Shown: positions 1-64,000 of the stretch, piece by piece
How the letters are laid out: each line of letters starts with the position of its first letter
Position numbering within the stretch: the first letter of the stretch is position 1
Translations under genes and position numbers: made by a program
Notes under the pieces: model-generated
What the model saw: only the letters and a program-made list of their open reading frames with translations
Told to the model about the DNA's origin: nothing
The model's database searches: none
Source: Olleya sp. YS
GTDB lineage: Bacteria > Bacteroidota > Bacteroidia > Flavobacteriales > Flavobacteriaceae
Direction: 5' to 3'
Assembly: GCF_029760915.1 (NCBI RefSeq)
Contig: NZ_CP121685.1
Span: forward strand, 2,691,001-2,755,000
DNA length: 64,000 nucleotides

Positions 1-253
1 TACCAACACCTCCATTATATAACTGAATTTCAGTATTAATAGCTGGATAAATAAAATCTAAATCGTTGATTTTTTTACCAACTCCAGCTGCGATACTTAA
101 TCTAAAATTAGTGAATTTTTGAACTTCGAATGACAATTTTAAAGCACCTCCAAACTGAAAAGCTTCTGAGTCTGTTTGGTCAAAAGTAGTCTGCACTTGA
201 GCTGTTACTACAATAGAAAACAGACAACAAAAAATGAATGGTTTTAAGGTCAT
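1..253 (-). CDS. Exported protein, N-terminal part only
   Basis: The gene is cut by the left edge of the window, so only about the first 84 residues are visible. It opens with MTLKPFIFCCLFSIVVTAQ, a typical Flavobacterial signal peptide ending in TAQ, followed by alternating hydrophobic/polar stretches (ALKLSFEVQ, FRLSIAAGVG) that resemble the first strands of an outer-membrane beta-barrel or a porin-like family. That resemblance is an inference; no specific family is recognised. The start at 253 is the only ATG giving a signal peptide. A 20-base element shared with the gene at 792-1820 lies just upstream (257-276). Confidence 0.6.
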   Translation of the reverse strand, partial: MTLKPFIFCCLFSIVVTAQVQTTFDQTDSEAFQFGGALKLSFEVQKFTNFRLSIAAGVGKKINDLDFIYPAINTEIQLYNGGVG

Positions 254-256
254 TGA

Positions 257-276
257 TTATGATTAGTACCTTAAAG
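257..276 (-). repeat. 20-base upstream element, copy 1
   Basis: The plus-strand sequence TTATGATTAGTACCTTAAAG lies three bases upstream of the start codon at 253. A copy differing at one base is found at 1829-1848, eight bases upstream of the hydrolase start. Read on the coding strand both begin CTTTAAGG and end in ATCATAA. The function is unknown; it may be a shared leader or promoter-proximal element. Confidence 0.4.
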
Positions 277-384
277 GTATTAAGAAATAATAGATGACAG
301 GTAATTAACCTGATAAAATGATTAATACAAATTATAAAATATTGAATGTTTAGATCTAATCAATCTAATTTATTTACATAAATT

Positions 385-789
385 TTAACTTAAAACCATT
401 TCTTTATCACCAGACCTACCTCTACCTCTTAAAGCTTTTATAATTTCTTTAGGAATAGCAAATCTAACAACCACAGGTTTTCCATGTTTATTAATATATT
501 CGTGTTCACCACTTTTAAGCAAGTTTAGTTCATTAGAGCCTATATTATTTAGACCTTCAGAATAAAATCTTCCACTTTTAATTTCGGGATATAATTCAGG
601 GTCAATTTTATTCAAAAATAACTTAGCCATTATTATCGCAGAATTACCTGGTAAATCACTTGCTTTTAAACCAAAGTCTCTAGGGACACATTCTCCCATA
701 CATTTATTTCCTACTTTTCTACAAATAGCATAACTATTATCAGAACATTTTGTTCCACCAGTATTACCAGTACAATTACATGATGACAT
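385..789 (-). CDS. Hypothetical protein with Cys-rich N-terminus
   Basis: This 134-residue protein is not recognised. Its first 35 residues carry six cysteines (about positions 4, 6, 15, 23, 30 and 34) in a Gly/Thr/Asn-rich context, which suggests a small metal-binding or disulfide-bonded head. The rest is a mixed alpha/beta segment with an Arg/Gly-rich end (ALRGRGRSGDKE). There is no signal peptide. It starts two bases after the stop of the hydrolase gene at 792-1820 on the same strand, so the two are almost certainly cotranscribed and may act together. Codon use is like its neighbours. Confidence 0.6.
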   Translation of the reverse strand: MSSCNCTGNTGGTKCSDNSYAICRKVGNKCMGECVPRDFGLKASDLPGNSAIIMAKLFLNKIDPELYPEIKSGRFYSEGLNNIGSNELNLLKSGEHEYINKHGKPVVVRFAIPKEIIKALRGRGRSGDKEMVLS

Positions 790-791
790 AT

Positions 792-1820
792 TTACTTAGT
801 TTTAATTATTAGAGTGTTTTTAACTTGGCTGACAGTATAATCAGGAAGTTGTGGGACTGATCTAAATCTTAATTTTTCAAGTGCCTCAATCGCTGTTTTA
901 GAATGTATTAAACCACTTGTAATGGTACATTTAAGTTGAGCATTATCAAAGCCATGTAATTCTAGACTTAGTCCTTCTGTTTTTGCTATAATCATAGCAG
1001 CCTCGTTAAAGAATGATTGTTCAGGTATGTTTATGGACAAATAAATTTGACCATCCAAAACATTTTTTAGTTCCCTTTTAAGCCTTGTATAAACATATGA
1101 CACTTGATTTTGAGGTATTCTGCATATACTGTAGTGCTCATCTTCTGTTCGTAACCAATTTTCTTCTTCTGCATTTGGTGGTATTGCAGCAGCTTCCGCC
1201 ACTACTTTGTCTTGTCCACCATGTACATAAATGATTTTTGAAGGACTTCCAGCTCTGGTGTAATCATTACTTAAAGCTGTGGTATAATCGCCTAATAAAC
1301 TAAGGTCCTTTAATTGGACATTGTCAAATAACCCATAGCCAACATTTGCCAAAGCAGATCCTTGATGTGGTACATTTAAAGATAAAAAAAATGGTATTTT
1401 ATCTTCGATTTTAGATAAATAAATTAAAGCTTTTTTTATTACAATTCCTCCCATACTATGACCTATAAAAGATATAGTTTCATAATCTGGTTCTATAGTT
1501 CTTACTGCGGTATCTAAAACTTCAGATATTTTTCTTAAACCAACATTAAACTTATCTTTTTCTTTTTTACCTGGCAATACAGATTTTATTTTTCTTAAAA
1601 AATCTAAAAAATTTATAGTCTTTGTTGTATAATCAAATAAAAATATTTGAAAATTATCTTTAATAAATGGATCATTTAACATCACTGGAACAAATCGTTC
1701 GGGATCGTGTGGCTCACGATTATGACCCCAAGTTGCATTACTTCCGTTTAAACCATGGACAAGGATTATGGCATGTTTATAATTTGAATTATTTTGTTCT
1801 TCTAATGTAATTAATGGCAT
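792..1820 (-). CDS. Alpha/beta-hydrolase, PGAP1/lipase-like esterase
   Basis: The 342-residue protein carries the alpha/beta-hydrolase signature: an N-terminal oxyanion strand AIILVHGLNG (about residues 18-26) and the nucleophile elbow GHSMGG with the catalytic Ser near 122, followed by a late acidic residue and His candidate (DEHYS). This is the architecture of lipases/esterases of the PGAP1/DUF676 type; the substrate is unknown. It appears cytosolic, as no signal peptide is seen. I chose the ATG at 1820 (MPLITLEEQ) over one at 1898, because the extension looks unlike protein and the 20-base element repeated upstream of the first gene lies just before 1820. It is first gene of a pair with 385-789. 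Confidence 0.75.
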   Translation of the reverse strand: MPLITLEEQNNSNYKHAIILVHGLNGSNATWGHNREPHDPERFVPVMLNDPFIKDNFQIFLFDYTTKTINFLDFLRKIKSVLPGKKEKDKFNVGLRKISEVLDTAVRTIEPDYETISFIGHSMGGIVIKKALIYLSKIEDKIPFFLSLNVPHQGSALANVGYGLFDNVQLKDLSLLGDYTTALSNDYTRAGSPSKIIYVHGGQDKVVAEAAAIPPNAEEENWLRTEDEHYSICRIPQNQVSYVYTRLKRELKNVLDGQIYLSINIPEQSFFNEAAMIIAKTEGLSLELHGFDNAQLKCTITSGLIHSKTAIEALEKLRFRSVPQLPDYTVSQVKNTLIIKTK

Positions 1821-1828
1821 TTTGGTAG

Positions 1829-1848
1829 TTATGATTAGTTCCTTAAAG
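1829..1848 (-). repeat. 20-base upstream element, copy 2
   Basis: TTATGATTAGTTCCTTAAAG on the plus strand, one mismatch from the copy at 257-276, in front of the hydrolase start at 1820. It supports the shorter start for that gene, because it would otherwise lie inside the coding region. Confidence 0.4.
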
Positions 1849-1968
1849 TTAATAATTAAATCTTTAAAAACTATGTGATTACAATAATTAACTTCCAATT
1901 TACAGCGTAAATCACTAACAACAGTATTTATAATAGAGTTGTCTTATTATAAAAAAGCTATTTAAGTT

Positions 1969-3279
1969 TTAAATCTCTTTAACGCGTACCTTCTTTTTCT
2001 TCAAACGCGTGTCATTAGTTTTTTTAATGACATCTTTACATTTAACTTTTGGTACAGCCACAAAAGCACAATCCTGTTTTAGTTCTATAACACCTAATTC
2101 GTTTTTTTCAAGATCTGCTTGCTTGAAAAATAAGCCTGCTATATCGCCTTTTGAAATTTTATCTTTTCGTCCTCCAGAAATAAATAAAGTAGTCCATGAT
2201 GATTCTAAAGTTTTTACAGTTCCTTTAGGAGTTATTATTTTATCTGTTTTTATAAAATCGGGTAAGGTCTCTCCTTCCCATTGTAACACATAGGCTGTCC
2301 CTTGTGCATTCATACGCGCAGTTCGACCGTTTCTATGTGTAAACTCTTCAGCCTTTAAAGGCAATTGATAATGAATAATATAGTTAAGTTCTGGAATATC
2401 TAATCCACGTGCTGCCAAGTCTGTAGCGATAATAATTTGATGTGTTCCATTTCTAAATTTTATTAAAGCTCGTTCACGATCTATTTGCTCCATACCACCC
2501 TGAAAACATCCATGCGGAATGTTATTTTTATTTAAAAAATCGCTAACAAATTGAATCGTATCTTTAAAATTACAGAAGATGATACCTGGTTTGTTACCAA
2601 TATCATGTAGTAAATCTACTAGCGTTTGCAACTTATTTTTATCTGGAGAGAGTACCGTTTTTATCTCTAAATTAGAGTCTTTAGTATCTAAGTAATCAAT
2701 CACCAATTCGTTTTGTAATCCTACAAAACGAGGGATTTCTATGTCTTGAGTCGCAGAGGTCAAAATACGTTTTGAAATATTAGGAAGACAGGAGATTATC
2801 TCGCTCATTTCTTTTTCAAAACCAACTTCTAAAGATTTATCAAATTCGTCTAAAACTAAAGTATTGATGTCTTCCACTACAAAAGTTTGACGTCGCAAAT
2901 GGTCTCCAACACGTCCAGGCGTACCAATAATAATTGCTGGTGTATGTGCCAAGTCTATTTTATCTTTACTAAATGGTCTGCCACCATACACAGCATTAGC
3001 CTTAAAACCAGAACCCATTGTACGAATCACTTGTTCTATCTGAATAGCTAACTCACGTGAAGGCACTAAAATTAACAACTGCACATTTGGGTTGTCTTTA
3101 TCTAAAGCGGCTATAGTAGGCAATAAAAAAGCTACCGTTTTACCAGTTCCCGTTGGAGAGAGTAATACTGTATTTGCAGTACTTGTAATAGACAATAACG
3201 CTTCCTCCTGCATTGGGTTAAGCGAAGTAATGTTGAGTTTATCTAATATATCTTGCTGTGCTTTGATGTAATGACCCAT
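1969..3279 (-). CDS. dbpA: DEAD-box RNA helicase, DbpA-like
   Basis: The 436-residue protein is an ATP-dependent RNA helicase with the full motif set: Q motif (LNPMQEEAL), motif I SPTGTGKT, Ia PSRELA, Ib TPGR, motif II DEFD, III SAT, V ATDLAARGLDIP and VI HRNGRTAR. The C-terminal ~75 residues begin with a GGRKDKISKGDIAG-type segment, the signature of the DbpA RNA-binding domain, which in E. coli targets 23S rRNA hairpin 92 during large-subunit assembly. The odd point is DEFD in place of DEAD in motif II. It starts three bases after the stop of a second helicase gene at 3283-4623, so the two form an operon, suggesting joint roles in ribosome assembly or cold adaptation. Confidence 0.85.
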   Translation of the reverse strand: MGHYIKAQQDILDKLNITSLNPMQEEALLSITSTANTVLLSPTGTGKTVAFLLPTIAALDKDNPNVQLLILVPSRELAIQIEQVIRTMGSGFKANAVYGGRPFSKDKIDLAHTPAIIIGTPGRVGDHLRRQTFVVEDINTLVLDEFDKSLEVGFEKEMSEIISCLPNISKRILTSATQDIEIPRFVGLQNELVIDYLDTKDSNLEIKTVLSPDKNKLQTLVDLLHDIGNKPGIIFCNFKDTIQFVSDFLNKNNIPHGCFQGGMEQIDRERALIKFRNGTHQIIIATDLAARGLDIPELNYIIHYQLPLKAEEFTHRNGRTARMNAQGTAYVLQWEGETLPDFIKTDKIITPKGTVKTLESSWTTLFISGGRKDKISKGDIAGLFFKQADLEKNELGVIELKQDCAFVAVPKVKCKDVIKKTNDTRLKKKKVRVKEI

Positions 3280-3282
3280 TGC

Positions 3283-4623
3283 TTATTTTTTCTTTTTCCG
3301 TTTTACAACCTCTGGTTTTTCAGCTATAGTTTTAGTTTCTGCTATGTAATTTGCTAAAATTTTATCAACTAATTCTTCTTTTGTTAAGTGATGAAAAATG
3401 GTTTTAATTTTTGCTTTAAAATCTTCTGAAACGTCTCTGTTGGGCTTCGTTTTAAATATACGTCTTGCCCAAAGCAAGCCATTATTTTCTTCGAGACTTT
3501 GTGCATCTGCTTTTTGATATTCGTTAAAGGTAATGCCTAACTCGTCTTCAAATTCTGGGATATCTTGTACTTCATCTTCTTGTATCACACTTAAAGCTAA
3601 CCCCTTTGCTCCTGCTCTAGCAGTACGACCACTTCTATGAACATAAGCATCATACGTATCTGGTAAATGATAATTTACAACAAATGCTAAATCTTTGACA
3701 TCTATACCACGAGCTGCTAAATCTGTTGCCACAAGAATATTAATATGACCAGCTCTAAATTGGTCCATGATTCGATCACGAATCCCTTGAGATAAGCTAC
3801 CATGTAAGGCTCCAGACGAAAATTTATTAATTGCTAAGTTTTTAGCCAATTTATTAACTGCAGCTTTGGTTTTACAAAAGATAATACCACGTTGTCCATG
3901 GTTAGTATTTAAAAAATGCATTAACACATTAAGCTTTTCTATAGGCTGCACAACCACATATTGATGGTCCACACCTTGATGTTCAACTGTGTCCATATCT
4001 GCCTCAATAGTGATAACCTTTTTGGACAACCTATTTTGTATGAGTTGTTTAATAGTTCCTGGTAATGTTGCAGTAAATAACAAGGTACGTATGGACTTGG
4101 GTAACACATTAATAATGGTGTCTACACCGTCTTTATGTGCGGTTACCATTTCATCTGCTTCGTCTAAGACAAAAAAACTAACATCTTTTAGGTTAATAGC
4201 GTTTTTGTCTATCAAATCTGCCAAACGACCTGGAGTGGCTACGACTATTTGTGTGGTATGTTTTAATCGCTCTATTTGTGGTTTTATTGGAATACCTCCG
4301 AATGCTCCAGCAATAGACACATTTAAAACGTCTGAATTAAACTCTTCTAAGTTTTTTAATATTTGCTGCCCTAACTCTCTTGTTGGTGCTAATATAACTG
4401 CTTGAACACTAGTGTTTTCAGGATTAACCAATTGCAACAATGGTAATCCAAAAGCTGCGGTTTTTCCAGTTCCTGTTTTTGCTATTGCAACAACATCTTC
4501 TGTTTTATTAAGGATTACAGGTATTACTTGCTTTTGAATAGTTGTAGGAACCGTTATTTGCAAGCCTGCCAATCGATTATTTAACGCTTCATTAATACCT
4601 AAACTAGAAAACTGTTGCGACAT
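3283..4623 (-). CDS. DEAD-box RNA helicase, DeaD/RhlE-like
   Basis: The 446-residue protein has canonical DEAD-box motifs: Q motif (TVPTTIQKQ), AKTGTGKT, PTRELGQQ, TPGR, DEAD, TAT (in FTATLPG), ATDLAARGIDV and HRSGRTARAG. The C-terminal tail is lysine-rich (ends KRKKKK) and probably binds RNA nonspecifically. DEAD-box proteins of this class remodel mRNA and rRNA structure in the cytoplasm; the exact target cannot be read from sequence. It is the promoter-proximal gene of a two-helicase operon. A TATCTTTG box at 4640-4647 lies 17 bases upstream of the start. Confidence 0.85.
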   Translation of the reverse strand: MSQQFSSLGINEALNNRLAGLQITVPTTIQKQVIPVILNKTEDVVAIAKTGTGKTAAFGLPLLQLVNPENTSVQAVILAPTRELGQQILKNLEEFNSDVLNVSIAGAFGGIPIKPQIERLKHTTQIVVATPGRLADLIDKNAINLKDVSFFVLDEADEMVTAHKDGVDTIINVLPKSIRTLLFTATLPGTIKQLIQNRLSKKVITIEADMDTVEHQGVDHQYVVVQPIEKLNVLMHFLNTNHGQRGIIFCKTKAAVNKLAKNLAINKFSSGALHGSLSQGIRDRIMDQFRAGHINILVATDLAARGIDVKDLAFVVNYHLPDTYDAYVHRSGRTARAGAKGLALSVIQEDEVQDIPEFEDELGITFNEYQKADAQSLEENNGLLWARRIFKTKPNRDVSEDFKAKIKTIFHHLTKEELVDKILANYIAETKTIAEKPEVVKRKKKK

Positions 4624-4639
4624 ACATTTAAATTTTGCA

Positions 4640-4647
4640 CAAAGATA
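4640..4647 (-). promoter_or_regulatory. -7 box (TATCTTTG) for the helicase operon
   Basis: The minus strand reads TATCTTTG, matching the Bacteroidota sigma -7 consensus TAnnTTTG, 17 bases before the start codon at 4623. No clear -33 TTTG is visible, so this is only a partial promoter match. Confidence 0.4.
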
Positions 4648-4685
4648 GAAGAGTTTTGGTCGAAATAGCTAATTTATAGTTCAGG

Positions 4686-6317
4686 TTATCGCTTTAAAGT
4701 AAAATGTCCTTTTTGAGTACTTCCATCAAACAGCTCAATATAATACCAATAGTCATCTGTAGGTAGTTTACGTCCTTTAAAAGTACCATCCCAACCTTCA
4801 TTTGAATTAGTTATAGTTTTAAGCAATTTTCCATAACGATCAAAGATTAAAATTTGCTTGATTTCATGTTCTGTATCTGTAACTTCCCAGTAATCATTAT
4901 AAGTATCTCCATTTGCTGTAAAAAAAGATGGTGCATATATTGGATAGTCTATAATTGTAAAAGATTCTTGTTGGCAACTTAATGCTTCGCCAATATCATT
5001 GTATGGTGTAATCGATACGTAAATAGTTTCGCCTTCAGGCCACTCTAAATTAGGCGTATAACTTGTATCAAAAACATCTAGGTTGTTTACTAAGTCAGTT
5101 CCATTAGAAGTGGTTCCTAAACTAAGTGTGTATCCGTTTGCATTACCAACAGAATGCCATGTAATACTTGTACTTTCGAGTACATTTAACTCTCCATTAT
5201 AAGGTGAAATTAAATAAGTACATTCCGGAACGACATCTTCTGTTGTAAAAAACACTTCTAAACAACCAGCTGCATTTCCAAAATCATTATAAGGTATTAT
5301 GGTCACATAATAGTCTGTATTAGCTTCTAAAAGACCTGTTAAATCATACGTTGTAACGTCACCAACATCTAAATTATTAGTAATATTAGAACCATTTGAA
5401 AAAGTCCCTATAGTTAACAAATAACCTTCTACATTTACTATTGCTTGCCAAGATAAACTAGTAGATAATGGTACATCTGTAGCGCTATTTTGAGGAAATA
5501 TTAAATCGCTACAATCTGGTTCTATAGGTAACGAGAATTTGGTAGTAAAACTTTGTTCTTGGCAACCTGAGGGAGTTCCAAAATTATTATAAGGTATGAT
5601 AGTTACAAACACCTGTGTTAATGATGATAAATCATTTGGGAAATCATAAGTTGTAACATTACCAACATTAATATTATTTAATAATTCTGCTCCACCAGAA
5701 GTAAAACCTATTGTTAAATAGTACCCTTCTGCTAAATCTACTGCATTCCAAGAGATATCTGTAGATAAGGAAACATCTACAGCTCCATTAATTGGAGATG
5801 TAAGTGCAGTACATTCTGGTATTTGCGATCCTGTTACAAATGTTTCTTCTACACAACCAATTGCGCTTGAAGAAGTATTGTAAGGGGTTACAGTTACATA
5901 ATATTGAGTATTTGTTAATAAAGGACTGGTGAACGTATAAAAAGGGATTGGACCTACATCAAAATTATCTAAAACGTCGTTTCCTCCAGGAGTTGAACCT
6001 ACTGTAAGTAAATATCCGCTAGCTGCAGCAACTATAGTCCAACTTAAATCTGTCACTATCGACACATTAGTCTCTGTATTAAAAGGGCTAATTAAATTTG
6101 TACAATCTAAACTATTTGTTTGTGTTTTGAAACTGTTTTCAATGCTATAATTTGTAGTTTCTGATGAATTATAAGTTGAAATCGTTTCAAAAATTTCAGA
6201 TTTTTCAGGTAAAGCAGAAGACAAAGCTAAAACAGTTGATCCACCAATACTAGGACTTATAAAATAAGCCATGTTTGATAGACAACAGAATAGTAATAAA
6301 ATGTAATTATTTTTCAT
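4686..6317 (-). CDS. T9SS-exported protein with four Fn3-like modules and type B CTD
   Basis: This 543-residue protein has an N-terminal hydrophobic export signal (KNNYILLLFCCLSNMAYF), then four ~90-97-residue modules. Each begins Cys-x-x-Leu-x-x-Pro (CTNLISP, CTALTSP, CSDLIFP, CTYLISP) and carries SWxxxxxAxGYxLTxGTxxxG and a YVTIxPYN..G.AxxC core, an Fn3/Ig-like beta sandwich with a probable Cys-Cys bond. The last ~80 residues (PSFFTANGDTYNDYW to GHFTLKR) are the gliding-motility-associated type B sorting domain, so the protein should cross the outer membrane by T9SS. It is a short paralogue of the next gene (6562-12003). An ATG at 6350 is possible; I prefer 6317, where AGGAGG directly abuts the ATG. 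Confidence 0.85.
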   Translation of the reverse strand: MKNNYILLLFCCLSNMAYFISPSIGGSTVLALSSALPEKSEIFETISTYNSSETTNYSIENSFKTQTNSLDCTNLISPFNTETNVSIVTDLSWTIVAAASGYLLTVGSTPGGNDVLDNFDVGPIPFYTFTSPLLTNTQYYVTVTPYNTSSSAIGCVEETFVTGSQIPECTALTSPINGAVDVSLSTDISWNAVDLAEGYYLTIGFTSGGAELLNNINVGNVTTYDFPNDLSSLTQVFVTIIPYNNFGTPSGCQEQSFTTKFSLPIEPDCSDLIFPQNSATDVPLSTSLSWQAIVNVEGYLLTIGTFSNGSNITNNLDVGDVTTYDLTGLLEANTDYYVTIIPYNDFGNAAGCLEVFFTTEDVVPECTYLISPYNGELNVLESTSITWHSVGNANGYTLSLGTTSNGTDLVNNLDVFDTSYTPNLEWPEGETIYVSITPYNDIGEALSCQQESFTIIDYPIYAPSFFTANGDTYNDYWEVTDTEHEIKQILIFDRYGKLLKTITNSNEGWDGTFKGRKLPTDDYWYYIELFDGSTQKGHFTLKR

Positions 6318-6561
6318 CCTCCTAAAATGAGTTTTAAAATACAAAAACATTCACATTAATCATTCCAATATCTATCATTAATTAAAAAACCTCTATTGAG
6401 AAAATAAATTTTTAATAATAGTTGTTCTAACTCTCATGTAGAGACTAAAATTATAGCATGAATATATTAAGTTTTGCACAAGTATAGTAGCATTTTGATG
6501 GTCATATCTTTAATGCTAGTGTTTTAAATCTAGAAATTACAAACACATAATGTTTACTAAA

Positions 6562-9500
6562 CTATCGTTTTAAAGTAAAATGCCCTTTTTGTATTGTTCC
6601 GTCAAAAAGCTCTAAAAGATACCAATAATCATCTGTGGGGAGATTGTCTCCATTAAAAGTTCCATCCCAACCAACAGAGGTGTTTCCAAAGCTTTTAATT
6701 AGCTTGCCAAAACGATCAAAAATATAAATAGTTTTAATTTCGTTTTTAGGGTCTTGGACTTTCCAATATTGGTTATAGGCATCATCATTTGGTGTGAAAA
6801 ATGAAGGAGTGATGATACTTCTGTTTTCAGTAGTAAATTGTTCGGACACACATCCTAGAGCATTTCCTGCAGTATTATATGGTATAATACTTACATAGAT
6901 GTTTGTATTATCCACAAAGTCTGTAGTAGGTTGGTAAGTCGTAGAGTTTCCAACATCAATAGCATCTGCTATATCAGTTCCGTTTGGAGTTGTCCCAATA
7001 GATACAATATACCCAATAGCATTATCAATTGTTTCCCAAGTTAATAAGCTTCCTACTAGAACATCAATTTCTGTATTAAATGGTGATATTAGATATGTGC
7101 AGTCTGGTATTACTACTTCTGTTGTAAAACTAACTTCCGAGCAATTTGATGCACTTCCGACACTATTGTAAGGAATAATTGTCACATAAATAGTAGTATC
7201 GTCAGGCCAGTTTTCCGCGAAAGCGTAACTAGTCACATTACCAACATCTAATCCATTAATTAGGTCTGTTCCGCCAGAAGTCGTTCCGACTGAAAGTATA
7301 TAACCATCTGTATACGCAATTGCTGCCCAATTTAAATCTGTTGTAATAGACACATTAGTTTCTCCGTTAAAAGGACTACTTAAACTAGTACAATCTGGGA
7401 TTAGTAATTCTGTTGTAAAACTTTCCTCTATACAACCAGTAGCTTGACCTAAATAATTGTACGGAATGGCTGAAACAAATATTTGAGTATTTTGTGGTAA
7501 TATATTTGGATAATTGTAAGTAGTAATATTACCAACATCTATTGCATTAACTAAGTCATTTCCGCCAGCTGTTGTTCCCATTGTCAAAATATAACCTTCC
7601 GCATTAATCTCCGGTTGCCATGAAATATTGGTGTTTATAGCCACATTAGTTTCTCCATTAAGTGGAGCTGTTAAACTAACGCACAATGGAGTTAAGTCTT
7701 CGGTTGTAAATTGGTCGTCTCCACAAACTGTTCCTCCTGTAGCATTATAAGACGTTACCGTAACATATACAGTTGTATTATTTGGCAAATCAAAAGGGAT
7801 ATCATAACTTAAAACATTTCCTACATCTACAGTTGCTAATATATCATCCAACCCAGTATTAGTACCTATAGTAATTAGATAGCCATCTGCATAGTCGCTT
7901 GCAGACCAGGCTAAATCCGTATCTAAAGCAACATCTGTTTCTTGAAAAAATGGCGAAATAAGATTACTGCAACTTGGTGGTGGTAATTCTGTGATAAAAC
8001 TCTCTTCTGTACATCCTAATGCGTTTCCTGCTGAATTATATGGTGTGATTGACACAAATATTTGAGTGATTCCAGGTAAATCCATAGGTAGGTCAAAAGT
8101 GGTGACATTACCAACATCTTGATTATTTACAATATTTGTTGCTCCTGAAGTTGTCCCAACTGTCAAGAGGTAGCCTGTAGCATTACCAATTGAAGTCCAT
8201 GATATATCTGTTGCAATCGATACATCTACTGCTCCATCTAAAGGAGATATCAAACTAGTACATAATGGTATGACAACCTCTGTTGTAAAACTTTCTTCTG
8301 TGCATCCAAATGCATTTCCTGCTGAATTGTAAGGAGTTATCGTAACAAAAATTTGAGTTTCGTCTGGTAAATCTGTTGGTAAGTCAAACGTTGTGACATT
8401 ACCAACGTCTTGATTGTTTATAATATCTGTTCCGCCAGAAGTTGTCCCAACTGTCAGGAAATATCCTGTTGCATTACCAATTGCAGTCCAAGACACGTCT
8501 GTTGCAATCGACACATTAATTGCTCCTTGTAATGGTGACGCTAAACTAGTACACAACGGAATGACAACTTCTGTAGTGAAACTCTCTTCTATACATCCAA
8601 TAGCGTTTCCTGCTGAATTATATGGTATTATTGTAACAAATATCTGCGTTTCGTCTGGCAAGTCTGTTGGTAGGTCAAAAGTAGTGACACTACCAACATC
8701 TTGATTGTTTACAATATTGGTTCCTCCTGAGGTCGTTCCAACTATCAACAAGTAACCTGTAGCGTTACCAATTGCAGTCCAAGATACATCTGTTGCAATA
8801 GATACATCTACTGCTCCACCTAAAGGCGATATCAAACTAGTACATAACGGAGTGACAACTTCTGTAGTAAAACTTTCTTCTGCACATCCTATTGCATTTC
8901 CAGCGGAATTATAAGGTGTTATCGTAACAAAAATTTGTGTTTCGTCTGGTAAATCTGTTGGTAAGTTAAACGTTGTGACATTGCCAAGATCTTGATTGTT
9001 AATAATATCTGTTCCTCCTGAAGTCGTTCCAACTGTTAACAAGTAACCTGTTGCGTTATTAATTACATTCCATGATAAGTCTGTAGCAATTGACACATCT
9101 ATCACTCCATTTAATGGAGAAGAAAGATTTGTGCAAATTGGTGGTATTTGTTCTGTTATAAAGCTTTCTTCTGTACAACCAACAGCAGAACCGGAAGTAT
9201 TATATGGAATAATAGAAACATATATTTGAGTACCAAAGGGTAAATCTGCTGGTAAGTCAAAATTGGTGACATTACCTACATCTTGATTATTTAAAATATC
9301 TGTTCCGCCTGAAGTTGTTCCAACCGACAGATTATATCCTGTAGCATCCATAACAGAATTCCATGATACATCTGTATTGACTAATACATTTATTGCATTA
9401 TTTATTGGACTAGACAATGTGGTACAATTTGGTGTAAAACCTTCTGTTGTGAAAGATTCTTCAATACATCCTGTTGCATAACCCAAATTATTATAAGGAA

Positions 9501-12003
9501 TGATAGTTACATATATTAAAGTAGATTCTGGTAGATTAATCGATGGATTATATGTTGTTACAGAATTTTCGACGTCTGTACTTACTATGTCATCTCCTCC
9601 AGGAGTTGTACCAATATTTAAAATGTAGCCTATTGCATATGGACTAGGATTCCATTCTAAATTTGTTGTTATTGGGACATCAATTGCACCATCAGTTGGT
9701 AGTATTAAAGTCGTACAAGATGTTGGACTTTCGGTTGTACCAGTTGTAAAACTCTCCTCAGGACAACTTAATGTATTACCACTATAGAAATAAGGCGTAA
9801 TAGTCACATAGATTTGTGTATTAGACGGAAAATTACTTCCAATATTATAACTGGTGACATCACCAACATCAGCATTATTTAAAATGTCTGTTCCGCCTGG
9901 TGTTGTACCAATACTTAAAAAATAACCACATGCACCTAAATTAGCATTCCATTCTAAGGTTTCATTCAACGCAACGTTTGTAGCTCCTGATAAAGGATTA
10001 ATTAATGTTACACAATCTTCAGATGGAGAAGTTACATTTAAAGTAATATCATTTCTTATCAATAATAAATTTTTACCTCCTGTTCCTGGTGGATTAGTAT
10101 TTTCAAATAGGACTAGATCACTGGTAATTTCAGTATAGTAAATTCCGTCATCACAGCTATCTAATGAAGGTATTGTATAGTTGGGACTATCTGGCGCTCC
10201 AGGAATAGCCACACCATCTTTAAACCAAGTGTAATGGTTTTGCGTACCAGCGCAAACCGTTGTTAAGGTTACACTATCTCCAGCATTTGCATTTATAGTA
10301 TCAATAGTATCGACTTTTGCTTGTGGTGCATAAAAATAATCTTCAATATTATCTAGCCATGTCCAACTTGGAGCTGGTCCTGGAGTGTTATCATGTATGA
10401 CTAAATTGGCATGCTGATCTTCAAAATGTCCAAATTCAAAATAATTATTATCAAATGCTAAATCAAATCCAATAGGTGTTCCATTTTGCATTTCTACCAA
10501 CGATGCAAAATCTGGTATTTGACCTGTAAGCAAATTATAACTAACAATCAGCGCACCACCACCTATGCCTCCTGCATTTAATCTGATGGTATAAAATTGA
10601 TCTAAAATAGCAGTACCTGGAAACAAGTTGTGATCTATTATTAAGGTACTTAATACAATGTTTTGTGTTATATCTAAAGATTCTATTTGATTGTAAGATG
10701 CACGCAAAGTATATAGATTAACATTTTGAGTTAAATCTAATCCAGTGGTGGTAAACAGGTTTTGGCTAATGTCTAATGAATTTAATTCTAAGTTTTGAGT
10801 GACATCTAAGTTAGGTAATAAATTAATCGACAAATCAGCACTACGTAATTCTAGATTTTGAGTTAAATCTAACGTAGGTAATACATTATCTCTTAAAACC
10901 AAATACCTAAGAACAGCGTTCTGAGTTAAATCCATACTTGGTAATTGATTAGAATAGGCTTCAAAGCGATCTACTAATACATTTTGAGTAATATTAATTG
11001 TAGTAAAATTATTAACATTTAGTCTAATGGTTTCAAGTAGTGTATTTTGTGTTAAATCTATGGTATCCATATCATTACGTGACAAATCTAAGTCAACTAA
11101 CTGATAATTTTGAGTTAAATCAACTACTAAAGGTGTTGTCTGATTGGATGTGATATCTAAATCTTCTAAGTTAGGTAACACAGAAAAATCTAAAGGATTT
11201 TGAATGTCATGTATAATGATAAAAATATCGGTAAGCGTTGTCGAGTTTGGAAGTAATAAATTCTCAACATAAGTTCCCCAAAGGTATAAGCTTTCTAAAT
11301 TTATATAATTAGAGATATCAATAGTTGGAATATCAATACTACTAATTCTTAACGTTTTTAAAACAGTAAAAACATTAGGAAGTGTAATAACAACATTATT
11401 TACAGCAGATCCACCAATATTTAAATCTTCTAAGCCATCTAGTAGTGAAAAATCTAAACTAATGTCAGCTAAGTAGCGAACATAAATATCGGTTAATGTG
11501 GGTGTAATTGGTAAAATTAAATCTGTAACATTTCTAAGATTATCAATATCTATTTCTATTAAATTAATATTTTGTGATAAATCAATTACTGTTATTGGTG
11601 GATCACCAGGAGTAGTGAAATTACTTTCTAAAAAAATCATTTCTAATAAAATATTTTGAGTAAAATCAATACTATTTAAAGCATCATTATCATCCGTTGT
11701 AAATTCAGTTAGTAATACTAATGCAGATAAATCAACATCTATTACTGGATTAGTACCTAAATCTAAACTAGTCAAGTTAACAAATGCGCTTATACCTGTA
11801 ATATCTGATATGGCATTGCCTGCTAAATTTAAAGTGTTAATGGCTTGAGCATCTGCATCAAGAATATTACCATTTAATCCATTGGTATCTATACCTTGAT
11901 TGATTAACTCTTGTTCAAAGTTAGCATCAGGAATAACTGTGGTTTGCGCGTTAACTATTGATAAAGCAAATAGGAAAAAAATTGAAAAGTAAAGTGATTT
12001 CAT
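6562..12003 (-). CDS. Giant T9SS-exported adhesin-like protein: LRR, Ig-like, 11 Fn3-like modules, type B CTD
   Basis: The 1813-residue protein begins with signal peptide MKSLYFSIFFLFALSIVNAQ. Residues ~25-480 are leucine-rich repeats with a recurrent 'LDLTQN' turn, resembling internalin-type LRRs. About 560-660 hold an Ig/PKD-like segment (HYTWFKDG, DDGIYYTEI). From ~664 to ~1730 there are eleven modules each starting Cys-x-x-Leu-x-x-Pro and ending in xxSFTTE. The last ~80 residues (PSFFTPNDDAYNQYW to GHFTLKR) are the T9SS type B sorting domain. The modules match those of the shorter paralogue at 4686-6317. Middle modules are nearly identical at DNA level with an exact 291-base period. It is probably a cell-surface binding protein; the ligand is unknown. 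Confidence 0.88.
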   Translation of the reverse strand: MKSLYFSIFFLFALSIVNAQTTVIPDANFEQELINQGIDTNGLNGNILDADAQAINTLNLAGNAISDITGISAFVNLTSLDLGTNPVIDVDLSALVLLTEFTTDDNDALNSIDFTQNILLEMIFLESNFTTPGDPPITVIDLSQNINLIEIDIDNLRNVTDLILPITPTLTDIYVRYLADISLDFSLLDGLEDLNIGGSAVNNVVITLPNVFTVLKTLRISSIDIPTIDISNYINLESLYLWGTYVENLLLPNSTTLTDIFIIIHDIQNPLDFSVLPNLEDLDITSNQTTPLVVDLTQNYQLVDLDLSRNDMDTIDLTQNTLLETIRLNVNNFTTINITQNVLVDRFEAYSNQLPSMDLTQNAVLRYLVLRDNVLPTLDLTQNLELRSADLSINLLPNLDVTQNLELNSLDISQNLFTTTGLDLTQNVNLYTLRASYNQIESLDITQNIVLSTLIIDHNLFPGTAILDQFYTIRLNAGGIGGGALIVSYNLLTGQIPDFASLVEMQNGTPIGFDLAFDNNYFEFGHFEDQHANLVIHDNTPGPAPSWTWLDNIEDYFYAPQAKVDTIDTINANAGDSVTLTTVCAGTQNHYTWFKDGVAIPGAPDSPNYTIPSLDSCDDGIYYTEITSDLVLFENTNPPGTGGKNLLLIRNDITLNVTSPSEDCVTLINPLSGATNVALNETLEWNANLGACGYFLSIGTTPGGTDILNNADVGDVTSYNIGSNFPSNTQIYVTITPYFYSGNTLSCPEESFTTGTTESPTSCTTLILPTDGAIDVPITTNLEWNPSPYAIGYILNIGTTPGGDDIVSTDVENSVTTYNPSINLPESTLIYVTIIPYNNLGYATGCIEESFTTEGFTPNCTTLSSPINNAINVLVNTDVSWNSVMDATGYNLSVGTTSGGTDILNNQDVGNVTNFDLPADLPFGTQIYVSIIPYNTSGSAVGCTEESFITEQIPPICTNLSSPLNGVIDVSIATDLSWNVINNATGYLLTVGTTSGGTDIINNQDLGNVTTFNLPTDLPDETQIFVTITPYNSAGNAIGCAEESFTTEVVTPLCTSLISPLGGAVDVSIATDVSWTAIGNATGYLLIVGTTSGGTNIVNNQDVGSVTTFDLPTDLPDETQIFVTIIPYNSAGNAIGCIEESFTTEVVIPLCTSLASPLQGAINVSIATDVSWTAIGNATGYFLTVGTTSGGTDIINNQDVGNVTTFDLPTDLPDETQIFVTITPYNSAGNAFGCTEESFTTEVVIPLCTSLISPLDGAVDVSIATDISWTSIGNATGYLLTVGTTSGATNIVNNQDVGNVTTFDLPMDLPGITQIFVSITPYNSAGNALGCTEESFITELPPPSCSNLISPFFQETDVALDTDLAWSASDYADGYLITIGTNTGLDDILATVDVGNVLSYDIPFDLPNNTTVYVTVTSYNATGGTVCGDDQFTTEDLTPLCVSLTAPLNGETNVAINTNISWQPEINAEGYILTMGTTAGGNDLVNAIDVGNITTYNYPNILPQNTQIFVSAIPYNYLGQATGCIEESFTTELLIPDCTSLSSPFNGETNVSITTDLNWAAIAYTDGYILSVGTTSGGTDLINGLDVGNVTSYAFAENWPDDTTIYVTIIPYNSVGSASNCSEVSFTTEVVIPDCTYLISPFNTEIDVLVGSLLTWETIDNAIGYIVSIGTTPNGTDIADAIDVGNSTTYQPTTDFVDNTNIYVSIIPYNTAGNALGCVSEQFTTENRSIITPSFFTPNDDAYNQYWKVQDPKNEIKTIYIFDRFGKLIKSFGNTSVGWDGTFNGDNLPTDDYWYLLELFDGTIQKGHFTLKR
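7819..9565 (-). repeat. In-frame 291-base tandem repeat array inside the giant T9SS gene
   Basis: The landmark sequence 'ACCAACATCTTGATT' or a close variant recurs at 7819, 8110, 8401, 8692, 8983 and 9274, exactly 291 bases apart each time (97 codons). The copies at 8110-9274 are the most alike at nucleotide level, pointing to recent unequal duplication. Outside this stretch the modules continue but are more diverged and the spacing drifts (for example 288 between 7531 and 7819). Confidence 0.85.
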
Positions 12004-12103
12004 AAAAATCCAGAGGTTGTTCTAGTTTTGGTTTATACAAAGTACGATAAAACTGACTTATTTAGATGTTAAAAACCGAACGATTTTCAATTATTTATTA
12101 AAT

Positions 12104-12136
12104 AAAAAAAACCATTAAGTAAAAATTACCTAATGG
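12104..12136 (-). terminator. Rho-independent terminator after the cold-shock gene
   Basis: An 11-base stem, CCATTAAGTAA with TTACCTAATGG around AAA (12112-12136, one wobble/mismatch), followed on the minus strand by eight Ts. It lies 27 bases downstream of the cold-shock-domain gene stop. Confidence 0.75.
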
Positions 12137-12162
12137 CTTTAAAACTTTTATGTATTAAAAAA

Positions 12163-12618
12163 TTATATCTTCTTAACTTTTACTGCATTCATACCTTTCA
12201 TACCACGCTCTAACTCAAACGAGACTTTGTCGTTTTCTGCTATTTGATCAATTAAACCACTGACATGACAAAAATATTTCTCGTTATTCTCAGTATCAAT
12301 AATAAATCCAAATCCTTTAGAGGTGTCAAAAAAGGACACTTTACCATTTCTTATTGGATCTTCCTCTTCGCCTTCCACTTTTTTAGGAACACCTAAAACA
12401 ATTTCTTCTGCATCAATTTTCTCTTTCATCTCTGGATCTGGTGGAGTATCTACCAAGTTTCCATTGTAATCTACATAAGCAAATTGGATACCATCAGAGC
12501 CTCCGTTTGCTTCTTTTTCAGCTTTTCTAGCTTCCATTTTTTTGCGCTTATCTTCTCTTTTCTTTAAGCGTTTTTTTTCTTTTTCACTTTTATTAAATGT
12601 CTGTTGTGATTTTGCCAT
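12163..12618 (-). CDS. Cold-shock-domain protein with basic N-terminal extension
   Basis: This 151-residue protein has a C-terminal cold-shock domain (about residues 90-151) with the RNP1-like motif GKVSFFDTSKGFGFI and an RNP2-like YFCHVSG, which binds single-stranded RNA/DNA. Unlike ~70-residue CspA proteins it has ~85 extra N-terminal residues: a highly charged Lys/Arg/Glu helix (EKEKKRLKKREDKRKKMEARKAEKEA) and an acidic linker. Such extended proteins are common in Flavobacteria and likely act as RNA chaperones. A TATCTTTG box at 12748-12755 would give a 5' untranslated leader of roughly 125 bases, as is usual for cold-shock mRNAs. A terminator follows. Confidence 0.85.
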   Translation of the reverse strand: MAKSQQTFNKSEKEKKRLKKREDKRKKMEARKAEKEANGGSDGIQFAYVDYNGNLVDTPPDPEMKEKIDAEEIVLGVPKKVEGEEEDPIRNGKVSFFDTSKGFGFIIDTENNEKYFCHVSGLIDQIAENDKVSFELERGMKGMNAVKVKKI

Positions 12619-12747
12619 TAGCGTTATTAAATAGGTTTTAAAATGAATTCATTTAACAGAAAGTAATAAAAAGCTATGTTCTGCTTAACGATTCAATACT
12701 ACTTGTGAAGTGTGGAAAAGGAAAGGTTTACTTACTTAAATGAGTTA

Positions 12748-12755
12748 CAAAGATA
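12748..12755 (-). promoter_or_regulatory. -7 box (TATCTTTG) for the cold-shock gene
   Basis: The minus strand reads TATCTTTG, a full match to TAnnTTTG, 130 bases upstream of the cold-shock gene start. No convincing -33 element is visible. If used, the transcript has a long leader. Confidence 0.4.
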
Positions 12756-12829
12756 CTAACTTTTTAATTAATTATGTATTTAACTGATATTTAAATAATT
12801 GTGTTAAATATTTAATAATAGTATTCAAA

Positions 12830-12841
12830 ATCGTATACGAT
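12830..12841. promoter_or_regulatory. Candidate GntR operator palindrome
   Basis: ATCGTATACGAT is a perfect 12-base palindrome, 16 bases upstream of the GntR-family gene start at 12858. GTATAC-centred palindromes are typical operators of FCD-type GntR regulators, so negative autoregulation is likely. It sits just upstream of a -7-like TATATTTA sequence, where a bound repressor would block initiation. Confidence 0.55.
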
Positions 12842-12857
12842 ATATTATATTTACATT

Positions 12858-13499
12858 ATGATTATAAAAATCACCCTAAGAGATCAAATTAAAACACTAC
12901 TTATCCAAAAAATGCGAGAAGGAAAACTTGTTGCAGGACAGTCTTTATCATTGGCTGGATTGGCAAGGGAATTAGACGTTAGTGTTACACCTATTAGAGA
13001 AGCTTTAACACAATTACAACAAGTAAATATTATTGAAGCTATTCCTAATAAAGGATTTATCATAAAAAATATAAGTAAAGAAGAAGCTATAAATTTATAT
13101 CAATTAATTGCTACGATTGAGGCATTAGCTGTACAAAATTCTACATTTAAAACTTCTACTATAAAGGATTTAAAAAAACAAGAATCTAAGCTTAGATTAT
13201 TAGAAGATGGTCTGGAGCGAATTAATGCTGATATAAAATTTCATGATATACTTATATCCGATTACGATAGTGAGATAGCTAAACAGATATTATCTGATTT
13301 AAAAACTAGAATATTTTTTTACGAGTTAGAATTTATGAAATCCAAGCACTTTTTTAGTGATTCCAACAATCATCATGAAATTATCATTAACCATATTGAG
13401 AACAATCAACTAATCGAAGCAGCAGAAATTGTTAAAGACAATTGGCTACAAATTTTAAAATTTATAAATAATGAAACTGAATCACATACTATATTTTAG
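12858..13499 (+). CDS. GntR-family transcriptional regulator, FCD type
   Basis: The 213-residue protein has an N-terminal winged helix-turn-helix (about residues 5-70) with the GntR motif LAGLARELDVSVTPIREALTQL and a wing ending NKGFIIKNIS. A C-terminal all-helical FCD domain (about 78-200) contains the metal/ligand-binding acidic and His residues (FHDIL, NHHEIIINHI). FCD regulators sense carboxylic acids or similar metabolites; the effector here is unknown. Its last 29 bases overlap the start of the lipoprotein gene at 13471, so the two are translationally coupled. A palindrome at 12830-12841 is a candidate self-operator. Confidence 0.85.
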   Translation: MIIKITLRDQIKTLLIQKMREGKLVAGQSLSLAGLARELDVSVTPIREALTQLQQVNIIEAIPNKGFIIKNISKEEAINLYQLIATIEALAVQNSTFKTSTIKDLKKQESKLRLLEDGLERINADIKFHDILISDYDSEIAKQILSDLKTRIFFYELEFMKSKHFFSDSNNHHEIIINHIENNQLIEAAEIVKDNWLQILKFINNETESHTIF

Positions 13500-14439
13500 T
13501 CTAGCCCTTATTATGTCTTGTCAGAACACCAACAAAGACATCATAACTTCTAATCATTTAACTAACAAAGACGTTTTAATTCCTGAATTATTTCTACCAG
13601 ATATAGTAACTAATTTAAAAGATCAAGAATTTGGTTTGACTCTTTCACCAGATTGTAAAACAATTTTATTTACAAGAAGAATTGGAGACGAAAAGCAAAA
13701 AGTTTACGAAACCCGTTTTGCTAATAATATATGGTCAACTCCTGTAATTACAAGTTTTTCTACAGATAGAGACGAATCACCTCAATTTAGTAAAGATGGT
13801 AACACTGTATATTTTGGAAGTGCAAGACCTATACCTAATAGACCTAATAAGGGAAATTTTGATATGAATGTTTGGCAAACACAATGGGTTGATGGTAAAT
13901 GGACCACTCCTATTCCACTACCTGAGATTATAAATAAAGTACAAGTTGAAAATGAGGAATGGCCTTCCAGTAATGTTAGCCATTTTGTGACAGCAAATGA
14001 TACAACTTTTTACACAGGAACAATGAATAGAAATGACAAGGGACTTGACATCTATGAAACTTCAATTGTTAATGGAGAATTTAGTAATTTTAAAAAACTA
14101 CCTAAAACCATTAATAAAGAGGATAAATGGGAGTATGCTCCTGTAATATCTGCAGATGGACAATATTTATTTTTTCAAGTTTACAATCGTGAGGATGGTT
14201 TTGGTGGCGACGATATTTTTATAAGTAAAAAAGATAAAAATAATCAATGGTTGCCATCAGTAAATCTTGGAAAACTTATTAATACAAACATGAATGAGTG
14301 TCCAGCAGCTATTTCTAGCGATGGTAAGTACTTTTTCTTTTCTAGAGATTACAAAAAAAATCCAGAAGAATATGATGGTATTTCAAGTTTGTATTTTGTA
14401 GAAACTAGAGCACTAAATTTAGATAATCTTTTTAAATAA
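13471..14439 (+). CDS. WD40-like (PD40) beta-propeller lipoprotein
   Basis: The 322-residue protein begins with a lipoprotein signal, MKLNHILYFSLALIMSC, with the lipobox Cys at ~17. The rest holds PD40/TolB-like propeller blades, seen as repeated 'LSPDCKTILFTRR', 'FSKDGNTVYFGSAR', 'SADGQYLFFQVYN' and 'SSDGKYFFFSRD' strands separated by 60-70 residues. Such proteins sit in the periplasm, tethered to a membrane, and often bind peptides or sugars; no enzymatic motif is visible. It overlaps the upstream GntR gene by 29 bases and is followed after seven bases by another lipoprotein gene, so this is a three-gene operon. Confidence 0.78.
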   Translation: MKLNHILYFSLALIMSCQNTNKDIITSNHLTNKDVLIPELFLPDIVTNLKDQEFGLTLSPDCKTILFTRRIGDEKQKVYETRFANNIWSTPVITSFSTDRDESPQFSKDGNTVYFGSARPIPNRPNKGNFDMNVWQTQWVDGKWTTPIPLPEIINKVQVENEEWPSSNVSHFVTANDTTFYTGTMNRNDKGLDIYETSIVNGEFSNFKKLPKTINKEDKWEYAPVISADGQYLFFQVYNREDGFGGDDIFISKKDKNNQWLPSVNLGKLINTNMNECPAAISSDGKYFFFSRDYKKNPEEYDGISSLYFVETRALNLDNLFK

Positions 14440-14446
14440 TAGTAAC

Positions 14447-14893
14447 ATGAAAAAAATATTAATACTCTCTATCTCATTGTTTATAACACTTAGTTGTCAG
14501 TCTCAAAATAATAAGGAGGACAAAAAACTTGTAGCCATGTCTGACACATATCAAAAAGCCTACAAAAAAGGGTCTATCTATTATAAAATAGGAAGCGACA
14601 TTCCTTTTACTGGTACACTATATGGTAAATATGATAATGGAAATTACATGACGATGCAAGAATATGTTGATGGTATTGGTAACGGTAAATGGATTGATTT
14701 TGATCCAATGGGAAACAAAGTTTGTGAAGGTACCTATATAGATAACAAAGTTGAAGGACCAGTTACATTTTTTTACGAAAACGGAAGTGTTAAATCTAAA
14801 GGTCAATATTTAGACTGGAAACAACCTATTGGTTTGTGGACTTACTTTGATAAAGAAGGTAATGTTGTACATACTATGACATACACTCGTTAA
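14447..14893 (+). CDS. MORN-repeat lipoprotein
   Basis: This 148-residue lipoprotein has the signal MKKILILSISLFITLSC with the lipobox Cys near 17. Residues ~85-148 contain YwqK-like MORN repeats (GNGKWIDFDPMGNKVCEGTYIDNKVEGPVTFFYENG..). This fold is widespread in Bacteroidota envelope proteins and is sometimes mislabelled as toxin-antitoxin; no toxin partner is present here. It is third in the GntR operon. It is convergent with the EamA gene, with a single base between the stops. Confidence 0.72.
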   Translation: MKKILILSISLFITLSCQSQNNKEDKKLVAMSDTYQKAYKKGSIYYKIGSDIPFTGTLYGKYDNGNYMTMQEYVDGIGNGKWIDFDPMGNKVCEGTYIDNKVEGPVTFFYENGSVKSKGQYLDWKQPIGLWTYFDKEGNVVHTMTYTR

Positions 14894-14894
14894 A

Positions 14895-15812
14895 TTACTT
14901 TCTTAATCTAGAAAATGGTATAAATTTCTTTTTAGAATTAATAAAATACACACCCAATAGTAAGATAAATGCTGCAACTAAAGATTGTGTGGTTAATTGT
15001 TCTTCTAAAACGTACCAACCTAAAAATAAAGCTATAACTGGATTAACGTAAGCGGAAGTAGCAACCTTCTCTGTAGAGACTTCTTTTAATAAATAATTAA
15101 AAGCTGTAAACGCTACAACACCTCCAAAAATTATAAGTAAAACCATTGACCATTGCGCATTGCTACTCCATGATAAAGGTGCTGTCCAAGTTTCATTAAA
15201 ACTATAACTTAACACTATTAAAATCATACTAGCAATAATCATCTGGTAACCTGTAGCCACAAGATAGCTTTTAGGTAAATCAGCTTTAGACACAAAAATG
15301 CTTCCGTAACTCCAACTTAATATACAAGTAAACATTAAGGTAATGCCAATGTAGCTATCCTCATTTAATTGTAAACTATCTTGAGATACTAAAAGATACA
15401 TTCCAATTAATCCCAAAACAACGCCAATTATGGCTTTAGTTTTGATTTCAAAACCATTTAAAACACGCATTAACAAAATTACAAACAACGGTTGTGTGGC
15501 AGCTATCAATGCTGCAAAACCACTATCAACATATTTTAAAGCCCAAACAAAAACACCATTGCCATACACTAAGAATAAAAAACCAATAATAACCGAGTTT
15601 TTAAATTGTTTAAATGTAATTTTTAAGGATACCTTCAGTAACAACGCGATGCACATAATTAATATGGCAGAACAAAAAAATCTAATAGATGCCAAGTAAA
15701 AAGGTGGTATTTCTTGGACTGCTATTTTATTAAGCAAATATGTAGATCCCCAAATAACATATATTGAGAAAAAAGAAAGTATAATTAATATTGATTTTCT
15801 AGTAGTGTCCAT
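14895..15812 (-). CDS. EamA/DMT-family membrane transporter
   Basis: The 305-residue protein has ten hydrophobic segments in two five-helix halves, each an EamA domain. The start MDTTRKSILIILSFFSIYVIWGSTYL shows the characteristic 'IWGSTY' of the drug/metabolite transporter superfamily, and the second half has 'GGVVAFTAFNYLL' and 'NPVIALFLGWYVL'. Members export amino acids or other metabolites across the inner membrane; substrate unknown. It is a single gene, convergent with the MORN lipoprotein and divergent from the DUF3817 gene. Confidence 0.85.
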   Translation of the reverse strand: MDTTRKSILIILSFFSIYVIWGSTYLLNKIAVQEIPPFYLASIRFFCSAILIMCIALLLKVSLKITFKQFKNSVIIGFLFLVYGNGVFVWALKYVDSGFAALIAATQPLFVILLMRVLNGFEIKTKAIIGVVLGLIGMYLLVSQDSLQLNEDSYIGITLMFTCILSWSYGSIFVSKADLPKSYLVATGYQMIIASMILIVLSYSFNETWTAPLSWSSNAQWSMVLLIIFGGVVAFTAFNYLLKEVSTEKVATSAYVNPVIALFLGWYVLEEQLTTQSLVAAFILLLGVYFINSKKKFIPFSRLRK

Positions 15813-15903
15813 TGTAATTTATGTCAACGAAATTAACGATAAATCCAATGTAAAAATCATAATTAGCTAAACTATATTTATCTTTGTATTAAAGATATTG
15901 ATT

Positions 15904-16179
15904 ATGCTCAACACATTCCGTATTGTAGCCTTATTAGAAGGTGTCTCATACTTACTGTTAATGGCTGCAGCCATATACAAAAGACTACCTTCTGGAGACG
16001 ATGTTTATGTCAAATTACTAGGTATGCCACATGGATTATTATTTGTAGCGTACATCGCTTTAGCATTTTTATTAAAACCAGAACAACAATGGTCAAGTAA
16101 AGACTTTAGTATTATTTTATTGGCATCTATACTACCTTTTGGAACATTCTATGTTGATAAAAAATATTTGAAGTCTTAA
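15904..16179 (+). CDS. DUF3817 small membrane protein
   Basis: A 91-residue protein with three predicted membrane helices and the conserved features of DUF3817: an N-terminal 'FRIVALLEGVSYLLLM', a central 'LGMPHGLLFVAY', and a C-terminal helix ending in basic residues. The function of the family is unknown. I start at the ATG at 15904; a TTG at 15898 in the same frame adds two residues. The sequence TATCTTTG at 15879-15886 matches the -7 box and would give a very short leader. Confidence 0.75.
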   Translation: MLNTFRIVALLEGVSYLLLMAAAIYKRLPSGDDVYVKLLGMPHGLLFVAYIALAFLLKPEQQWSSKDFSIILLASILPFGTFYVDKKYLKS

Positions 16180-16225
16180 ATTGTTGAATAAAAAATAGTA
16201 ATATTGAATTGTTAATTCATTCACT

Positions 16226-17437
16226 ATGAACATTTTTCCTCGACTCTCACTGCTTTTAGGATGCCTTTTACTATTAGGTTGTGATACCTTTACCTCAAAA
16301 AATCAATCGTCAATAACATCAGACACTATTAATAATACTAAAGAAGACTTAGTGCTATTAGATAATCAATATGTCATTAATGGACATAGTTTTAGCGATG
16401 CACTAACGACTGTTTACTTACACAAATTTGAAAATAGAATTCCTGTAATTATAGATTCGGTTACTGTTGTAGATAAAAAATTTCAGTTTAAAGGAGACAT
16501 TGACACGCCAGATTATTACAGTCTATCTAGTAATTTAAGTAATAAACGGTTTAGGCTATTAATTGACGCTTCAAAAATTAATGTTTTTTTAAATGAAACT
16601 ATAGAAAACTCGTCAAGCTACTCTTCTACACCTATTCAAAAAGATTATGCAGCTTACTCTAAAAAAATGTATAGTTTTAGAAATAAAGGGGTGGATTTGT
16701 ACTATAATTTAAAAGGCGATTTTTCTAATAAAAGTATTTCTAAACTTAGGAAAGATCGATCAGCGTTGTTTAAGCAAACTGGAGAGTACACAAGACAATT
16801 TATCCAAGACAATCCAAACTCTTACTTTACTACTCTAGTTATAAAAGAGAATATTGATGCTTATGGACATCAAAAATTAAGGGAATTTTATAACAGTTTG
16901 TCTCCTGAAATTAAAAGTATGGCTTCGGTTAAAGCTATAGATTCTTTAATTATTGAAAAAGAAAATTACGTAGCAAAACCAATTCCTATTAAAGCTGAAA
17001 CCGTAGCAAAAACTTATGAAGAATATAGACCAAAAGCATATAGTTTAAGCGGTAAAAACCAATATGGTGAGACCATGTCATTAAACTCAATTCCTCGTGG
17101 TAAAGTTGTGCTATTAGACTTTTGGGCAAGTTGGTGTGGTCCATGTCGTGCATCAAACCCAAATTTAGTTGCTTTGTATAATAAATACAACGCAGATGGT
17201 TTTGAAATTATGAGCATTAGTGAAGATAAAGGTCAAGCCGAATGGATAAGTGCAATACATGTGGATAACCTCAATTGGGATTATCATATTTTGGATAAAA
17301 ATAAATCTATTGCCTTTAGATATGGTGTAGAGAGTATCCCATTTAAGCTATTAATAGACAAAAAAGGACGTATTGCTAGCGAGAAAATTTCTGGACGTAA
17401 GCTAGAGCAACGTATTATAGAGTTATTGGCTGAATAG
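16226..17437 (+). CDS. Thioredoxin-fold lipoprotein, TlpA/DUF4369 type
   Basis: The 403-residue protein starts with lipoprotein signal MNIFPRLSLLLGCLLLLGC (lipid-attached Cys ~19). Residues ~45-150 form the DUF4369-like domain common before thioredoxin modules in Bacteroidota. Residues ~270-403 are a TlpA/ResA thioredoxin domain with the redox motif WCGPC (Cys 304 and 307) and a cis-Pro loop (SIPFKLLID). It likely acts as a periplasmic thiol-disulfide reductant, for example in cytochrome c or envelope-protein maturation; the partner is unknown. It ends one base before the thioesterase gene on the other strand. Confidence 0.83.
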   Translation: MNIFPRLSLLLGCLLLLGCDTFTSKNQSSITSDTINNTKEDLVLLDNQYVINGHSFSDALTTVYLHKFENRIPVIIDSVTVVDKKFQFKGDIDTPDYYSLSSNLSNKRFRLLIDASKINVFLNETIENSSSYSSTPIQKDYAAYSKKMYSFRNKGVDLYYNLKGDFSNKSISKLRKDRSALFKQTGEYTRQFIQDNPNSYFTTLVIKENIDAYGHQKLREFYNSLSPEIKSMASVKAIDSLIIEKENYVAKPIPIKAETVAKTYEEYRPKAYSLSGKNQYGETMSLNSIPRGKVVLLDFWASWCGPCRASNPNLVALYNKYNADGFEIMSISEDKGQAEWISAIHVDNLNWDYHILDKNKSIAFRYGVESIPFKLLIDKKGRIASEKISGRKLEQRIIELLAE

Positions 17438-17827
17438 TTAATTGTTCAATCTATCCTTTACAAACTCAATTTTTGTTTTTCCGTGTGGTTTTGGGTTTCC
17501 ATGCTCATCTAAATTAACCATAATGATGTTGTCTACTGTTATTATGGTTTCGCGTGTACGCATGTTTCTAACCTCACAGTTTAAGGTAATAGAAGATCGT
17601 CCAAATTTTTGAACCTCCATCCCTATTTCAATAATATCTCCTTTAACAGCTTTACTCATAAAGTTAATTTCACTCATGTATTTTGTGACTACTTTATTGT
17701 TTTCTAACTGCACAACTGTGTATAAAGCAGCTTCTTCATCTATCCAAGCTAATAATTGACCTCCAAATAAGGTTCCGTTTGGGTTTAAATCTTCTGGTTT
17801 TACCCATTTTCTGGTATGAAATCTCAT
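17438..17827 (-). CDS. Acyl-CoA thioesterase, hotdog fold
   Basis: The 129-residue protein has the YciA/acyl-CoA-hydrolase hotdog signature: 'NPNGTLFGGQLLAWIDEEAAL' in the first 40 residues (catalytic Asn/Asp area) followed by 'NFMSKAVKGDIIEIGMEVQKFGRSS'. The family hydrolyses fatty acyl-CoA thioesters in the cytosol. The start is set at ATG 17827 (MRFHTRKWV), giving a four-base gap from the DUF72 gene stop; an upstream ATG at 17893 would overlap that gene by 62 bases and adds residues untypical of the family. Confidence 0.83.
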   Translation of the reverse strand: MRFHTRKWVKPEDLNPNGTLFGGQLLAWIDEEAALYTVVQLENNKVVTKYMSEINFMSKAVKGDIIEIGMEVQKFGRSSITLNCEVRNMRTRETIITVDNIIMVNLDEHGNPKPHGKTKIEFVKDRLNN

Positions 17828-17831
17828 ATAT

Positions 17832-18719
17832 TTAAAATAAGTTTTGTTGAAAATTGTCGTTAGGAATTGTGAGATTACAACCCAACTCAGCATTTAATTG
17901 TTTAATAAAATAAGCAGATAGTAAAGGTGATTCTTTTTCAATATTTTGATGAATAAAAAAGTCTATTTCTTTTACACCTTGTTCTTTCCAAGTTTTTAGT
18001 CTTACAATCCAATCATCTAACCTTGAGTAATCACTCTCATGATTGGCTCCAACATAGCGCACAAAAGCGGTAGGATTGGTTAATCTCATGTGCATAATGT
18101 CTCGCCTTCCAGCAGAATCGACTATAATATTAGAGATGTTATTGGCTTCTAAAAGCTGATATAATTCTTCTGAAATTACTGGGTCATTATACCAATTAGT
18201 ATGTCTAAATTCTACTGCTAGTGGGATTTCTTTTGGCCAACTTTCAACAAAACTAACTACTCTGTCAAAATCTTTTGGAGTAAAATTAGTATTCATCTGT
18301 AAAAAAATAGTGCCAAGTTTTTCTTTTAAATTTACAGCAGAATACAAATAATTATCCACGACTTCTTTAACATCCTGTAACCGTTTCCAATGACTAATTT
18401 CTTGATTTAACTTTGGGAAAAACTTAAAATTAGCAGGTGTTTTATCATACCATTTACTAAATTGTTCTGGTGGAAAAATACGGTAAAACGTTGCGTTTAA
18501 TTCAATTGAGTTAAACTGAGATGAGTAATATCCTAATTCGTCCTTAGTACCTCTTGGGTAGAACCCTTTAAGATCTGCCCTATTCCATTTTGCACAACCA
18601 ACATAGATACCTGGTACATTATCATCTTTGACAACATTTAAAACACGTTTAGTGTCTTTATGGTCTTTAGGTAATGTAAAGTCTATTGCTTCTGGGTTTT
18701 CGACACTGCCAAATTTCAT
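17832..18719 (-). CDS. DUF72 family protein (YecE-like)
   Basis: The 295-residue protein is a DUF72 TIM-barrel-like protein, recognised by 'IYVGCAKWNRADLKGFYP', 'YYSSQFNSIELNATFYR', 'KFFPKLNQEISH' and 'LAVEFRHTNWY'. The family function is not established. I choose ATG 18719 rather than 18755: a strong promoter match (TTTG-N18-TATTTTTG at 18738-18767) overlaps the longer version, so transcription would start downstream of 18755. It is cotranscribed with the thioesterase. Confidence 0.82.
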   Translation of the reverse strand: MKFGSVENPEAIDFTLPKDHKDTKRVLNVVKDDNVPGIYVGCAKWNRADLKGFYPRGTKDELGYYSSQFNSIELNATFYRIFPPEQFSKWYDKTPANFKFFPKLNQEISHWKRLQDVKEVVDNYLYSAVNLKEKLGTIFLQMNTNFTPKDFDRVVSFVESWPKEIPLAVEFRHTNWYNDPVISEELYQLLEANNISNIIVDSAGRRDIMHMRLTNPTAFVRYVGANHESDYSRLDDWIVRLKTWKEQGVKEIDFFIHQNIEKESPLLSAYFIKQLNAELGCNLTIPNDNFQQNLF

Positions 18720-18737
18720 GTTTAAAAGTTCTTTTGA

Positions 18738-18767
18738 CAAAAATACAATATCCAAATTGTTAACAAA
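18738..18767 (-). promoter_or_regulatory. Promoter for DUF72-thioesterase operon
   Basis: On the minus strand TTTG (18764-18767) is followed after 18 bases by TATTTTTG (18738-18745), a full match to the Bacteroidota -33/-7 pair. The expected start of transcription is near 18730, about ten bases before the ATG at 18719. Confidence 0.6.
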
Positions 18768-18834
18768 GCAGTTAAAAAGTAATTTTACCTATGTTTACAT
18801 TGGTAGTTTTTATCGATATTTTTATTGAAAACAA

Positions 18835-19257
18835 ATGATTATGACTACACGTGACAATCAACTTCTAGCTGTAAGACCTGTTATTTTATCAATTAAAATA
18901 TCAGATAATATGAGTGATGACGAACGGTTTCAGAATATTACTTTACGACCAATAATTAAGTTACAAAACGATTTATTTGTAGCTGTCTTCAAAAACTACA
19001 TTACAAAACATAAAAATGTATTTTATCAACTAACCATTGAAAAGCGTCTTAATTACATTGATAACGCTATACATAAAGACATAAAGTTTAGAAATAGTTT
19101 AAAGGGTATTGTCATTGGACAATTTACAACAGAAGAATATGAGCTTTATATAAAAAACTCGTCTGCCCTAAACAAACGTATGATGAATATTGTAAAGCAA
19201 CGTTTACAACATAACATCCAATTGTTTGAAATGCCTGAAGTTTTAAAAGCGGTTTAG
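18835..19257 (+). CDS. Conserved Flavobacterial hypothetical protein
   Basis: This 140-residue protein resembles a small cytosolic protein often labelled 'glyoxalase' in Flavobacterial genomes, but I see no vicinal-oxygen-chelate metal ligands, so I leave it as hypothetical. It is mostly helical and basic, with conserved-looking blocks 'ISDNMSDDERFQNITLRPIIKLQNDL' and 'YIDNAIHKDIKFRNSLKGIVIGQFT'. There is no signal peptide or membrane segment. The start could be the ATG at 18835 or 18841. It is divergent from the DUF72 gene and convergent with DUF2461. Confidence 0.62.
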   Translation: MIMTTRDNQLLAVRPVILSIKISDNMSDDERFQNITLRPIIKLQNDLFVAVFKNYITKHKNVFYQLTIEKRLNYIDNAIHKDIKFRNSLKGIVIGQFTTEEYELYIKNSSALNKRMMNIVKQRLQHNIQLFEMPEVLKAV

Positions 19258-19268
19258 TTAATTTTTTA

Positions 19269-19949
19269 CTACTTTATAAGTGACACTCCATTTAAATCTG
19301 TGGTTAATACCTCACTCATATAATCAAAAAATGGTCGTATAATTTTAAACGAGTTATTAACCTCCTCTAAAAAATTAGACGATAATACCTGTTTGTCTGT
19401 ATATTTCTTGGTGAAAATAAATTGTTTTCTTCTAATTAAGTCAATAGCAGGATGCTCTTTATCAAAACCTTTTGGTGCTGTTTTAAGCTCGTCACCAACA
19501 AAACCTCCCCAAACAGAATTGAAGTTTTTACTATTTAGGATATCGCGCATCTCTTGATCATCCATTTCAAATTCTTTTCTAATTCTTAATAAATCTTCTT
19601 TAGAAGGATCCCAAAAACCTGTTGCAATAAAACTTTCATTATTAGGTTGAATATGCATATAGTAACCACCTCTTAATTTGGGTTTTACTCGATTAAAAGA
19701 ACCACCAAAATGCGTTTTGTAAGGTAATTTATTTTTAGAGAATCTTACATCTCTATAAATTCTAAATAATTTAACTTTATCAATCTCATCGTGTTTATTT
19801 AGCATTTGAAACAACTGATTATATACTTGCTTAATCTCAGTCTCAATTTCTTTAAAAGCACTTTTATGCTCATTAAACCAGTCACGATTATTGTTTTTTT
19901 CTAAATCTTTTAAAAAAGTAAAGGTCTCTCTAGGAATAGTTTCTGTCAT
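19269..19949 (-). CDS. DUF2461 domain protein (TIGR02453)
   Basis: The 226-residue protein fits DUF2461: 'FLKDLEKNNNRDWFNEHKSAF' at the start, 'FRIYRDVRFSKNKLPYKTHFGG' in the first third, and 'GGYYMHIQPNNESFIATGFWDP'. The function is unknown; the domain is widespread in bacteria and fungi. A terminator for the gene upstream on the same strand (19975-20003) separates it from the DUF1328 gene, so it is likely transcribed alone. Confidence 0.85.
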   Translation of the reverse strand: MTETIPRETFTFLKDLEKNNNRDWFNEHKSAFKEIETEIKQVYNQLFQMLNKHDEIDKVKLFRIYRDVRFSKNKLPYKTHFGGSFNRVKPKLRGGYYMHIQPNNESFIATGFWDPSKEDLLRIRKEFEMDDQEMRDILNSKNFNSVWGGFVGDELKTAPKGFDKEHPAIDLIRRKQFIFTKKYTDKQVLSSNFLEEVNNSFKIIRPFFDYMSEVLTTDLNGVSLIK

Positions 19950-19974
19950 ATCTAATATTTATTACTCTAAAATA

Positions 19975-20003
19975 CAAAAAAGTCTCGACTGTAAGTCGAG
20001 ACT
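19975..20003 (-). terminator. Rho-independent terminator downstream of DUF1328
   Basis: A perfect 10-base stem AGTCTCGACT pairing with AGTCGAGACT around a three-base GTA loop, followed on the minus strand by six Ts. It is 145 bases beyond the DUF1328 stop. The intervening 20004-20148 contains two further inverted repeats. Confidence 0.8.
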
Positions 20004-20148
20004 CTGCTATTAATCAAATAGTATCTTAAAATGAATTATTTGATTAGGTATCTTATTTAAAGATATAATAATTATTGCGTACTAGTTTGTTAATTTTTGC
20101 TTCTAAACTAATTTTGGTTAACAAGTACGTTTAATTTATATATTTAAT
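20004..20148 (-). other. Structured 3' region between DUF1328 and its terminator
   Basis: This 145-base stretch has no ORF but two further inverted repeats: AATCAAATA (20012-20020) with TATTTGATT (20037-20045), and CGTACT..TGTTAA (20078-20093) with TTAACAAGTACG (20118-20129). Together with the strong terminator at 19975-20003 they could give a stable 3' UTR or a small RNA. This is only a structural observation. Confidence 0.35.
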
Positions 20149-20310
20149 TTAACTTTTAACTCCACCTTTTATTAATGATAGTACAAATAATACTATAAAA
20201 ATGAAGAATAAAATTTTTGCAATTCCTGCTGATGCTCCTGCTATACCTCCAAATCCTAAGATTCCAGCTATAACTGCGATAATAATAAATGTAATGGTCC
20301 AACGTAACAT
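20149..20310 (-). CDS. DUF1328 small membrane protein
   Basis: Translating the minus strand from the ATG at 20310 gives a 53-residue protein beginning [20 protein letters not shown] and ending IKGGVKS. It has two membrane helices joined by a Gly/Ala-rich turn ([15 protein letters not shown]), the pattern of DUF1328/YtjA proteins, which are linked to envelope stress in other bacteria. Function is not established. It lies next to a tiny lipoprotein and an MscS channel on the same strand. Confidence 0.85.
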
Positions 20311-20375
20311 AATTTTTGTGTTTTAAGGGTTAGTAATAATTTTTGGTTTTTTTCTTTTTCTAGCAATTTTATTAA

Positions 20376-20519
20376 TTAATCTACAGTGTCTTCAACATCA
20401 TCTGCAACACTTTCTACAGCGTCTTCAACTTTTTCTCCTGTTGATTTTTCTTCTCTACATCCTGTAAGTACTATTGATAATGAAAACAGAATAAGAAATG
20501 TGTAAGCTAATTTTTTCAT
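20376..20519 (-). CDS. Tiny acidic lipoprotein
   Basis: Translating the minus strand from the ATG at 20519 gives 47 residues: a lipoprotein signal MKKLAYTFLILFSLSIVLTGC with lipobox LTGC, then an acidic helix rich in Val, Glu and Asp with the spaced pattern VEDAVESVADDVEDTVD. It resembles entericidin-like or coiled-coil small lipoproteins that coat the envelope, an inference only. It lies 65 bases upstream of DUF1328 and downstream of the mechanosensitive channel, suggesting an osmotic/envelope-stress group. Confidence 0.7.
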   Translation of the reverse strand: MKKLAYTFLILFSLSIVLTGCREEKSTGEKVEDAVESVADDVEDTVD

Positions 20520-20639
20520 AATTTTGGTTTTAATTGGTTGTTTTGTTTGTTATTTCAAAGATGCAACAATTTAATAGTGTTCCTGTTACATCATTATGTG
20601 GTTATGTTATATAATTTGAATGTCTTTATATTAATATGA

Positions 20640-21530
20640 TTATTCATCACTAGATTCTGACTTTTCAAGACTCAGTTTATTATCAAATTGCAACGTTCTA
20701 ATTGGGAAAGGTATATTTATATTTTCTTTATCAAACGCCTTTTTAATTTCAATAATGGCTGTGCTTTTTGCTCTTATTTTTTCTAGCGAGTTTTCAGCAT
20801 CAATCCAAAATCTACAAACAAAGTTTATAGAACTTCCTCCAAATTCTTCATAGAAAAATTCAACATCTTCTGGACTTTGTATTTGACTAAATGTTTTTTG
20901 TATTGTATCCTTTGTTAAAGTTCTTACCTTTTCTAAATCAGATTCATAGCCTACTCCACAATTAATCATTACTCTCATTTTTGTGGTCAGAGAGTAGTTT
21001 TTGATAGGGTTATCAAGGATAGATTTGTTAGGTATCATGACCATATTGTTATCTGCTTCCTTTATAACAAAATTCTTTAAACTAATTTCTACAACTTCAC
21101 CTGCAAACCCATTGGTTTCAACCCAGTGTCCTAGTCGTATACTTTTTCTAATACTAAGTACAATTCCAGCAAATGTGTTACTTAATGTGCCTTGTAATGC
21201 TAAACCTATCACTAGACCAGAGATACCAGCTGCACCTATTAATGTTTCTAGGGTTTCACTTAAATTAAGTATTCCTAAAGCAAGGAAAAAACCTACACCT
21301 ATGACTATTACTGCAGTAATCTTAGTAATCATTCCTACTAAAGAGTCTTGATGAACCTTTTTAGAAACTATTTTACCTACTAATCTTGAAACATATCTAG
21401 ATATGTAATAAAAAGCTATAAGAACTAAAATTGCGATTATTAGATTTGGAATACTTTTGATAAAAGCATTAAACCATCCTTCTAATTTGTCTGATAATAA
21501 TTCTAAAGCTTTATTGAATTTGTCTTGCAT
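20640..21530 (-). CDS. MscS-family mechanosensitive channel
   Basis: The 296-residue protein has the MscS layout: three membrane helices in the first ~125 residues, the pore-lining third helix 'GAAGISGLVIGLALQGTLSNTFAGIVL' with its Gly/Ala packing, then a soluble beta domain (GHWVETNGFAGEVVEISLKNFVI, 'MVMIPNKSILDNPIKNYS') and an alpha/beta C-terminal cage. Such channels open on membrane tension and release solutes during hypo-osmotic shock. It sits upstream of the tiny lipoprotein and DUF1328. Confidence 0.9.
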   Translation of the reverse strand: MQDKFNKALELLSDKLEGWFNAFIKSIPNLIIAILVLIAFYYISRYVSRLVGKIVSKKVHQDSLVGMITKITAVIVIGVGFFLALGILNLSETLETLIGAAGISGLVIGLALQGTLSNTFAGIVLSIRKSIRLGHWVETNGFAGEVVEISLKNFVIKEADNNMVMIPNKSILDNPIKNYSLTTKMRVMINCGVGYESDLEKVRTLTKDTIQKTFSQIQSPEDVEFFYEEFGGSSINFVCRFWIDAENSLEKIRAKSTAIIEIKKAFDKENINIPFPIRTLQFDNKLSLEKSESSDE

Positions 21531-21734
21531 TATTTTTTATTTATGGTTAATTATTTGATTGGTGTACTTGTGTATTGTAATTTATTAATACAAAGATGCG
21601 TCATAAATCAAGTCAATCTGTTATAAGATTCTTTAAGATTGTTACACAATTTCAATAATAGCGTATAAACAAAGGGCTCTTAGATCTTAAATGGGAAAAG
21701 TTAATGGGTAAGTGATGTCTATAATTAATATAGA

Positions 21735-22514
21735 CTATTCAAATTCGATTGAATTTAATATTAATCCTGAAGCAGGAGCAATATATTGCATATTGTATTT
21801 ATAATCAGACTTTAGACTAGCTTCAATATCTTCTAAAGTGCGCTTGCCTTGACCCAATTCTATCAAAGTTCCCATCATCAATCTAATTTGATTACGCATA
21901 AAACCTTTACCTCTAACACGAAGGATGTAGCTTTTTTTAGGAAAGAAATTAGCTGTGTAAATAGTGTTTTCAACTAGTTCACACTGCATAATTTCTCTGT
22001 TGTAAATACCATTATCTGTTGGCTTGTAGCAATATGCTCTTAGGTAATGCTTACCCTCAAAAAGTTTTGCACCTTCTTTCATTAGATTAATATCTAAATC
22101 GTCTAATATAGTCGTTAATATTGGTGCGCAAAACGGATGAAATTTGTCGCCAAAAGCAAATAAATATAAGTATTCTTTGATTTTGGAATGCTGAATGATA
22201 TTAAAGTCTTTATCGACTACTTTAATAGCTAAAGCACGAATATCTTGAGGTAAATTGTAATTAAATAATGTTAAAAACGCATCAAAATCTTCGATGGGTT
22301 CTTCTAAAAAAAGCTCGAAAGCTGCACTTTCTGCACTTACCATAGCATCTGTACGACCTGAGGTTAGAGTTTTAAATTTCTTTTTTTCTAAAATGAAATT
22401 TAATGTGCGATCTACCATTAAGTGCAACGTTTTTAGATTAGGTTGCTTCTGCCAACCATGAAATCGATAACCTAAATACTGAATAGTAATAACGTAGAAA
22501 AACTTTTTTTGCAT
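21735..22514 (-). CDS. TruA-like tRNA pseudouridine synthase
   Basis: The 259-residue protein shows the TruA fold: N-terminal 'YLGYRFHGWQKQPNLKTLH' (usually Y.G..F.GwQ.Q), then the catalytic Asp motif 'SGRTDAMVSA', and 'RVRGKGFMRNQIRLMMGTLIELGQGK' near the end. TruA makes pseudouridine at positions 38-40 of the tRNA anticodon arm. In standard TruA the motif reads GRTDxGVHA; here it is GRTDAMVSAESAAFE, so this is probably a divergent paralogue. Substrate assignment is therefore uncertain. Confidence 0.8.
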   Translation of the reverse strand: MQKKFFYVITIQYLGYRFHGWQKQPNLKTLHLMVDRTLNFILEKKKFKTLTSGRTDAMVSAESAAFELFLEEPIEDFDAFLTLFNYNLPQDIRALAIKVVDKDFNIIQHSKIKEYLYLFAFGDKFHPFCAPILTTILDDLDINLMKEGAKLFEGKHYLRAYCYKPTDNGIYNREIMQCELVENTIYTANFFPKKSYILRVRGKGFMRNQIRLMMGTLIELGQGKRTLEDIEASLKSDYKYNMQYIAPASGLILNSIEFE

Positions 22515-22605
22515 AATACAAATTGAATGTCGAAAATACAGTTTTAGTGAGCATCTCGCAAAATTTTTATAAATTGAACGCTATTAACTAACTAAATATA
22601 AAATT

Positions 22606-23019
22606 ATGACAACTACACAAAAACCACCAATTTGGTTTTGGATCGTCGCAGCTATTGGACTGATCTGGAACGGAATGGGTGTCAATGCCTATTTACAACA
22701 AGCTTACAACACAGAGAGTTTTAGAAACATGTATACTGAAGAACAGTTAAACATTGTAGCAAACACACCTGCTTGGGTTACTGCTGCATTTGCAATTGCA
22801 GTTTTTGCAGGATTTTTTGCTTTTGTTTTTATTCTATTACGAAAAAAACTAGGCTACACACTAATGATATTATCACTTTTAGCTGTGATTGTACAAATGA
22901 GCTATTTATTAATCAATGACTACGTCAGTAGTTTAGTAATGACTATTATGATTATAGTTTTTGCTATAGTATTTGTTATATTGGCTAGACTATTTGTTCA
23001 AAAAGGCTGGATTAGATAA
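22606..23019 (+). CDS. Four-helix membrane protein, unknown function
   Basis: The 137-residue protein has four predicted membrane helices (WFWIVAAIGLIWNGMGVNAY; AWVTAAFAIAVFAGFFAFVFILL; LGYTLMILSLLAVIVQMSYLL; SLVMTIMIIVFAIVFVILARLF) and a short soluble loop after helix 1 (NMYTEEQLNIVANTPAW). I recognise it only as a common Bacteroidota membrane protein, sometimes loosely called a sugar transporter; there is no transport motif to support that. A bidirectional terminator lies between it and hisIE. Confidence 0.65.
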   Translation: MTTTQKPPIWFWIVAAIGLIWNGMGVNAYLQQAYNTESFRNMYTEEQLNIVANTPAWVTAAFAIAVFAGFFAFVFILLRKKLGYTLMILSLLAVIVQMSYLLINDYVSSLVMTIMIIVFAIVFVILARLFVQKGWIR

Positions 23020-23034
23020 TAAACTTAACAGAAA

Positions 23035-23075
23035 TAATAAAAAGGCATCATCATTTGATGCCTTTTTTATTATTC
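23035..23075. terminator. Bidirectional terminator between the membrane protein and hisIE
   Basis: The long stem AAAAAGGCATCA/TGATGCCTTTTT with a TCAT-type loop (core 23039-23066), flanked by T-rich ends on both strands. It serves both the plus-strand gene ending at 23019 and the his operon, whose last stop codon at 23070-23072 lies within its edge. Confidence 0.85.
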
Positions 23076-23666
23076 TCTTTCTTTTAATACAGTGACTACG
23101 TCATTAAACTTAAAACCCTTAGCTTGAAGCAACATTAGGTAGTGAAACAATAAATCGGCACTTTCATTTAAAAATAAATCGTCGTTATCGTCTTTTGCTT
23201 CAATAACCACTTCTACTGCTTCCTCTCCTACTTTTTGTGCAATTTTATTAATTCCTTTTTCAAATAGCGAAGCTACGTAAGATTTAGTCGTGTCTCCAGC
23301 TTTAACTCTAGATTCTATAGTATTTTCTAATTTTGAAATAAAACCGAAACTTTCAGAATTAGTGTCACTCCAACACGTATCGCTTCCTTTGTGGCATGTT
23401 GGTCCTTTTGGATTAACTTGTATTAATAATGTGTCATTATCGCAATCTAGTTTTATTTCTACTAAGTTTAAAACATTACCACTATCTTCACCTTTAGTCC
23501 ATAAGCGGTTTTTGGTTCTGCTGAAAAAAGTAACCAATTTGGTGTCTTTGGTTTTATTAAACGCTTCTTCATTCATATAACCCAACATCAATACATTTTT
23601 TGTTATTGCATCTTGTATGATTGCTGGTACTAATCCATCTTTGTTTTTATTGAAATCTATGTTCAT
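23070..23666 (-). CDS. hisI: Bifunctional phosphoribosyl-AMP cyclohydrolase/phosphoribosyl-ATP pyrophosphatase
   Basis: The 198-residue HisIE fusion performs steps 2 and 3 of histidine synthesis. The N-terminal HisI part (about 1-100) has the metal-binding pattern 'NEEAFNKTKDTKLVTFFSRTKNRLWTKGE' and 'DCDNDTLLIQV..GPTCHKGSDTCW'; the C-terminal HisE part has 'VGEEAVEVVIEAKDDNDDLFLNESADLLFHYLMLL'. I start at ATG 23666 (MNIDFNKNKDG). A longer reading to 23744 would translate the GC-rich inverted repeat at 23679-23740 into an artefact tail. It is last in the his operon. Confidence 0.93.
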   Translation of the reverse strand: MNIDFNKNKDGLVPAIIQDAITKNVLMLGYMNEEAFNKTKDTKLVTFFSRTKNRLWTKGEDSGNVLNLVEIKLDCDNDTLLIQVNPKGPTCHKGSDTCWSDTNSESFGFISKLENTIESRVKAGDTTKSYVASLFEKGINKIAQKVGEEAVEVVIEAKDDNDDLFLNESADLLFHYLMLLQAKGFKFNDVVTVLKERE

Positions 23667-23678
23667 TTTTTTTGTTTT

Positions 23679-23740
23679 GTCTGGTCGAGCGCAGTCGAGA
23701 CCTCTATATTTCAAATAACCTCTCGACTGCGCTCGAGAAG
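23679..23740. repeat. GC-rich REP-like inverted repeat, copy 1 (hisF-hisIE gap)
   Basis: Two inverted arms, 23679-23703 (core TCGAGCGCAGTCGAGA) and 23719-23739 (core TCTCGACTGCGCTCGA), flank a 15-base spacer and can form a strong intercistronic hairpin in the his mRNA. The left arm is identical over 25 bases to that of copy 2 at 28420-28444. Its base composition contrasts with the AT-rich surroundings. This is the kind of dispersed short palindrome seen in many Flavobacterial genomes. Confidence 0.85.
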
Positions 23741-23784
23741 ACATTAATTTTTATGAAATGCTGAAACGAATTCAACAAGACGGT

Positions 23785-24540
23785 TTATAGTCGTACTGCT
23801 ATATTATTATCTCTTAATGCTTCTTTTAAATCTTTAATTTCTATTTCTCCAAAATGAAACACACTTGCAGCCAATGCTGCGTCTGCTTTCCCTTCTTTAA
23901 AGGTATCTACAAAATGTTGCACGTTTCCTGCTCCACCTGATGCTATTATTGGAATATTTAAAGTTTCAGAAAGCATAGCTAAAGCTTCGTTTGCAAAACC
24001 TGCTTTGGTACCATCGTTATTCATGGATGTGAATAATATTTCACCTGCTCCTCTACGTTCAACCTCTTTTGCCCAATCGAATAAATTTAATTTTGTTGGA
24101 ATACTTCCACCTGCTAAATGCACCATCCATTCTCCATTAATTTGCTTAGCATCTATAGCAACGACAACACATTGGCTACCAAATTTATTAGCTAATTCAT
24201 TAACCAATTCTGGACGTTTTACTGCTGAAGAGTTTATAGAAACCTTATCTGCTCCAGATTTTAAAAGCTTATATACATCTTCAATAGACGAAATTCCTCC
24301 ACCAACTGTAAACGGAATATTAACGTGTTCTGCTACTTTTAAAACCATATCAATCATGGTTTTTCTACCTTCTAAAGTAGCCGAAATATCTAGAAATACC
24401 AGCTCGTCTGCACCTTTTACTGCGTATTGTTTTGCTAATTCTACTGGATCTCCAGCATCACGAAGGTTTACAAAATTAACACCTTTAACGGTTCTTCCGT
24501 TTTTAATGTCTAAACAGGGTATAATTCGTTTTGTAAGCAT
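23785..24540 (-). CDS. hisF: Imidazole glycerol phosphate synthase, cyclase subunit
   Basis: The 251-residue TIM barrel HisF converts PRFAR plus ammonia to imidazole glycerol phosphate and AICAR, receiving ammonia from HisH. Seen motifs are '[17 protein letters not shown]' (catalytic Asp 11), 'VGGGISS', '[11 protein letters not shown]', 'NNDGTKAGF' (second catalytic Asp region) and 'IIASGGAGN'. It begins one base after the hisA stop, in the operon order hisB-H-A-F-IE. Confidence 0.96.
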
Positions 24541-24541
24541 A

Positions 24542-25276
24542 TTATAAAAATCGTTCTAGTTCTTTTAAAGTGATTCTGTTTTCATAAATCGCCTTACCAA
24601 TGATGACACCTTCACAATTAATTTCTGAAAGCTTTTCTACATCTTCAATAGTTGTAACGCCTCCTGAAGCTATAAGTTTTATAGACTGACCAGAACTACC
24701 ATTGGTACACTCTTCAATGATGGTTTTATACAGGTCTATTGATGGTCCTTCTAACATTCCGTCTTTTGAAATGTCTGTACAAACCACATATTGAATGCCT
24801 TGTTTTTGATACGCTTTTATAAACGGAATTACCTCTAAAGTACTTTCTTCTAACCAACCACTAATGGCTATCTTTTCGTTTTTACAATCTGCTCCTAAAA
24901 TGATTTTTTGAGAGCCATATTTACTAATCCAACGCTCAAACGTATCTCTGTTTTTTACAGCAATACTTCCTCCTGTTATTTGTTTTGCTCCAGAGTTAAA
25001 TGCTGTTATAATATCGTCATCAGACTTTAAACCACCTCCAAAATCTATTTTTAAATTAGTTTTAGAAGCCACTAGCTCTAAAACTCGGTAATTTACGACA
25101 TGAGAAGCTTTCGCACCATCTAAATCGACCATATGTAAATACTCGATTCCTGCGCCTTCAAACTGTTTTGCAACCTCAAGTGGGTTTTCATTATAAATTT
25201 TAGTGGTATTGTAATCTCCTTTTGTTAAGCGTACACATTTACCGTCTATGATATCTATTGCTGGTATTATTCTCAT
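24542..25276 (-). CDS. hisA: ProFAR isomerase
   Basis: The 244-residue TIM barrel performs the ProFAR to PRFAR isomerisation in the histidine pathway. It carries '[20 protein letters not shown]' (catalytic Asp 8), '[12 protein letters not shown]', '[14 protein letters not shown]' (second catalytic Asp) and '[12 protein letters not shown]'. It is a half-barrel-repeat homologue of the adjacent hisF. It starts one base after hisH on the transcript. Confidence 0.96.
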
Positions 25277-25277
25277 G

Positions 25278-25859
25278 TTATAATTCTATAAAATTCTTTA
25301 AAATTTGTTCTCCTGCTACAGATGATTTTTCTGGATGAAACTGCACACCATAAAAATTATTTTTTTGTAAAGCTGAAGCAAATTCTACACTATAAGTAGT
25401 AGTGGCAATGCTTTCTTTACAAGCTTCTGCATAAAAACTATGTACAGAATACATAAAAGCGTCATCTTTAATATCTTTAAATAACGCTGATTTTAAATCT
25501 GTTATCGTATTCCAACCCATTTGTGGCACTTTAACACTATTGTTAAAACGCTTGACATCTACATTAAAAATACCTAATCCTTTGGTGCTACCTTCTTCTG
25601 AAGAGTTACACATCAATTGCATCCCTAAACAAATCCCTAAAACGGGTTGTTTTAAAGCTGGAATTAAAGTGTCTAAACCGCTTTCTTTTAGCATTTGCAT
25701 TGCAGAACTTGCCTCACCAACTCCTGGAAAAATTACTTTGTCTGCTGCTTTAATTTCATCTGGATTGTTAGATAAAATGGCATCGTAACCTAAGCGTTTA
25801 AAGGCAAATTGAATACTTTTAATATTACCTGCTCCGTAATTTATTATTACTAACTTCAT
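25278..25859 (-). CDS. hisH: Imidazole glycerol phosphate synthase, glutaminase subunit
   Basis: The 193-residue class I glutamine amidotransferase supplies ammonia to HisF. The oxyanion strand '[10 protein letters not shown]' opens the protein, the nucleophile Cys sits in '[10 protein letters not shown]' (about 78), and the His/Glu dyad in 'VQFHPEKSS' near 170. The start overlaps the hisB stop by one base, indicating translational coupling. Confidence 0.96.
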
Positions 25860-26998
25860 TACAACATACCTTTAGTTGATGGCAAAAACATTTTATTAGC
25901 ATCACGTTTTACAGCCATTTTCATTGCTTTTGCAAATGCTTTAAAAATGCCTTCAATTTTATGGTGCTCATTAGTGCCTTCAGCTTTAATATTTAAGTTG
26001 CATTTTGCACCATCTGTAAACGATTTAAACAAATGGAAAAACATTTCGGTTGGCATATCACCTATTTTTTCGCGTTTAAAATCGGCTTGCCATTCTAACC
26101 AGTTTCTACCTCCAAAATCAACTGCTACTTGTGCTAAGCAGTCGTCCATTGGTAAACAAAAACCGTAACGCTCGATACCTAATTTATTACCTAAAGCTTT
26201 ATTAAATAATTCGCCCAAAGCAATCATAGTATCTTCAATAGTGTGATGCTCATCAACTTCTAAATCGCCATCAACTTTTATGGTTAAATCCATTGCACCA
26301 TGACGACCAATTTGGTCTAACATGTGGTCGAAAAACTTTAAACCAGTATCAATATTATTTTTACCAGAACCATCAAGGTTTAATTTAATGTAAATCTTGG
26401 TTTCGTTGGTATTACGCGTGATTTCTTCAACGCGATCATTTAATTTTAAAAACTCGTAGATGGCTTTCCAATCTGTACTTGTTAATGCGATAGAATCTAA
26501 AATGGCTTGTTTTGAACTTTCAATTTCATCTGCTCCTAATTCTGGATCTTCAGATAAAAATATACCTTTTGCTCCAAGATTTTTGGCTAATTCCATATCT
26601 GTAATTCGGTCACCTAAAACAAATGAGTTTTCTAAATCGTATTCAGTTGTATCAAAATATTTAGTAAGCAAGCCTGTTCGTGGCTTACGAGTTTCGGCAT
26701 TTTCATGCGGAAACGTTTTGTCGATACACACTTCAGAAAAAACAACACCTTCTTTTTCGAATGCTGATATGACTTTATTTTGAGCAGGCCAAAAGGTATC
26801 TTCAGGAAAAGCATCTGTTCCTAAACCATCTTGATTGGTTACCATAACTAGCTCAAAATCTAGCTCTGAAGCTATCTTAGCCATGTATTGAAATACTTTT
26901 GGGTAGAACTCTAATTTTTCTAAACTATCTAGTTGATAATCTACAGGTGGTTCTAATACCAAAGTTCCGTCCCTGTCTATGAATAGTACTTTTTTCAT
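25859..26998 (-). CDS. hisB: Bifunctional histidinol-phosphatase/imidazoleglycerol-phosphate dehydratase
   Basis: The 379-residue HisB fusion has an N-terminal HAD phosphatase (about 1-165) with '[13 protein letters not shown]' and a zinc-type loop, and a C-terminal IGP dehydratase (about 190-379) with the metal-binding '[13 protein letters not shown]', 'DEHHTIEDT' and '[19 protein letters not shown]'. It carries out two non-consecutive steps of histidine synthesis. ATG 26998 ([11 protein letters not shown]) is preferred to 27016, which adds an atypical MINKLI and reaches the neighbouring repeat. The upstream gap to hisC carries a decayed GIY-YIG cassette. Confidence 0.95.
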
Positions 26999-27015
26999 GA
27001 TTAACTTGTTAATCA

Positions 27016-27036
27016 ATCCTGAACATGATTCAGGAT
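27016..27036. repeat. Short inverted repeat bordering the GIY-YIG cassette, hisB side
   Basis: ATCCTGAA (27016-27023), five-base loop, TTCAGGAT (27029-27036): a perfect 8-base stem. A near-identical repeat is at 27355-27373, so the pair brackets the GIY-YIG pseudogene. Confidence 0.65.
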
Positions 27037-27040
27037 CTTT

Positions 27041-27331
27041 TTATTTAATTTCTAATGTGTTTAAATTTGGATTAGAAACTTTAATAAGTTCCCATTTCCA
27101 TTCTTTATGCCAATTTTTAAGTTATCTTTCTCTTGATTTCACATCTTTCTTTATTATAAATTCTTCATAATAAATCAATTCACAACAATTATATTTTTTA
27201 GTGAATACAGCTCCTCTTCCAGAATTATGTTGTTTTATTCTCTGTTTTAAATTTTCAGTATAACCAATATATAATACTGTTCTATTCTTATTACTTAAAA
27301 TATAACAATAGTATTTTTGATTAACAGTCAT
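27041..27331 (-). pseudogene. GIY-YIG (URI) nuclease, broken by one in-frame stop
   Basis: The reading frame from ATG 27331 begins MTVNQKYYCYILSNKNRTVLYIGYTENLKQRIKQH, with the GIY-YIG pair YCYIL..LYIGYT and the conserved Arg of TENLKQRIKQHN, then ends at a TAA at 27122-27124 after 69 residues. The same frame continues without further stops as LKNWHKEWKWELIKVSNPN to a TAA at 27041, which is the normal C-terminus of these ~95-residue nucleases (usual pattern REKELKNWH). The TAA replaces an expected GAA (Glu). So this is a single-nonsense pseudogene, or a gene needing resequencing. It sits between hisC and hisB, bracketed by matched inverted repeats. Confidence 0.85.
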
Positions 27332-27354
27332 AACAATATTTCAACTTTATTAGT

Positions 27355-27373
27355 TCCTGAATCAAGTTCAGGA
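27355..27373. repeat. Short inverted repeat bordering the GIY-YIG cassette, hisC side
   Basis: TCCTGAA (27355-27361), five-base loop, TTCAGGA (27367-27373). It matches the repeat at 27016-27036. The hisC stop codon TGA (27368-27370) lies inside it. Confidence 0.65.
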
Positions 27374-28411
27374 TTTCGAAATTAATTGAAGGTATTCAAT
27401 TAATCTCTCATTTTCTTTCACAGTTCCAACAGTAATTCGAATACAATTCTTAACCTGAGTATTCCTGTTTCTAATAATTACTTTTTTATCGATTAAATAT
27501 TGGTAGGTTTTATCTGCATTATCAACTTCAACTAATAAAAAGTTAGCATCTGTAGGATATATTTTTTTAACGATATCTAGCTGATTTAAAGCTTCTTTAA
27601 GCTTGTTTTTTTCTGAAAGAATTATCTCAATATTTTTAGACACTTCAGTTTGATTGTTTAAACTCTCTAAAACCGCTTTTTGGTTTAAAGTGCTTACGTT
27701 ATATGGCGGTTTTACACGATTGTAAAGTGCAATAATAGCTTCGCTAGCATATGCAACGCCTACTCTAACTCCTGCTAATCCCCAAGCTTTACTAAAGGTT
27801 TGACTTACAATTAGATTGTTGTATTTATTTATGTTTTTAATGAATGATGCTTGCGAGCTAAAATCGATATAAGCTTCGTCTACAATCACGATACCATTAA
27901 AATTCTCAAGAATGTATTCAATATCTTCTGTATTTATAGTATTTCCTGTTGGATTGTTTGGTGAGCAAATAAAAATGATTTTTACATCTTCAACATCTAA
28001 ATACGGTTGTAATTGATTTAAATTAATTTGAAAATCGTTAATCAAAGGTTGCTTAATCACCTCAATATTATTGATATTTGCTGACACATCGTACATTCCG
28101 TAGGTTGGTGTAAAGGTTAAAACCTTATCTTTTCCAGGTTCGCAAAAAATACGAAACGCTAAATCGATAACTTCATCACTTCCGTTACCAATGAAAATTT
28201 GATTAGTTTCAACAGATTTAATAACTGAAAGTTTTTCCTTAATTTTTGTTTGTTGTGGATCTGGATAACGGTTTAAATTTCCAAACGGATTTTCGTTAGC
28301 ATCTAAAAACACATCTGCTGTACCTTTAAACTCATCTCTTGCAGAAGAATATGGTTTTAAAGCTTTAATGTTAGCTCTAACTAGGTCGTTTATGTTAAAT
28401 GTTATGCTCAT
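27368..28411 (-). CDS. hisC: Histidinol-phosphate aminotransferase
   Basis: The 347-residue fold-type I PLP enzyme converts imidazole acetol phosphate and glutamate to histidinol phosphate. It shows 'DANENPFGNLNRYPDPQQ', 'IFIGNGSDEVIDL', 'CSPNNPTGN', 'VIVDEAYIDF' and the PLP lysine in 'SQTFSKAWGLAGVRVG'. The last codons run into a dispersed short repeat that supplies the TGA stop, so the C-terminus ends LQLISKS. The gap to hisD contains a GC-rich inverted repeat (28420-28490). Confidence 0.95.
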   Translation of the reverse strand: MSITFNINDLVRANIKALKPYSSARDEFKGTADVFLDANENPFGNLNRYPDPQQTKIKEKLSVIKSVETNQIFIGNGSDEVIDLAFRIFCEPGKDKVLTFTPTYGMYDVSANINNIEVIKQPLINDFQINLNQLQPYLDVEDVKIIFICSPNNPTGNTINTEDIEYILENFNGIVIVDEAYIDFSSQASFIKNINKYNNLIVSQTFSKAWGLAGVRVGVAYASEAIIALYNRVKPPYNVSTLNQKAVLESLNNQTEVSKNIEIILSEKNKLKEALNQLDIVKKIYPTDANFLLVEVDNADKTYQYLIDKKVIIRNRNTQVKNCIRITVGTVKENERLIEYLQLISKS

Positions 28412-28419
28412 TTTTTGTT

Positions 28420-28490
28420 GTCTGGTCGAGCGCAGTCGAGACCTATTTATCTTAATTGCTTATTAAAAAACTCTCGACTGCGCTCGAGGT
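28420..28490. repeat. GC-rich REP-like inverted repeat, copy 2 (hisD-hisC gap)
   Basis: Arms at 28420-28444 and 28471-28490 share the TCGAGCGCAGTCGAGA core of copy 1 (23679-23740); the left arms are identical over 25 bases. The 26-base spacer differs completely from that of copy 1, as expected for a paired-arm element. Both copies sit just upstream of a his gene start. Confidence 0.85.
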
Positions 28491-28496
28491 GACTTT

Positions 28497-29780
28497 TTAT
28501 TTTAAATCCTTTAAACGTATTGAAACCGCATTTTTATGCGCTTGTAAACCTTCGGCTTCAGCCATTAACTCTATGGAATTACCAATATTTTGAATACCTT
28601 CTTTAGTGATTTTTTGAAACGTAATGGCTTTTGTAAAACTGTCTAAATTTACTCCAGAATACGCTTTACTAAAACCATTAGTAGGTAAGGTGTGATTAGT
28701 TCCAGATGCATAATCTCCTGCGCTTTCTGGTGTATAGTTTCCTATAAATACAGATCCTGCGTTAATTATATTATTGACAAAAAAATCATTGTCATTAGTA
28801 CATAATATTAAGTGTTCAGGAGCATAGTCATTAATTATGTCTAATGCATCATTCGCGTCTTCCATAATAATAGCTTTAGAATTTTCAAGTGCTTGTTTAG
28901 CTATGTCTTTTCTTGGTAAAACCGCTAACTGTTTGTCTATTTCTTTTTGTACTTGCTCTATAAAACCTTGAGAATCTGACACCAAAATGACTTGACTATC
29001 TGCACCATGTTCTGCTTGGCTTAGCAAATCTGAAGCCACGTAACTTGCATTAGCACTATTATCTGCAGCTATTAGCAATTCGCTTGGTCCAGCTGGCATA
29101 TCTATTGCTACTCCGTATTTAGTTGCTAATTGTTTCGCCACTGTCACAAACTGGTTTCCTGGACCAAAAATCTTGTAGACTTGTGGTATAGTGTCTGTTC
29201 CAAACGTTAATCCAGCTATTGCTTGAATACCTCCAACTTTAATTATTTTAGTGACTCCACAAAGCTCTGCTGCATATAAAATTTCGTTAGCTATGTTACC
29301 TTCTTTGTTGGGAGGCGAACATAATACAATCTCCTTACATCCTGCAATTTGAGCAGGAACAGCCAACATTAAAACGGTTGAAAATAATGGTGCGCTACCA
29401 GCAGGAATATAAATCCCGACTTTTTGAATGGCTCTTTTTTCTTGCCAGCAAGTGACACCAACTGTAGTTTCAATGCTGATTGTTTCCGTTTTTTGTGCGT
29501 TGTGAAATGTCTCAATATTACGCTTTGCTAGTTGAATTGCTTGTTTTAAATCAGATGAAATTTTAGAACTCGCTAGCTCAACTTCTTTAGCGGACACTGT
29601 ATTTGAAGCTAATTCGACTCCATCAAACAGTTGCGTGTATTTTGTTATAGCTAGATCACCATTACGTTGCACATCCTCAAAGATTTGAGTTACTGTAGTT
29701 TCAATATCATCTACAGTCTGTGTTGGTCGTTTTAAAAGGGTTGACCAAGTGGATTGGTTTGGGTTTATAAATGTTTTCAT
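28497..29780 (-). CDS. hisD: Histidinol dehydrogenase
   Basis: The 427-residue zinc enzyme oxidises histidinol to histidine in two NAD-linked steps. Recognisable blocks are 'GIYIPAGSAPLFSTVLMLAVPAQIAGC', 'GPGNQFVTVAKQ', 'DMPAGPSELLIAADNSANASYVASDLLSQAEHGADSQ' (zinc/active-site Glu-His) and 'SAGDYASGTNHTLPT' (His). Full length for the family. It is second in the operon, 47 bases after hisG. Confidence 0.96.
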   Translation of the reverse strand: MKTFINPNQSTWSTLLKRPTQTVDDIETTVTQIFEDVQRNGDLAITKYTQLFDGVELASNTVSAKEVELASSKISSDLKQAIQLAKRNIETFHNAQKTETISIETTVGVTCWQEKRAIQKVGIYIPAGSAPLFSTVLMLAVPAQIAGCKEIVLCSPPNKEGNIANEILYAAELCGVTKIIKVGGIQAIAGLTFGTDTIPQVYKIFGPGNQFVTVAKQLATKYGVAIDMPAGPSELLIAADNSANASYVASDLLSQAEHGADSQVILVSDSQGFIEQVQKEIDKQLAVLPRKDIAKQALENSKAIIMEDANDALDIINDYAPEHLILCTNDNDFFVNNIINAGSVFIGNYTPESAGDYASGTNHTLPTNGFSKAYSGVNLDSFTKAITFQKITKEGIQNIGNSIELMAEAEGLQAHKNAVSIRLKDLK

Positions 29781-29827
29781 AATTATTTTTTTTCACTTTG
29801 TCTATTCGCAGTGTAATATTTAGATTG

Positions 29828-30685
29828 TTAAATCACCATTTTTTCTATCGGACAAACTAAAATACCTTGTGCTCCATTAGCTTTTAATTCGTCAATAACT
29901 TCCCAAAATTGGTTTTTATTTATTACGGAGTGTACACTACTCCAACCTGCTTCTGCTAATGGTAAAACCGTTGGGCTTTTCATTCCTGGCAAAATATTGA
30001 TGATATCTTTTAGCTTATCGTTTGGTGCATTTAGTAACACGTATTTTGAGTTTTGTCCTTTTAAAACAGATTGTATTCTAAATTGTATTTTTTCAAGCAA
30101 TTTTTGATTTTCAGTAGAAATTTTAGGAGATACTGCTAATACTGCTTCCGATTTTAAAATAACTTCAACTTCTTTTAAACCGTTTTTAAATAATGTACTT
30201 CCGCTAGACACAATATCTACAATAGCATCTGCTAACCCAATATTTGGAGCAATTTCTACAGAACCATTAATGATGTGTAACTTGGCAGATACGTTGTTTT
30301 TACTTAAAAACTGATTAACTGTATTTGGGTACGATGTAGCAATACGTTTTCCTTCTAAATCTTTAACCGAATTGTATTTTGCTCCTTTAGGTACTGCAAC
30401 AGACACTTTGCAACTAGAAAATCCTAATGTTTCTGCAATTGTAATGTCATTACCTTTTTCGATTAATACATTTTCTCCGATGATGGCAATGTCTACCACA
30501 CCATCCTTTAGATATTGTGGAATATCTCCATTACGTAAATAGAAAATTTCTAAAGGAAAATTTCTGGCTGATGCTTTAAGTTGGTCTTTTCCATTGTCTA
30601 TAGAAATACCAATGTCTTTAAGGATTTTCATGGAATCCTCATTTAATCGTCCTGATTTTTGAACTGCAATTTTTAATTTACTCAT
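29828..30685 (-). CDS. hisG: ATP phosphoribosyltransferase, long form
   Basis: The 285-residue HisG catalyses the first committed step of histidine synthesis. The N-terminal catalytic part has 'AVQKSGRLNEDSMKILKD' and the PRPP-binding 'DAIVDIVSSGSTLFKNGL'. The final ~75 residues, including 'KLKDIINILPGMKSPTVLPL', form the ACT-like HisG_C domain that allows feedback inhibition by histidine. So this enzyme is probably controlled both allosterically and by the attenuator upstream (30744-30859). Confidence 0.96.
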   Translation of the reverse strand: MSKLKIAVQKSGRLNEDSMKILKDIGISIDNGKDQLKASARNFPLEIFYLRNGDIPQYLKDGVVDIAIIGENVLIEKGNDITIAETLGFSSCKVSVAVPKGAKYNSVKDLEGKRIATSYPNTVNQFLSKNNVSAKLHIINGSVEIAPNIGLADAIVDIVSSGSTLFKNGLKEVEVILKSEAVLAVSPKISTENQKLLEKIQFRIQSVLKGQNSKYVLLNAPNDKLKDIINILPGMKSPTVLPLAEAGWSSVHSVINKNQFWEVIDELKANGAQGILVCPIEKMVI

Positions 30686-30743
30686 TTTAATTTTTTTTTA
30701 ATTGGGTTTGAGTAAATCTTTAATTAGAAAGTTGTTAAAAACA

Positions 30744-30775
30744 AAAAACCGTTTGATTTACTCAAACGGTTTTTA
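30744..30775 (-). terminator. his operon attenuator (terminator hairpin)
   Basis: The stem CCGTTTGA with TCAAACGG (plus 30749-30756 and 30762-30769), extended by A/T pairs, runs into a T-tract on the minus strand. It lies between the His-rich leader peptide and hisG. Its 5' arm on the RNA (GTTTGAGT) can alternatively pair with ACTCAAGC at the end of the leader (plus 30810-30817), the antiterminator. Confidence 0.85.
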
Positions 30776-30802
30776 AATATGTTGATTTTATACAATACAT
30801 CT

Positions 30803-30859
30803 TCAGTTCGCTTGAGTGCAAATATGAAAATGATGATGATGTGATTGAATAAAATTCAT
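30803..30859 (-). CDS. hisL: his operon leader peptide
   Basis: The minus strand from ATG 30859 encodes MNFIQSHHHHFHICTQAN and stops at TGA 30803-30805. Five of its 18 residues are His, four in a row as CAT codons, which is the hallmark of a transcriptional attenuation leader. When charged tRNA-His is scarce, the ribosome would stall on the CAT run, leaving ACTCAAGC (30810-30817) free to pair with the terminator's 5' arm and let transcription continue. When His is plentiful, the ribosome reaches the stop, covers that segment, and the terminator forms. This is deduced from sequence. Confidence 0.88.
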   Translation of the reverse strand: MNFIQSHHHHFHICTQAN

Positions 30860-30876
30860 TTCTGTTTTGTTGAATA

Positions 30877-30909
30877 CAAATATTGTGAATTTAAAATGTA
30901 AAAAGCAAA
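30877..30909 (-). promoter_or_regulatory. his operon promoter
   Basis: On the minus strand TTTG (30906-30909), a 21-base spacer and AATATTTG (30877-30884, one mismatch from TAnnTTTG) precede the leader peptide start at 30859 by about 18 bases. This fits a Bacteroidota housekeeping promoter. Confidence 0.5.
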
Positions 30910-30963
30910 CCTATTCTTATTTAAATTTAAATTTTAAGAAAATCTTAGCTTTTTACTTTTAAA

Positions 30964-31779
30964 TTATTGATTTCCTAAAATAATTGGCATTCCGCTATCA
31001 CCTGAGCCTATAACAATAACTTTACTATTATTAGATTCTGATAATTTTACTGTTGCTTCGATACCTTTATCTTGTAAAATTTTATCTGTTAGTGAAGCAC
31101 TTAAAATACGATTTGCATCTGCTTTACCTTGTGCTTCAATAATTACTTTTTCTGCTTCTTTTGCAGCTGTCACTAATCTAAACTCATACTCTAAAGACTC
31201 TTGTTCTTGACGTAATTTACGCTCGATAGCTTCTTTAATTGTATTAGGTAAAGTAACATCGCGTACTAACACCTCGTTTAATTGTACGTATTGCTTTTCT
31301 AAAATCTTTTTTGTTTCAGCAAAAATTTCATCTTGAATTGCGTCACGCTTACTAGAATATAGTTGTTCTGGTGTGTAACGACCAACTACACTACGTGCAG
31401 CACTACGTATGGCAGGCTGTATGACACGTTGCAAGTAGTTTTGACCTAGTGATTGGTGAAGATTTCCTAACTCGCTGTAAACAGGCTCGTACCAAGCAGA
31501 AGCATCAATTTGTATTTCTAGTCCGTTAGACGATAATACTTTCATTTTTTCAAATAATTCTTGTTGACGTACTTCATAAATATAGACTTTATTCCATGGT
31601 GCAACAATATGAAACCCTTCACCCATTGGAGGCTCATCGGTTACAACACCGTCTCCAAAGGTTTCAAAAAGCACTCCAGCTTCTCCAGAGTCAATTGTTA
31701 CTGCTGATTTAGCAATTAAAATAATTCCGATAATAACCGCTATGATTATTGGGAATGCAATTTTTGGTAATTTTTCCAT
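30964..31779 (-). CDS. Prohibitin/SPFH-family membrane protein
   Basis: The 271-residue protein has one N-terminal membrane helix (IAFPIIIAVIIGIILIAKSA) followed by an SPFH/band-7 domain (about 30-215: 'IDSGEAGVLFETFGDGV', 'GEGFHIVAPWNKVYIYEVRQQE', 'RSVVGRYTPEQLYSSKRDAI') and a coiled, Ala/Glu-rich end. Prohibitin-like proteins form large membrane-associated rings and scaffold membrane domains or proteases. It is last in a likely operon with fabG, a secreted protein and a VWA protein. Confidence 0.88.
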   Translation of the reverse strand: MEKLPKIAFPIIIAVIIGIILIAKSAVTIDSGEAGVLFETFGDGVVTDEPPMGEGFHIVAPWNKVYIYEVRQQELFEKMKVLSSNGLEIQIDASAWYEPVYSELGNLHQSLGQNYLQRVIQPAIRSAARSVVGRYTPEQLYSSKRDAIQDEIFAETKKILEKQYVQLNEVLVRDVTLPNTIKEAIERKLRQEQESLEYEFRLVTAAKEAEKVIIEAQGKADANRILSASLTDKILQDKGIEATVKLSESNNSKVIVIGSGDSGMPIILGNQ

Positions 31780-31794
31780 AACTAATTTTTAATT

Positions 31795-33828
31795 TTATAT
31801 TAATCCTTTATATTTTCTTATAAACCATTCTAATGCCAAGGATAAAGCTATTATAAACAGTAAATATTGCCAATCTATCAAAGGTACAATACTTTTGTTA
31901 CTTTTTTGGATGGGTTGATAATGATTATCTTTTAATAAACGTTCTGAGATTGCAGCGTAATTATCTATGAAGAAAGCTTCACCACTACTGTTAGTAGCTA
32001 TTTGTTGCAACTTTGTTACATTGGCATTTAAAAATTGTTGCTCTATATTGTATTCCACAATTTTAAAATTTCCTGAAACTGTAATGTTTTCTGAGCTTGC
32101 ACTAACTGTAAAGTTATAATCTCCTGCTGGTATATTACTTAAATTGACTTGATAATTGTTTCCTTTTAAAATTAAAGGTCTTTTAGAGGTTTTATTGGTG
32201 TCTTTATTTTTAAGTGAAATTGTTAATGCTTCACCACTATCAAATTCGTAATTCTTATTAAAAAATTGAGCACTTATTATAATACTTTCACTTCCGTTAT
32301 AAAATGAATTATAGTCAACATTCAATCTGTTTTTTCGCTTGTTGGACGCTAAATACTGGACTAGCTTACCAATAAAATTATCGAATTCTAAAAAGCTTCC
32401 ATTGTTTAAATAGCTTTGTGCACGCCATCTCCAAAGGTTTTCGCCAAATAAGATGGCTTCTCTTCTATTATTGGTTTCAAGAGTAGCTAGTAACGGTTCT
32501 TGGGTTTTGATACCAGAAACAGATTTGTATAAAATAGTCTCGAAAGGTGTTTTAAACTCTGAGTCTCCAAATGTAGATTTTAGAGGTGGAAAGCTCTCAA
32601 AATCTAAATCTTCAATGATGAAAGACGTGTAATTAGTGTTAAGATTGGCTTGGTAATCTTCGGTTTGTGACGAAGTATCAGTACTATATTCACTAGTAAC
32701 TTTATTTAAAAAGCGCCAATCAGATTTAGTTCCAGTAATAACCCATTTGTTTTTATTTTGCTTTTGTAATACATCAAATAATGAATTAAATGAATTATTT
32801 GGTTGATACAATATAACTAATTGAAAATCATTTAATTGAGATTCTAATTGATTAGGTTTTAAAAATACAACTTCTCGTTGCTCGTTACTAGAAATACTCT
32901 TTTTTAAAGTACCTAAATCTGGATGCAAAATGGTACTAACAATGGCTACTTTAGTTTTTTGATCAATGACTTCTACTGCAAAATTTTTATAGTTATTTAC
33001 TTTATTTTTTTCTGTAGCTAATGGTACCACTTGTGCTTTGTACTCCTGCACACCAACACCACTTGCTGGTAAAATAAAATTTAAAACCTCGCTATTTTTT
33101 GATTTGTTTAATGATAGTGGTTTAGAATACACCGTTGTATTGCCTTTAGTGATAACAAATTTACTGGCTACAGTCTTACTACCATTGTATACAACAATTG
33201 CTTCAACAGGAAATTTGTTTTTTAGGTAAGCATATTTGTTGACGTTAAGTTGGCTTATTTTTAAGTCTGCATACGTTATGGTATCACCTAATATTATAGG
33301 ATAAATAGGTTGTTTATAGTTTTTAGCAGAAAACTGATAATCGTTTCCAACCGTTTGGTTACCATCTGTTAAAAGTATGGTTGGCGAAATAGTGTTTTTA
33401 TATATCTGAGTTAACTCTTTAAACGTTTTATCTAAATTGGTTTGTTGATTGTTAAAAGACACACTATCACTTACTTCCAATGTGTTTCCGAAAGAAAACA
33501 CCTCAACATTAAATTTATCTTTTAACTCTTGATTATTGACTAATTGTTGAAGCGCATTTTTAGCATTCTGATCTTGATTTAAGTATTGTAATGACGCTGA
33601 ATTGTCTACTGCTACTACTAAATTAGGCTTTTCAGTGTAATATTTTACCTGTTCAAACTTAGGATTAATAAGTAATAATAAAATTGAAAATAAGGTAATA
33701 AAACGCAAAAATGTAAAAAGCGCAACAGATTGTGATGCGCTTTTAGATTTATATTTGTACTGGAATAAGGCTAGTAAAAGTGCTACTATACCTGCTAAAA
33801 TAATGTATAAGAGGGTTTCTGTTGACAC
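31795..33828 (-). CDS. Membrane-anchored VWA-domain protein
   Basis: The 677-residue protein begins with two membrane helices (LLYIILAGIVALLLALFQY; LFTFLRFITLFSILLLLI), then a von Willebrand A-like domain with the MIDAS pattern DNSAS (in 'LVVAVDNSASLQ') and 'TILLTDGNQT'. A C-terminal region, probably beta-rich, ends in one membrane helix (YLLFIIALSLALEWFI). Topology resembles BatA/BatB-type aerotolerance proteins and other Bacteroidota VWA proteins. The role is unknown; the MIDAS residues suggest divalent-metal-dependent protein binding. It overlaps the upstream gene by one base. Confidence 0.78.
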   Translation of the reverse strand: MSTETLLYIILAGIVALLLALFQYKYKSKSASQSVALFTFLRFITLFSILLLLINPKFEQVKYYTEKPNLVVAVDNSASLQYLNQDQNAKNALQQLVNNQELKDKFNVEVFSFGNTLEVSDSVSFNNQQTNLDKTFKELTQIYKNTISPTILLTDGNQTVGNDYQFSAKNYKQPIYPIILGDTITYADLKISQLNVNKYAYLKNKFPVEAIVVYNGSKTVASKFVITKGNTTVYSKPLSLNKSKNSEVLNFILPASGVGVQEYKAQVVPLATEKNKVNNYKNFAVEVIDQKTKVAIVSTILHPDLGTLKKSISSNEQREVVFLKPNQLESQLNDFQLVILYQPNNSFNSLFDVLQKQNKNKWVITGTKSDWRFLNKVTSEYSTDTSSQTEDYQANLNTNYTSFIIEDLDFESFPPLKSTFGDSEFKTPFETILYKSVSGIKTQEPLLATLETNNRREAILFGENLWRWRAQSYLNNGSFLEFDNFIGKLVQYLASNKRKNRLNVDYNSFYNGSESIIISAQFFNKNYEFDSGEALTISLKNKDTNKTSKRPLILKGNNYQVNLSNIPAGDYNFTVSASSENITVSGNFKIVEYNIEQQFLNANVTKLQQIATNSSGEAFFIDNYAAISERLLKDNHYQPIQKSNKSIVPLIDWQYLLFIIALSLALEWFIRKYKGLI

Positions 33829-34370
33829 TAGTCTTCTTTAACTTTTAGTATATCAAACGAGTCCATAAATCGCTTTATATCCTTGTTTTCGTCTTTATCT
33901 GTTAAACAAATAACTTGTACAACAAACATGGTGTTATTAACTAAAAAGGCATTCATGTAAATAAATGCACCACTAATTTTAATTTTTATACTACGTCCAG
34001 GAAAACCGTTATGTGTTATTTTTTCATCAGAACTTAACTCGCCATTCACGTTAGTTGTAGCACCATTAACAGCGCCATCTAATACAGAATTGTTGTACTC
34101 GTCATCAGCGTCTTCAAATTCTTCCTCAGGATAATCAGATCTAATCACAGAATACACCATATTATCGTCACTAGAATCAGGACTAAGCATAATCATGTGC
34201 ATATCGATGGTTCCAATAGCTGTTTCAACTTCTTGAACCGTGCGTTCTGGTTCTCCAGGAAACTTAGCTATAAATGCTAAATCCTCTGATTTATAGTCTA
34301 TCCAATCTTGAGCGTTGACTATTGAAGTTGTAGTTAAAAAAAATGTAATAATGAATAATAGGTTTTTCAT
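33828..34370 (-). CDS. Secreted protein of unknown function
   Basis: The 180-residue protein has a signal peptide, MKNLLFIITFFLTTTSIVNA, then a compact domain with alternating strands and helices ('WIDYKSEDLAFIAKFPGEPERTVQEVETAIGTI'). This resembles small periplasmic proteins common in Flavobacteria that pair with membrane genes; I do not recognise an enzyme motif. Its stop overlaps the start of the VWA gene by one base, indicating coupled translation. Confidence 0.65.
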   Translation of the reverse strand: MKNLLFIITFFLTTTSIVNAQDWIDYKSEDLAFIAKFPGEPERTVQEVETAIGTIDMHMIMLSPDSSDDNMVYSVIRSDYPEEEFEDADDEYNNSVLDGAVNGATTNVNGELSSDEKITHNGFPGRSIKIKISGAFIYMNAFLVNNTMFVVQVICLTDKDENKDIKRFMDSFDILKVKED

Positions 34371-34397
34371 GGTAGTAATAGTATTTAATAAATGTAT

Positions 34398-35144
34398 TTA
34401 GGTTAACATTCCACCATCAACATTTAATGTTTGACCTGTTACATAAGCTGACATGTCTGACGCTAAAAACACGCACGCATTAGCTATATCTTCTGGAGTA
34501 CCTCCACGTTTTAAAGGTATAGCGTTACGCCATCCTTTAACGGTTTCTTCATCAAGTTTTGCTGTCATTTCTGTTTCGATAAAACCTGGTGCTATCACAT
34601 TACTTCTAATGTTTCTAGAACCCAATTCTAATGCTACAGACTTAGAAAATCCAATAATACCTGCTTTAGACGCAGCATAATTGGTTTGACCTGCATTACC
34701 TTTAACACCAACTACAGAACTCATATTAATTATAGATCCTTTACGCTGCTTAAGCATAGTTCTCTGTACAGCTTTAGTCATATTAAAAACAGATTTTAAG
34801 TTAACTTCGATAACTTGATCAAAATCCTCCTCACCCATTCTCATTAACAAATTATCTTTTGTAATTCCAGCATTATTAACTAATACGTCAATACTACCAA
34901 ATTCTGCTAAAACATCTTCTGCTAGTTGTTGCGCTTCGTCAAAACTTGCTGCGTTACTTTTGTATCCTTTAGCTTTAATTCCAAAAGTATTTAACTCTTT
35001 TTCTAGTGCGTTTGCAGCTTCTACTGAAGAACTGTAAGTGAATGCAACATTAGCACCTTGCTGAGCAAATACTTGAGCGATACCTTTACCTATACCTCTT
35101 GAAGCACCTGTGATTATAGCTGTTTTTCCTTCTAAAAGTTTCAT
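34398..35144 (-). CDS. fabG: 3-oxoacyl-ACP reductase
   Basis: The 248-residue short-chain dehydrogenase has the Rossmann motif 'TGASRGIGKGIA', the 'NNAGIT' segment, catalytic Ser (INMSSVVG) and the Tyr-x-x-x-Lys pair in 'YAASKAG', and the typical FabG end 'VTGQTLNVDGGML'. It reduces 3-oxoacyl-ACP in fatty acid synthesis using NADPH. It heads a likely operon with three envelope genes. A TATATTTG box sits at 35201-35208. Confidence 0.93.
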   Translation of the reverse strand: MKLLEGKTAIITGASRGIGKGIAQVFAQQGANVAFTYSSSVEAANALEKELNTFGIKAKGYKSNAASFDEAQQLAEDVLAEFGSIDVLVNNAGITKDNLLMRMGEEDFDQVIEVNLKSVFNMTKAVQRTMLKQRKGSIINMSSVVGVKGNAGQTNYAASKAGIIGFSKSVALELGSRNIRSNVIAPGFIETEMTAKLDEETVKGWRNAIPLKRGGTPEDIANACVFLASDMSAYVTGQTLNVDGGMLT

Positions 35145-35200
35145 TAAAATAATTTATTTTATTTTCGTGTAGACGAAAACATGTTGTTAATTTTCTATTT

Positions 35201-35208
35201 CAAATATA
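35201..35208 (-). promoter_or_regulatory. -7 box (TATATTTG) for fabG
   Basis: The minus strand reads TATATTTG, a full match to TAnnTTTG, 57 bases upstream of fabG. The transcribed leader would include a small hairpin with stem TTTTCGT/ACGAAAA. The -33 element is unclear. Confidence 0.4.
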
Positions 35209-35230
35209 ACAATAACTGTGTGTTCTAAAT

Positions 35231-35273
35231 AAAAAAAGCCTTTTAATTTGTCATTAAATTAAAAGGCTTTTTT
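35231..35273 (-). terminator. Terminator after the M16 peptidase gene
   Basis: A long stem AAAAGCCTTTTAATTT pairing with AAATTAAAAGGCTTTT, with T-tracts on both ends, 39 bases beyond the M16 stop at 35312. It also insulates fabG from the upstream gene. Confidence 0.85.
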
Positions 35274-35311
35274 AATAACCTTTCTTTAAATTAGAAAGGG
35301 ATTTTTATAAT

Positions 35312-38281
35312 CTACATCTTCACTTCTTCAGGTTTTTCATAATTAAATATATAGTCTATATCCATTTCTTGCACTTTTCCTAATTTGCTCAAGGCTTTCA
35401 TATCTACATCATTTTTATTCCCTATCACCATCACGTTATAATTTTCGCCTTTAATGTTATTATTAAAAAACTCTCGTAAATCTTCCATAGTCATATCTTT
35501 AATAGCATTGTACATGGCTTCTCTGTTATCTTCAGACATGCCTCTTTTTTGAAGTCTTTCATAACTCCAAAAGATATTAGATTTATTGATACGTTGAGCT
35601 GCTAATTTTTTAAGAGTAGACTCTTTTGCTGCTTGAAATTGTGCTTCGGATTCTGGCATGTTATTCATTAAATCCATCATAGCGTCAACTGCTTGAGGCA
35701 TTTTATTAGCTTGCGTCCCAATATAAGCCATCACATAATTTGAATCGTCCTTATCTCTAGCAGTACTATAGCTTGACCAAGCAGAATAGGCCAAAGATTT
35801 AGATTCTCTAATCTCTTGGAATACTATTGATGATAATCCACCACCAAAATACGTATTAAACAAAGTTGATGCAGCCATATTTTCTGGCTTAAAAGGCTCT
35901 CCTTTGGCTAAAAACATCATTTCTGATTGTACCATGTCAAAATCCACAAAGTATACGTTTCCACCTGTCTCTAATTCGTTAAACGCTAGCGCTTGAGGGT
36001 AATCTTTCAGTTCTGTTGATACTTTATGAGACGTGTTTAATGCAGCGACTGCATTATCTATGTCTTTTCCATAGTAAAACACACGTTGCTTATAATTTTT
36101 TAAATCCTTAGTTAAATTAACTAATTCTTGAGGATTAATTTTATTTAGTTCGCTAACTGGAATGATGTTACGCAAGCTTGAGTTTTCTCCAAACTTAGCA
36201 TAGTTCAATAAACCACGTCTTAGTATGCTTCCTTTATTGGTCTTATTATTTTGTCTTCCTTTTGCAATAGACTGTACATATTTATCATAAGCCTCTTGAT
36301 TAGGTACTGCATTGTCCAAAAGATGTTCTAATAGCTCTAATCCTTTAGGCAAGTTTTCTTTTAGACCATTTAAACCAATATATGTTTTTTCGTTACCAGT
36401 ATTTACATAGTAGTCAATTCCTAATTTATAAAATTCTTTTTTAAGCTCTTCATTGGTGTACTTGTCTGTCCCTAAGTATTCTAAATATCCAACTGCTAAA
36501 TCTAACTTTTTGTCATTATCACTACCCATATCAAAAATGATATTCATATCAAACAAGTCGTTAGTTTCATTCTCAATATAAGATACTTTAATTCCGCTAT
36601 CAGTTTCAGTCTTTTTAATAGCTGAAGCATAATCTACATACACAGGTTTTAATGGCTCTGATTCCATTTTATTAAACGCTTCAATATATTTAGAGTTAGC
36701 ACCTCTGTTCAGGTTAACTGGAGTAATTCCTGGATTTTGTACTTTAACAATTTTATCGTCTGCGCCTTTACGTTTGTATGTTACCACGTAATTGTCATTA
36801 TAAAACGTATTAGCAAAGTCTACCAAGCCTTGTTTAGTAATCTTTTTAAGATCATCCAAAAACTTGACTTTATCTTCCCATTTTTCATTATGTATAAAGG
36901 CATCTACATAAGCATTAGCTACAGCAGTACTGCTTTCATACTCTTGCAATTTGGATTTTTTAAGATCGTTAATTACTGCTTCTAACATCCAGTCTTCAAA
37001 TTCTCCTTTTTTTAATTTTTCAACTTGTTCTAGTATTAAAGCTTTAACCTCATCTAAGGATTGTCCTTCTTTTGGAGAACCAGAAAAGACATGATATCCA
37101 TAATCGTTTAAAAATGTTGGGGAACAGCCAGCATATTGCACTACTTGCTGCTGATTTAGGTTTAAATCTATTAAACCAGCGTTACCATTAGCTAATATCA
37201 TATCTGCTAAGGTCACTAATTTTTCATCTTCAGTATTGACTCCACCAGAGCGATAAGCTATAGAAATACTTTCTGCAGTTGGTCCAAATACTTCTTTTTT
37301 TACGATAGAATTTAAAGGTTCTTCTTTAGGTAACTCAGGATGTTGAACGTCTTTGCGTTCAAATTTCCCAAACGTATCGTTAACCTTTTTAATTGTTGTA
37401 TCGAAATCGATATCACCAACTAATATTACTGCCATGTTATTAGGTACATAATACTTATCAAAATAATTATGAATATCTACCATTGATGGATTTTTCAAAT
37501 GCTCTGCAGTACCAATAGTCGTTTGTTGTCCATATGGATGATTAGGAAATAATCCTTCTAACATTGCTGCATAACGTTTACGTCCATCGCTATCTTGTCC
37601 TCGATTAAACTCTTCAAAAACAGCTTCTAGCTCTGTATGAAACAAACGCAATACCACTTGACTAAATCGTTCGCTTTCTAAAGCTAGAAATTTGTCTAAT
37701 TCGTTTGCAGGTATTTTATTAGTGTACACGGTCTGCTCAAACCATGTGTAAGCATTCGTTCCTGTTGCACCTAATGAACTTGACATTTTATCATACTCGT
37801 TAGCAACAGAATAGTTTGAAGCAGCTAATGATACTCTATCAATTTCTTTATAAATCGCTTTTTTTAAATCTGAATCTTTTTCTGCTCTATGTTTTTCATA
37901 TAAATTAGAAATGGTATCTAAGTACTTTTTTTCCGTCTCCCAATCGACTGTACCAACCTCATCAGTACCTTTAAACACCATATGTTCAAGGTAGTGTGCT
38001 AATCCTGTAGATTCTTTAGGGTCGTAATTAGAACCAGCTCTAACAGCTATGTAAGTTTGTATTTTTGGCTCGTCTGTATTTTTACTTAAATATACTTTTA
38101 ACCCATTATCTAAAGTATATAAACGCAAACCTGTTGGGTCGTTGGTAATGCTTTCGTAACTAAATCCGTTAGCATCATTTTGTGTTTCGGTTTTTACAGC
38201 TAAGTCTCCAGAATTACTTTTTTTACAACTTGTAACAAAAGTAATTATAGCCATAGCTAGAAATAATTTTAAGTGTTTCAT
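35312..38281 (-). CDS. M16-family zinc metallopeptidase, lipoprotein
   Basis: The 989-residue protein carries a lipoprotein signal, MKHLKLFLAMAIITFVTSC (lipobox Cys 19). It contains two M16 repeats. The first has the inverted zinc motif HYLEH (His 96, Glu 99, His 100) and the downstream Glu in 'ELEAVFEEFNR'. The second half (from ~520) includes 'FNTYFGGGLSSIVFQEIRESKSLAYSAWS', the non-catalytic partner domain. Pitrilysin-type enzymes degrade small proteins and peptides; here it would act in the periplasm. It is monocistronic with a strong terminator. Confidence 0.9.
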   Translation of the reverse strand: MKHLKLFLAMAIITFVTSCKKSNSGDLAVKTETQNDANGFSYESITNDPTGLRLYTLDNGLKVYLSKNTDEPKIQTYIAVRAGSNYDPKESTGLAHYLEHMVFKGTDEVGTVDWETEKKYLDTISNLYEKHRAEKDSDLKKAIYKEIDRVSLAASNYSVANEYDKMSSSLGATGTNAYTWFEQTVYTNKIPANELDKFLALESERFSQVVLRLFHTELEAVFEEFNRGQDSDGRKRYAAMLEGLFPNHPYGQQTTIGTAEHLKNPSMVDIHNYFDKYYVPNNMAVILVGDIDFDTTIKKVNDTFGKFERKDVQHPELPKEEPLNSIVKKEVFGPTAESISIAYRSGGVNTEDEKLVTLADMILANGNAGLIDLNLNQQQVVQYAGCSPTFLNDYGYHVFSGSPKEGQSLDEVKALILEQVEKLKKGEFEDWMLEAVINDLKKSKLQEYESSTAVANAYVDAFIHNEKWEDKVKFLDDLKKITKQGLVDFANTFYNDNYVVTYKRKGADDKIVKVQNPGITPVNLNRGANSKYIEAFNKMESEPLKPVYVDYASAIKKTETDSGIKVSYIENETNDLFDMNIIFDMGSDNDKKLDLAVGYLEYLGTDKYTNEELKKEFYKLGIDYYVNTGNEKTYIGLNGLKENLPKGLELLEHLLDNAVPNQEAYDKYVQSIAKGRQNNKTNKGSILRRGLLNYAKFGENSSLRNIIPVSELNKINPQELVNLTKDLKNYKQRVFYYGKDIDNAVAALNTSHKVSTELKDYPQALAFNELETGGNVYFVDFDMVQSEMMFLAKGEPFKPENMAASTLFNTYFGGGLSSIVFQEIRESKSLAYSAWSSYSTARDKDDSNYVMAYIGTQANKMPQAVDAMMDLMNNMPESEAQFQAAKESTLKKLAAQRINKSNIFWSYERLQKRGMSEDNREAMYNAIKDMTMEDLREFFNNNIKGENYNVMVIGNKNDVDMKALSKLGKVQEMDIDYIFNYEKPEEVKM

Positions 38282-38301
38282 TTTTGGTTGGTTTATAAAT
38301 T

Positions 38302-38340
38302 AAAAAAGTTCGTTAGCTAAAATAAGCTAACGAACTTTAA
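38302..38340 (-). terminator. Terminator after sucD
   Basis: A 14-base stem AAAGTTCGTTAGCT (38305-38318) with AGCTAACGAACTTT (38325-38338), followed by Ts on the minus strand. It closes the long lpx-efp-sucD block. Confidence 0.85.
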
Positions 38341-38385
38341 ACGTTTATATATTTGGATTATTTTAACACATTAGTGTTAAATAAT

Positions 38386-39258
38386 TTAACCAACAACTTC
38401 GGCTACTTTTTTACCAATTTCCGCTGGAGAATCTACAACATGAATACCACAATCTCTCATAATTGCTTTTTTAGCTTGAGCAGTATCGTCAGATCCACCC
38501 ACAATTGCTCCTGCGTGTCCCATTGTACGACCTGCTGGTGCAGTTTCACCTGCTATAAATCCAACAATAGGTTTTTTACTTCCAGACGCTTTGTACCAAT
38601 TAGCAGCATCAGCTTCTAACTGACCTCCAATTTCTCCAATCATAACCACACATTCTGTTTCAGGATCGTTAATTAATAATTCTACTGCTTCTTTAGTTGT
38701 GGTTCCAATAATTGGGTCACCACCAATACCAATAGCTGTAGTTATACCTAATCCTTGTTTTACAACTTGATCAGCAGCTTCATAAGTTAAGGTTCCTGAT
38801 TTAGATACAATACCAACTTTTCCTGACTTAAATACAAATCCTGGCATTATACCAACTTTGGCTTCTCCTGGTGTAATAACTCCTGGACAGTTAGGTCCAA
38901 TTAATCTACAGTCTTTTCCTTTAATATAATCTGAAGCTTTTATCATGTCTGCAACTGGTATACCTTCAGTAATACAAATAATTACTTTAATACCTGCGTT
39001 TGCAGCTTCCATAATAGCGTCTGCAGCAAATGCTGGTGGAACAAATATAATAGTTGTGTCTGCGCCTACTTTGTCTACAGCTTCTTGAACAGTATTAAAG
39101 ACAGGTTTATCTAAATGCGTTTGACCTCCTTTACCAGGTGTTACACCACCAACTACATTAGTGCCATACTCAATCATTTGTCCTGCGTGAAATGTACCTT
39201 CACTTCCTGTAAATCCTTGAACTATTATTTTTGAATCTTTGTTTACTAAAACGCTCAT
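38386..39258 (-). CDS. sucD: Succinyl-CoA synthetase, alpha subunit
   Basis: The 290-residue protein has the CoA-binding start '[31 protein letters not shown]', the nucleotide-binding '[16 protein letters not shown]' and the phospho-His loop '[21 protein letters not shown]'. With SucC it interconverts succinyl-CoA and succinate in the TCA cycle with ATP/GTP formation. sucC is not in this window. It is the last gene of the lpx-efp block. Confidence 0.96.
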
Positions 39259-39343
39259 GTTTTGTATTAATTAAGAAATTTTGTAATAAATTATTTTTTG
39301 CAATGCAAAAGTAAGTTTTTGATAGCTATTTTTTAAAACTATT

Positions 39344-39751
39344 TTAGATTTTTATTTCAGAAAATGAATTTGATTCTAAAGTATTATTATCTGCTAGTTG
39401 ACTTATTTCGTGACAACGAAACAATTTACTGTCTTTAACTTCCCAAATTGAAGTAAAATGTGCTAAAGCGATTTCATTATCTGGATCTTCAATAGTATTA
39501 CCAAACAAAGTATGTCTGGTTGTTACAAATTGATTGTCCTCCAATATATGACTGAATTGAAAACGTAAGGCATTATAAGATTGACGTGTGCCTTTAAAAA
39601 AGCCTTCTAAACCTTTATAATCTAGTATGGTAAAACCTTGACTACTGTTCCAATGCAGTTGACAATCTTTATGAAAAAATATTGAAACCACTGAAGCATC
39701 ATTAGCTAAATCTGAGTTGTAAAATGCCTTAACTATTTCTTTTGGTGACAT
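39344..39751 (-). CDS. NTF2/SnoaL-like protein
   Basis: The 135-residue protein opens 'MSPKEIVKAFYNSDLANDASVVSIFFHKDCQLHWNSSQGF', a typical SnoaL-like start with the conserved Trp in the pocket, and continues with alternating beta-strands ending in 'IWEVKDSKLFRCHEIS'. NTF2-like folds bind small hydrophobic ligands or act as cyclases; the function here is unknown. It is directly next (no gap) to the second lpxD-like gene, cotranscribed with it. Confidence 0.72.
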   Translation of the reverse strand: MSPKEIVKAFYNSDLANDASVVSIFFHKDCQLHWNSSQGFTILDYKGLEGFFKGTRQSYNALRFQFSHILEDNQFVTTRHTLFGNTIEDPDNEIALAHFTSIWEVKDSKLFRCHEISQLADNNTLESNSFSEIKI

Positions 39752-40687
39752 CTATTTATTTTTTAATTGATCTATTATTTCTGGAATTTTCTTAATGTAA
39801 GCCAGTTCTTTTAGTTTAACTCTAGATTCTTCGATTGGAGTCCCAAAGTACGACTTTCCGCCTTCAATAGATTTAGTAACACCTGTTTGACCTAACACAT
39901 TGGCTTTTTTACCAATGGTTATTCCACTTGTAGTACCAACTTGTCCCCAAAGTGTAACTTCATCTTCAATAATACAGCAGCCAGCTATACCTGTTTGAGA
40001 GGCTATTAAACATTTTTTACCAATAACAGTGTCATGACCAACTTGAATTTGGTTATCCAATTTAGAACCTTCACCTATTATTGTATCTCCTGTAACACCT
40101 TTATCTATTGTGCATAACGCACCAATATCTACATTGTCTTTTATAACTACTCTACCTCCAGATTGTAATTGATCAAACCCTTCTGGTCTGTTTTTGTAGT
40201 AAAAAGCACTAGCACCAAGAACACATCCTGCATGTATAGTTACATTGTTACCTATAACCGTATCATCATATATGCTTACATTAGAATGTATGACACAGTT
40301 GTCTCCAATAGTCACATTATTACCTATAAAGCAGTTGGGTTGAATTATGGTGTTTTCTCCTATTATAGCAGAAGCAGAAATAGAAACACTAGAGCTTTTA
40401 AAAGGTTTAAAGTGATTGGTTAATTTATTAAAATCTCTAAACGGATCTTCACTTATTAAAAGTGCTTTACCTTCAGGACAATCCACTGCTTTGTTTATTA
40501 ACACTATTGTTGCAGAGCTTTGTAATGCTTTATCATAGTATTTTGGATGATCCACAAATACAATATCTCCAGGTTCTACAACATGAATCTCATTCATTCC
40601 CAACACCATAATATCAGAATCACCAACAAATTGACAATCAATTAGTTTTGCGATTTGTTCTAAGGTATGTGGATTTGGGAATTTCAT
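39752..40687 (-). CDS. LpxD-like acyltransferase, second copy
   Basis: The 311-residue protein has an N-terminal LpxD-like domain (EQIAKLIDCQFVGDSDIMVLGMNEIHVVEPGDIVFV) and hexapeptide left-handed beta-helix repeats (IGENTIIQPNCFIGNNVTIGDNCVIHSNVSI) with the active-site His in 'NQIQVGHDTVIG'. LpxD adds 3-hydroxyacyl to UDP-glucosamine in lipid A synthesis. The window has a second, more standard lpxD at 43557-44585. This copy may act on a different acyl chain or substrate; that is inference. It sits right after efp. Confidence 0.8.
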   Translation of the reverse strand: MKFPNPHTLEQIAKLIDCQFVGDSDIMVLGMNEIHVVEPGDIVFVDHPKYYDKALQSSATIVLINKAVDCPEGKALLISEDPFRDFNKLTNHFKPFKSSSVSISASAIIGENTIIQPNCFIGNNVTIGDNCVIHSNVSIYDDTVIGNNVTIHAGCVLGASAFYYKNRPEGFDQLQSGGRVVIKDNVDIGALCTIDKGVTGDTIIGEGSKLDNQIQVGHDTVIGKKCLIASQTGIAGCCIIEDEVTLWGQVGTTSGITIGKKANVLGQTGVTKSIEGGKSYFGTPIEESRVKLKELAYIKKIPEIIDQLKNK

Positions 40688-40693
40688 TTTAAT

Positions 40694-41260
40694 TTATTCC
40701 TTTACACGTTCTTTATAAGTTCCTTTATCAGTCTCGACTTTTATTTTATCACCTTCGTTAATAAATAAAGGCACGTTAACCGTTGCACCAGTTTCTACTG
40801 TTGCAGGTTTTGTAGCGTTTGTCGCTGTGTTACCTTTCACTCCTGGCTCAGTCGCTGTTACTTCTAAAATGACACTTGCGGGCATTTCTACAGAAAGTGG
40901 CATATTGTCTTCTGTATTTATAATTACAGTCACAACTTCTCCTTCTTTCATTAATTCTGGAGTATCTAAAGCTGCTTCTAACAATCTTATTTGTGTATAG
41001 TCAGCTTCATTCATAAAATGATAGAACTCTCCATCATTGTACAAATACTGAAATTTATGAGTTTCTACTCTTACATCATCCAATTTATGTCCAGCAGAAA
41101 ATGTATTATCAATCACTTTACCATTAGTCACGCTTTTTAGCTTTGTTCTAACAAATGCAGGACCTTTACCTGGTTTTACGTGTAAAAATTCGATAATTTT
41201 ATAAATATCATTATTATATCGTATGCATAATCCATTTCTAATATCTGAAGTTGTAACCAT
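40694..41260 (-). CDS. efp: Translation elongation factor P
   Basis: The 188-residue protein has the three-domain EF-P layout: KOW-like start 'MVTTSDIRNGLCIRYNNDIYKIIEFLHVKPGKGPAFVRTK' with the loop Lys at 32 (the usual modification site), and the C-terminal 'GNTATNATKPATVETGATVNVPLFINEGDKIKVET'. EF-P helps ribosomes through polyproline stretches. It lies between lpxA and the second lpxD-like gene, as in other Flavobacteria. Confidence 0.96.
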   Translation of the reverse strand: MVTTSDIRNGLCIRYNNDIYKIIEFLHVKPGKGPAFVRTKLKSVTNGKVIDNTFSAGHKLDDVRVETHKFQYLYNDGEFYHFMNEADYTQIRLLEAALDTPELMKEGEVVTVIINTEDNMPLSVEMPASVILEVTATEPGVKGNTATNATKPATVETGATVNVPLFINEGDKIKVETDKGTYKERVKE

Positions 41261-41281
41261 TGTTATTTATTATTTTTAATT

Positions 41282-42067
41282 TTAATTTGATTTGAAATAT
41301 CCTTTCATAATTCCACGATGCGAATTTTTTATAAATTGAAGAATTTCATCGCGTTCTGTTGTTGCTTCCATTTCTGCTTCAATAATAGCAGCTGCTTGAG
41401 AATTATTGTAATTTTTTTGGTACAGAATTCTAAAAATATCTTGAATTTCTCTTATTTTTTCTGTGGTGAATCCTCTACGTCTTAGTCCTACAGAATTGAT
41501 ACCAACGTAAGATAATGGTTCTCGACCAGCTTTAACAAATGGTGGGACATCTTTACGTACTAACGAACCTCCTGTTACAAACGCATGATTACCAACCGAG
41601 CAAAATTGATGCACTGCAGTCATACCAGCTAAAATCACATAATCACCTATAGTAATATGTCCTGCAAGTGTACTATTATTTGAAAAAATACAGTTGTTTC
41701 CAACGATACAATCGTGAGCAATATGACAATATGCCATAATTAAGCAATTATTGCCAACTACTGTTTTCATTCTGTCTGTTGTCCCTCTATTGATGGTCAC
41801 ACATTCTCTGATGGTTACATTATCTCCAATTATGGTTAATGTATCTTCATCGTCATATTTTAAATCCTGTGGTACCGCAGAAATTACCGATCCTGGAAAA
41901 ATATTACAATTTTTTCCAATTCGTGCACCTTCCATAATTGTGACATTACTACCAATCCATGTGCCTTCACCTATTGTAACATTGTTGTATATAGTTGTAA
42001 ATGGTTCAATAACAACATTCTTGGCGATTTTTGCGCCTGGATGTACGTATGCTAGAGGTTGGTTCAT
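41282..42067 (-). CDS. lpxA: UDP-N-acetylglucosamine acyltransferase
   Basis: The 261-residue beta-helix acyltransferase starts lipid A synthesis by transferring 3-hydroxyacyl from ACP to UDP-GlcNAc. Hexapeptide repeats span ~10-170 and the catalytic His is in 'AYCHIAHDC'; the C-terminal helical part has 'VGINSVGLRRRGFTTEKI'. It is downstream of lpxC/fabZ in the lpx block. Confidence 0.95.
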   Translation of the reverse strand: MNQPLAYVHPGAKIAKNVVIEPFTTIYNNVTIGEGTWIGSNVTIMEGARIGKNCNIFPGSVISAVPQDLKYDDEDTLTIIGDNVTIRECVTINRGTTDRMKTVVGNNCLIMAYCHIAHDCIVGNNCIFSNNSTLAGHITIGDYVILAGMTAVHQFCSVGNHAFVTGGSLVRKDVPPFVKAGREPLSYVGINSVGLRRRGFTTEKIREIQDIFRILYQKNYNNSQAAAIIEAEMEATTERDEILQFIKNSHRGIMKGYFKSN

Positions 42068-42163
42068 TTTTGTTTTTTTATTTAATTAAATATTAAAAAA
42101 TGTGTTTACAATTTAAACTCAAAAATTACTTTAAGTTTAGGTGATTGCTCACTTCATTTTATA

Positions 42164-43570
42164 TTATTTTACTTTAGTGATTTGCGCCATTAGTTCTGCT
42201 TCAGCACAAAGTTTTCCATTTGTATAAGCGTAACCTTGCATATGGCAAATACCACGTCTTATGGGTGTAATTAAAGAACATTTAAATATCAACGTATCAC
42301 CAGGAACAACTTTTTGTTTAAACTTAACATTATCCATTTTCATAAAAAAGGTTAAGTAATTTTCTGGATCTGGCACTGTACTTAATACTAAAATACCACC
42401 TGTTTGCGCCATCGCTTCTACGATTAAAACTCCTGGCATAACTGGTGCTCCTGGGAAGTGTCCTTTAAAAAACTCCTCATTCATGGTCACGTTTTTTTGA
42501 CCAATCACATGATTGTCTGATAATTCAAAAACTTTATCTAATAATAAAAATGGTTGCCTATGAGGTAGCATATCCATGATTTGATTTACATCCATGACTG
42601 GAGGTTGGTTCAAATCAATTTTTGGAACGTTATTACGTCTTTCATTTTTAATTAATTTGGACATTTTTTTGGCAAACTGTGTGTTTATATAATGTCCAGG
42701 TTTGTTAGCAATAACTTTTCCTCTAATTCTAGTTCCAATTAAAGCCAAATCACCAATAACATCTAATAATTTATGTCTTGCAGCTTCGTTGGGATAATGC
42801 AGTGTTAAATTATCTAATATGCCATTTGGTTTTACAGCAATAGAGTCTTTTTTAAAAGCGACTTTTAACTTTTCCATGGTCGATGGAGATAACTCTTTAT
42901 CTACATAAACTATTGCATTATTTAAATCGCCACCTTTAATTAATCCATTTTCTAATAGCGATTCCAATTCATGTAAAAAACTAAATGTCCTTGAATCTGA
43001 AATATTAGTTTTAAAATCTGAAATATGATTTAAGGTCGCATTTTGAGTCCCTAAAACTTTAGTTCCAAAATCAACCATAGTTGTTACTTGGTATTCTTTG
43101 GCTGGCATCACCAATATTTCACTACCAGACTCTTCGTCTGTATAAGATATTACATCTGTAACCTCATACTCTTCTCTACAAGCCTCTTGTGTTTCAATTC
43201 CTGCTTCTTCTAAAGCTTCTACAAAAAACTTAGCAGAACCATCCATTATTGGTGGTTCTGTATCGTTCAATTCTATTATTGCATTATCAATATCTAAACC
43301 TACTAGTGCAGCTAAAACGTGCTCACAAGTTTGAATAGTAACGCCATTTTTCTCTAAACATGTTCCACGCTGTGTATTAGTTACGTAATTGGCATCTGCT
43401 TCAATAACAGGACTGCCTTCTAAATCTATTCTTTTAAACGCATATCCAGCATTTTCAGGAGCAGGTTTAAAGGTTAAGGTCACCTCTTTTCCTGTGTGTA
43501 AGCCAACGCCTTTTAGGGATACTTCCTTTTGGATTGTTTTTTGCTTTATGTCAGTACTAATTATTCCCAT
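42164..43570 (-). CDS. lpxC/fabZ: Bifunctional UDP-3-O-acyl-GlcNAc deacetylase/3-hydroxyacyl-ACP dehydratase
   Basis: The 468-residue fusion is typical of Bacteroidota. The LpxC part (about 1-300) carries the zinc ligands and catalytic residues in '[20 protein letters not shown]' and '[14 protein letters not shown]'. The FabZ part (from ~325) has '[14 protein letters not shown]' and '[26 protein letters not shown]' (His/Glu active site). Thus one protein commits to lipid A while supplying fatty acid elongation. It overlaps the lpxD stop by 14 bases. Confidence 0.96.
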
Positions 43571-44585
43571 TGCCTTTTTTTTCTAATTCATTTATAGTTT
43601 TAACTAGTCTTGGAAGATTTTTAAAGTATACATAAGACTTATTATAATCTGCATATGACAATGCAGGTGAACCTTGTAAAACTTCGTTATCTTTTACATT
43701 ACGACCTATTCCAGACTGTGCTTGGATCTTTACATTATTACCAATAGTTATATGTCCAACAATACCAACTTGCCCTCCAATTTGGCAGTTTTCACCAATT
43801 TTAGTTGATCCTGCTATACCTGTTTGAGCAGCAATAACAGTGTTTTTACCTATTTCAACATTATGTGCAATTTGTATTTGATTATCCAACTTCACACCTT
43901 GTCTTATAATTGTAGAACCCAACGTTGCACAATCAATGGTTGTTGCTGCACCAATATCTACAAAATCTTCTATAATAACATTTCCAATTTGTGGAACTTT
44001 ACTGTATTCTCCATTTTCATTTGGTGCAAAACCAAAACCATCTGCACCAATAATTGCCCCAGAATTGATTACACAATGTTTACCAATATTACAGTCTGAA
44101 TAAATTTTTGCGCCTGAATACAAAACTGTATTATCACCAATAACTACATTATCACCAATATAACTATTAGCAAAAATCTTGACATTGTCACCAATAGTCA
44201 CATTATCTCCAATAACAGTAAACGCACCTACATAAATATCTTTACCAATTTTTGCAGATTGGGAAATTGAACTAGGTTGCTCGATTCCAAATTTATTTAA
44301 TTTAACTTGATTGTAATATTCTAATAATTTTGAAAACGATTTATAAGCATCTTCAACCCTAATTAAAGTACAATTTACGCTTTGTTCTGGCACAAAATCT
44401 TTATCAACAATTGCAATAGTTGCTTTTGTTGTATATATATATGGTGTGTATTTTGGATTTGCCAAAAAGGTTAATGCACCTTTAACACCTTCTTCAATTT
44501 TGGATAGTTTAGAGACCTCTGCTTGAGGATTGCCTTCTACGACACCATCTAAAATACCAGCTATTTGTTCTGCTGTAAATTTCAT
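43557..44585 (-). CDS. lpxD: UDP-3-O-(3-hydroxyacyl)glucosamine N-acyltransferase
   Basis: The 342-residue LpxD has an N-terminal domain '[24 protein letters not shown]' with '[16 protein letters not shown]', then hexapeptide repeats and the catalytic His in '[12 protein letters not shown]'. It adds the second acyl chain to the lipid A precursor. I start at ATG 44585 rather than 44594, as it is the usual start and a TATTTTTG box at 44592-44599 overlaps the longer start. It overlaps the lpxC/fabZ start by 14 bases. Confidence 0.94.
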
Positions 44586-44610
44586 TGTCAACAAAAATAG
44601 AAAAAATGTG

Positions 44611-45840
44611 CTAAAGTTGGTCTTTTGGATAACATATATAATATTTAGTCACAGGTTTTGACAACGCTTTAAGATTTAACTGGTCTGAAGCCTTAACAAT
44701 ATCTTCTACTTTTCCGTTTTTATATAAGATTTTTATATTTTGCTTTTTCTGAGAATACGCTTGATTACTAATTTGACCTGTAAACACAAAATAGCTTGCT
44801 TCTGCTTCGCTTATATTGTACTTGATTTGCAAGGCTTCAATATGACTTTTTAAACTCTCTTTTTTTAAAGGTTTCTTTTTAATTTTAATCTTTAAAAGGT
44901 TTCTATTAATAATCATTTCGCATAAATTACTCAATACAAAATCCTCATTATACTGCCAGCTTTTCATAGCAGAAACAATATCGTAATCGTCTAATTTTGA
45001 AAAGGTTTCAAGACAATCGTCATTAAAATTCTTTAATGCAATTTCGTTATTTAAAAAGAATGATAACGGTGGACTTGCGTTTAAAACAACGCCTTTTTTA
45101 GTCAATTCCTTGGCACGTTGCAATACACGAATTAGTAATTGCTCTGCCACCAAACTAGTTTTATGCAAATAGACTTGCCAATACATTAACCGTCTAGCGA
45201 CTAAAAATTTTTCGACACTATAAATACCTTTATCTTCAATAACTAGCTCATCATTTGTAACATTAAGCATCGTTATTAAACGCTCGCTATTAATGTTTCC
45301 TTCTGCAACACCTGTATAAAAACTATCACGTTTTAAATAATCTGCACGATCCATATCTATTTGACTAGAAATAAGCTGTAACATAAATTTTCTATGATAC
45401 TCTCCTTTAAATATTTGGATAGCAAGTGTTAAATCGTCGTTAAATTCTGTATTTAATTGTTGCATAAAAAGCAACGAAATTTCTTCATGAGAGACACCAT
45501 TTACTATACTGTGTTCCATTGCATGGCTAAATGGTCCATGACCAATATCGTGTAATAAAATAGCAACACACAAGGCTTCTTCTTCTTTATCAGAAATCTC
45601 AACACCTTTAAAACGAAGGACTTGTATAGCTTTTTGCATTAAATGCATACAACCAATTGCATGATGAAAACGTGTATGATGTGCGCCTGGATAGACCAAA
45701 TAAGACAATCCCATTTGAGAAATTCGTCTTAAGCGCTGGAAGTATTTATGCTCTATTAAATCAAAAATAGAAGAATTTGGTATTGTAATAAATCCGTAAA
45801 TTGGATCGTTTAAGATTTTAAGTTTGTTACTTGGTTTCAA
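44611..45840 (-). CDS. HD-superfamily phosphohydrolase
   Basis: The ~409-residue protein has the HD-domain metal motif: '[22 protein letters not shown]' (His), '[18 protein letters not shown]' (HD pair plus His) and a later Asp in '[19 protein letters not shown]'. It belongs to the dNTPase/SpoT-like HD family of unknown substrate. No ATG precedes the family-typical start; TTG at 45840 (giving [17 protein letters not shown]) is the best start, with a further TTG at 45870. It is upstream of lpxD with 25 bases between. Confidence 0.83.
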
Positions 45841-45876
45841 GCTAAAGCCTTTATTAATTAATACATACAAATATAC

Positions 45877-47430
45877 ATGAACAATATAAATATTCTTTGG
45901 GTTGACGACGAAATAGATTTACTGAAGCCACATATCCTGTTTTTAGAGAAAAAAAATTATCAGGTTACCACTTGTAATAGCGGAACTGAAGCTTTAGAAG
46001 TTTTAGATGAAAAGAAATTTGATATTGTTTTTTTAGACGAAAACATGCCTGGTTTGACTGGTTTGGAAACTTTAAATGAAATTAAAGAAAAACAAGACAC
46101 GCTTCCTGTAGTGATGATTACTAAAAGTGAAGAGGAATATATCATGGAAGAAGCTATAGGTAATAAAATTGCCGACTACTTAATAAAACCTGTTAATCCT
46201 AATCAGATTTTACTCAGTTTAAAAAAGAATTTAGACCACTCTAGATTAGTGTCAGAAAAAACCACGTCTAATTACCAACAAGAATTTAGGAAAATTGCGA
46301 TGGACATGGCTATGATAAATAGCTATGAAGAGTGGGTTGACTTGTATAAAAAATTAATTTATTGGGAAATTCAATTAGAAGATATTGAAGACCCAAGTAT
46401 GTTTGAAATTTTAGAATCTCAGAAAAATGAAGCTAATATCCAATTTGGGAAATTTATTGATAAAGAATATCCAACTTGGTTTGAGCCCAATACAGATGCG
46501 CCAACGTTATCTCATACTTTATTTAGAGAAAAAATTGCTCCAGAATTAAGCAAAGAACAACCTACGTTATTAATTATTGTAGATAATTTACGCTACGACC
46601 AATGGAAAGCATTTGAACCATCAGTAATTAATCACTACAAAAAACAAAAAGAAGAAGCATTTTTTAGCATTTTACCTACTGCCACACAATACGCTAGAAA
46701 TGCTATTTTCTCTGGTTTAATGCCAAGTGATATGGAAAAGTTACATCCAAATTATTGGAAAAACGATACTGATGAAGGTGGTAAAAATTTGCATGAAGCC
46801 GATTTTTTAGATGCGCAAATGAAACGCTTGGGATTAACAAATCTTAAACATGAATATTATAAAATCACTAACCTGTCGCAAGGTAAAAAGTTAGCAGATA
46901 ATTTTAGAGGACTAAAAGACAATGACTTAACAGTAGTGGTTTATAATTTTGTAGATATGTTGTCGCACTCTAAAACAGAAATGGATGTTGTTAAAGAGTT
47001 AGCCTCTAATGACAAGGCCTACAGAAGCTTAACACAAAGTTGGTTTAAAAATTCGCCATTACTAGAAATGATACAACAAGCCCAACAGATGGGTTTTAAA
47101 TTAATCATCACTACAGACCACGGAACTATTAATGTTAAGAACCCTTCAAAAGTTATTGGTGATAGAGATACCAGTTTAAATTTACGTTATAAAACAGGAC
47201 GTAGTCTAAGTTATGAAGCTAAAGATGTATTAGCAGCTAAAGACCCTAAGACTATACACTTACCTTCTATCAATATGAATAGCTCGTTTATTTTTGCTAA
47301 AAGCGATTTGTTTTTTGCCTATCCTAATAACTACAACCATTATGTAAGTTACTACAGAAATACCTATCAACATGGTGGAGTATCCTTAGAAGAAATGATT
47401 ATTCCGTTTGCTGTTTTAAGTCCTAAATAA
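45877..47430 (+). CDS. porX: PorX-type response regulator (T9SS control)
   Basis: The 517-residue protein has an N-terminal receiver domain (about 1-120) with acidic pocket DDE (10-12) and phosphoacceptor Asp in 'IVFLDENMPG' (about 54), plus Lys in 'YLIKPVN'. After a helical linker comes a PglZ/alkaline-phosphatase-like domain (about 205-515: 'PTLLIIVDNLRYDQW', 'TTDHGTINVKNPSKVIGDRDT'). This is the PorX architecture, which in Porphyromonas and Flavobacterium regulates T9SS genes with PorY. The partner histidine kinase is not in this window. It starts only 36 bases from the divergent HD gene. Confidence 0.93.
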   Translation: MNNINILWVDDEIDLLKPHILFLEKKNYQVTTCNSGTEALEVLDEKKFDIVFLDENMPGLTGLETLNEIKEKQDTLPVVMITKSEEEYIMEEAIGNKIADYLIKPVNPNQILLSLKKNLDHSRLVSEKTTSNYQQEFRKIAMDMAMINSYEEWVDLYKKLIYWEIQLEDIEDPSMFEILESQKNEANIQFGKFIDKEYPTWFEPNTDAPTLSHTLFREKIAPELSKEQPTLLIIVDNLRYDQWKAFEPSVINHYKKQKEEAFFSILPTATQYARNAIFSGLMPSDMEKLHPNYWKNDTDEGGKNLHEADFLDAQMKRLGLTNLKHEYYKITNLSQGKKLADNFRGLKDNDLTVVVYNFVDMLSHSKTEMDVVKELASNDKAYRSLTQSWFKNSPLLEMIQQAQQMGFKLIITTDHGTINVKNPSKVIGDRDTSLNLRYKTGRSLSYEAKDVLAAKDPKTIHLPSINMNSSFIFAKSDLFFAYPNNYNHYVSYYRNTYQHGGVSLEEMIIPFAVLSPK

Positions 47431-47456
47431 TTTATTTTTGCATAAAATGTTAAGCA

Positions 47457-47870
47457 GTGACCATTAATTATAATCTAGACGATGTAGAAGTAGTTGCCAA
47501 ATCTATCTTAGAACAGGCAACTTCTAAAACTATTTTATTTGAAGGCGATATGGGTGTTGGTAAAACAACATTGATAAAAACTCTTGTAAAACTATTAGGT
47601 AGTAAAGATATTGTAAGTAGTCCAACGTTTTCTTTGGTTAATGAGTATGTAACTGACCATGATTCTATATATCATTTTGATTTATATCGCGTTGAAGAGG
47701 AAGACGAATTGTATGATTTTGGCATAGAAACTTACATATATGGCGACCATTATGCGTTTGTAGAATGGCCGAATATTTTAAAACCATTACTTCAAAATGC
47801 GTATTCTATCGTTGAAATAACTCTGTCAGAAAATACATCCAGAACACTAATTTTAAAGAATTTTGAATAA
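47457..47870 (+). CDS. tsaE: tRNA threonylcarbamoyladenosine biosynthesis ATPase TsaE
   Basis: The 137-residue P-loop ATPase has Walker A 'GDMGVGKTTLIKTLV', 'SPTFSLVNEY' and 'HFDLYRVEEEDELYDFGIE', as in TsaE/YjeE. With TsaB and TsaD it completes the t6A modification of tRNA. The start is a GTG at 47457, giving MTINYNLDDVEV, matching the family; no ATG is available. A TATTTTTG box at 47433-47440 lies 16 bases upstream. Confidence 0.93.
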   Translation: MTINYNLDDVEVVAKSILEQATSKTILFEGDMGVGKTTLIKTLVKLLGSKDIVSSPTFSLVNEYVTDHDSIYHFDLYRVEEEDELYDFGIETYIYGDHYAFVEWPNILKPLLQNAYSIVEITLSENTSRTLILKNFE

Positions 47871-48039
47871 AAATTCTCTTTTTTCTTCCAATAAAAAGTG
47901 TATTTTTGACTAAATGCGGTTTTTACCACATTAAAAAATTAAAAAAATACGTTTTTTAACATAATTTTAACATTTAGCCACTCTTTGAATAGGGATTTTC
48001 TATACTTTAGAATCATTAATTAATTAAATCCCTAACATT

Positions 48040-48183
48040 ATGAGAACTAAAAAGTATGTAATTGCATTAGCAATTTTTGGTGGTGTACTATTCACTGCAC
48101 AAGCAACAAATCTGATTGATTTAAATGGACAACAAACAACTGAAGTCGACAAAAGAAAGGTCAAAGCACCAAGAACAAACTAA
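48040..48183 (+). CDS. Small secreted peptide, 47 aa
   Basis: From ATG 48040 the frame encodes 47 residues: an N-terminal export signal MRTKKYVIALAIFGGVLFTA, then a short tail with VDKRKVKAPRTN at the end. This resembles small exported peptides, with a basic VDKxKVKxP end, that occur widely in Flavobacteria; function is unknown. The last 59 bases overlap, in another frame, the start of the membrane-protein gene at 48125, so both coding readings share DNA. There is a further possible promoter upstream (TATTTTTG at 47901-47908). Confidence 0.6.
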   Translation: MRTKKYVIALAIFGGVLFTAQATNLIDLNGQQTTEVDKRKVKAPRTN

Positions 48184-48691
48184 AAATAGTGATGTCGATT
48201 CAAAAAATAAGGAAATAGTTTTAGGTAGTGTAGTTGCTACTCTTATAGCTTTAACTCCTTTTCTATTTAATTTATACAAAAGTGTTCCAGATAGAAAAAT
48301 CTGGAACACTTTTTTATTTACTTATGACAGTAAATATTATGAAAGCGCCTTAATAATGGTTTGGACTCTTTCAGGACAAGTTATACCTTTATTTTTGCTT
48401 TTAATTTGGTTCTTTACAAGTAGACATTGGTGGTATCACTCTCTTTTAATACCAATAGCAATGTATGTTTATCAAATAATAGAGACCTTAAATAGTGATT
48501 TATATTTCACAGATCGAAATTTAATTACCTATTTGCTTCCTATTATGATTATTGTTGTACCCTCTATTTACTTAGTTAGAGCGAGAATTTTTAATAGATT
48601 AAATACTATAGATAAGTCAACTCAAGAACTTGAAGACGAGTTAACATTCAAACCAAAAACACTTTGGGGAAAAATTAAGCAGTATTTTTAA
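48125..48691 (+). CDS. Four-helix membrane protein, unknown function
   Basis: The 188-residue protein has a highly polar N-terminal tail (MDNKQLKSTKERSKHQEQTKNSD), then about four membrane helices (IVLGSVVATLIALTPFLFNLY; LIMVWTLSGQVIPLFLLLIWFF; YHSLLIPIAMYVYQII; ITYLLPIMIIVVPSIYLV) and a charged tail. I do not recognise a family. It overlaps the upstream small peptide gene by 59 bases and is followed by ald after 58 bases. Confidence 0.68.
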   Translation: MDNKQLKSTKERSKHQEQTKNSDVDSKNKEIVLGSVVATLIALTPFLFNLYKSVPDRKIWNTFLFTYDSKYYESALIMVWTLSGQVIPLFLLLIWFFTSRHWWYHSLLIPIAMYVYQIIETLNSDLYFTDRNLITYLLPIMIIVVPSIYLVRARIFNRLNTIDKSTQELEDELTFKPKTLWGKIKQYF

Positions 48692-48749
48692 TAGTACATT
48701 TTTGCATTTTATTTTGTAATTTGTTTCTGTTTAAAAAACTAACTTAATT

Positions 48750-49949
48750 ATGGCCAAATCGCTGACTCCTTTTTCTAAAGCACAATTATTACCTCAAGAA
48801 GAAACTTTAGAGATTTACAAACACAAAAGCGAGCTTTTTATAGGCATCCCAAAAGAGACAGCGTTTCAAGAAAAACGTGTGTGCTTAACACCAGATGCGG
48901 TTTCGGCTATTGTCAATAATGGTCATAAAGTATTAATAGAGTCAGAAGCTGGTAAAGGCGCTAACTTTAGTGACAGAGATTATAGCGAAGCTGGTGCAGA
49001 AGTCACCAAAGACACTGCAAAAGTCTACGCTTGTCCTATGATTTTAAAAGTAGAACCTCCTACTCTAGACGAATTACAATTAATAAATCCGCAGACCACA
49101 CTTATTTCTGCGCTTCAAATAAAAACACAAACCAAAAAATACTTTGAAACTCTAGCGTCTAAACGCATCACAGCGTTAGCGTTTGAGTTTATTCGTGATG
49201 AAGATGGTGCGTATCCAGCTGTACGCGCATTAAGCGAAATTGCAGGAACTGCTTCTGTGTTAATTGCTTCAGAGTTATTAAGCAATTCTAGCAATGGTAA
49301 TGGGTTGATGTTTGGTAATATTAGTGGTGTACCTCCTGTTGAGGTTGTTATACTTGGTGCTGGAACTGTTGGCGAATTTGCTGCTAGAAGTGCTGTAGGC
49401 TTAGGTGCTAATGTTAAAGTATTTGATAATTCTATTACTAAATTACGCTGTTTACAAGCTAATTTAGGTCGAACGTTATACACATCCACTATTCAACCCA
49501 AATACTTGAGTAAAGCCTTAAAACGATGTGATGTAGTTATTGGTGCAGTTAGAGGAAAAGATAGAGCTCCGATTATCGTATCAAAAACCATGGTGGAAAG
49601 CATGAAAAAAGGTGCAGTGATTATAGATGTTAGTATAGATATGGGAGGATGTTTTGAAACTAGTGATGTCACCTCACACAATAAACCAACTTATAATAAA
49701 CACGGTGTGATCCATTATTGTGTACCTAACATTCCTGCACGCTATTCTAGGACTGCTTCCGCTTCTATTAGTAATATATTCACACCTTATTTACTTAAAA
49801 TTGCAGATGATGGTGGTTTAGAACAATCCATTAGGTTTGATAAAGGGTTAAAAAATGGACTCTACTTTTATCATGGAATTTTAACTAGTCGAGCAGTTGG
49901 TGAATGGTTTGACCTAAAACATAGTGATATTAATCTTCTAATATTCTAA
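48750..49949 (+). CDS. ald: Alanine dehydrogenase
   Basis: The 399-residue protein belongs to the AlaDH/PNT family: 'GIPKETAFQEKRVCLTPDAV', the Rossmann segment 'VVILGAGTVGEFAARSAVGLGANVKVFD', and 'CVPNIPARYSRTASASISN'. It interconverts alanine and pyruvate with NAD. There is a somewhat longer N-terminus than classic Ald. Full length. Its neighbours are a membrane protein and a small DUF-type gene. Confidence 0.9.
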   Translation: MAKSLTPFSKAQLLPQEETLEIYKHKSELFIGIPKETAFQEKRVCLTPDAVSAIVNNGHKVLIESEAGKGANFSDRDYSEAGAEVTKDTAKVYACPMILKVEPPTLDELQLINPQTTLISALQIKTQTKKYFETLASKRITALAFEFIRDEDGAYPAVRALSEIAGTASVLIASELLSNSSNGNGLMFGNISGVPPVEVVILGAGTVGEFAARSAVGLGANVKVFDNSITKLRCLQANLGRTLYTSTIQPKYLSKALKRCDVVIGAVRGKDRAPIIVSKTMVESMKKGAVIIDVSIDMGGCFETSDVTSHNKPTYNKHGVIHYCVPNIPARYSRTASASISNIFTPYLLKIADDGGLEQSIRFDKGLKNGLYFYHGILTSRAVGEWFDLKHSDINLLIF

Positions 49950-49972
49950 ATTTGCAGTTCTAAAATTTACAA

Positions 49973-50356
49973 ATGAAATTATTACACAGATTTGGATATT
50001 ACTTAGGTGGATTTGCTATAGGACTTGTCATTTTAGCCTTATTTTTAAACGGAAGAGGTGTCTCTTGTGAATATAACTATGGTCCAGAAGGACGCGTGTT
50101 AAAAAGTATTAGAACCAAAACGCTTACATTTTCAGCAGAAAGTGAAGCATTAATCGCATCTAAAGCTATTGATACCGCTTCAATTAGCTATATACTTAAA
50201 GAAGGTGATGTTAATTTTTCTAAAAGCGAACCCAGAAAAGAACCGTGTGGAGTCTACTATATTACTGGAACAACAAAAGACCAACAAAATTTGTCTTTTT
50301 ACGTCGAAAATTGTGACAGTATTGCCACTTTACAATCTATCCAAATTTTAAATTAA
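49973..50356 (+). CDS. Small membrane-anchored protein, possibly DUF4258
   Basis: The 127-residue protein has one N-terminal membrane helix (FGYYLGGFAIGLVILALFL) and an extracytoplasmic domain starting CEYNYGPEGRVLKSIRTKTLTFSAESEA. The pattern resembles DUF4258-type proteins seen next to ald in Flavobacteria; confidence in the family is modest. The end of the gene overlaps the end of the convergent proline dehydrogenase gene by four bases. Confidence 0.65.
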   Translation: MKLLHRFGYYLGGFAIGLVILALFLNGRGVSCEYNYGPEGRVLKSIRTKTLTFSAESEALIASKAIDTASISYILKEGDVNFSKSEPRKEPCGVYYITGTTKDQQNLSFYVENCDSIATLQSIQILN

Positions 50357-51525
50357 GCGTTTCTGCGCTTCATTTCTTTATTTAATAGGGTTAATTCTCT
50401 ACCTGTTTGTCCTGCTACACTTGTGTTTTCTTCTGCACGTCGGATTAGATATGGAATCACCTCTTTAACAGGTCCAAACGGAATTAATTTTGCAGTATTA
50501 TAACCATGTTGTGAGAGGTTAAAACTAATATGATCACTCATACCATATAACTGACCAAACCAAACTGTATTATCATTACTATCTATATTTTTATCACCCA
50601 TAATGTCCATAGCTAAATACGAGCTAGCTTCGTTATGTGTTCCTACAAACACAGAAAAATCTTGTTTGTTATTTAAAATATATTTTAGGGCTTCGTTAAA
50701 TGTATAATCGGTTTCTTCTTTTGTAGTACATATTGGAGACTTGTATCCTTTCTCTTCTGCTCGTTCTCTTTCCTTTTCCATATAAGCACCTCTTACTATT
50801 TTCATTCCACACATAAATCCTTTATCCTTAGCGCGTTGATGAATCCCTTTTAAATAATCTAATCGGTCCCATCTATAACACTGTAATGTGTTATAAACCG
50901 TCATACGGTTTGTATTGTAACGTTCCATCATGAGCTCAACCAGATTATCTGCTGCATCTTGCATCCAACTTTCTTCAGCATCAATAAGCACACGTAATTC
51001 TGCATCATAGGTTGCTTTACATATACTATCAAATCGATTAACAATACGTTGCCATTCTTGTTCTTCAGTTTGGGTTAGCGGTTTCTTTTCAGATACCTTT
51101 TGCCATAAAGCAAAACGCCCTAAAGCTGTAGGCTTCATAGCTACAATAGGGATTTCTTTATTAGCTTTTGCAAAAGCTACTAACTCTATTTTCTTTTTGG
51201 CTGCAGCATCAAAATCGACCTCACTCTCCTTGCCTTCAACAGAATAATCCATGATTGAGGATACACCCACTGCATTAAGTTTATGAATAACAGGAAGACA
51301 CTCTTGCTCTGTTTCTCCGCCACAAAACTGATTAAATATGGTTTTTTTAATTAGGCCTTTTACAGGTAATCCTAAATTTAAAGATGTTCTAGTTAACCAA
51401 GATCCAATTTTTACTAACCATGGATTGGACATCATTTTAAAGAGGAAACGTGTTTTTTGAAGTTCTTTTTTAGATTTTAAAGCGAAAGCAATTTCGGTAT
51501 TATCAAAAATTTTTTCTTGACTCAT
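50353..51525 (-). CDS. Proline dehydrogenase
   Basis: The 390-residue FAD enzyme oxidises proline to pyrroline-5-carboxylate. It has a TIM-barrel with 'RVLIDAEESWMQDAADNLV', 'GMKIVRGAYMEKERERAEEKG', 'FVGTHNEASSYLAM', 'VWFGQLYGMSD' and the end 'PYLIRRAEENTSVAGQT', all typical of PRODH. It is a stand-alone enzyme, not fused to P5C dehydrogenase. Divergent from aroB. Confidence 0.93.
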   Translation of the reverse strand: MSQEKIFDNTEIAFALKSKKELQKTRFLFKMMSNPWLVKIGSWLTRTSLNLGLPVKGLIKKTIFNQFCGGETEQECLPVIHKLNAVGVSSIMDYSVEGKESEVDFDAAAKKKIELVAFAKANKEIPIVAMKPTALGRFALWQKVSEKKPLTQTEEQEWQRIVNRFDSICKATYDAELRVLIDAEESWMQDAADNLVELMMERYNTNRMTVYNTLQCYRWDRLDYLKGIHQRAKDKGFMCGMKIVRGAYMEKERERAEEKGYKSPICTTKEETDYTFNEALKYILNNKQDFSVFVGTHNEASSYLAMDIMGDKNIDSNDNTVWFGQLYGMSDHISFNLSQHGYNTAKLIPFGPVKEVIPYLIRRAEENTSVAGQTGRELTLLNKEMKRRNA

Positions 51526-51604
51526 TTGATCACAAAATTATAATGACAAATATAAAGCTTCAATCGCATATTTATTTAAAAACTCCTTATTTTTACATTT
51601 CATT

Positions 51605-52681
51605 ATGACTAAAAACATGACTTCAATTTCTACTCAGGATTATATCATTCATTTTAACCCAAATTGCTATTCTGCTTTAAATAATTACATTAAAAATAAT
51701 ACTATTTCTAATATTTTTATTTTGGTGGATTCCAATACGTCAACCCACTGTTTACCAGTATTGTTAAGTCAATTAGAAACTGAATTAACTATTGAAGTCA
51801 TTGAGATTGAAGCAGGTGAGCAACATAAGACAATAGACACCTGTTTGGGTGTTTGGGAAACATTATCTGAGTTACGAGCAGACCGCAAAACATTATTGAT
51901 TAATTTAGGCGGTGGAGTTGTAACGGATTTAGGCGGATTTGTGGCTTGTACCTACCAAAGAGGGATTCAATTTATAAACATTCCTACCACATTATTATCT
52001 ATGGTGGACGCGTCTATTGGTGGTAAAAATGGTGTAGATTTAGGTTCTATAAAAAATCAAATTGGAATTATTAAAACTCCAAATATGGTGTTAGTGGATA
52101 CCAACTACTTGTCGACATTGTCTGCAAGAGAAATGCGCTCTGGACTATCTGAAATGCTTAAACATGGGTTGATTTATGATGAGTCCTACTACAAAAAATT
52201 AACCGAATTATCTGATTTGACTATAGACGATTTAGATCAATTAATTTATGATTCTATACAAATTAAAAAAGCAATTGTAGAACAAGATCCAACAGAGCAA
52301 AATCTAAGAAAATCCTTAAATTTTGGTCACACGCTTGGTCACGCAATAGAGTCTTACTATTTAAATCATGACACTAAAGCCTTATTACATGGTGAAGCCA
52401 TAGCGATTGGAATGATACTTGAAAGTTATTTATCTGCTGAACTTTTAGGTTTATCAATTGATACATTACAGCAAATCAAAACGAATACAATTAAAGTATT
52501 TGGTCAAACTAATATTCCTGAAACAGACTATGCAGCTATTATAGACTTAATGAAATTTGATAAGAAAAATGAAAAAGGAACCATTAATTTTGCACTAATA
52601 GAATCTATTGGAAAACCTAAGATAAATTGTGTTGCCTCCAATGCGTTGATAATCAATTCTTTTAAATTTTATAACGAATAA
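51605..52681 (+). CDS. aroB: 3-dehydroquinate synthase
   Basis: The 358-residue NAD/metal-dependent enzyme of the shikimate pathway converts DAHP to dehydroquinate. It shows 'GEQHKTIDTCLGVWETLSE', 'LGGGVVTDLGGFVACTYQRGI', 'PTTLLSMVDASIGGKNGVDL', 'RSGLSEMLKHGLIYDE' and 'NFGHTLGHAIES' (metal His). Full length. An alternative ATG is at 51620. Confidence 0.95.
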   Translation: MTKNMTSISTQDYIIHFNPNCYSALNNYIKNNTISNIFILVDSNTSTHCLPVLLSQLETELTIEVIEIEAGEQHKTIDTCLGVWETLSELRADRKTLLINLGGGVVTDLGGFVACTYQRGIQFINIPTTLLSMVDASIGGKNGVDLGSIKNQIGIIKTPNMVLVDTNYLSTLSAREMRSGLSEMLKHGLIYDESYYKKLTELSDLTIDDLDQLIYDSIQIKKAIVEQDPTEQNLRKSLNFGHTLGHAIESYYLNHDTKALLHGEAIAIGMILESYLSAELLGLSIDTLQQIKTNTIKVFGQTNIPETDYAAIIDLMKFDKKNEKGTINFALIESIGKPKINCVASNALIINSFKFYNE

Positions 52682-52768
52682 CACTTTTGCTTTAAAAAAA
52701 ATTGTAATTTTAGGTAATTGCTATGTTACAAGACTATTCTAACTAAATATTAATTTAAATAAATTGAT

Positions 52769-53083
52769 ATGAGAAGAGTAATTGTAGATTATAAAAAATT
52801 AACACCAGAGGTACTAAATTTACTTACCCAAAAGTATCCAGATGGTTATGGAGACAATGATATTATTGTTTTTGATAACCATAAAAATGAGACTATTGAA
52901 GCTGTAGAAATTAAAACTGACGATACTATTTATTTAGTAAAAGTTAGTAGTAAGCTACATTACACTATGACAAATTTTGATGCCAATGTAGAAGTAGAAA
53001 CCAATAGTGAGGGTCACGTCGTTGTTGATTTTAACGACAAACCATTGAATGAGCAGTTAATTTTATCGGATGAGGAAGAATAA
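52769..53083 (+). CDS. Conserved hypothetical protein
   Basis: This 104-residue protein is not assigned to a family. It begins MRRVIVDYKKLTPEVLNLLTQKYPDGYGDNDIIVFDNHKNETIEAVEIKTDDTIYLVKVS and ends in an acidic tail DEEE. It is cytosolic and strongly acidic, with no membrane segment. The layout aroB-this gene is commonly conserved in Flavobacteria, as far as I recall. It ends at the base next to the convergent DinB gene (no gap). Confidence 0.6.
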   Translation: MRRVIVDYKKLTPEVLNLLTQKYPDGYGDNDIIVFDNHKNETIEAVEIKTDDTIYLVKVSSKLHYTMTNFDANVEVETNSEGHVVVDFNDKPLNEQLILSDEEE

Positions 53084-53599
53084 TTACAAATAGCGTTGTT
53101 TGATAACATCTATATGATGTTTTTCATGACCTATTATTAAAAAGCCTAAAGCCCTAACAGAAACTTCTCCTGCACCAGCAATACCTTTATACATCAAACT
53201 TTGGTTAGTAAAACTTTTAAACATAGTTATGGTTGCTTGTCTTACTGCTTTATATTCATCCAATAAACTATCTATTGTTCTATCTTTTGCATTACTAAAA
53301 TCTACAAAATCGTTTTCATTAAAGCCTGATAAAGCAGTTTTATCTTGCCTTGCAAAGCGTAATGCACGATAACAAAATATACGCTCAGTATCTATTAAAT
53401 GATTAATAATTTCTTTTATGCTCCACTTACCCTCTGCATATCTAAAGTCTAATTTATCCTCTGGAATAGAATTAAAAAACTGGTAAGCCTTATTAAATTC
53501 AGAGTCTAAGCCTGGAAGTAACTCTATACCTTTTGCTTGATCTATGTAACTTTTAAAATACGGTAAAAATTCGCTTGGCTGTAAATCTGAAACTGTCAT
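53084..53599 (-). CDS. DinB-family protein
   Basis: The 171-residue protein is a DinB/YfiT-like four-helix bundle: 'KWSIKEIINHLIDTERIFCYRALRFARQD' with His in INHLI and 'IGHEKHHIDVI' supplying the His triad for metal binding. Many members are thiol-dependent transferases (for example bacillithiol) but the substrate here is unknown. It begins 84 bases after the end of the Lrp gene. Confidence 0.85.
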   Translation of the reverse strand: MTVSDLQPSEFLPYFKSYIDQAKGIELLPGLDSEFNKAYQFFNSIPEDKLDFRYAEGKWSIKEIINHLIDTERIFCYRALRFARQDKTALSGFNENDFVDFSNAKDRTIDSLLDEYKAVRQATITMFKSFTNQSLMYKGIAGAGEVSVRALGFLIIGHEKHHIDVIKQRYL

Positions 53600-53632
53600 T
53601 TAAAAAAAAAAATTTAATTAAAGAAACAAAAA

Positions 53633-53658
53633 AAAACGCTTCAAATTTGAAGCGTTTT
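53633..53658 (-). terminator. Terminator after the Lrp-family gene
   Basis: A 26-base palindrome built from AAAACGCTTCAAA and its complement, with a T-run on the minus strand. It lies 25 bases after the Lrp gene stop at 53683. Confidence 0.8.
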
Positions 53659-53682
53659 CATAATATTTAAATTTTTATTTGT

Positions 53683-54162
53683 CTATAAATCGTTGAAAAT
53701 GCTATGCATCAAGCGTTTTTTATCATTAATACTTTCTTCTAGAGATATCATAGTTTCTGTTCTATACACACCTTCAATATCATCTAACATAAAAATTACA
53801 TCCTTTGCATGCTCAGTATTTCTAGCTCGTATTTTACAAAACACATTAAATTTTCCAGTAGTTACATGTGCTACGGTAACGTAAGGAATTTCATTGATAC
53901 GTTCTAGTACAAAAGCTGTTCTAGATGTATTTTGTAAAAAAACACCAACATAGGCTATAAAAGAATACCCTAGTTTTTTATAATCTAACGTTAAAGAAGA
54001 CCCTTTAATAATGCCTGCATCTTCCATTTTCTTAACTCTAACGTGAACAGTACCAGCAGAAATTAATAATTTTTTTGCTATATCTGTAAACGGAACACGT
54101 GTGTTCTCAATTAACATATCCAGAATTTGGTGATCAATTTCGTCTAATTTAAACTTTGCCAT
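53683..54162 (-). CDS. Lrp/AsnC-family transcriptional regulator
   Basis: The 159-residue protein has an N-terminal HTH (about 1-55: 'KLDEIDHQILDMLIENTRVPFTDIAKKLLISAGTVHVRVKKMEDAGII') and a C-terminal RAM/ACT-like ligand domain with 'YSFIAYVGVF' and 'VTTGKFNVFCKIRARNTEHA'. Such proteins respond to amino acids. It is monocistronic with a terminator; its target is unknown. Confidence 0.9.
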   Translation of the reverse strand: MAKFKLDEIDHQILDMLIENTRVPFTDIAKKLLISAGTVHVRVKKMEDAGIIKGSSLTLDYKKLGYSFIAYVGVFLQNTSRTAFVLERINEIPYVTVAHVTTGKFNVFCKIRARNTEHAKDVIFMLDDIEGVYRTETMISLEESINDKKRLMHSIFNDL

Positions 54163-54236
54163 TTTTATTATTTTATTATATAATAGACAAAATTAAAACA
54201 TTTTTAATGAATATTATGCATTAATATTCGATATTT

Positions 54237-55373
54237 CTAAAGATTTAATGATAATTTCACATTATTTACAGTTACGAAATCGTTTGAGTAACCCACTTGA
54301 ATTGGTTGATTTTTTGAAGTAAAAATCTCACTACCATTGGCATTTAACTCTTTATGCCCATAAAATTTAGACAAATCTTCAATAATCATAACTTCTGGTA
54401 TAAATTTTACGTTTTTTTCAATTAGTTGTTCTTGATAATTGATGCCCACATCCAAAAATCTATCTCCAAATTGCCCATTTCTAATAATAACATCGTAAAA
54501 TCGCTTACCATTTTCAGGTATTTTTAAATAATCTTGGTACTTTTCGCCTGTAATGTCATTTTTAGCTATGTACTGTATAGCTTCCAGCAATGCTTCAAAC
54601 ACAAACCCTCTAACCTGCTCTCTTATGTAGTCATTTTTATAATGTCCAGCTTCAAATAAAACAGTCGGTACTTGCAGAGCTTGAAATGTATCACCAACAC
54701 AATTAGCATTAAAACTATCGTCATAACGTGCTGTTTGATTAGGTAAGCTATTTTGAAGCGCATTATTAATGTGCACTATAACTTCCATAGCTTTTTTTCT
54801 AGTTTCTGTAATATGTCTTTGCTTGTCTTCTGCAGGAGACAAAAAAGATAAAGTTGCAGTATGATTGGTATTACCAACACTGTACATAGTACGTTGGCCA
54901 TGCAAATTAAAGCAAAAATCTGGTTTAAATTCTTCAAAATAAGATCGTAGCACCTTGCTTTCTGGCTGGCTTAAATCCTGAGCATCTCTATTTAAATCAA
55001 CCAAATTAGCATTTAATCTAGTATAAACTTCTGCACCATCAGGATTAAGCATAGGAATAATTTTTATAGTACAAGCCTTTAAAATAGATTCAAATTGATT
55101 GTTTTTAAAGGTTTTTAATACATCAAAAATAGCTTTAGTGGTTGTAGACTCATTTCCATGCATTTGAGACCACATTAATATTTTTTTGTGTCCTAATCCA
55201 AATGTAATAGAATATATGTCTTGATTTAAAACAGATTGACCAATACAGTCAATATTAAATTTTGATGGCAAATTTTTAATTAAAGGATTGATATCTTCTA
55301 ATCTAATATAACGACCAAAAAGAGCGTCTTCTTTATAGGTATTAAATAAGTATTTAATTGTTTTATGATTCAT
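54237..55373 (-). CDS. M14-family zinc carboxypeptidase
   Basis: The 378-residue protein has the M14 zinc-binding pair 'MHGNESTTTKAIFDVL' (His 71, Glu 74), the third His in 'DFCFNLHGQRTMY' and 'DLNRDAQ' substrate-recognition block, plus a later Glu in 'VLFEAGHYKND' as the probable catalytic residue. No signal peptide is seen, so it is probably cytosolic. Peptide substrates are unknown. Four operator-like palindromes (55388-55462) lie immediately upstream, and the divergent XRE gene is the likely controller. Confidence 0.82.
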   Translation of the reverse strand: MNHKTIKYLFNTYKEDALFGRYIRLEDINPLIKNLPSKFNIDCIGQSVLNQDIYSITFGLGHKKILMWSQMHGNESTTTKAIFDVLKTFKNNQFESILKACTIKIIPMLNPDGAEVYTRLNANLVDLNRDAQDLSQPESKVLRSYFEEFKPDFCFNLHGQRTMYSVGNTNHTATLSFLSPAEDKQRHITETRKKAMEVIVHINNALQNSLPNQTARYDDSFNANCVGDTFQALQVPTVLFEAGHYKNDYIREQVRGFVFEALLEAIQYIAKNDITGEKYQDYLKIPENGKRFYDVIIRNGQFGDRFLDVGINYQEQLIEKNVKFIPEVMIIEDLSKFYGHKELNANGSEIFTSKNQPIQVGYSNDFVTVNNVKLSLNL

Positions 55374-55688
55374 GGTGCCTCAATTCTGGTTTACAAATGT
55401 AACCAATTGATTATTTACAATTGTAAACTTAATAATTTACATTTGTAATTTACTTCTGTAAACATTCTAATCCATTTAGGCTATTATTACTGTAATCGTA
55501 ATTAGTAAAAAGTAATAAATTATAAAATTAATATTTAATAATTTGTATTTCAGTGTTTTAAAAGTATTTATTTAAACTATTAATTTAATAAATAGCTTCT
55601 CATTATTTGTATAATAATTAATTTTTAACACAATATTTTACAAATGTAACATTATAAGTACGGCTTAATTGTTTACATTTGTACCACT
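55374..55688. promoter_or_regulatory. Intergenic control region with six TTTACA-N2-TGTAAA operator-like sites
   Basis: This 315-base gap between divergent genes holds no ORF. Six sites with the pattern TTTACA-N2-TGTAAA occur: cores at 55391-55402, 55414-55427, 55437-55448, 55449-55462, 55638-55649 and 55672-55685. Four lie beside the M14 peptidase start and two beside the XRE regulator start. The site at 55391 read on the minus strand and the site at 55672 read on the plus strand both contain TACATTTG, a -7 box, so a bound protein would block initiation in both directions. Confidence 0.75.
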
Positions 55689-56117
55689 ATGATAAACAAC
55701 GCAGATTTTTCTAAAAGACTTCAAAAAATCATTGATTATTACGGTGAAAGCGCGTCTTCTTTTGCCGAAAAAATTGGTGTACAGCGTTCTAGTATTTCTC
55801 ATATTTTATCAGGACGAAACAAGCCCAGTTTAGAATTTGTTTTAAAAGTCCTCTCCTCTTTTCCCGAAGTAGAATTGTATTGGCTAATGAATGGAAAAGG
55901 TACATTTCCAAAATCTGAATCAAATTCTAAAACAGAAGACCAAGAATTAAAACAAGACGTTCAGAATCTGTTTTCTGATTCTGAAAAGAATAAAAATTCT
56001 AATATTAGTAGTTCTGACTTAAAAAAAAATATCTCAGATCCTGCAAATGGTAAAACAATTGATCGTATTGTTATTTTTTATACTGATGGAAGTTTTTCAA
56101 ATTTTGAGAATTCGTAA
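55689..56117 (+). CDS. XRE-family helix-turn-helix regulator
   Basis: The 142-residue protein has an N-terminal HTH_3 domain (about 5-72: 'FSKRLQKIIDYYGESASSFAEKIGVQRSSISHILSGRNKPSLEFVLKVLSSFPEVELYWLMNGKG'), then a Ser/Lys/Asp-rich linker and a short C-terminal segment (IDRIVIFYTDGSFSNFEN). It is of the family often annotated as phage-repressor-like in Bacteroidota. Two candidate operators lie directly before its start and four before the divergent M14 peptidase, indicating autoregulation and control of the peptidase. Confidence 0.85.
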   Translation: MINNADFSKRLQKIIDYYGESASSFAEKIGVQRSSISHILSGRNKPSLEFVLKVLSSFPEVELYWLMNGKGTFPKSESNSKTEDQELKQDVQNLFSDSEKNKNSNISSSDLKKNISDPANGKTIDRIVIFYTDGSFSNFENS

Positions 56118-56216
56118 CTTACTACAGTAAAATTTTAAATACGAGAATTATAGAAAGGTCACCATTTTCAAAAATTTAAAATAACATTTCATTAATTTTG
56201 TATTAAATACACTTTA

Positions 56217-56597
56217 ATGATGAAGCACTCTTTTTTATTTCTATCTTTTCTCATATTATTATCCAGTTGCTATAACGTAGAACGAGATTGTAGCGATTTT
56301 AAGACTGGATTGTTCTACAGTGAAGTAATTATTGACGAAAAGATATACACCTCAACTTTTGCCAGAACAGATAGTTTGCAAGTTGAGTTTTATGATGGAA
56401 AAGTAGATAGTACACACATAAGATGGATTAATGACTGTGAGGTTGTTTATAAAACTATCAACCCAAAAAATATGGCTGAGCGTAAAGATGTACACTTGAA
56501 AATATTGAAGACAACTGATTCCTCTTATACTTTTGAGTACTCATACGTTGGTGAAAATTTAAAGCAAAAAGGAATAGCTTACAAGAAAAAACAATAA
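56217..56597 (+). CDS. Small lipoprotein of unknown function
   Basis: The 126-residue protein has a lipoprotein signal, MMKHSFLFLSFLILLSSC (lipobox Cys ~18), then a short beta-rich domain with two further cysteines (DCSDF, NDCEV). Entries like it are sometimes mislabelled as topoisomerase subunits because parC is nearby; nothing here supports that. It ends three bases before terC, so the two are cotranscribed. Confidence 0.68.
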   Translation: MMKHSFLFLSFLILLSSCYNVERDCSDFKTGLFYSEVIIDEKIYTSTFARTDSLQVEFYDGKVDSTHIRWINDCEVVYKTINPKNMAERKDVHLKILKTTDSSYTFEYSYVGENLKQKGIAYKKKQ

Positions 56598-56600
56598 ACT

Positions 56601-57386
56601 ATGATAGAATTTTTCACCTCAAGTGATGCCATTTTTGCATTATTAACTTTGACATTTCTTGAAATAATTTTAGGAATTGATAATATTGTTTTTATTTCTA
56701 TAGCTGCTAACAAGCTGCCAGAGGAACAACGTGGAAAGGTGACTAATATAGGATTAATACTTGCAATGGTGCAACGTATAATTTTACTGTTTTTTGTGTC
56801 GTTTTTAGTTGGGTTATCAAAACCATTTCACATCATCGAGCTAGATTGGATGCACTTAGAATTAAGCTGGCAAGCTATAATACTGTTTTTTGGAGGCTTA
56901 TTTTTAATTTATAAATCTACTTCAGAGATTAGAGAAAAAGTAGAAACTCCAAAACATGATGAAGATGAAGTTAAAGGAAAAGTTATTAAATCACTACAAC
57001 AAGCCATTGTGCAAATTTTGATTATTGATTTTATATTTTCTATAGATTCTATTTTGACAGCAGTAGGAATGACAAATGGTCTATCAGACAATCATAATTA
57101 CAATTTAGTATTAATGATTATAGCTGTAGTAATCTCTATTATAATCATGATTGTTTTTGCCAATAAAATTAGACGCTTTATAGATAACAATCCAAGTATT
57201 CAAATCTTAGGATTATCGTTTTTAATTTTGATAGGTTTTATGCTTATTACAGAAGCTGGTCACTTGTCACACACGACGTTCTTTGGTAAGACTGTAGGTG
57301 CTATTCCTAAAGGTTACTTATATTTTGCAATAGCATTCTCATTATTTGTAGAGTTTTTGAATCAGAAGGTTGCTAAAAAGAAATAA
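56601..57386 (+). CDS. TerC-family integral membrane protein
   Basis: The 261-residue protein has about seven membrane helices, with the family-defining charged motifs 'LEIILGIDNIVFISI' (Asp in the first helix) and 'DFIFSIDSILTAVGM'. TerC/YoaE proteins are implicated in metal export (manganese) or tellurite resistance; the exact role here is unknown. A bidirectional terminator separates it from parC. Confidence 0.9.
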   Translation: MIEFFTSSDAIFALLTLTFLEIILGIDNIVFISIAANKLPEEQRGKVTNIGLILAMVQRIILLFFVSFLVGLSKPFHIIELDWMHLELSWQAIILFFGGLFLIYKSTSEIREKVETPKHDEDEVKGKVIKSLQQAIVQILIIDFIFSIDSILTAVGMTNGLSDNHNYNLVLMIIAVVISIIIMIVFANKIRRFIDNNPSIQILGLSFLILIGFMLITEAGHLSHTTFFGKTVGAIPKGYLYFAIAFSLFVEFLNQKVAKKK

Positions 57387-57412
57387 AAAAGTCTCAATTT
57401 ATTGAGACTTTT
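57386..57412. terminator. Bidirectional terminator between terC and parC
   Basis: The stem AAAAGTCTCAAT with ATTGAGACTTTT around TT, with T-tracts on both strands. It ends the terC transcript and the parE-parC transcript, whose stop is at 57418. Confidence 0.82.
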
Positions 57413-57417
57413 ATTAG

Positions 57418-60099
57418 TTAAAACATGGTAACTTGACCTTTATCGTCTAATCCAAAATCTGAATCGTCTTCATCTTTTTTCGGTAATGACTCATCACCAT
57501 TTTTAACTTCTGTTGGATTATCAGAATCCTTAGTTACTGTGACTTCATCTACCACCTCAAGCTCTTCTGCAGGAGTTTCCTCTGGAGCTTCATAAGGAAT
57601 TGGGTCTAAAAGATTAATCTGATTTACCTTATGCTTGGTTAATTGATTACCTAGAGCTGTTATCCCTTTAATAGCGATAAAGTCTTCTAAATTTATGGTT
57701 TCATTGTCACGTCTATCTTTTCCCCTTTCTTTAGTAAATTCGATATCTGCAACAGGCTTCCAGTCTGTAGAGACAATTTCTAATTGCGAATTTGGATGAT
57801 CTGTAATAAAGGATTCTTCTTTATTTTCATTTTCAACGACAAAGCGCTTAACAAAATACTTTTCTTTTTCGCCATCAAAATAAATAGCAGAAATAGGTTT
57901 TTTTGGCACCCATTTTTCTAAAATAATCATATCATCATCAAAATGCAAAGTCACTTCTGGCGTGACTGTTTTGGCAACTCCTTTTTGATTGATTATCAAC
58001 AGCTTATCTTCACCTCTAAATTCACCAATCAATTCTCCTCTACCATCAACATTAAGTCTCTGAACCGTATCATCAAACCATATTTTTCGAGGTTTTAAAG
58101 TTGAAATACCTTTTTCTTTTAATTCTACAGATTTAATAGCGTATTTAGTAACCACATTACCTTTGGACGCTCGACCTTTAATTAAGATATCTGCAAAATC
58201 TAAGTCCCATTTTAATTTTTTAATGCTTCCAACCTGACGCAAACTAATAGTCACAACTTCTGCTTCACCATTAGGATTTGCAGAGAAATACCATAGTTTA
58301 GACCCTTTATTTCCATTGGTCAAGTCGTATTCTTTATCTCTAGTAATAGAGGTTACAGCAAAACGCTTAACAAATGATGCACCTTTGGTTCCATCACGAT
58401 AAATCATATTGTAGATGGTACGCTTGTCTTTCTTTTTAAAGACAGCAACATGAATAATATTTTTACCAATAAAGGTTTTGCTATCCACTTTAGTTACCAT
58501 CATTTTACCGTCTGCAGTAAATGCAATAATATCATCTATATCACTACAATCGCATACATACTCGTCACGACGCAAGGATGTACCAATAAATCCTTCTTCT
58601 CTATTAACATATAATTTGGTATTGCGTATAACTACTTTGGTTGCATCAACGTCTCCAAATGTGCGAATTTCGGTTTTACGCTCTCTTCCTTTACCATACT
58701 CCTTTTTTAATCTAGTAAAGTAGGCTATGGCATAGTCTATTAGATTTGCTAAATGATGTTTTACTTCTGCTATTTGGTCTTCTAAAGCATCAATTTTTTG
58801 TTGTGCCTTATCGATATCAAACTTAGAAATACGCTTAATTCTAATTTCTGTTAAACGTGTAATATCTTCAACAGTAATAGCGCGTTTTAAATGTTTAATA
58901 TGTGGTTGAAGTCCTTTGTCAATTGCATTAATGACACCTTCCCAAGTTTCTTCTTCCTCGATATCGCGATAGATTCTGTTTTCAATAAAAATACGTTCTA
59001 AACTTGCAAAATGCCACTGCTCTTCTAACTCGCCTAGCTTAATTTCTAACTCTTGTTTTAAAAGCTGGACCGTATTGTCTGTAGAGCGACGTAACATTTC
59101 TGTGACACCAATAAACAAGGGTTTATTATCTTCAATGACACAGCCTAATGGTGAAATAGAACTTTCACAACTTGTAAAAGCAAATAAGGCATCAATAGTT
59201 TTATCTGGAGATAAACCTGAAGGCAAATGAATTAGAATTTCTACCTCAGCAGCAGTATTATCTTCAATTTTTTTAATCTTTATTTTGCCTTTATCATTAG
59301 CTTTTAAAATTGAATCTATAAGCGAAGATGTAGTAGTCCCAAACGGAATTTCTGTAATGGCTAATGTATTTTTATCAACCTGAGAAATTTTAGCACGAAC
59401 ACGTACTTTTCCTCCGCGTAATCCATCATTATAATTAGAAAAATCTGCAACACCTCCTGTTGGAAAATCTGGTACAATCGTAAAACGTTTCCCTTGAAGA
59501 TGCTTAATAGAAGCCTCAATTAATTCTATAAAGTTGTGTGGTAATATTTTAGTTGATAATCCTACAGCAATTCCTTCTCCTCCTTGTGCTAATAATAGTG
59601 GAAACATCACAGGAAGATTGACAGGCTCTTTGCGTCTACCATCATAAGAGGCTTGCCATTCTGTAATTTTAGGATTATAAACAACATCTAATCCAAATTT
59701 TGAAATCCTAGCTTCAATATAACGTGATGCAGCTGCACGATCTCCTGTTAGGATATTTCCCCAGTTTCCTTGGGTATCAATCAGTAAATCTTTCTGACCA
59801 ATTTGTACCATTGCGTCTGCAATACTGGCATCACCATGCGGATGGTATTGCATTGTGTGACCTACAATATTGGCTACTTTATTGTACCGTCCATCATCCA
59901 AATCTTTCATGGAATGCATGATACGACGTTGTACAGGCTTAAAACCATCTTCTATTGCTGGTACAGCACGCTCTAAAATTACATAAGAAGCGTAATCTAA
60001 AAACCACTCTTTATACATACCAGTAATTCTGGTAATGGTTTCTTGTGGTTCTTGGTGTTCTATATTGTCGTTAGTTAGGTCGTCGTTGTCTTCTGTCAT
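57418..60099 (-). CDS. parC: DNA topoisomerase IV, subunit A
   Basis: The 893-residue protein is a type IIA topoisomerase A subunit: 'DGFKPVQRRIMHSM', 'VANIVGHTMQYHPHGD', and the catalytic Tyr 127 in 'RAAASRYIEARIS'. The C-terminal ~370 residues form the beta-pinwheel DNA-wrapping domain. There is a long acidic, low-complexity tail (PTEVKNGDESLPKKDEDDSDFG). With ParE it decatenates daughter chromosomes. The stop of parE and the start of parC are immediately adjacent. Confidence 0.94.
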   Translation of the reverse strand: MTEDNDDLTNDNIEHQEPQETITRITGMYKEWFLDYASYVILERAVPAIEDGFKPVQRRIMHSMKDLDDGRYNKVANIVGHTMQYHPHGDASIADAMVQIGQKDLLIDTQGNWGNILTGDRAAASRYIEARISKFGLDVVYNPKITEWQASYDGRRKEPVNLPVMFPLLLAQGGEGIAVGLSTKILPHNFIELIEASIKHLQGKRFTIVPDFPTGGVADFSNYNDGLRGGKVRVRAKISQVDKNTLAITEIPFGTTTSSLIDSILKANDKGKIKIKKIEDNTAAEVEILIHLPSGLSPDKTIDALFAFTSCESSISPLGCVIEDNKPLFIGVTEMLRRSTDNTVQLLKQELEIKLGELEEQWHFASLERIFIENRIYRDIEEEETWEGVINAIDKGLQPHIKHLKRAITVEDITRLTEIRIKRISKFDIDKAQQKIDALEDQIAEVKHHLANLIDYAIAYFTRLKKEYGKGRERKTEIRTFGDVDATKVVIRNTKLYVNREEGFIGTSLRRDEYVCDCSDIDDIIAFTADGKMMVTKVDSKTFIGKNIIHVAVFKKKDKRTIYNMIYRDGTKGASFVKRFAVTSITRDKEYDLTNGNKGSKLWYFSANPNGEAEVVTISLRQVGSIKKLKWDLDFADILIKGRASKGNVVTKYAIKSVELKEKGISTLKPRKIWFDDTVQRLNVDGRGELIGEFRGEDKLLIINQKGVAKTVTPEVTLHFDDDMIILEKWVPKKPISAIYFDGEKEKYFVKRFVVENENKEESFITDHPNSQLEIVSTDWKPVADIEFTKERGKDRRDNETINLEDFIAIKGITALGNQLTKHKVNQINLLDPIPYEAPEETPAEELEVVDEVTVTKDSDNPTEVKNGDESLPKKDEDDSDFGLDDKGQVTMF

Positions 60100-61959
60100 T
60101 TATTTTTCCTCCTCAATTAAATCTAATTCTACTTTTAGATTATCAATAATAAACTCTTGTCTGGTTGGTGTGTTTTTTCCCATGTAAAACGATAGTAATT
60201 CTTCAATGGACATATTATCGTCTAACATGACTGGATCCAATCTAATATCTTCACCTATAAAATGTACAAACTCGTCTGGACTAATTTCACCTAAACCCTT
60301 AAATCGTGTGATTTCTGGTTTTGGTTTTAATTTTTCTATTGCATTGATGCGCTCTTCTTCAGAATAGCAATAAATGGTTTCTTTTTTATTACGCACTCTA
60401 AACAATGGTGTTTGCAGTATATATAAATGTCCTTCTTTTATTACCTCAGGAAAAAACTGTAAAAAGAATGTGATTAATAATAACCGAATGTGCATCCCAT
60501 CGACATCTGCATCTGTTGCTATAACTACGTTGTTGTAGCGTAAGTCCTCTAGAGATTCTTCTATGTTTAATGCAGCTTGTAGTAAATTGAATTCCTCATT
60601 CTCATACACTATCTTTTTAGTTAATCCATAACAGTTTAACGGTTTTCCTTTTAAACTGAAAACTGCTTGCGTATTGACATCTCTAGATTTGGTAATACTT
60701 CCGGAAGCCGAATCTCCCTCAGTAATAAATAATGTACTTTCTAAATTACGCTCGTTTTTAGTATCTCCAAAATGAATACGACAATCGCGTAGTTTTTTGT
60801 TGTGCAAACTTGCTTTTTTTGCTCTGTCCTTTGCCAGCTTACGGATTCCAGATAATTCTTTACGCTCACGTTCTGCTTGTAAAATTTTACGCTGAATTTT
60901 CTCTGCTGTATCTGGATTTTTATGAAGGTAATTATCTAAATGTGTTTTTAAAAAATCGGTGACATAAGTACGTACCGTTGGTAAGTCGCCACCCATGTCT
61001 GTAGATCCTAATTTGGTCTTTGTTTGACTTTCAAAAACAGGCTCCATTACTTTAATAGCTATAGCACTAACAACCGATTTACGTATATCTGATGCGTCAT
61101 ACTGCTTTCCAAAAAAGTCACGAATAGTTTTAACCAAACCTTCTCTAAACGCATTTAAGTGTGTACCACCTTGTGTGGTATTTTGACCGTTTACAAAACT
61201 GTTATATTCTTCGCTATACTGTGTTTTACTGTGTGTTATCGCGACTTCAATATCATCACCACGAAGGTGAATAATTGGATAGAGCAAATCGGATTCTGCA
61301 ATCTTTTCTGCTAATAAATCTTTTAAACCATTTTCGCTATAGTACTTTTCTCCGTTAAAAACTATGGTTAAACCTGGATTTAAGTACACATAATTTTTAA
61401 GCATTTTAACCACATACTCGTTTCTGTACTTATAGTTTTTAAATATGACATCATCTGGAACAAAAGAGACTTTAGTTCCTTTACGTCTACTGGTTTCTTC
61501 TAAAAATTCTTGATCGACCAAGTTACCTTGCTCAAAATCTGCTGAAGCACTTTTACCATCTCTAGACGATTCAACTCTAAAATAAGAGGATAATGCATTT
61601 ACTGCTTTGGTACCTACACCATTTAGACCTACAGACTTTTTGAAGGCTTTAGAGTCGTACTTACCACCAGTATTCATCTTGGACACGACATCTACAACTT
61701 TTCCTAACGGAATACCACGTCCATAATCACGTACAATCACCTTGCTACCTTGTATGGATATCTCAATGGTTTTACCTGCTCCCATGACATACTCGTCAAT
61801 AGAGTTGTCTAGTACTTCTTTAAGTAGAATATATATACCGTCGTCTGGAGACGATCCATCTCCAAGCTTACCAATATACATTCCTGGACGCATTCTAATA
61901 TGTTCTTTCCAGTCTAACGAGCGTATATTGTCTTCGGTATATTTTGTTTGTTCTGACAT
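60100..61959 (-). CDS. parE: DNA topoisomerase IV, subunit B
   Basis: The 619-residue protein has the GHKL ATPase start '[16 protein letters not shown]', '[16 protein letters not shown]', '[16 protein letters not shown]' and the TOPRIM motif '[12 protein letters not shown]' with '[14 protein letters not shown]'. It supplies ATP hydrolysis and forms the heterotetramer with ParC. ATG 61959 ([11 protein letters not shown]) is preferred to the one at 61974. Confidence 0.94.
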
Positions 61960-62047
61960 AAAATTTAGGTGCAATTTTGAGATAGGTTGCTAATATAATA
62001 TAACGCTTTAAAAAATGAAACTGTGCGCTAATAAAGTAATTAACAAT

Positions 62048-62080
62048 AAAAAGCCAATGTTGTTGAGAACATTGGCTTAA
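62048..62080 (-). terminator. Terminator after ychF
   Basis: An 11-base stem AAGCCAATGTT (62051-62061) with AACATTGGCTT (62068-62078) around a six-base loop, then a T-run on the minus strand. It separates ychF from parE. Confidence 0.82.
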
Positions 62081-62112
62081 ATCTATTTTTTAGTAAAATT
62101 TTAGTTTAGTAG

Positions 62113-63207
62113 TTACACATTAAATAAGAAATGCATAACATCTCCATCTTTAACTATGTAACCTTTACCTTCTACACGCATTTTTCCTGCTTCTTTTACT
62201 TTGGCTTCGCTTCCGTATTGTACATAGTCGTCGTAACTAATAACCTCTGCTCTAATAAATCCTTTTTCAAAATCCGTATGAATCACTCCTGCAGCTTGTG
62301 GACCTGTTGCGCCTATGTTAACTGTCCAAGCACGCACTTCTTTGACACCAGCAGTAAAATAGGTTTGCTGATTTAATAATTTATAAGCAGAGCGAATTAG
62401 TTTTGCAGAACCAGGCTCTTCTAATCCAATATCTTGTAAAAACATTTGACGCTCTTCGTAATCGTCTAATTCATTAATATCTGCTTCTGTACCTACTGCT
62501 AACACTAATACTTCAGCGTTTTCGTCTTTAACTTTGTCTTTAACTAAATCCACATATGCATTACCAGTTACAGCACTTCCTTCGTCTACATTACATACAT
62601 ACATGACAGGCTTGTCTGTGATAAATTGTAGTGGTTTAACGTAAGCTTTATAATCTTCTTCAGAAAATTCTAATGCTCTAATAGATAATCCAGCTTCTAA
62701 AGCGTCTTTTATTTTTAATAATACAGCCTCTTCTTTCTGTGCCTCTTTATCTCCAGTTTTGGCAGCTCTTTTTACTTTATCCAATTTTTTTTCGACTGTT
62801 TCAAGATCTTTAAGCTGCAATTCCATATCGATAGTTTCTTTATCTCTTATAGGATCTACATTACCATCAACGTGTACAATATTATCATTATCAAAACAAC
62901 GTAAAACGTGAAGTATAGCATCTGTTTCTCTAATGTTTGCCAAAAACTGGTTACCTAAACCTTCTCCTTTACTGGCACCTTTTACTAATCCAGCAATATC
63001 AACAATCTCTACTGTAGCTGGTATTACACGCTCTGGATTAACTAAGCTTTCTAACTTTTCTAATCTTGGGTCTGGTACATTAACAACACCAATATTAGGC
63101 TCGATGGTACAAAATGGGAAGTTTGCACTTTGTGCTTTAGCGTTAGATAAACAATTGAATAAGGTTGATTTTCCTACGTTTGGTAATCCTACAATTCCTG
63201 CTTTCAT
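62113..63207 (-). CDS. ychF: Ribosome-associated GTPase/ATPase YchF
   Basis: The 364-residue protein is YchF (OLA1-like): the G1 loop '[12 protein letters not shown]', '[21 protein letters not shown]', the coiled insert (~120-180), and the C-terminal TGS domain '[32 protein letters not shown]'. It binds ATP in preference to GTP in most bacteria and associates with ribosomes. Single gene with a terminator. Confidence 0.95.
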
Positions 63208-63287
63208 AAATGTGTGTTATTTTGATTTCCGATATATCGAAATTCTAATCATTTTTTGCGATTGCAAATGTACATATTAATACAATA

Positions 63288-63317
63288 AAAAATCCCAAGT
63301 ATAAACTTGAGATTTTA
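63288..63317 (-). terminator. Terminator after the ferredoxin gene
   Basis: Stem AAAATCCCAAGT with ACTTGAGATTTT around an ATAA loop (one C/A mismatch), followed by T-rich sequence on the minus strand; 24 bases beyond the ferredoxin stop. Confidence 0.7.
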
Positions 63318-63340
63318 ATTTAATTAGCGATTTTTATTAT

Positions 63341-63694
63341 TTATCCATCAGGATGCATAAATTTTTGTTTCCCTAATAATGTTTCTTCACTTTCTACATA
63401 GTCTTCATCTGGCACACAACAATCTACAGGACATACTGCAGCACATTGTGGTTCTTCATGAAATCCAACACACTCCGTACATTTATCAGGAACAATGTAG
63501 TAAATTTCGTCACTTATTGGCTCTTGCGCTTCATCCGCATCAACTTCTTTACCGTTAGTCAAGACTAACTTTCCTTCTAGGCTTGTTCCATCCTTGTATC
63601 TCCAATCGTCAGCTCCTTCATAAATTGCTGTATTCGGACATTCAGGCTCACAAGCTCCACAGTTAATACATTCGTCTGTTATAATAATTGCCAT
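63341..63694 (-). CDS. 4Fe-4S dicluster ferredoxin
   Basis: The 117-residue protein has two 4Fe-4S motifs: [15 protein letters not shown] at the start and [18 protein letters not shown] in the second half, where an eight-residue insert separates the second and third Cys, as in the 2[4Fe-4S] ferredoxins of this kind. It carries electrons for anabolic reactions. A full promoter match lies upstream (63735-63766). It is divergent from the acyl-CoA-reductase-like gene. Confidence 0.93.
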
Positions 63695-63734
63695 AGCGTA
63701 TTTTAAATCTTTTTGTTTACTTAACTTTGCTGTG

Positions 63735-63766
63735 CAAAAATAAAGCCAAAAAAGGTGTTATACAAA
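63735..63766 (-). promoter_or_regulatory. Promoter for the ferredoxin gene
   Basis: On the minus strand TTTG (63763-63766), a 20-base spacer and TATTTTTG (63735-63742): a full match to the Bacteroidota -33/-7 pair. Start of transcription is expected near 63729, giving a leader of about 35 bases. Confidence 0.65.
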
Positions 63767-63771
63767 TATTA

Positions 63772-64000
63772 ATGAGCAACAAAGAGAACATAACAGAAGC
63801 TTTTATACAATTAGGTCGTTTTTTAAGTCAATTTTCCTCTCATGGCATAAAAAAAGATGAAACCATTCTGCACAACGACTTGTTTTTTGATGGCTTTAAG
63901 CATCAAATTAAAATTGCAAAAGAAAATAACGGTTGGTTTACCCAAGACAATATAATGTTTGCTTTGGAAGGTTGGAGCAACCAGTTAACAGAAGATAAGT
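63772..64000 (+). CDS. Acyl-CoA reductase (LuxC)-like protein, N-terminal part only
   Basis: Runs off the right edge; about 76 residues are visible. The sequence after ATG 63772 begins MSNKENITEAFIQLGRFLSQ, and continues with 'LHNDLFFDGFKHQIKIAKENNGWFTQDNIMFALEGWSNQL'. This resembles the start of the Flavobacterial acyl-CoA reductase (LuxC) family protein that is usually divergent from this ferredoxin gene. The catalytic part is out of the window, so the call is moderate. Confidence 0.6.
   Translation, partial: MSNKENITEAFIQLGRFLSQFSSHGIKKDETILHNDLFFDGFKHQIKIAKENNGWFTQDNIMFALEGWSNQLTEDK

Follow-up and report, generated by a model that had tools for sequence, protein, structure and literature searches.

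The DNA upstream of the histidine biosynthesis operon of Olleya sp. YS most probably encodes a ribosome-mediated transcription attenuator (probability roughly 0.87, judged from sequence and comparison), in which a strand made downstream of the terminator, D, is a third partner of the terminator 5′ arm, T5. The order of parts is promoter, 18-codon leader with the antiterminator strand inside the ORF, intrinsic terminator and hisGDCBHAF(IE). As an attenuator it is of a known kind and well supported by comparison; strand D, as far as our searches reach, is undescribed in the open-access literature. An earlier interpretation of the same DNA (the sequence-only reading) had proposed a stall-dependent antiterminator. 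All of its anatomical parts were found to be present and conserved, with a spacing that fits such a device, and two parts that it did not name, a helper helix (P1) and strand D, were recognized in addition.

The his locus

The analyzed DNA, called the window here, was a 64-kb stretch of the 3.0-Mb single-contig chromosome of Olleya sp. YS (family Flavobacteriaceae). The nearest hisG among the named relatives was that of Olleya aquimaris (96% identical). Eight his genes, assigned with NCBIfam models, lie 3′ of the leader and make up the operon for the amino acid that the leader would sense:

29828 to 30685, minus strand: hisG, the first structural gene, with start ATGAGTAAATTA (TIGR00070, 189.3 bits)
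28497 to 29780, minus strand: hisD (TIGR00069)
27368 to 28411, minus strand: hisC (TIGR01141)
25859 to 27016, minus strand: hisB, bifunctional (NF003937)
25278 to 25859, minus strand: hisH (TIGR01855)
24542 to 25276, minus strand: hisA (TIGR00007)
23785 to 24540, minus strand: hisF (TIGR00735)
23070 to 23744, minus strand: hisIE (NF002747)

The leader ORF and its promoter

The elements from the promoter to the last His codon of the leader, hisL, were placed as follows:

30906 to 30909, minus strand: −33 promoter element TTTG, a box conserved in family loci
30877 to 30884, minus strand: −7 promoter element AATATTTG (NANNTTTG), a box conserved in family loci
30803 to 30859, minus strand: hisL leader ORF, MNFIQSHHHHFHICTQAN plus stop (30805-30803), from the sequence and comparison
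30830 to 30841, minus strand: codons 7-10, four consecutive CAT His codons, read from the sequence and part of the conserved His-rich leader
30824 to 30826, minus strand: fifth CAT His codon, codon 12, read from the sequence

The ORF beginning at ATG 30859, for which five CAT codons had been claimed, has 18 codons and encodes MNFIQSHHHHFHICTQAN, with four CAT codons in a row, one Phe codon and one more CAT. Five CAT codons among 18 are what the short His-rich leader of a ribosome-mediated attenuator would be expected to carry. Folding of the 143-nt leader gave z = −4.56.

Conserved His runs upstream of hisG in related genomes, which the sequence-only reading had suggested looking for, were sought in the 80 closest named hisG loci out of 562 confirmed candidates. 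One locus (L063) was left out because just 51 nt of its upstream sequence was at hand, and all 79 remaining loci contained a short His-rich ORF, e.g., M[NT]FIQLHHHHFHTCTQAS. Class-wide, at least three His codons within eight codons were present in 124 of 138 upstream regions, compared with 39 of 2760 shuffled regions. The 138 regions came from 45 families, include one genome twice (L137 and L172), overlap with the named hisG set, and comprise 70 of the 72 hisG-bearing relatives (99 searched; G075, in which hisG is split, and G089 were omitted) and 68 of the 134 hisG-bearing genomes of the class (296 searched). At least one His-rich leader was found in 38 of the 45 sampled families, which would place the classical histidine attenuation of enteric bacteria in these families of a class whose phylum lacks Shine-Dalgarno sequences. 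The 14 regions below the mark include two from 0.6 Mb genomes (L147 and L150), one from a 1.2 Mb genome (L208), and one in which the locus is cut by a contig end (L103); in the first three, hisG is kept in a reduced genome with no His-rich leader within 400 nt upstream. Because shuffling does not preserve codon repeats, and because triple His-codon patterns occurred at 659 sites in the same genome compared with 251 for a backward control, the true chance rate would be somewhat above the shuffle rate, and still well under the observed rate. Outside the class, a His-rich ORF was seen in 13 of 20 loci picked from the matches listed, some of these being long ORFs with scattered His codons, so that a His-rich leader beyond the class is only suggested.

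A TTTG-like box lies 17–24 nt 5′ of NANNTTTG in 109 of 132 family loci (28 of 2640 shuffles), and 102 of these 109 have a spacer of exactly 21; NANNTTTG itself was found in 114 of the 132 (136 of 2640 shuffles), in 95 of them 17–19 nt 5′ of the leader ATG. The box names, −33 and −7, and the promoter consensus follow the Bacteroidota literature. Since the −7 box ends 17 nt before the leader ATG, the 5′ UTR of hisL is probably about 10 nt. No Shine-Dalgarno-like sequence was visible before hisL; according to one report, the phylum is naturally without such sequences (PMC6847099).

The terminator and the antiterminator strand

The strands that would compete in the nascent leader RNA are:

30809 to 30817, minus strand: A, antiterminator strand of sequence ACTCAAGCG within the Thr-Gln-Ala codons of the leader ORF, from its pairing with the terminator core
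30762 to 30774, minus strand: T5, terminator 5′ arm, from the terminator search and alignment
30744 to 30756, minus strand: T3, terminator 3′ arm, then a T tract, from the terminator search and alignment

The terminator that had been placed before hisG was recovered at 30774-30744, with 13 bp in its stem, 5 nt in its loop and a T tail, as the sole terminator-like site in 401 bases (shuffle mean 0.1). A predicted intrinsic terminator sits between the leader and the first structural gene, as in an attenuator. When 47 distinct sequences were aligned, 100% of the T5:T3 cells were paired, with 18 double-change cells and a covariation of 0.158.

The eight-base pairing with one G-U that the sequence-only reading had drawn between ACTCAAGC (30817-30810) and GTTTGAGT (30767-30760) holds, and since the next pair, G30809-C30768, forms too, the A:T5 helix has nine pairs. 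Its placing of ACTCAAGC "just after" the His codons is right in that the strand is downstream of them; the strand is, however, inside the leader ORF, in codons Thr15-Gln16-Ala17. Pairing of A and of T3 with the terminator 5′ arm is predicted to be mutually exclusive, as attenuation would demand. A 7-base A core matching the terminator core CG[TC][TC]TGA at 7/7 positions, with G-U allowed, was found in 123 of 146 loci, compared with 713 of 14600 shuffles, and a looser test (duplex energy against 100 dinucleotide shuffles) was passed by 45 of 60 family loci and 34 of 66 others. Measured from base 1 of the first His codon, the core begins 23–29 nt downstream (23 or 26 nt in 114 of the 123) and ends 3 nt before the leader stop in 106 of the 123. 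Given the size of a ribosome footprint, A should remain exposed while a ribosome sits on the His codons and be covered by one that has reached the stop.

The perfect 7-base match was absent in 23 of the 146 loci, eight of them in the window's own genus. In those eight, the Ala codon is GCC or GCT and, by our reading, six of the seven pairs are kept and the eight-base pairing is intact. Several distant relatives (L175, L176, L195, L205 and L213, for example) have a different terminator of the GGCTTACC...GGTAAGCC type, and in several such relatives the strand that matches it, GGTAAGC or GGTAGGC downstream of the His codons, includes the leader's stop codon.

The choice of synonymous codons in the leader follows the terminator. 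Where the terminator core has a C facing the third base of the Gln codon, the leader Gln is CAG in 10 of 10 loci from six families, and with TT-core terminators it is CAA in 99 of 118 loci; a CT-core terminator accompanies CAG in L121 (Fisher p ~9e-8, relatedness ignored; 17 loci with no Gln past the last His excluded). Two loci, L102 and L106, retain the 7-base RNA pairing although TAA, a stop, replaces the CAA Gln codon inside A. Together with the fixed position of A, these observations argue for selection on the RNA strand as well as on the peptide, making the stretch a clear case of one sequence serving both as codons and as an RNA strand.

The helper helix P1

Folding placed a second helix around A, formed by leader codons 2-8 and the stretch after the leader stop:

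30838 to 30855, minus strand: P1 5′ strand, within leader codons 2-8, from folding and a shuffle test
30785 to 30801, minus strand: P1 3′ strand, directly after the leader stop, from folding and a shuffle test

P1 reached p ≤ 0.05 against shuffles in 105 of 132 family loci (median −10.9 kcal/mol, compared with −3.7 for shuffles) and was not supported outside the family, where 19 of 65 loci passed. Formed together, P1 and A:T5 would cross as a pseudoknot. We read P1 as the state without a ribosome, in which A would be hidden.

Proposed order of events

The strands and their potential to pair are properties of the sequence; from them we infer a histidine response and a set of ribosome states, as follows. 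A Bacteroidota-type promoter would start the RNA some 10 nt 5′ of hisL. With little charged tRNA-His available, the ribosome would stall on the four CAT codons and cover the P1 5′ strand, A would stay free to pair with T5, and RNA polymerase would continue into hisG. When histidine is plentiful, the ribosome would reach the stop codon and cover A, T5:T3 would form and transcription would end. With no ribosome, P1 would keep A in its loop and the terminator would again form. Once the polymerase had passed, D could pair with T5 and the loop.

Strand D downstream of the terminator

The strand between the terminator and hisG and its partner were placed as follows:

30755 to 30767, minus strand: T5L, GTTTGAGTAAATC, part of the 5′ arm plus the loop and the first two bases of the 3′ arm; partner of D, from pairing tests
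30706 to 30718, minus strand: D, GATTTACTCAAAC, complementary to T5L and to the hisG start (ATTTACTCA with TGAGTAAAT), from pairing, covariation and swaps

D is the exact complement of T5L, over about 13 bp. The shuffle test for D was passed by 68 of 79 loci (78 relatives and the window; L072 was left out since another hairpin had been chosen there as terminator), and in 70 of the 79 the locus's own D region paired better than the mean of loci with other loops. Among distinct loci with a CG[TC][TC]TGA core, D was significant in 116 of 140 (11 of the 12 readable ones outside the family) and not significant in 24, after six loci lacking a readable 3′ arm had been omitted. When non-family loci were split by eye, D passed in 16 of 17 with that core and in just 5 of 49 without it (L143, L183, L190, L195 and L204). 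No D-like strand was detected in the E. coli his leader (p = 0.55) or in the trp leader of the same genome (p = 0.57). At that locus (G000:C1, L222), which lacks D, trpE is preceded by a Trp leader peptide, MNATLNHTWWWNSRKSTFVN, and by a terminator-like hairpin.

In the alignment of 47 distinct sequences, 95.2% of the T5L:D cells were paired, with 51 double-change cells and a covariation of 0.277; none of 500 shuffles reached these values, and versions slid along the alignment gave at most 0.060. T5L:D thus covaries more than the terminator itself (0.277 compared with 0.158) in these D-selected loci. The alignment consisted of the window and 47 named loci, all of them D-positive and with at most 22 nt between D and the ATG; because its loci were selected for D, it is silent on the frequency of D and still bears on covariation. 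In swaps designed as a check on relatedness, each locus being matched with a close relative that has a different loop (112 of 115 loci could be paired), the native combination won 38 of 56, lost 4 and tied 14. D is accordingly a conserved, covarying helix strand after the terminator, where classical models have no role for one. When the RNA from T5 to hisG was folded for the 116 loci, the median probability was 0.57 for T5L:D and 0.43 for T5:T3, values so nearly equal that folding energy alone leaves the two undecided.

From the 3′ end of D to the hisG ATG there are 12–25 nt in 87 of the 116 loci (mode 16) and 29–66 nt in the other 29. Small hairpin repeats (e.g., CCCGCTTTCTCGGG) are found between D and the ATG in L009, L020, L024, L028, L042, L053 and others, with D some 33–48 nt away.

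Strand D and the hisG start

Since D is made only after the terminator has been passed, it cannot influence the termination of its own RNA. The likeliest single role for it is a switch on hisG translation after read-through, which we hold tentatively, at about one chance in three. In RNA from read-through under plentiful histidine, T5 would be in the hairpin and D would fold on the hisG start; with T5 out of the hairpin, T5L would capture D and free the start, and leaky read-through would go untranslated. D would then be a compact means to suppress such leakage, and, if D is indeed an anti-start strand for hisG, the same arm would decide both transcription and translation.

D is complementary to the hisG start, ATTTACTCA pairing with TGAGTAAAT. 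Pairing of D with the start was ranked against its pairing with windows along the 5′-most 600 nt of that hisG. Of the 98 loci that had D, an ATG and a retrieved hisG, 59 had the start among the top 5% of windows. By group, the counts were 38 of 39 for a GAGTAAAT loop with AGT as second codon, 19 of 24 for AGT with other loops (together 57 of the 63 AGT loci outside the GAGA-loop group), and 2 of 6 for other loops with a non-AGT second codon. In the GAGA-loop group, start pairing with D was seen in none of 25 loci with an AGT second codon and none of 4 more; ACTCAT there matches ATGAGT in 20 of the 33 loci with that start, a weak match. These counts, for and against, bear on a possible dual transcription and translation attenuator; covariation of the D:start helix was within the shuffle range in the alignment of loci selected for D. 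The D:start shuffle test was passed by 59 of 136 loci and failed by 77, and matched swaps between D and the hisG start gave 11 for, 0 against and 4 ties (n = 15); four loci lacking a start codon at the match were omitted from the shuffle, swap and fold tests of D with the start. The start ATGAGT was found in 97 of 106 loci with D and in 18 of 30 without it (Fisher p 1.3e-4, relatedness ignored). The AGT codon alone is no evidence for control of the start, since it is usual without D too (15 of 17 loci with Ser2), and as D is tied to T5L, its pairing with the start could be a consequence of T5L alone. Some terminator loops copy the start of their own hisG: L012, L011 (GAAC), L016 (GAAT), L164 (GTACA) and L163 (GTAT). 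Three loci (L120, L123 and L126), however, retain D:T5L with a start that does not pair.

In silico, pairing of the AUG at the window locus fell from 0.63 to 0.31 once T5L was joined. Mean AUG pairing fell from 0.66 to 0.42 in 42 loci with a GAGTAAAT loop, from 0.75 to 0.54 in 55 other ATGAGT loci, and from 0.51 to 0.39 in 18 loci with another start; this smaller drop at non-ATGAGT starts indicates that the fold effect is partly non-specific. Flavobacterium johnsoniae genes are reported to be less structured between −20 and +20 of the start (PMC6847099), so that an effect of a helix that ends close to −16 or on the AUG is plausible.

A fuller picture is that A, T3 and D all contest the terminator 5′ arm and loop, with D as the hisG anti-start, in a two-lock histidine switch that is old in Flavobacteriales-type loci and has been tuned by co-evolution among three parts, the terminator loop, D and the opening codons of hisG. 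This picture is speculative and has the odds against it.

Other roles for strand D

Close behind control of the hisG start comes a role in mRNA structure or stability, unlikely when taken singly and still to be reckoned with: D would be a structural element of the read-through mRNA that takes T5 from A, blocks refolding of the terminator and stabilizes the message, leaving the start unaffected. It would account for the conservation of D:T5L also in loci that lack D:start pairing, and for the tolerance of insertions between D and the ATG in the 29 loci with a distant D. It would, however, make needless the position of D in the remaining 87 loci, with its mode of 16 nt before the ATG.

Trans-acting attenuator RNAs are known from trp in Sinorhizobium, and the leader RNA released here by termination would carry T5L, a 13-nt complement of D, with which its terminator loop could bind D on hisG mRNA. 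We consider action of this kind improbable, because every hisG message from this promoter carries the same complement in cis, which should win.

T5L and D also form an inverted repeat about 50 bp apart, as a DNA operator for a repressor would, rather than an RNA helix. Across 69 distinct T5L/D combinations there were 719 Watson-Crick, 90 G-U, 15 A-C and 67 other cells; an operator would have no strand bias, and the excess of G-U over A-C points to the sense RNA rather than to DNA or to an antisense transcript, with the limit that the scoring used to place D favors G-U somewhat. The operator reading was set aside on this bias as very improbable.

Scarcely credible is a chance origin, in which the His-rich ORF means nothing and the hairpin is the ordinary terminator of the upstream gene (minus strand, co-directional, ending at 30964): common as triple His patterns are in this genome, the leader, promoter and pairing are conserved in the named relatives and in most sampled families, and a chance His run was set aside on the 79 of 79 relatives and the class-wide counts against shuffles.

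Comparison with known systems

No Rfam 15 model matched the window at its gathering score. A permissive search (E ≤ 10) of 401 bases gave 15 matches, all under their gathering scores and none of them a his leader; the match of lowest E reached 27.7 bits compared with 51.5 needed. The leader works like the Rfam his leader family (presumably RF00514) and is not a member of it. A histidine T-box was rejected, as the T-box model had no match in the window or in the 401-base search. As a candidate isoleucine/valine leader, a small ORF before ilvD was inspected and set aside, with no clear attenuator seen by eye.

In the E. coli his attenuator, the terminator arm has an alternative pairing. The E. 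coli and Salmonella attenuators share with this leader a His-rich leader ORF (hisL of E. coli K-12 is MTRVQFKHHHHHHHPD) and a strong hairpin before hisG. The leader described here differs in having only one antiterminator strand, contained in the leader ORF, a single helper helix (P1) and a strand past the terminator (D), with no Shine-Dalgarno-like sequence visible ahead of hisL. Leader-peptide attenuators have reportedly been predicted in Bacteroidetes/Chlorobi, in work ascribed to Vitreschak (2004) and Lopatovskaya (2010).

The sequence-only reading had doubted how well his attenuation is documented in Bacteroidota. That doubt is lifted in part by a 2021 transcriptome of Flavobacterium psychrophilum, which reports clues of leader-peptide attenuation upstream of amino-acid operons, as well as a hisG 5′ element that is structured, transcribed, conserved in other genera of the Flavobacteriaceae and without an Rfam match (PMC9723704). 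The doubt stands in part, as the section concerned works out no mechanism: that section gives no leader peptide sequence, antiterminator or D, and SI Appendix D9/Table S7 may describe some of these parts (PMC9723704). Most likely, we infer, that element and the one described here are the same. Beyond that report, no worked his attenuator in this group and no D-like strand was found in the open-access literature, which misses most subscription papers.

His attenuators of Firmicutes, in the available part of a 2022 account, likewise combine a leader with 3-5 His codons, a terminator and an antiterminator; they belong to a different lineage, and that part mentions no post-terminator strand (PMC9413887). 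The vmlR leader of Bacillus subtilis shares stalling of a ribosome in a leader ORF and both transcription and translation attenuation of one gene, and differs in sensing an antibiotic rather than an amino acid (PMC9226507). Of two further sources, one describes leader-like small ORFs in Bacteroides (PMC7366714) and the other treats leader genes broadly (PMC4833913).

Further features of the operon

Between hisC and hisB (27331-27122, minus strand) lies a short ORF with an early stop, which we take to carry a GIY-YIG-like motif and which is flanked by the palindromes CCTGAACTTGATTCAGG and CCTGAATCATGTTCAGG; it looks like a small mobile or repeat-associated insertion in the his operon. The first 26 residues of the HisIE ORF (MSSRAQSRGYLKYRGLDCARPDKTKK, 23744-23667, minus strand) fall mostly outside the family match, which begins at residue 24; this N-terminal stretch is perhaps a repeat read in frame, the true start being near 23666.
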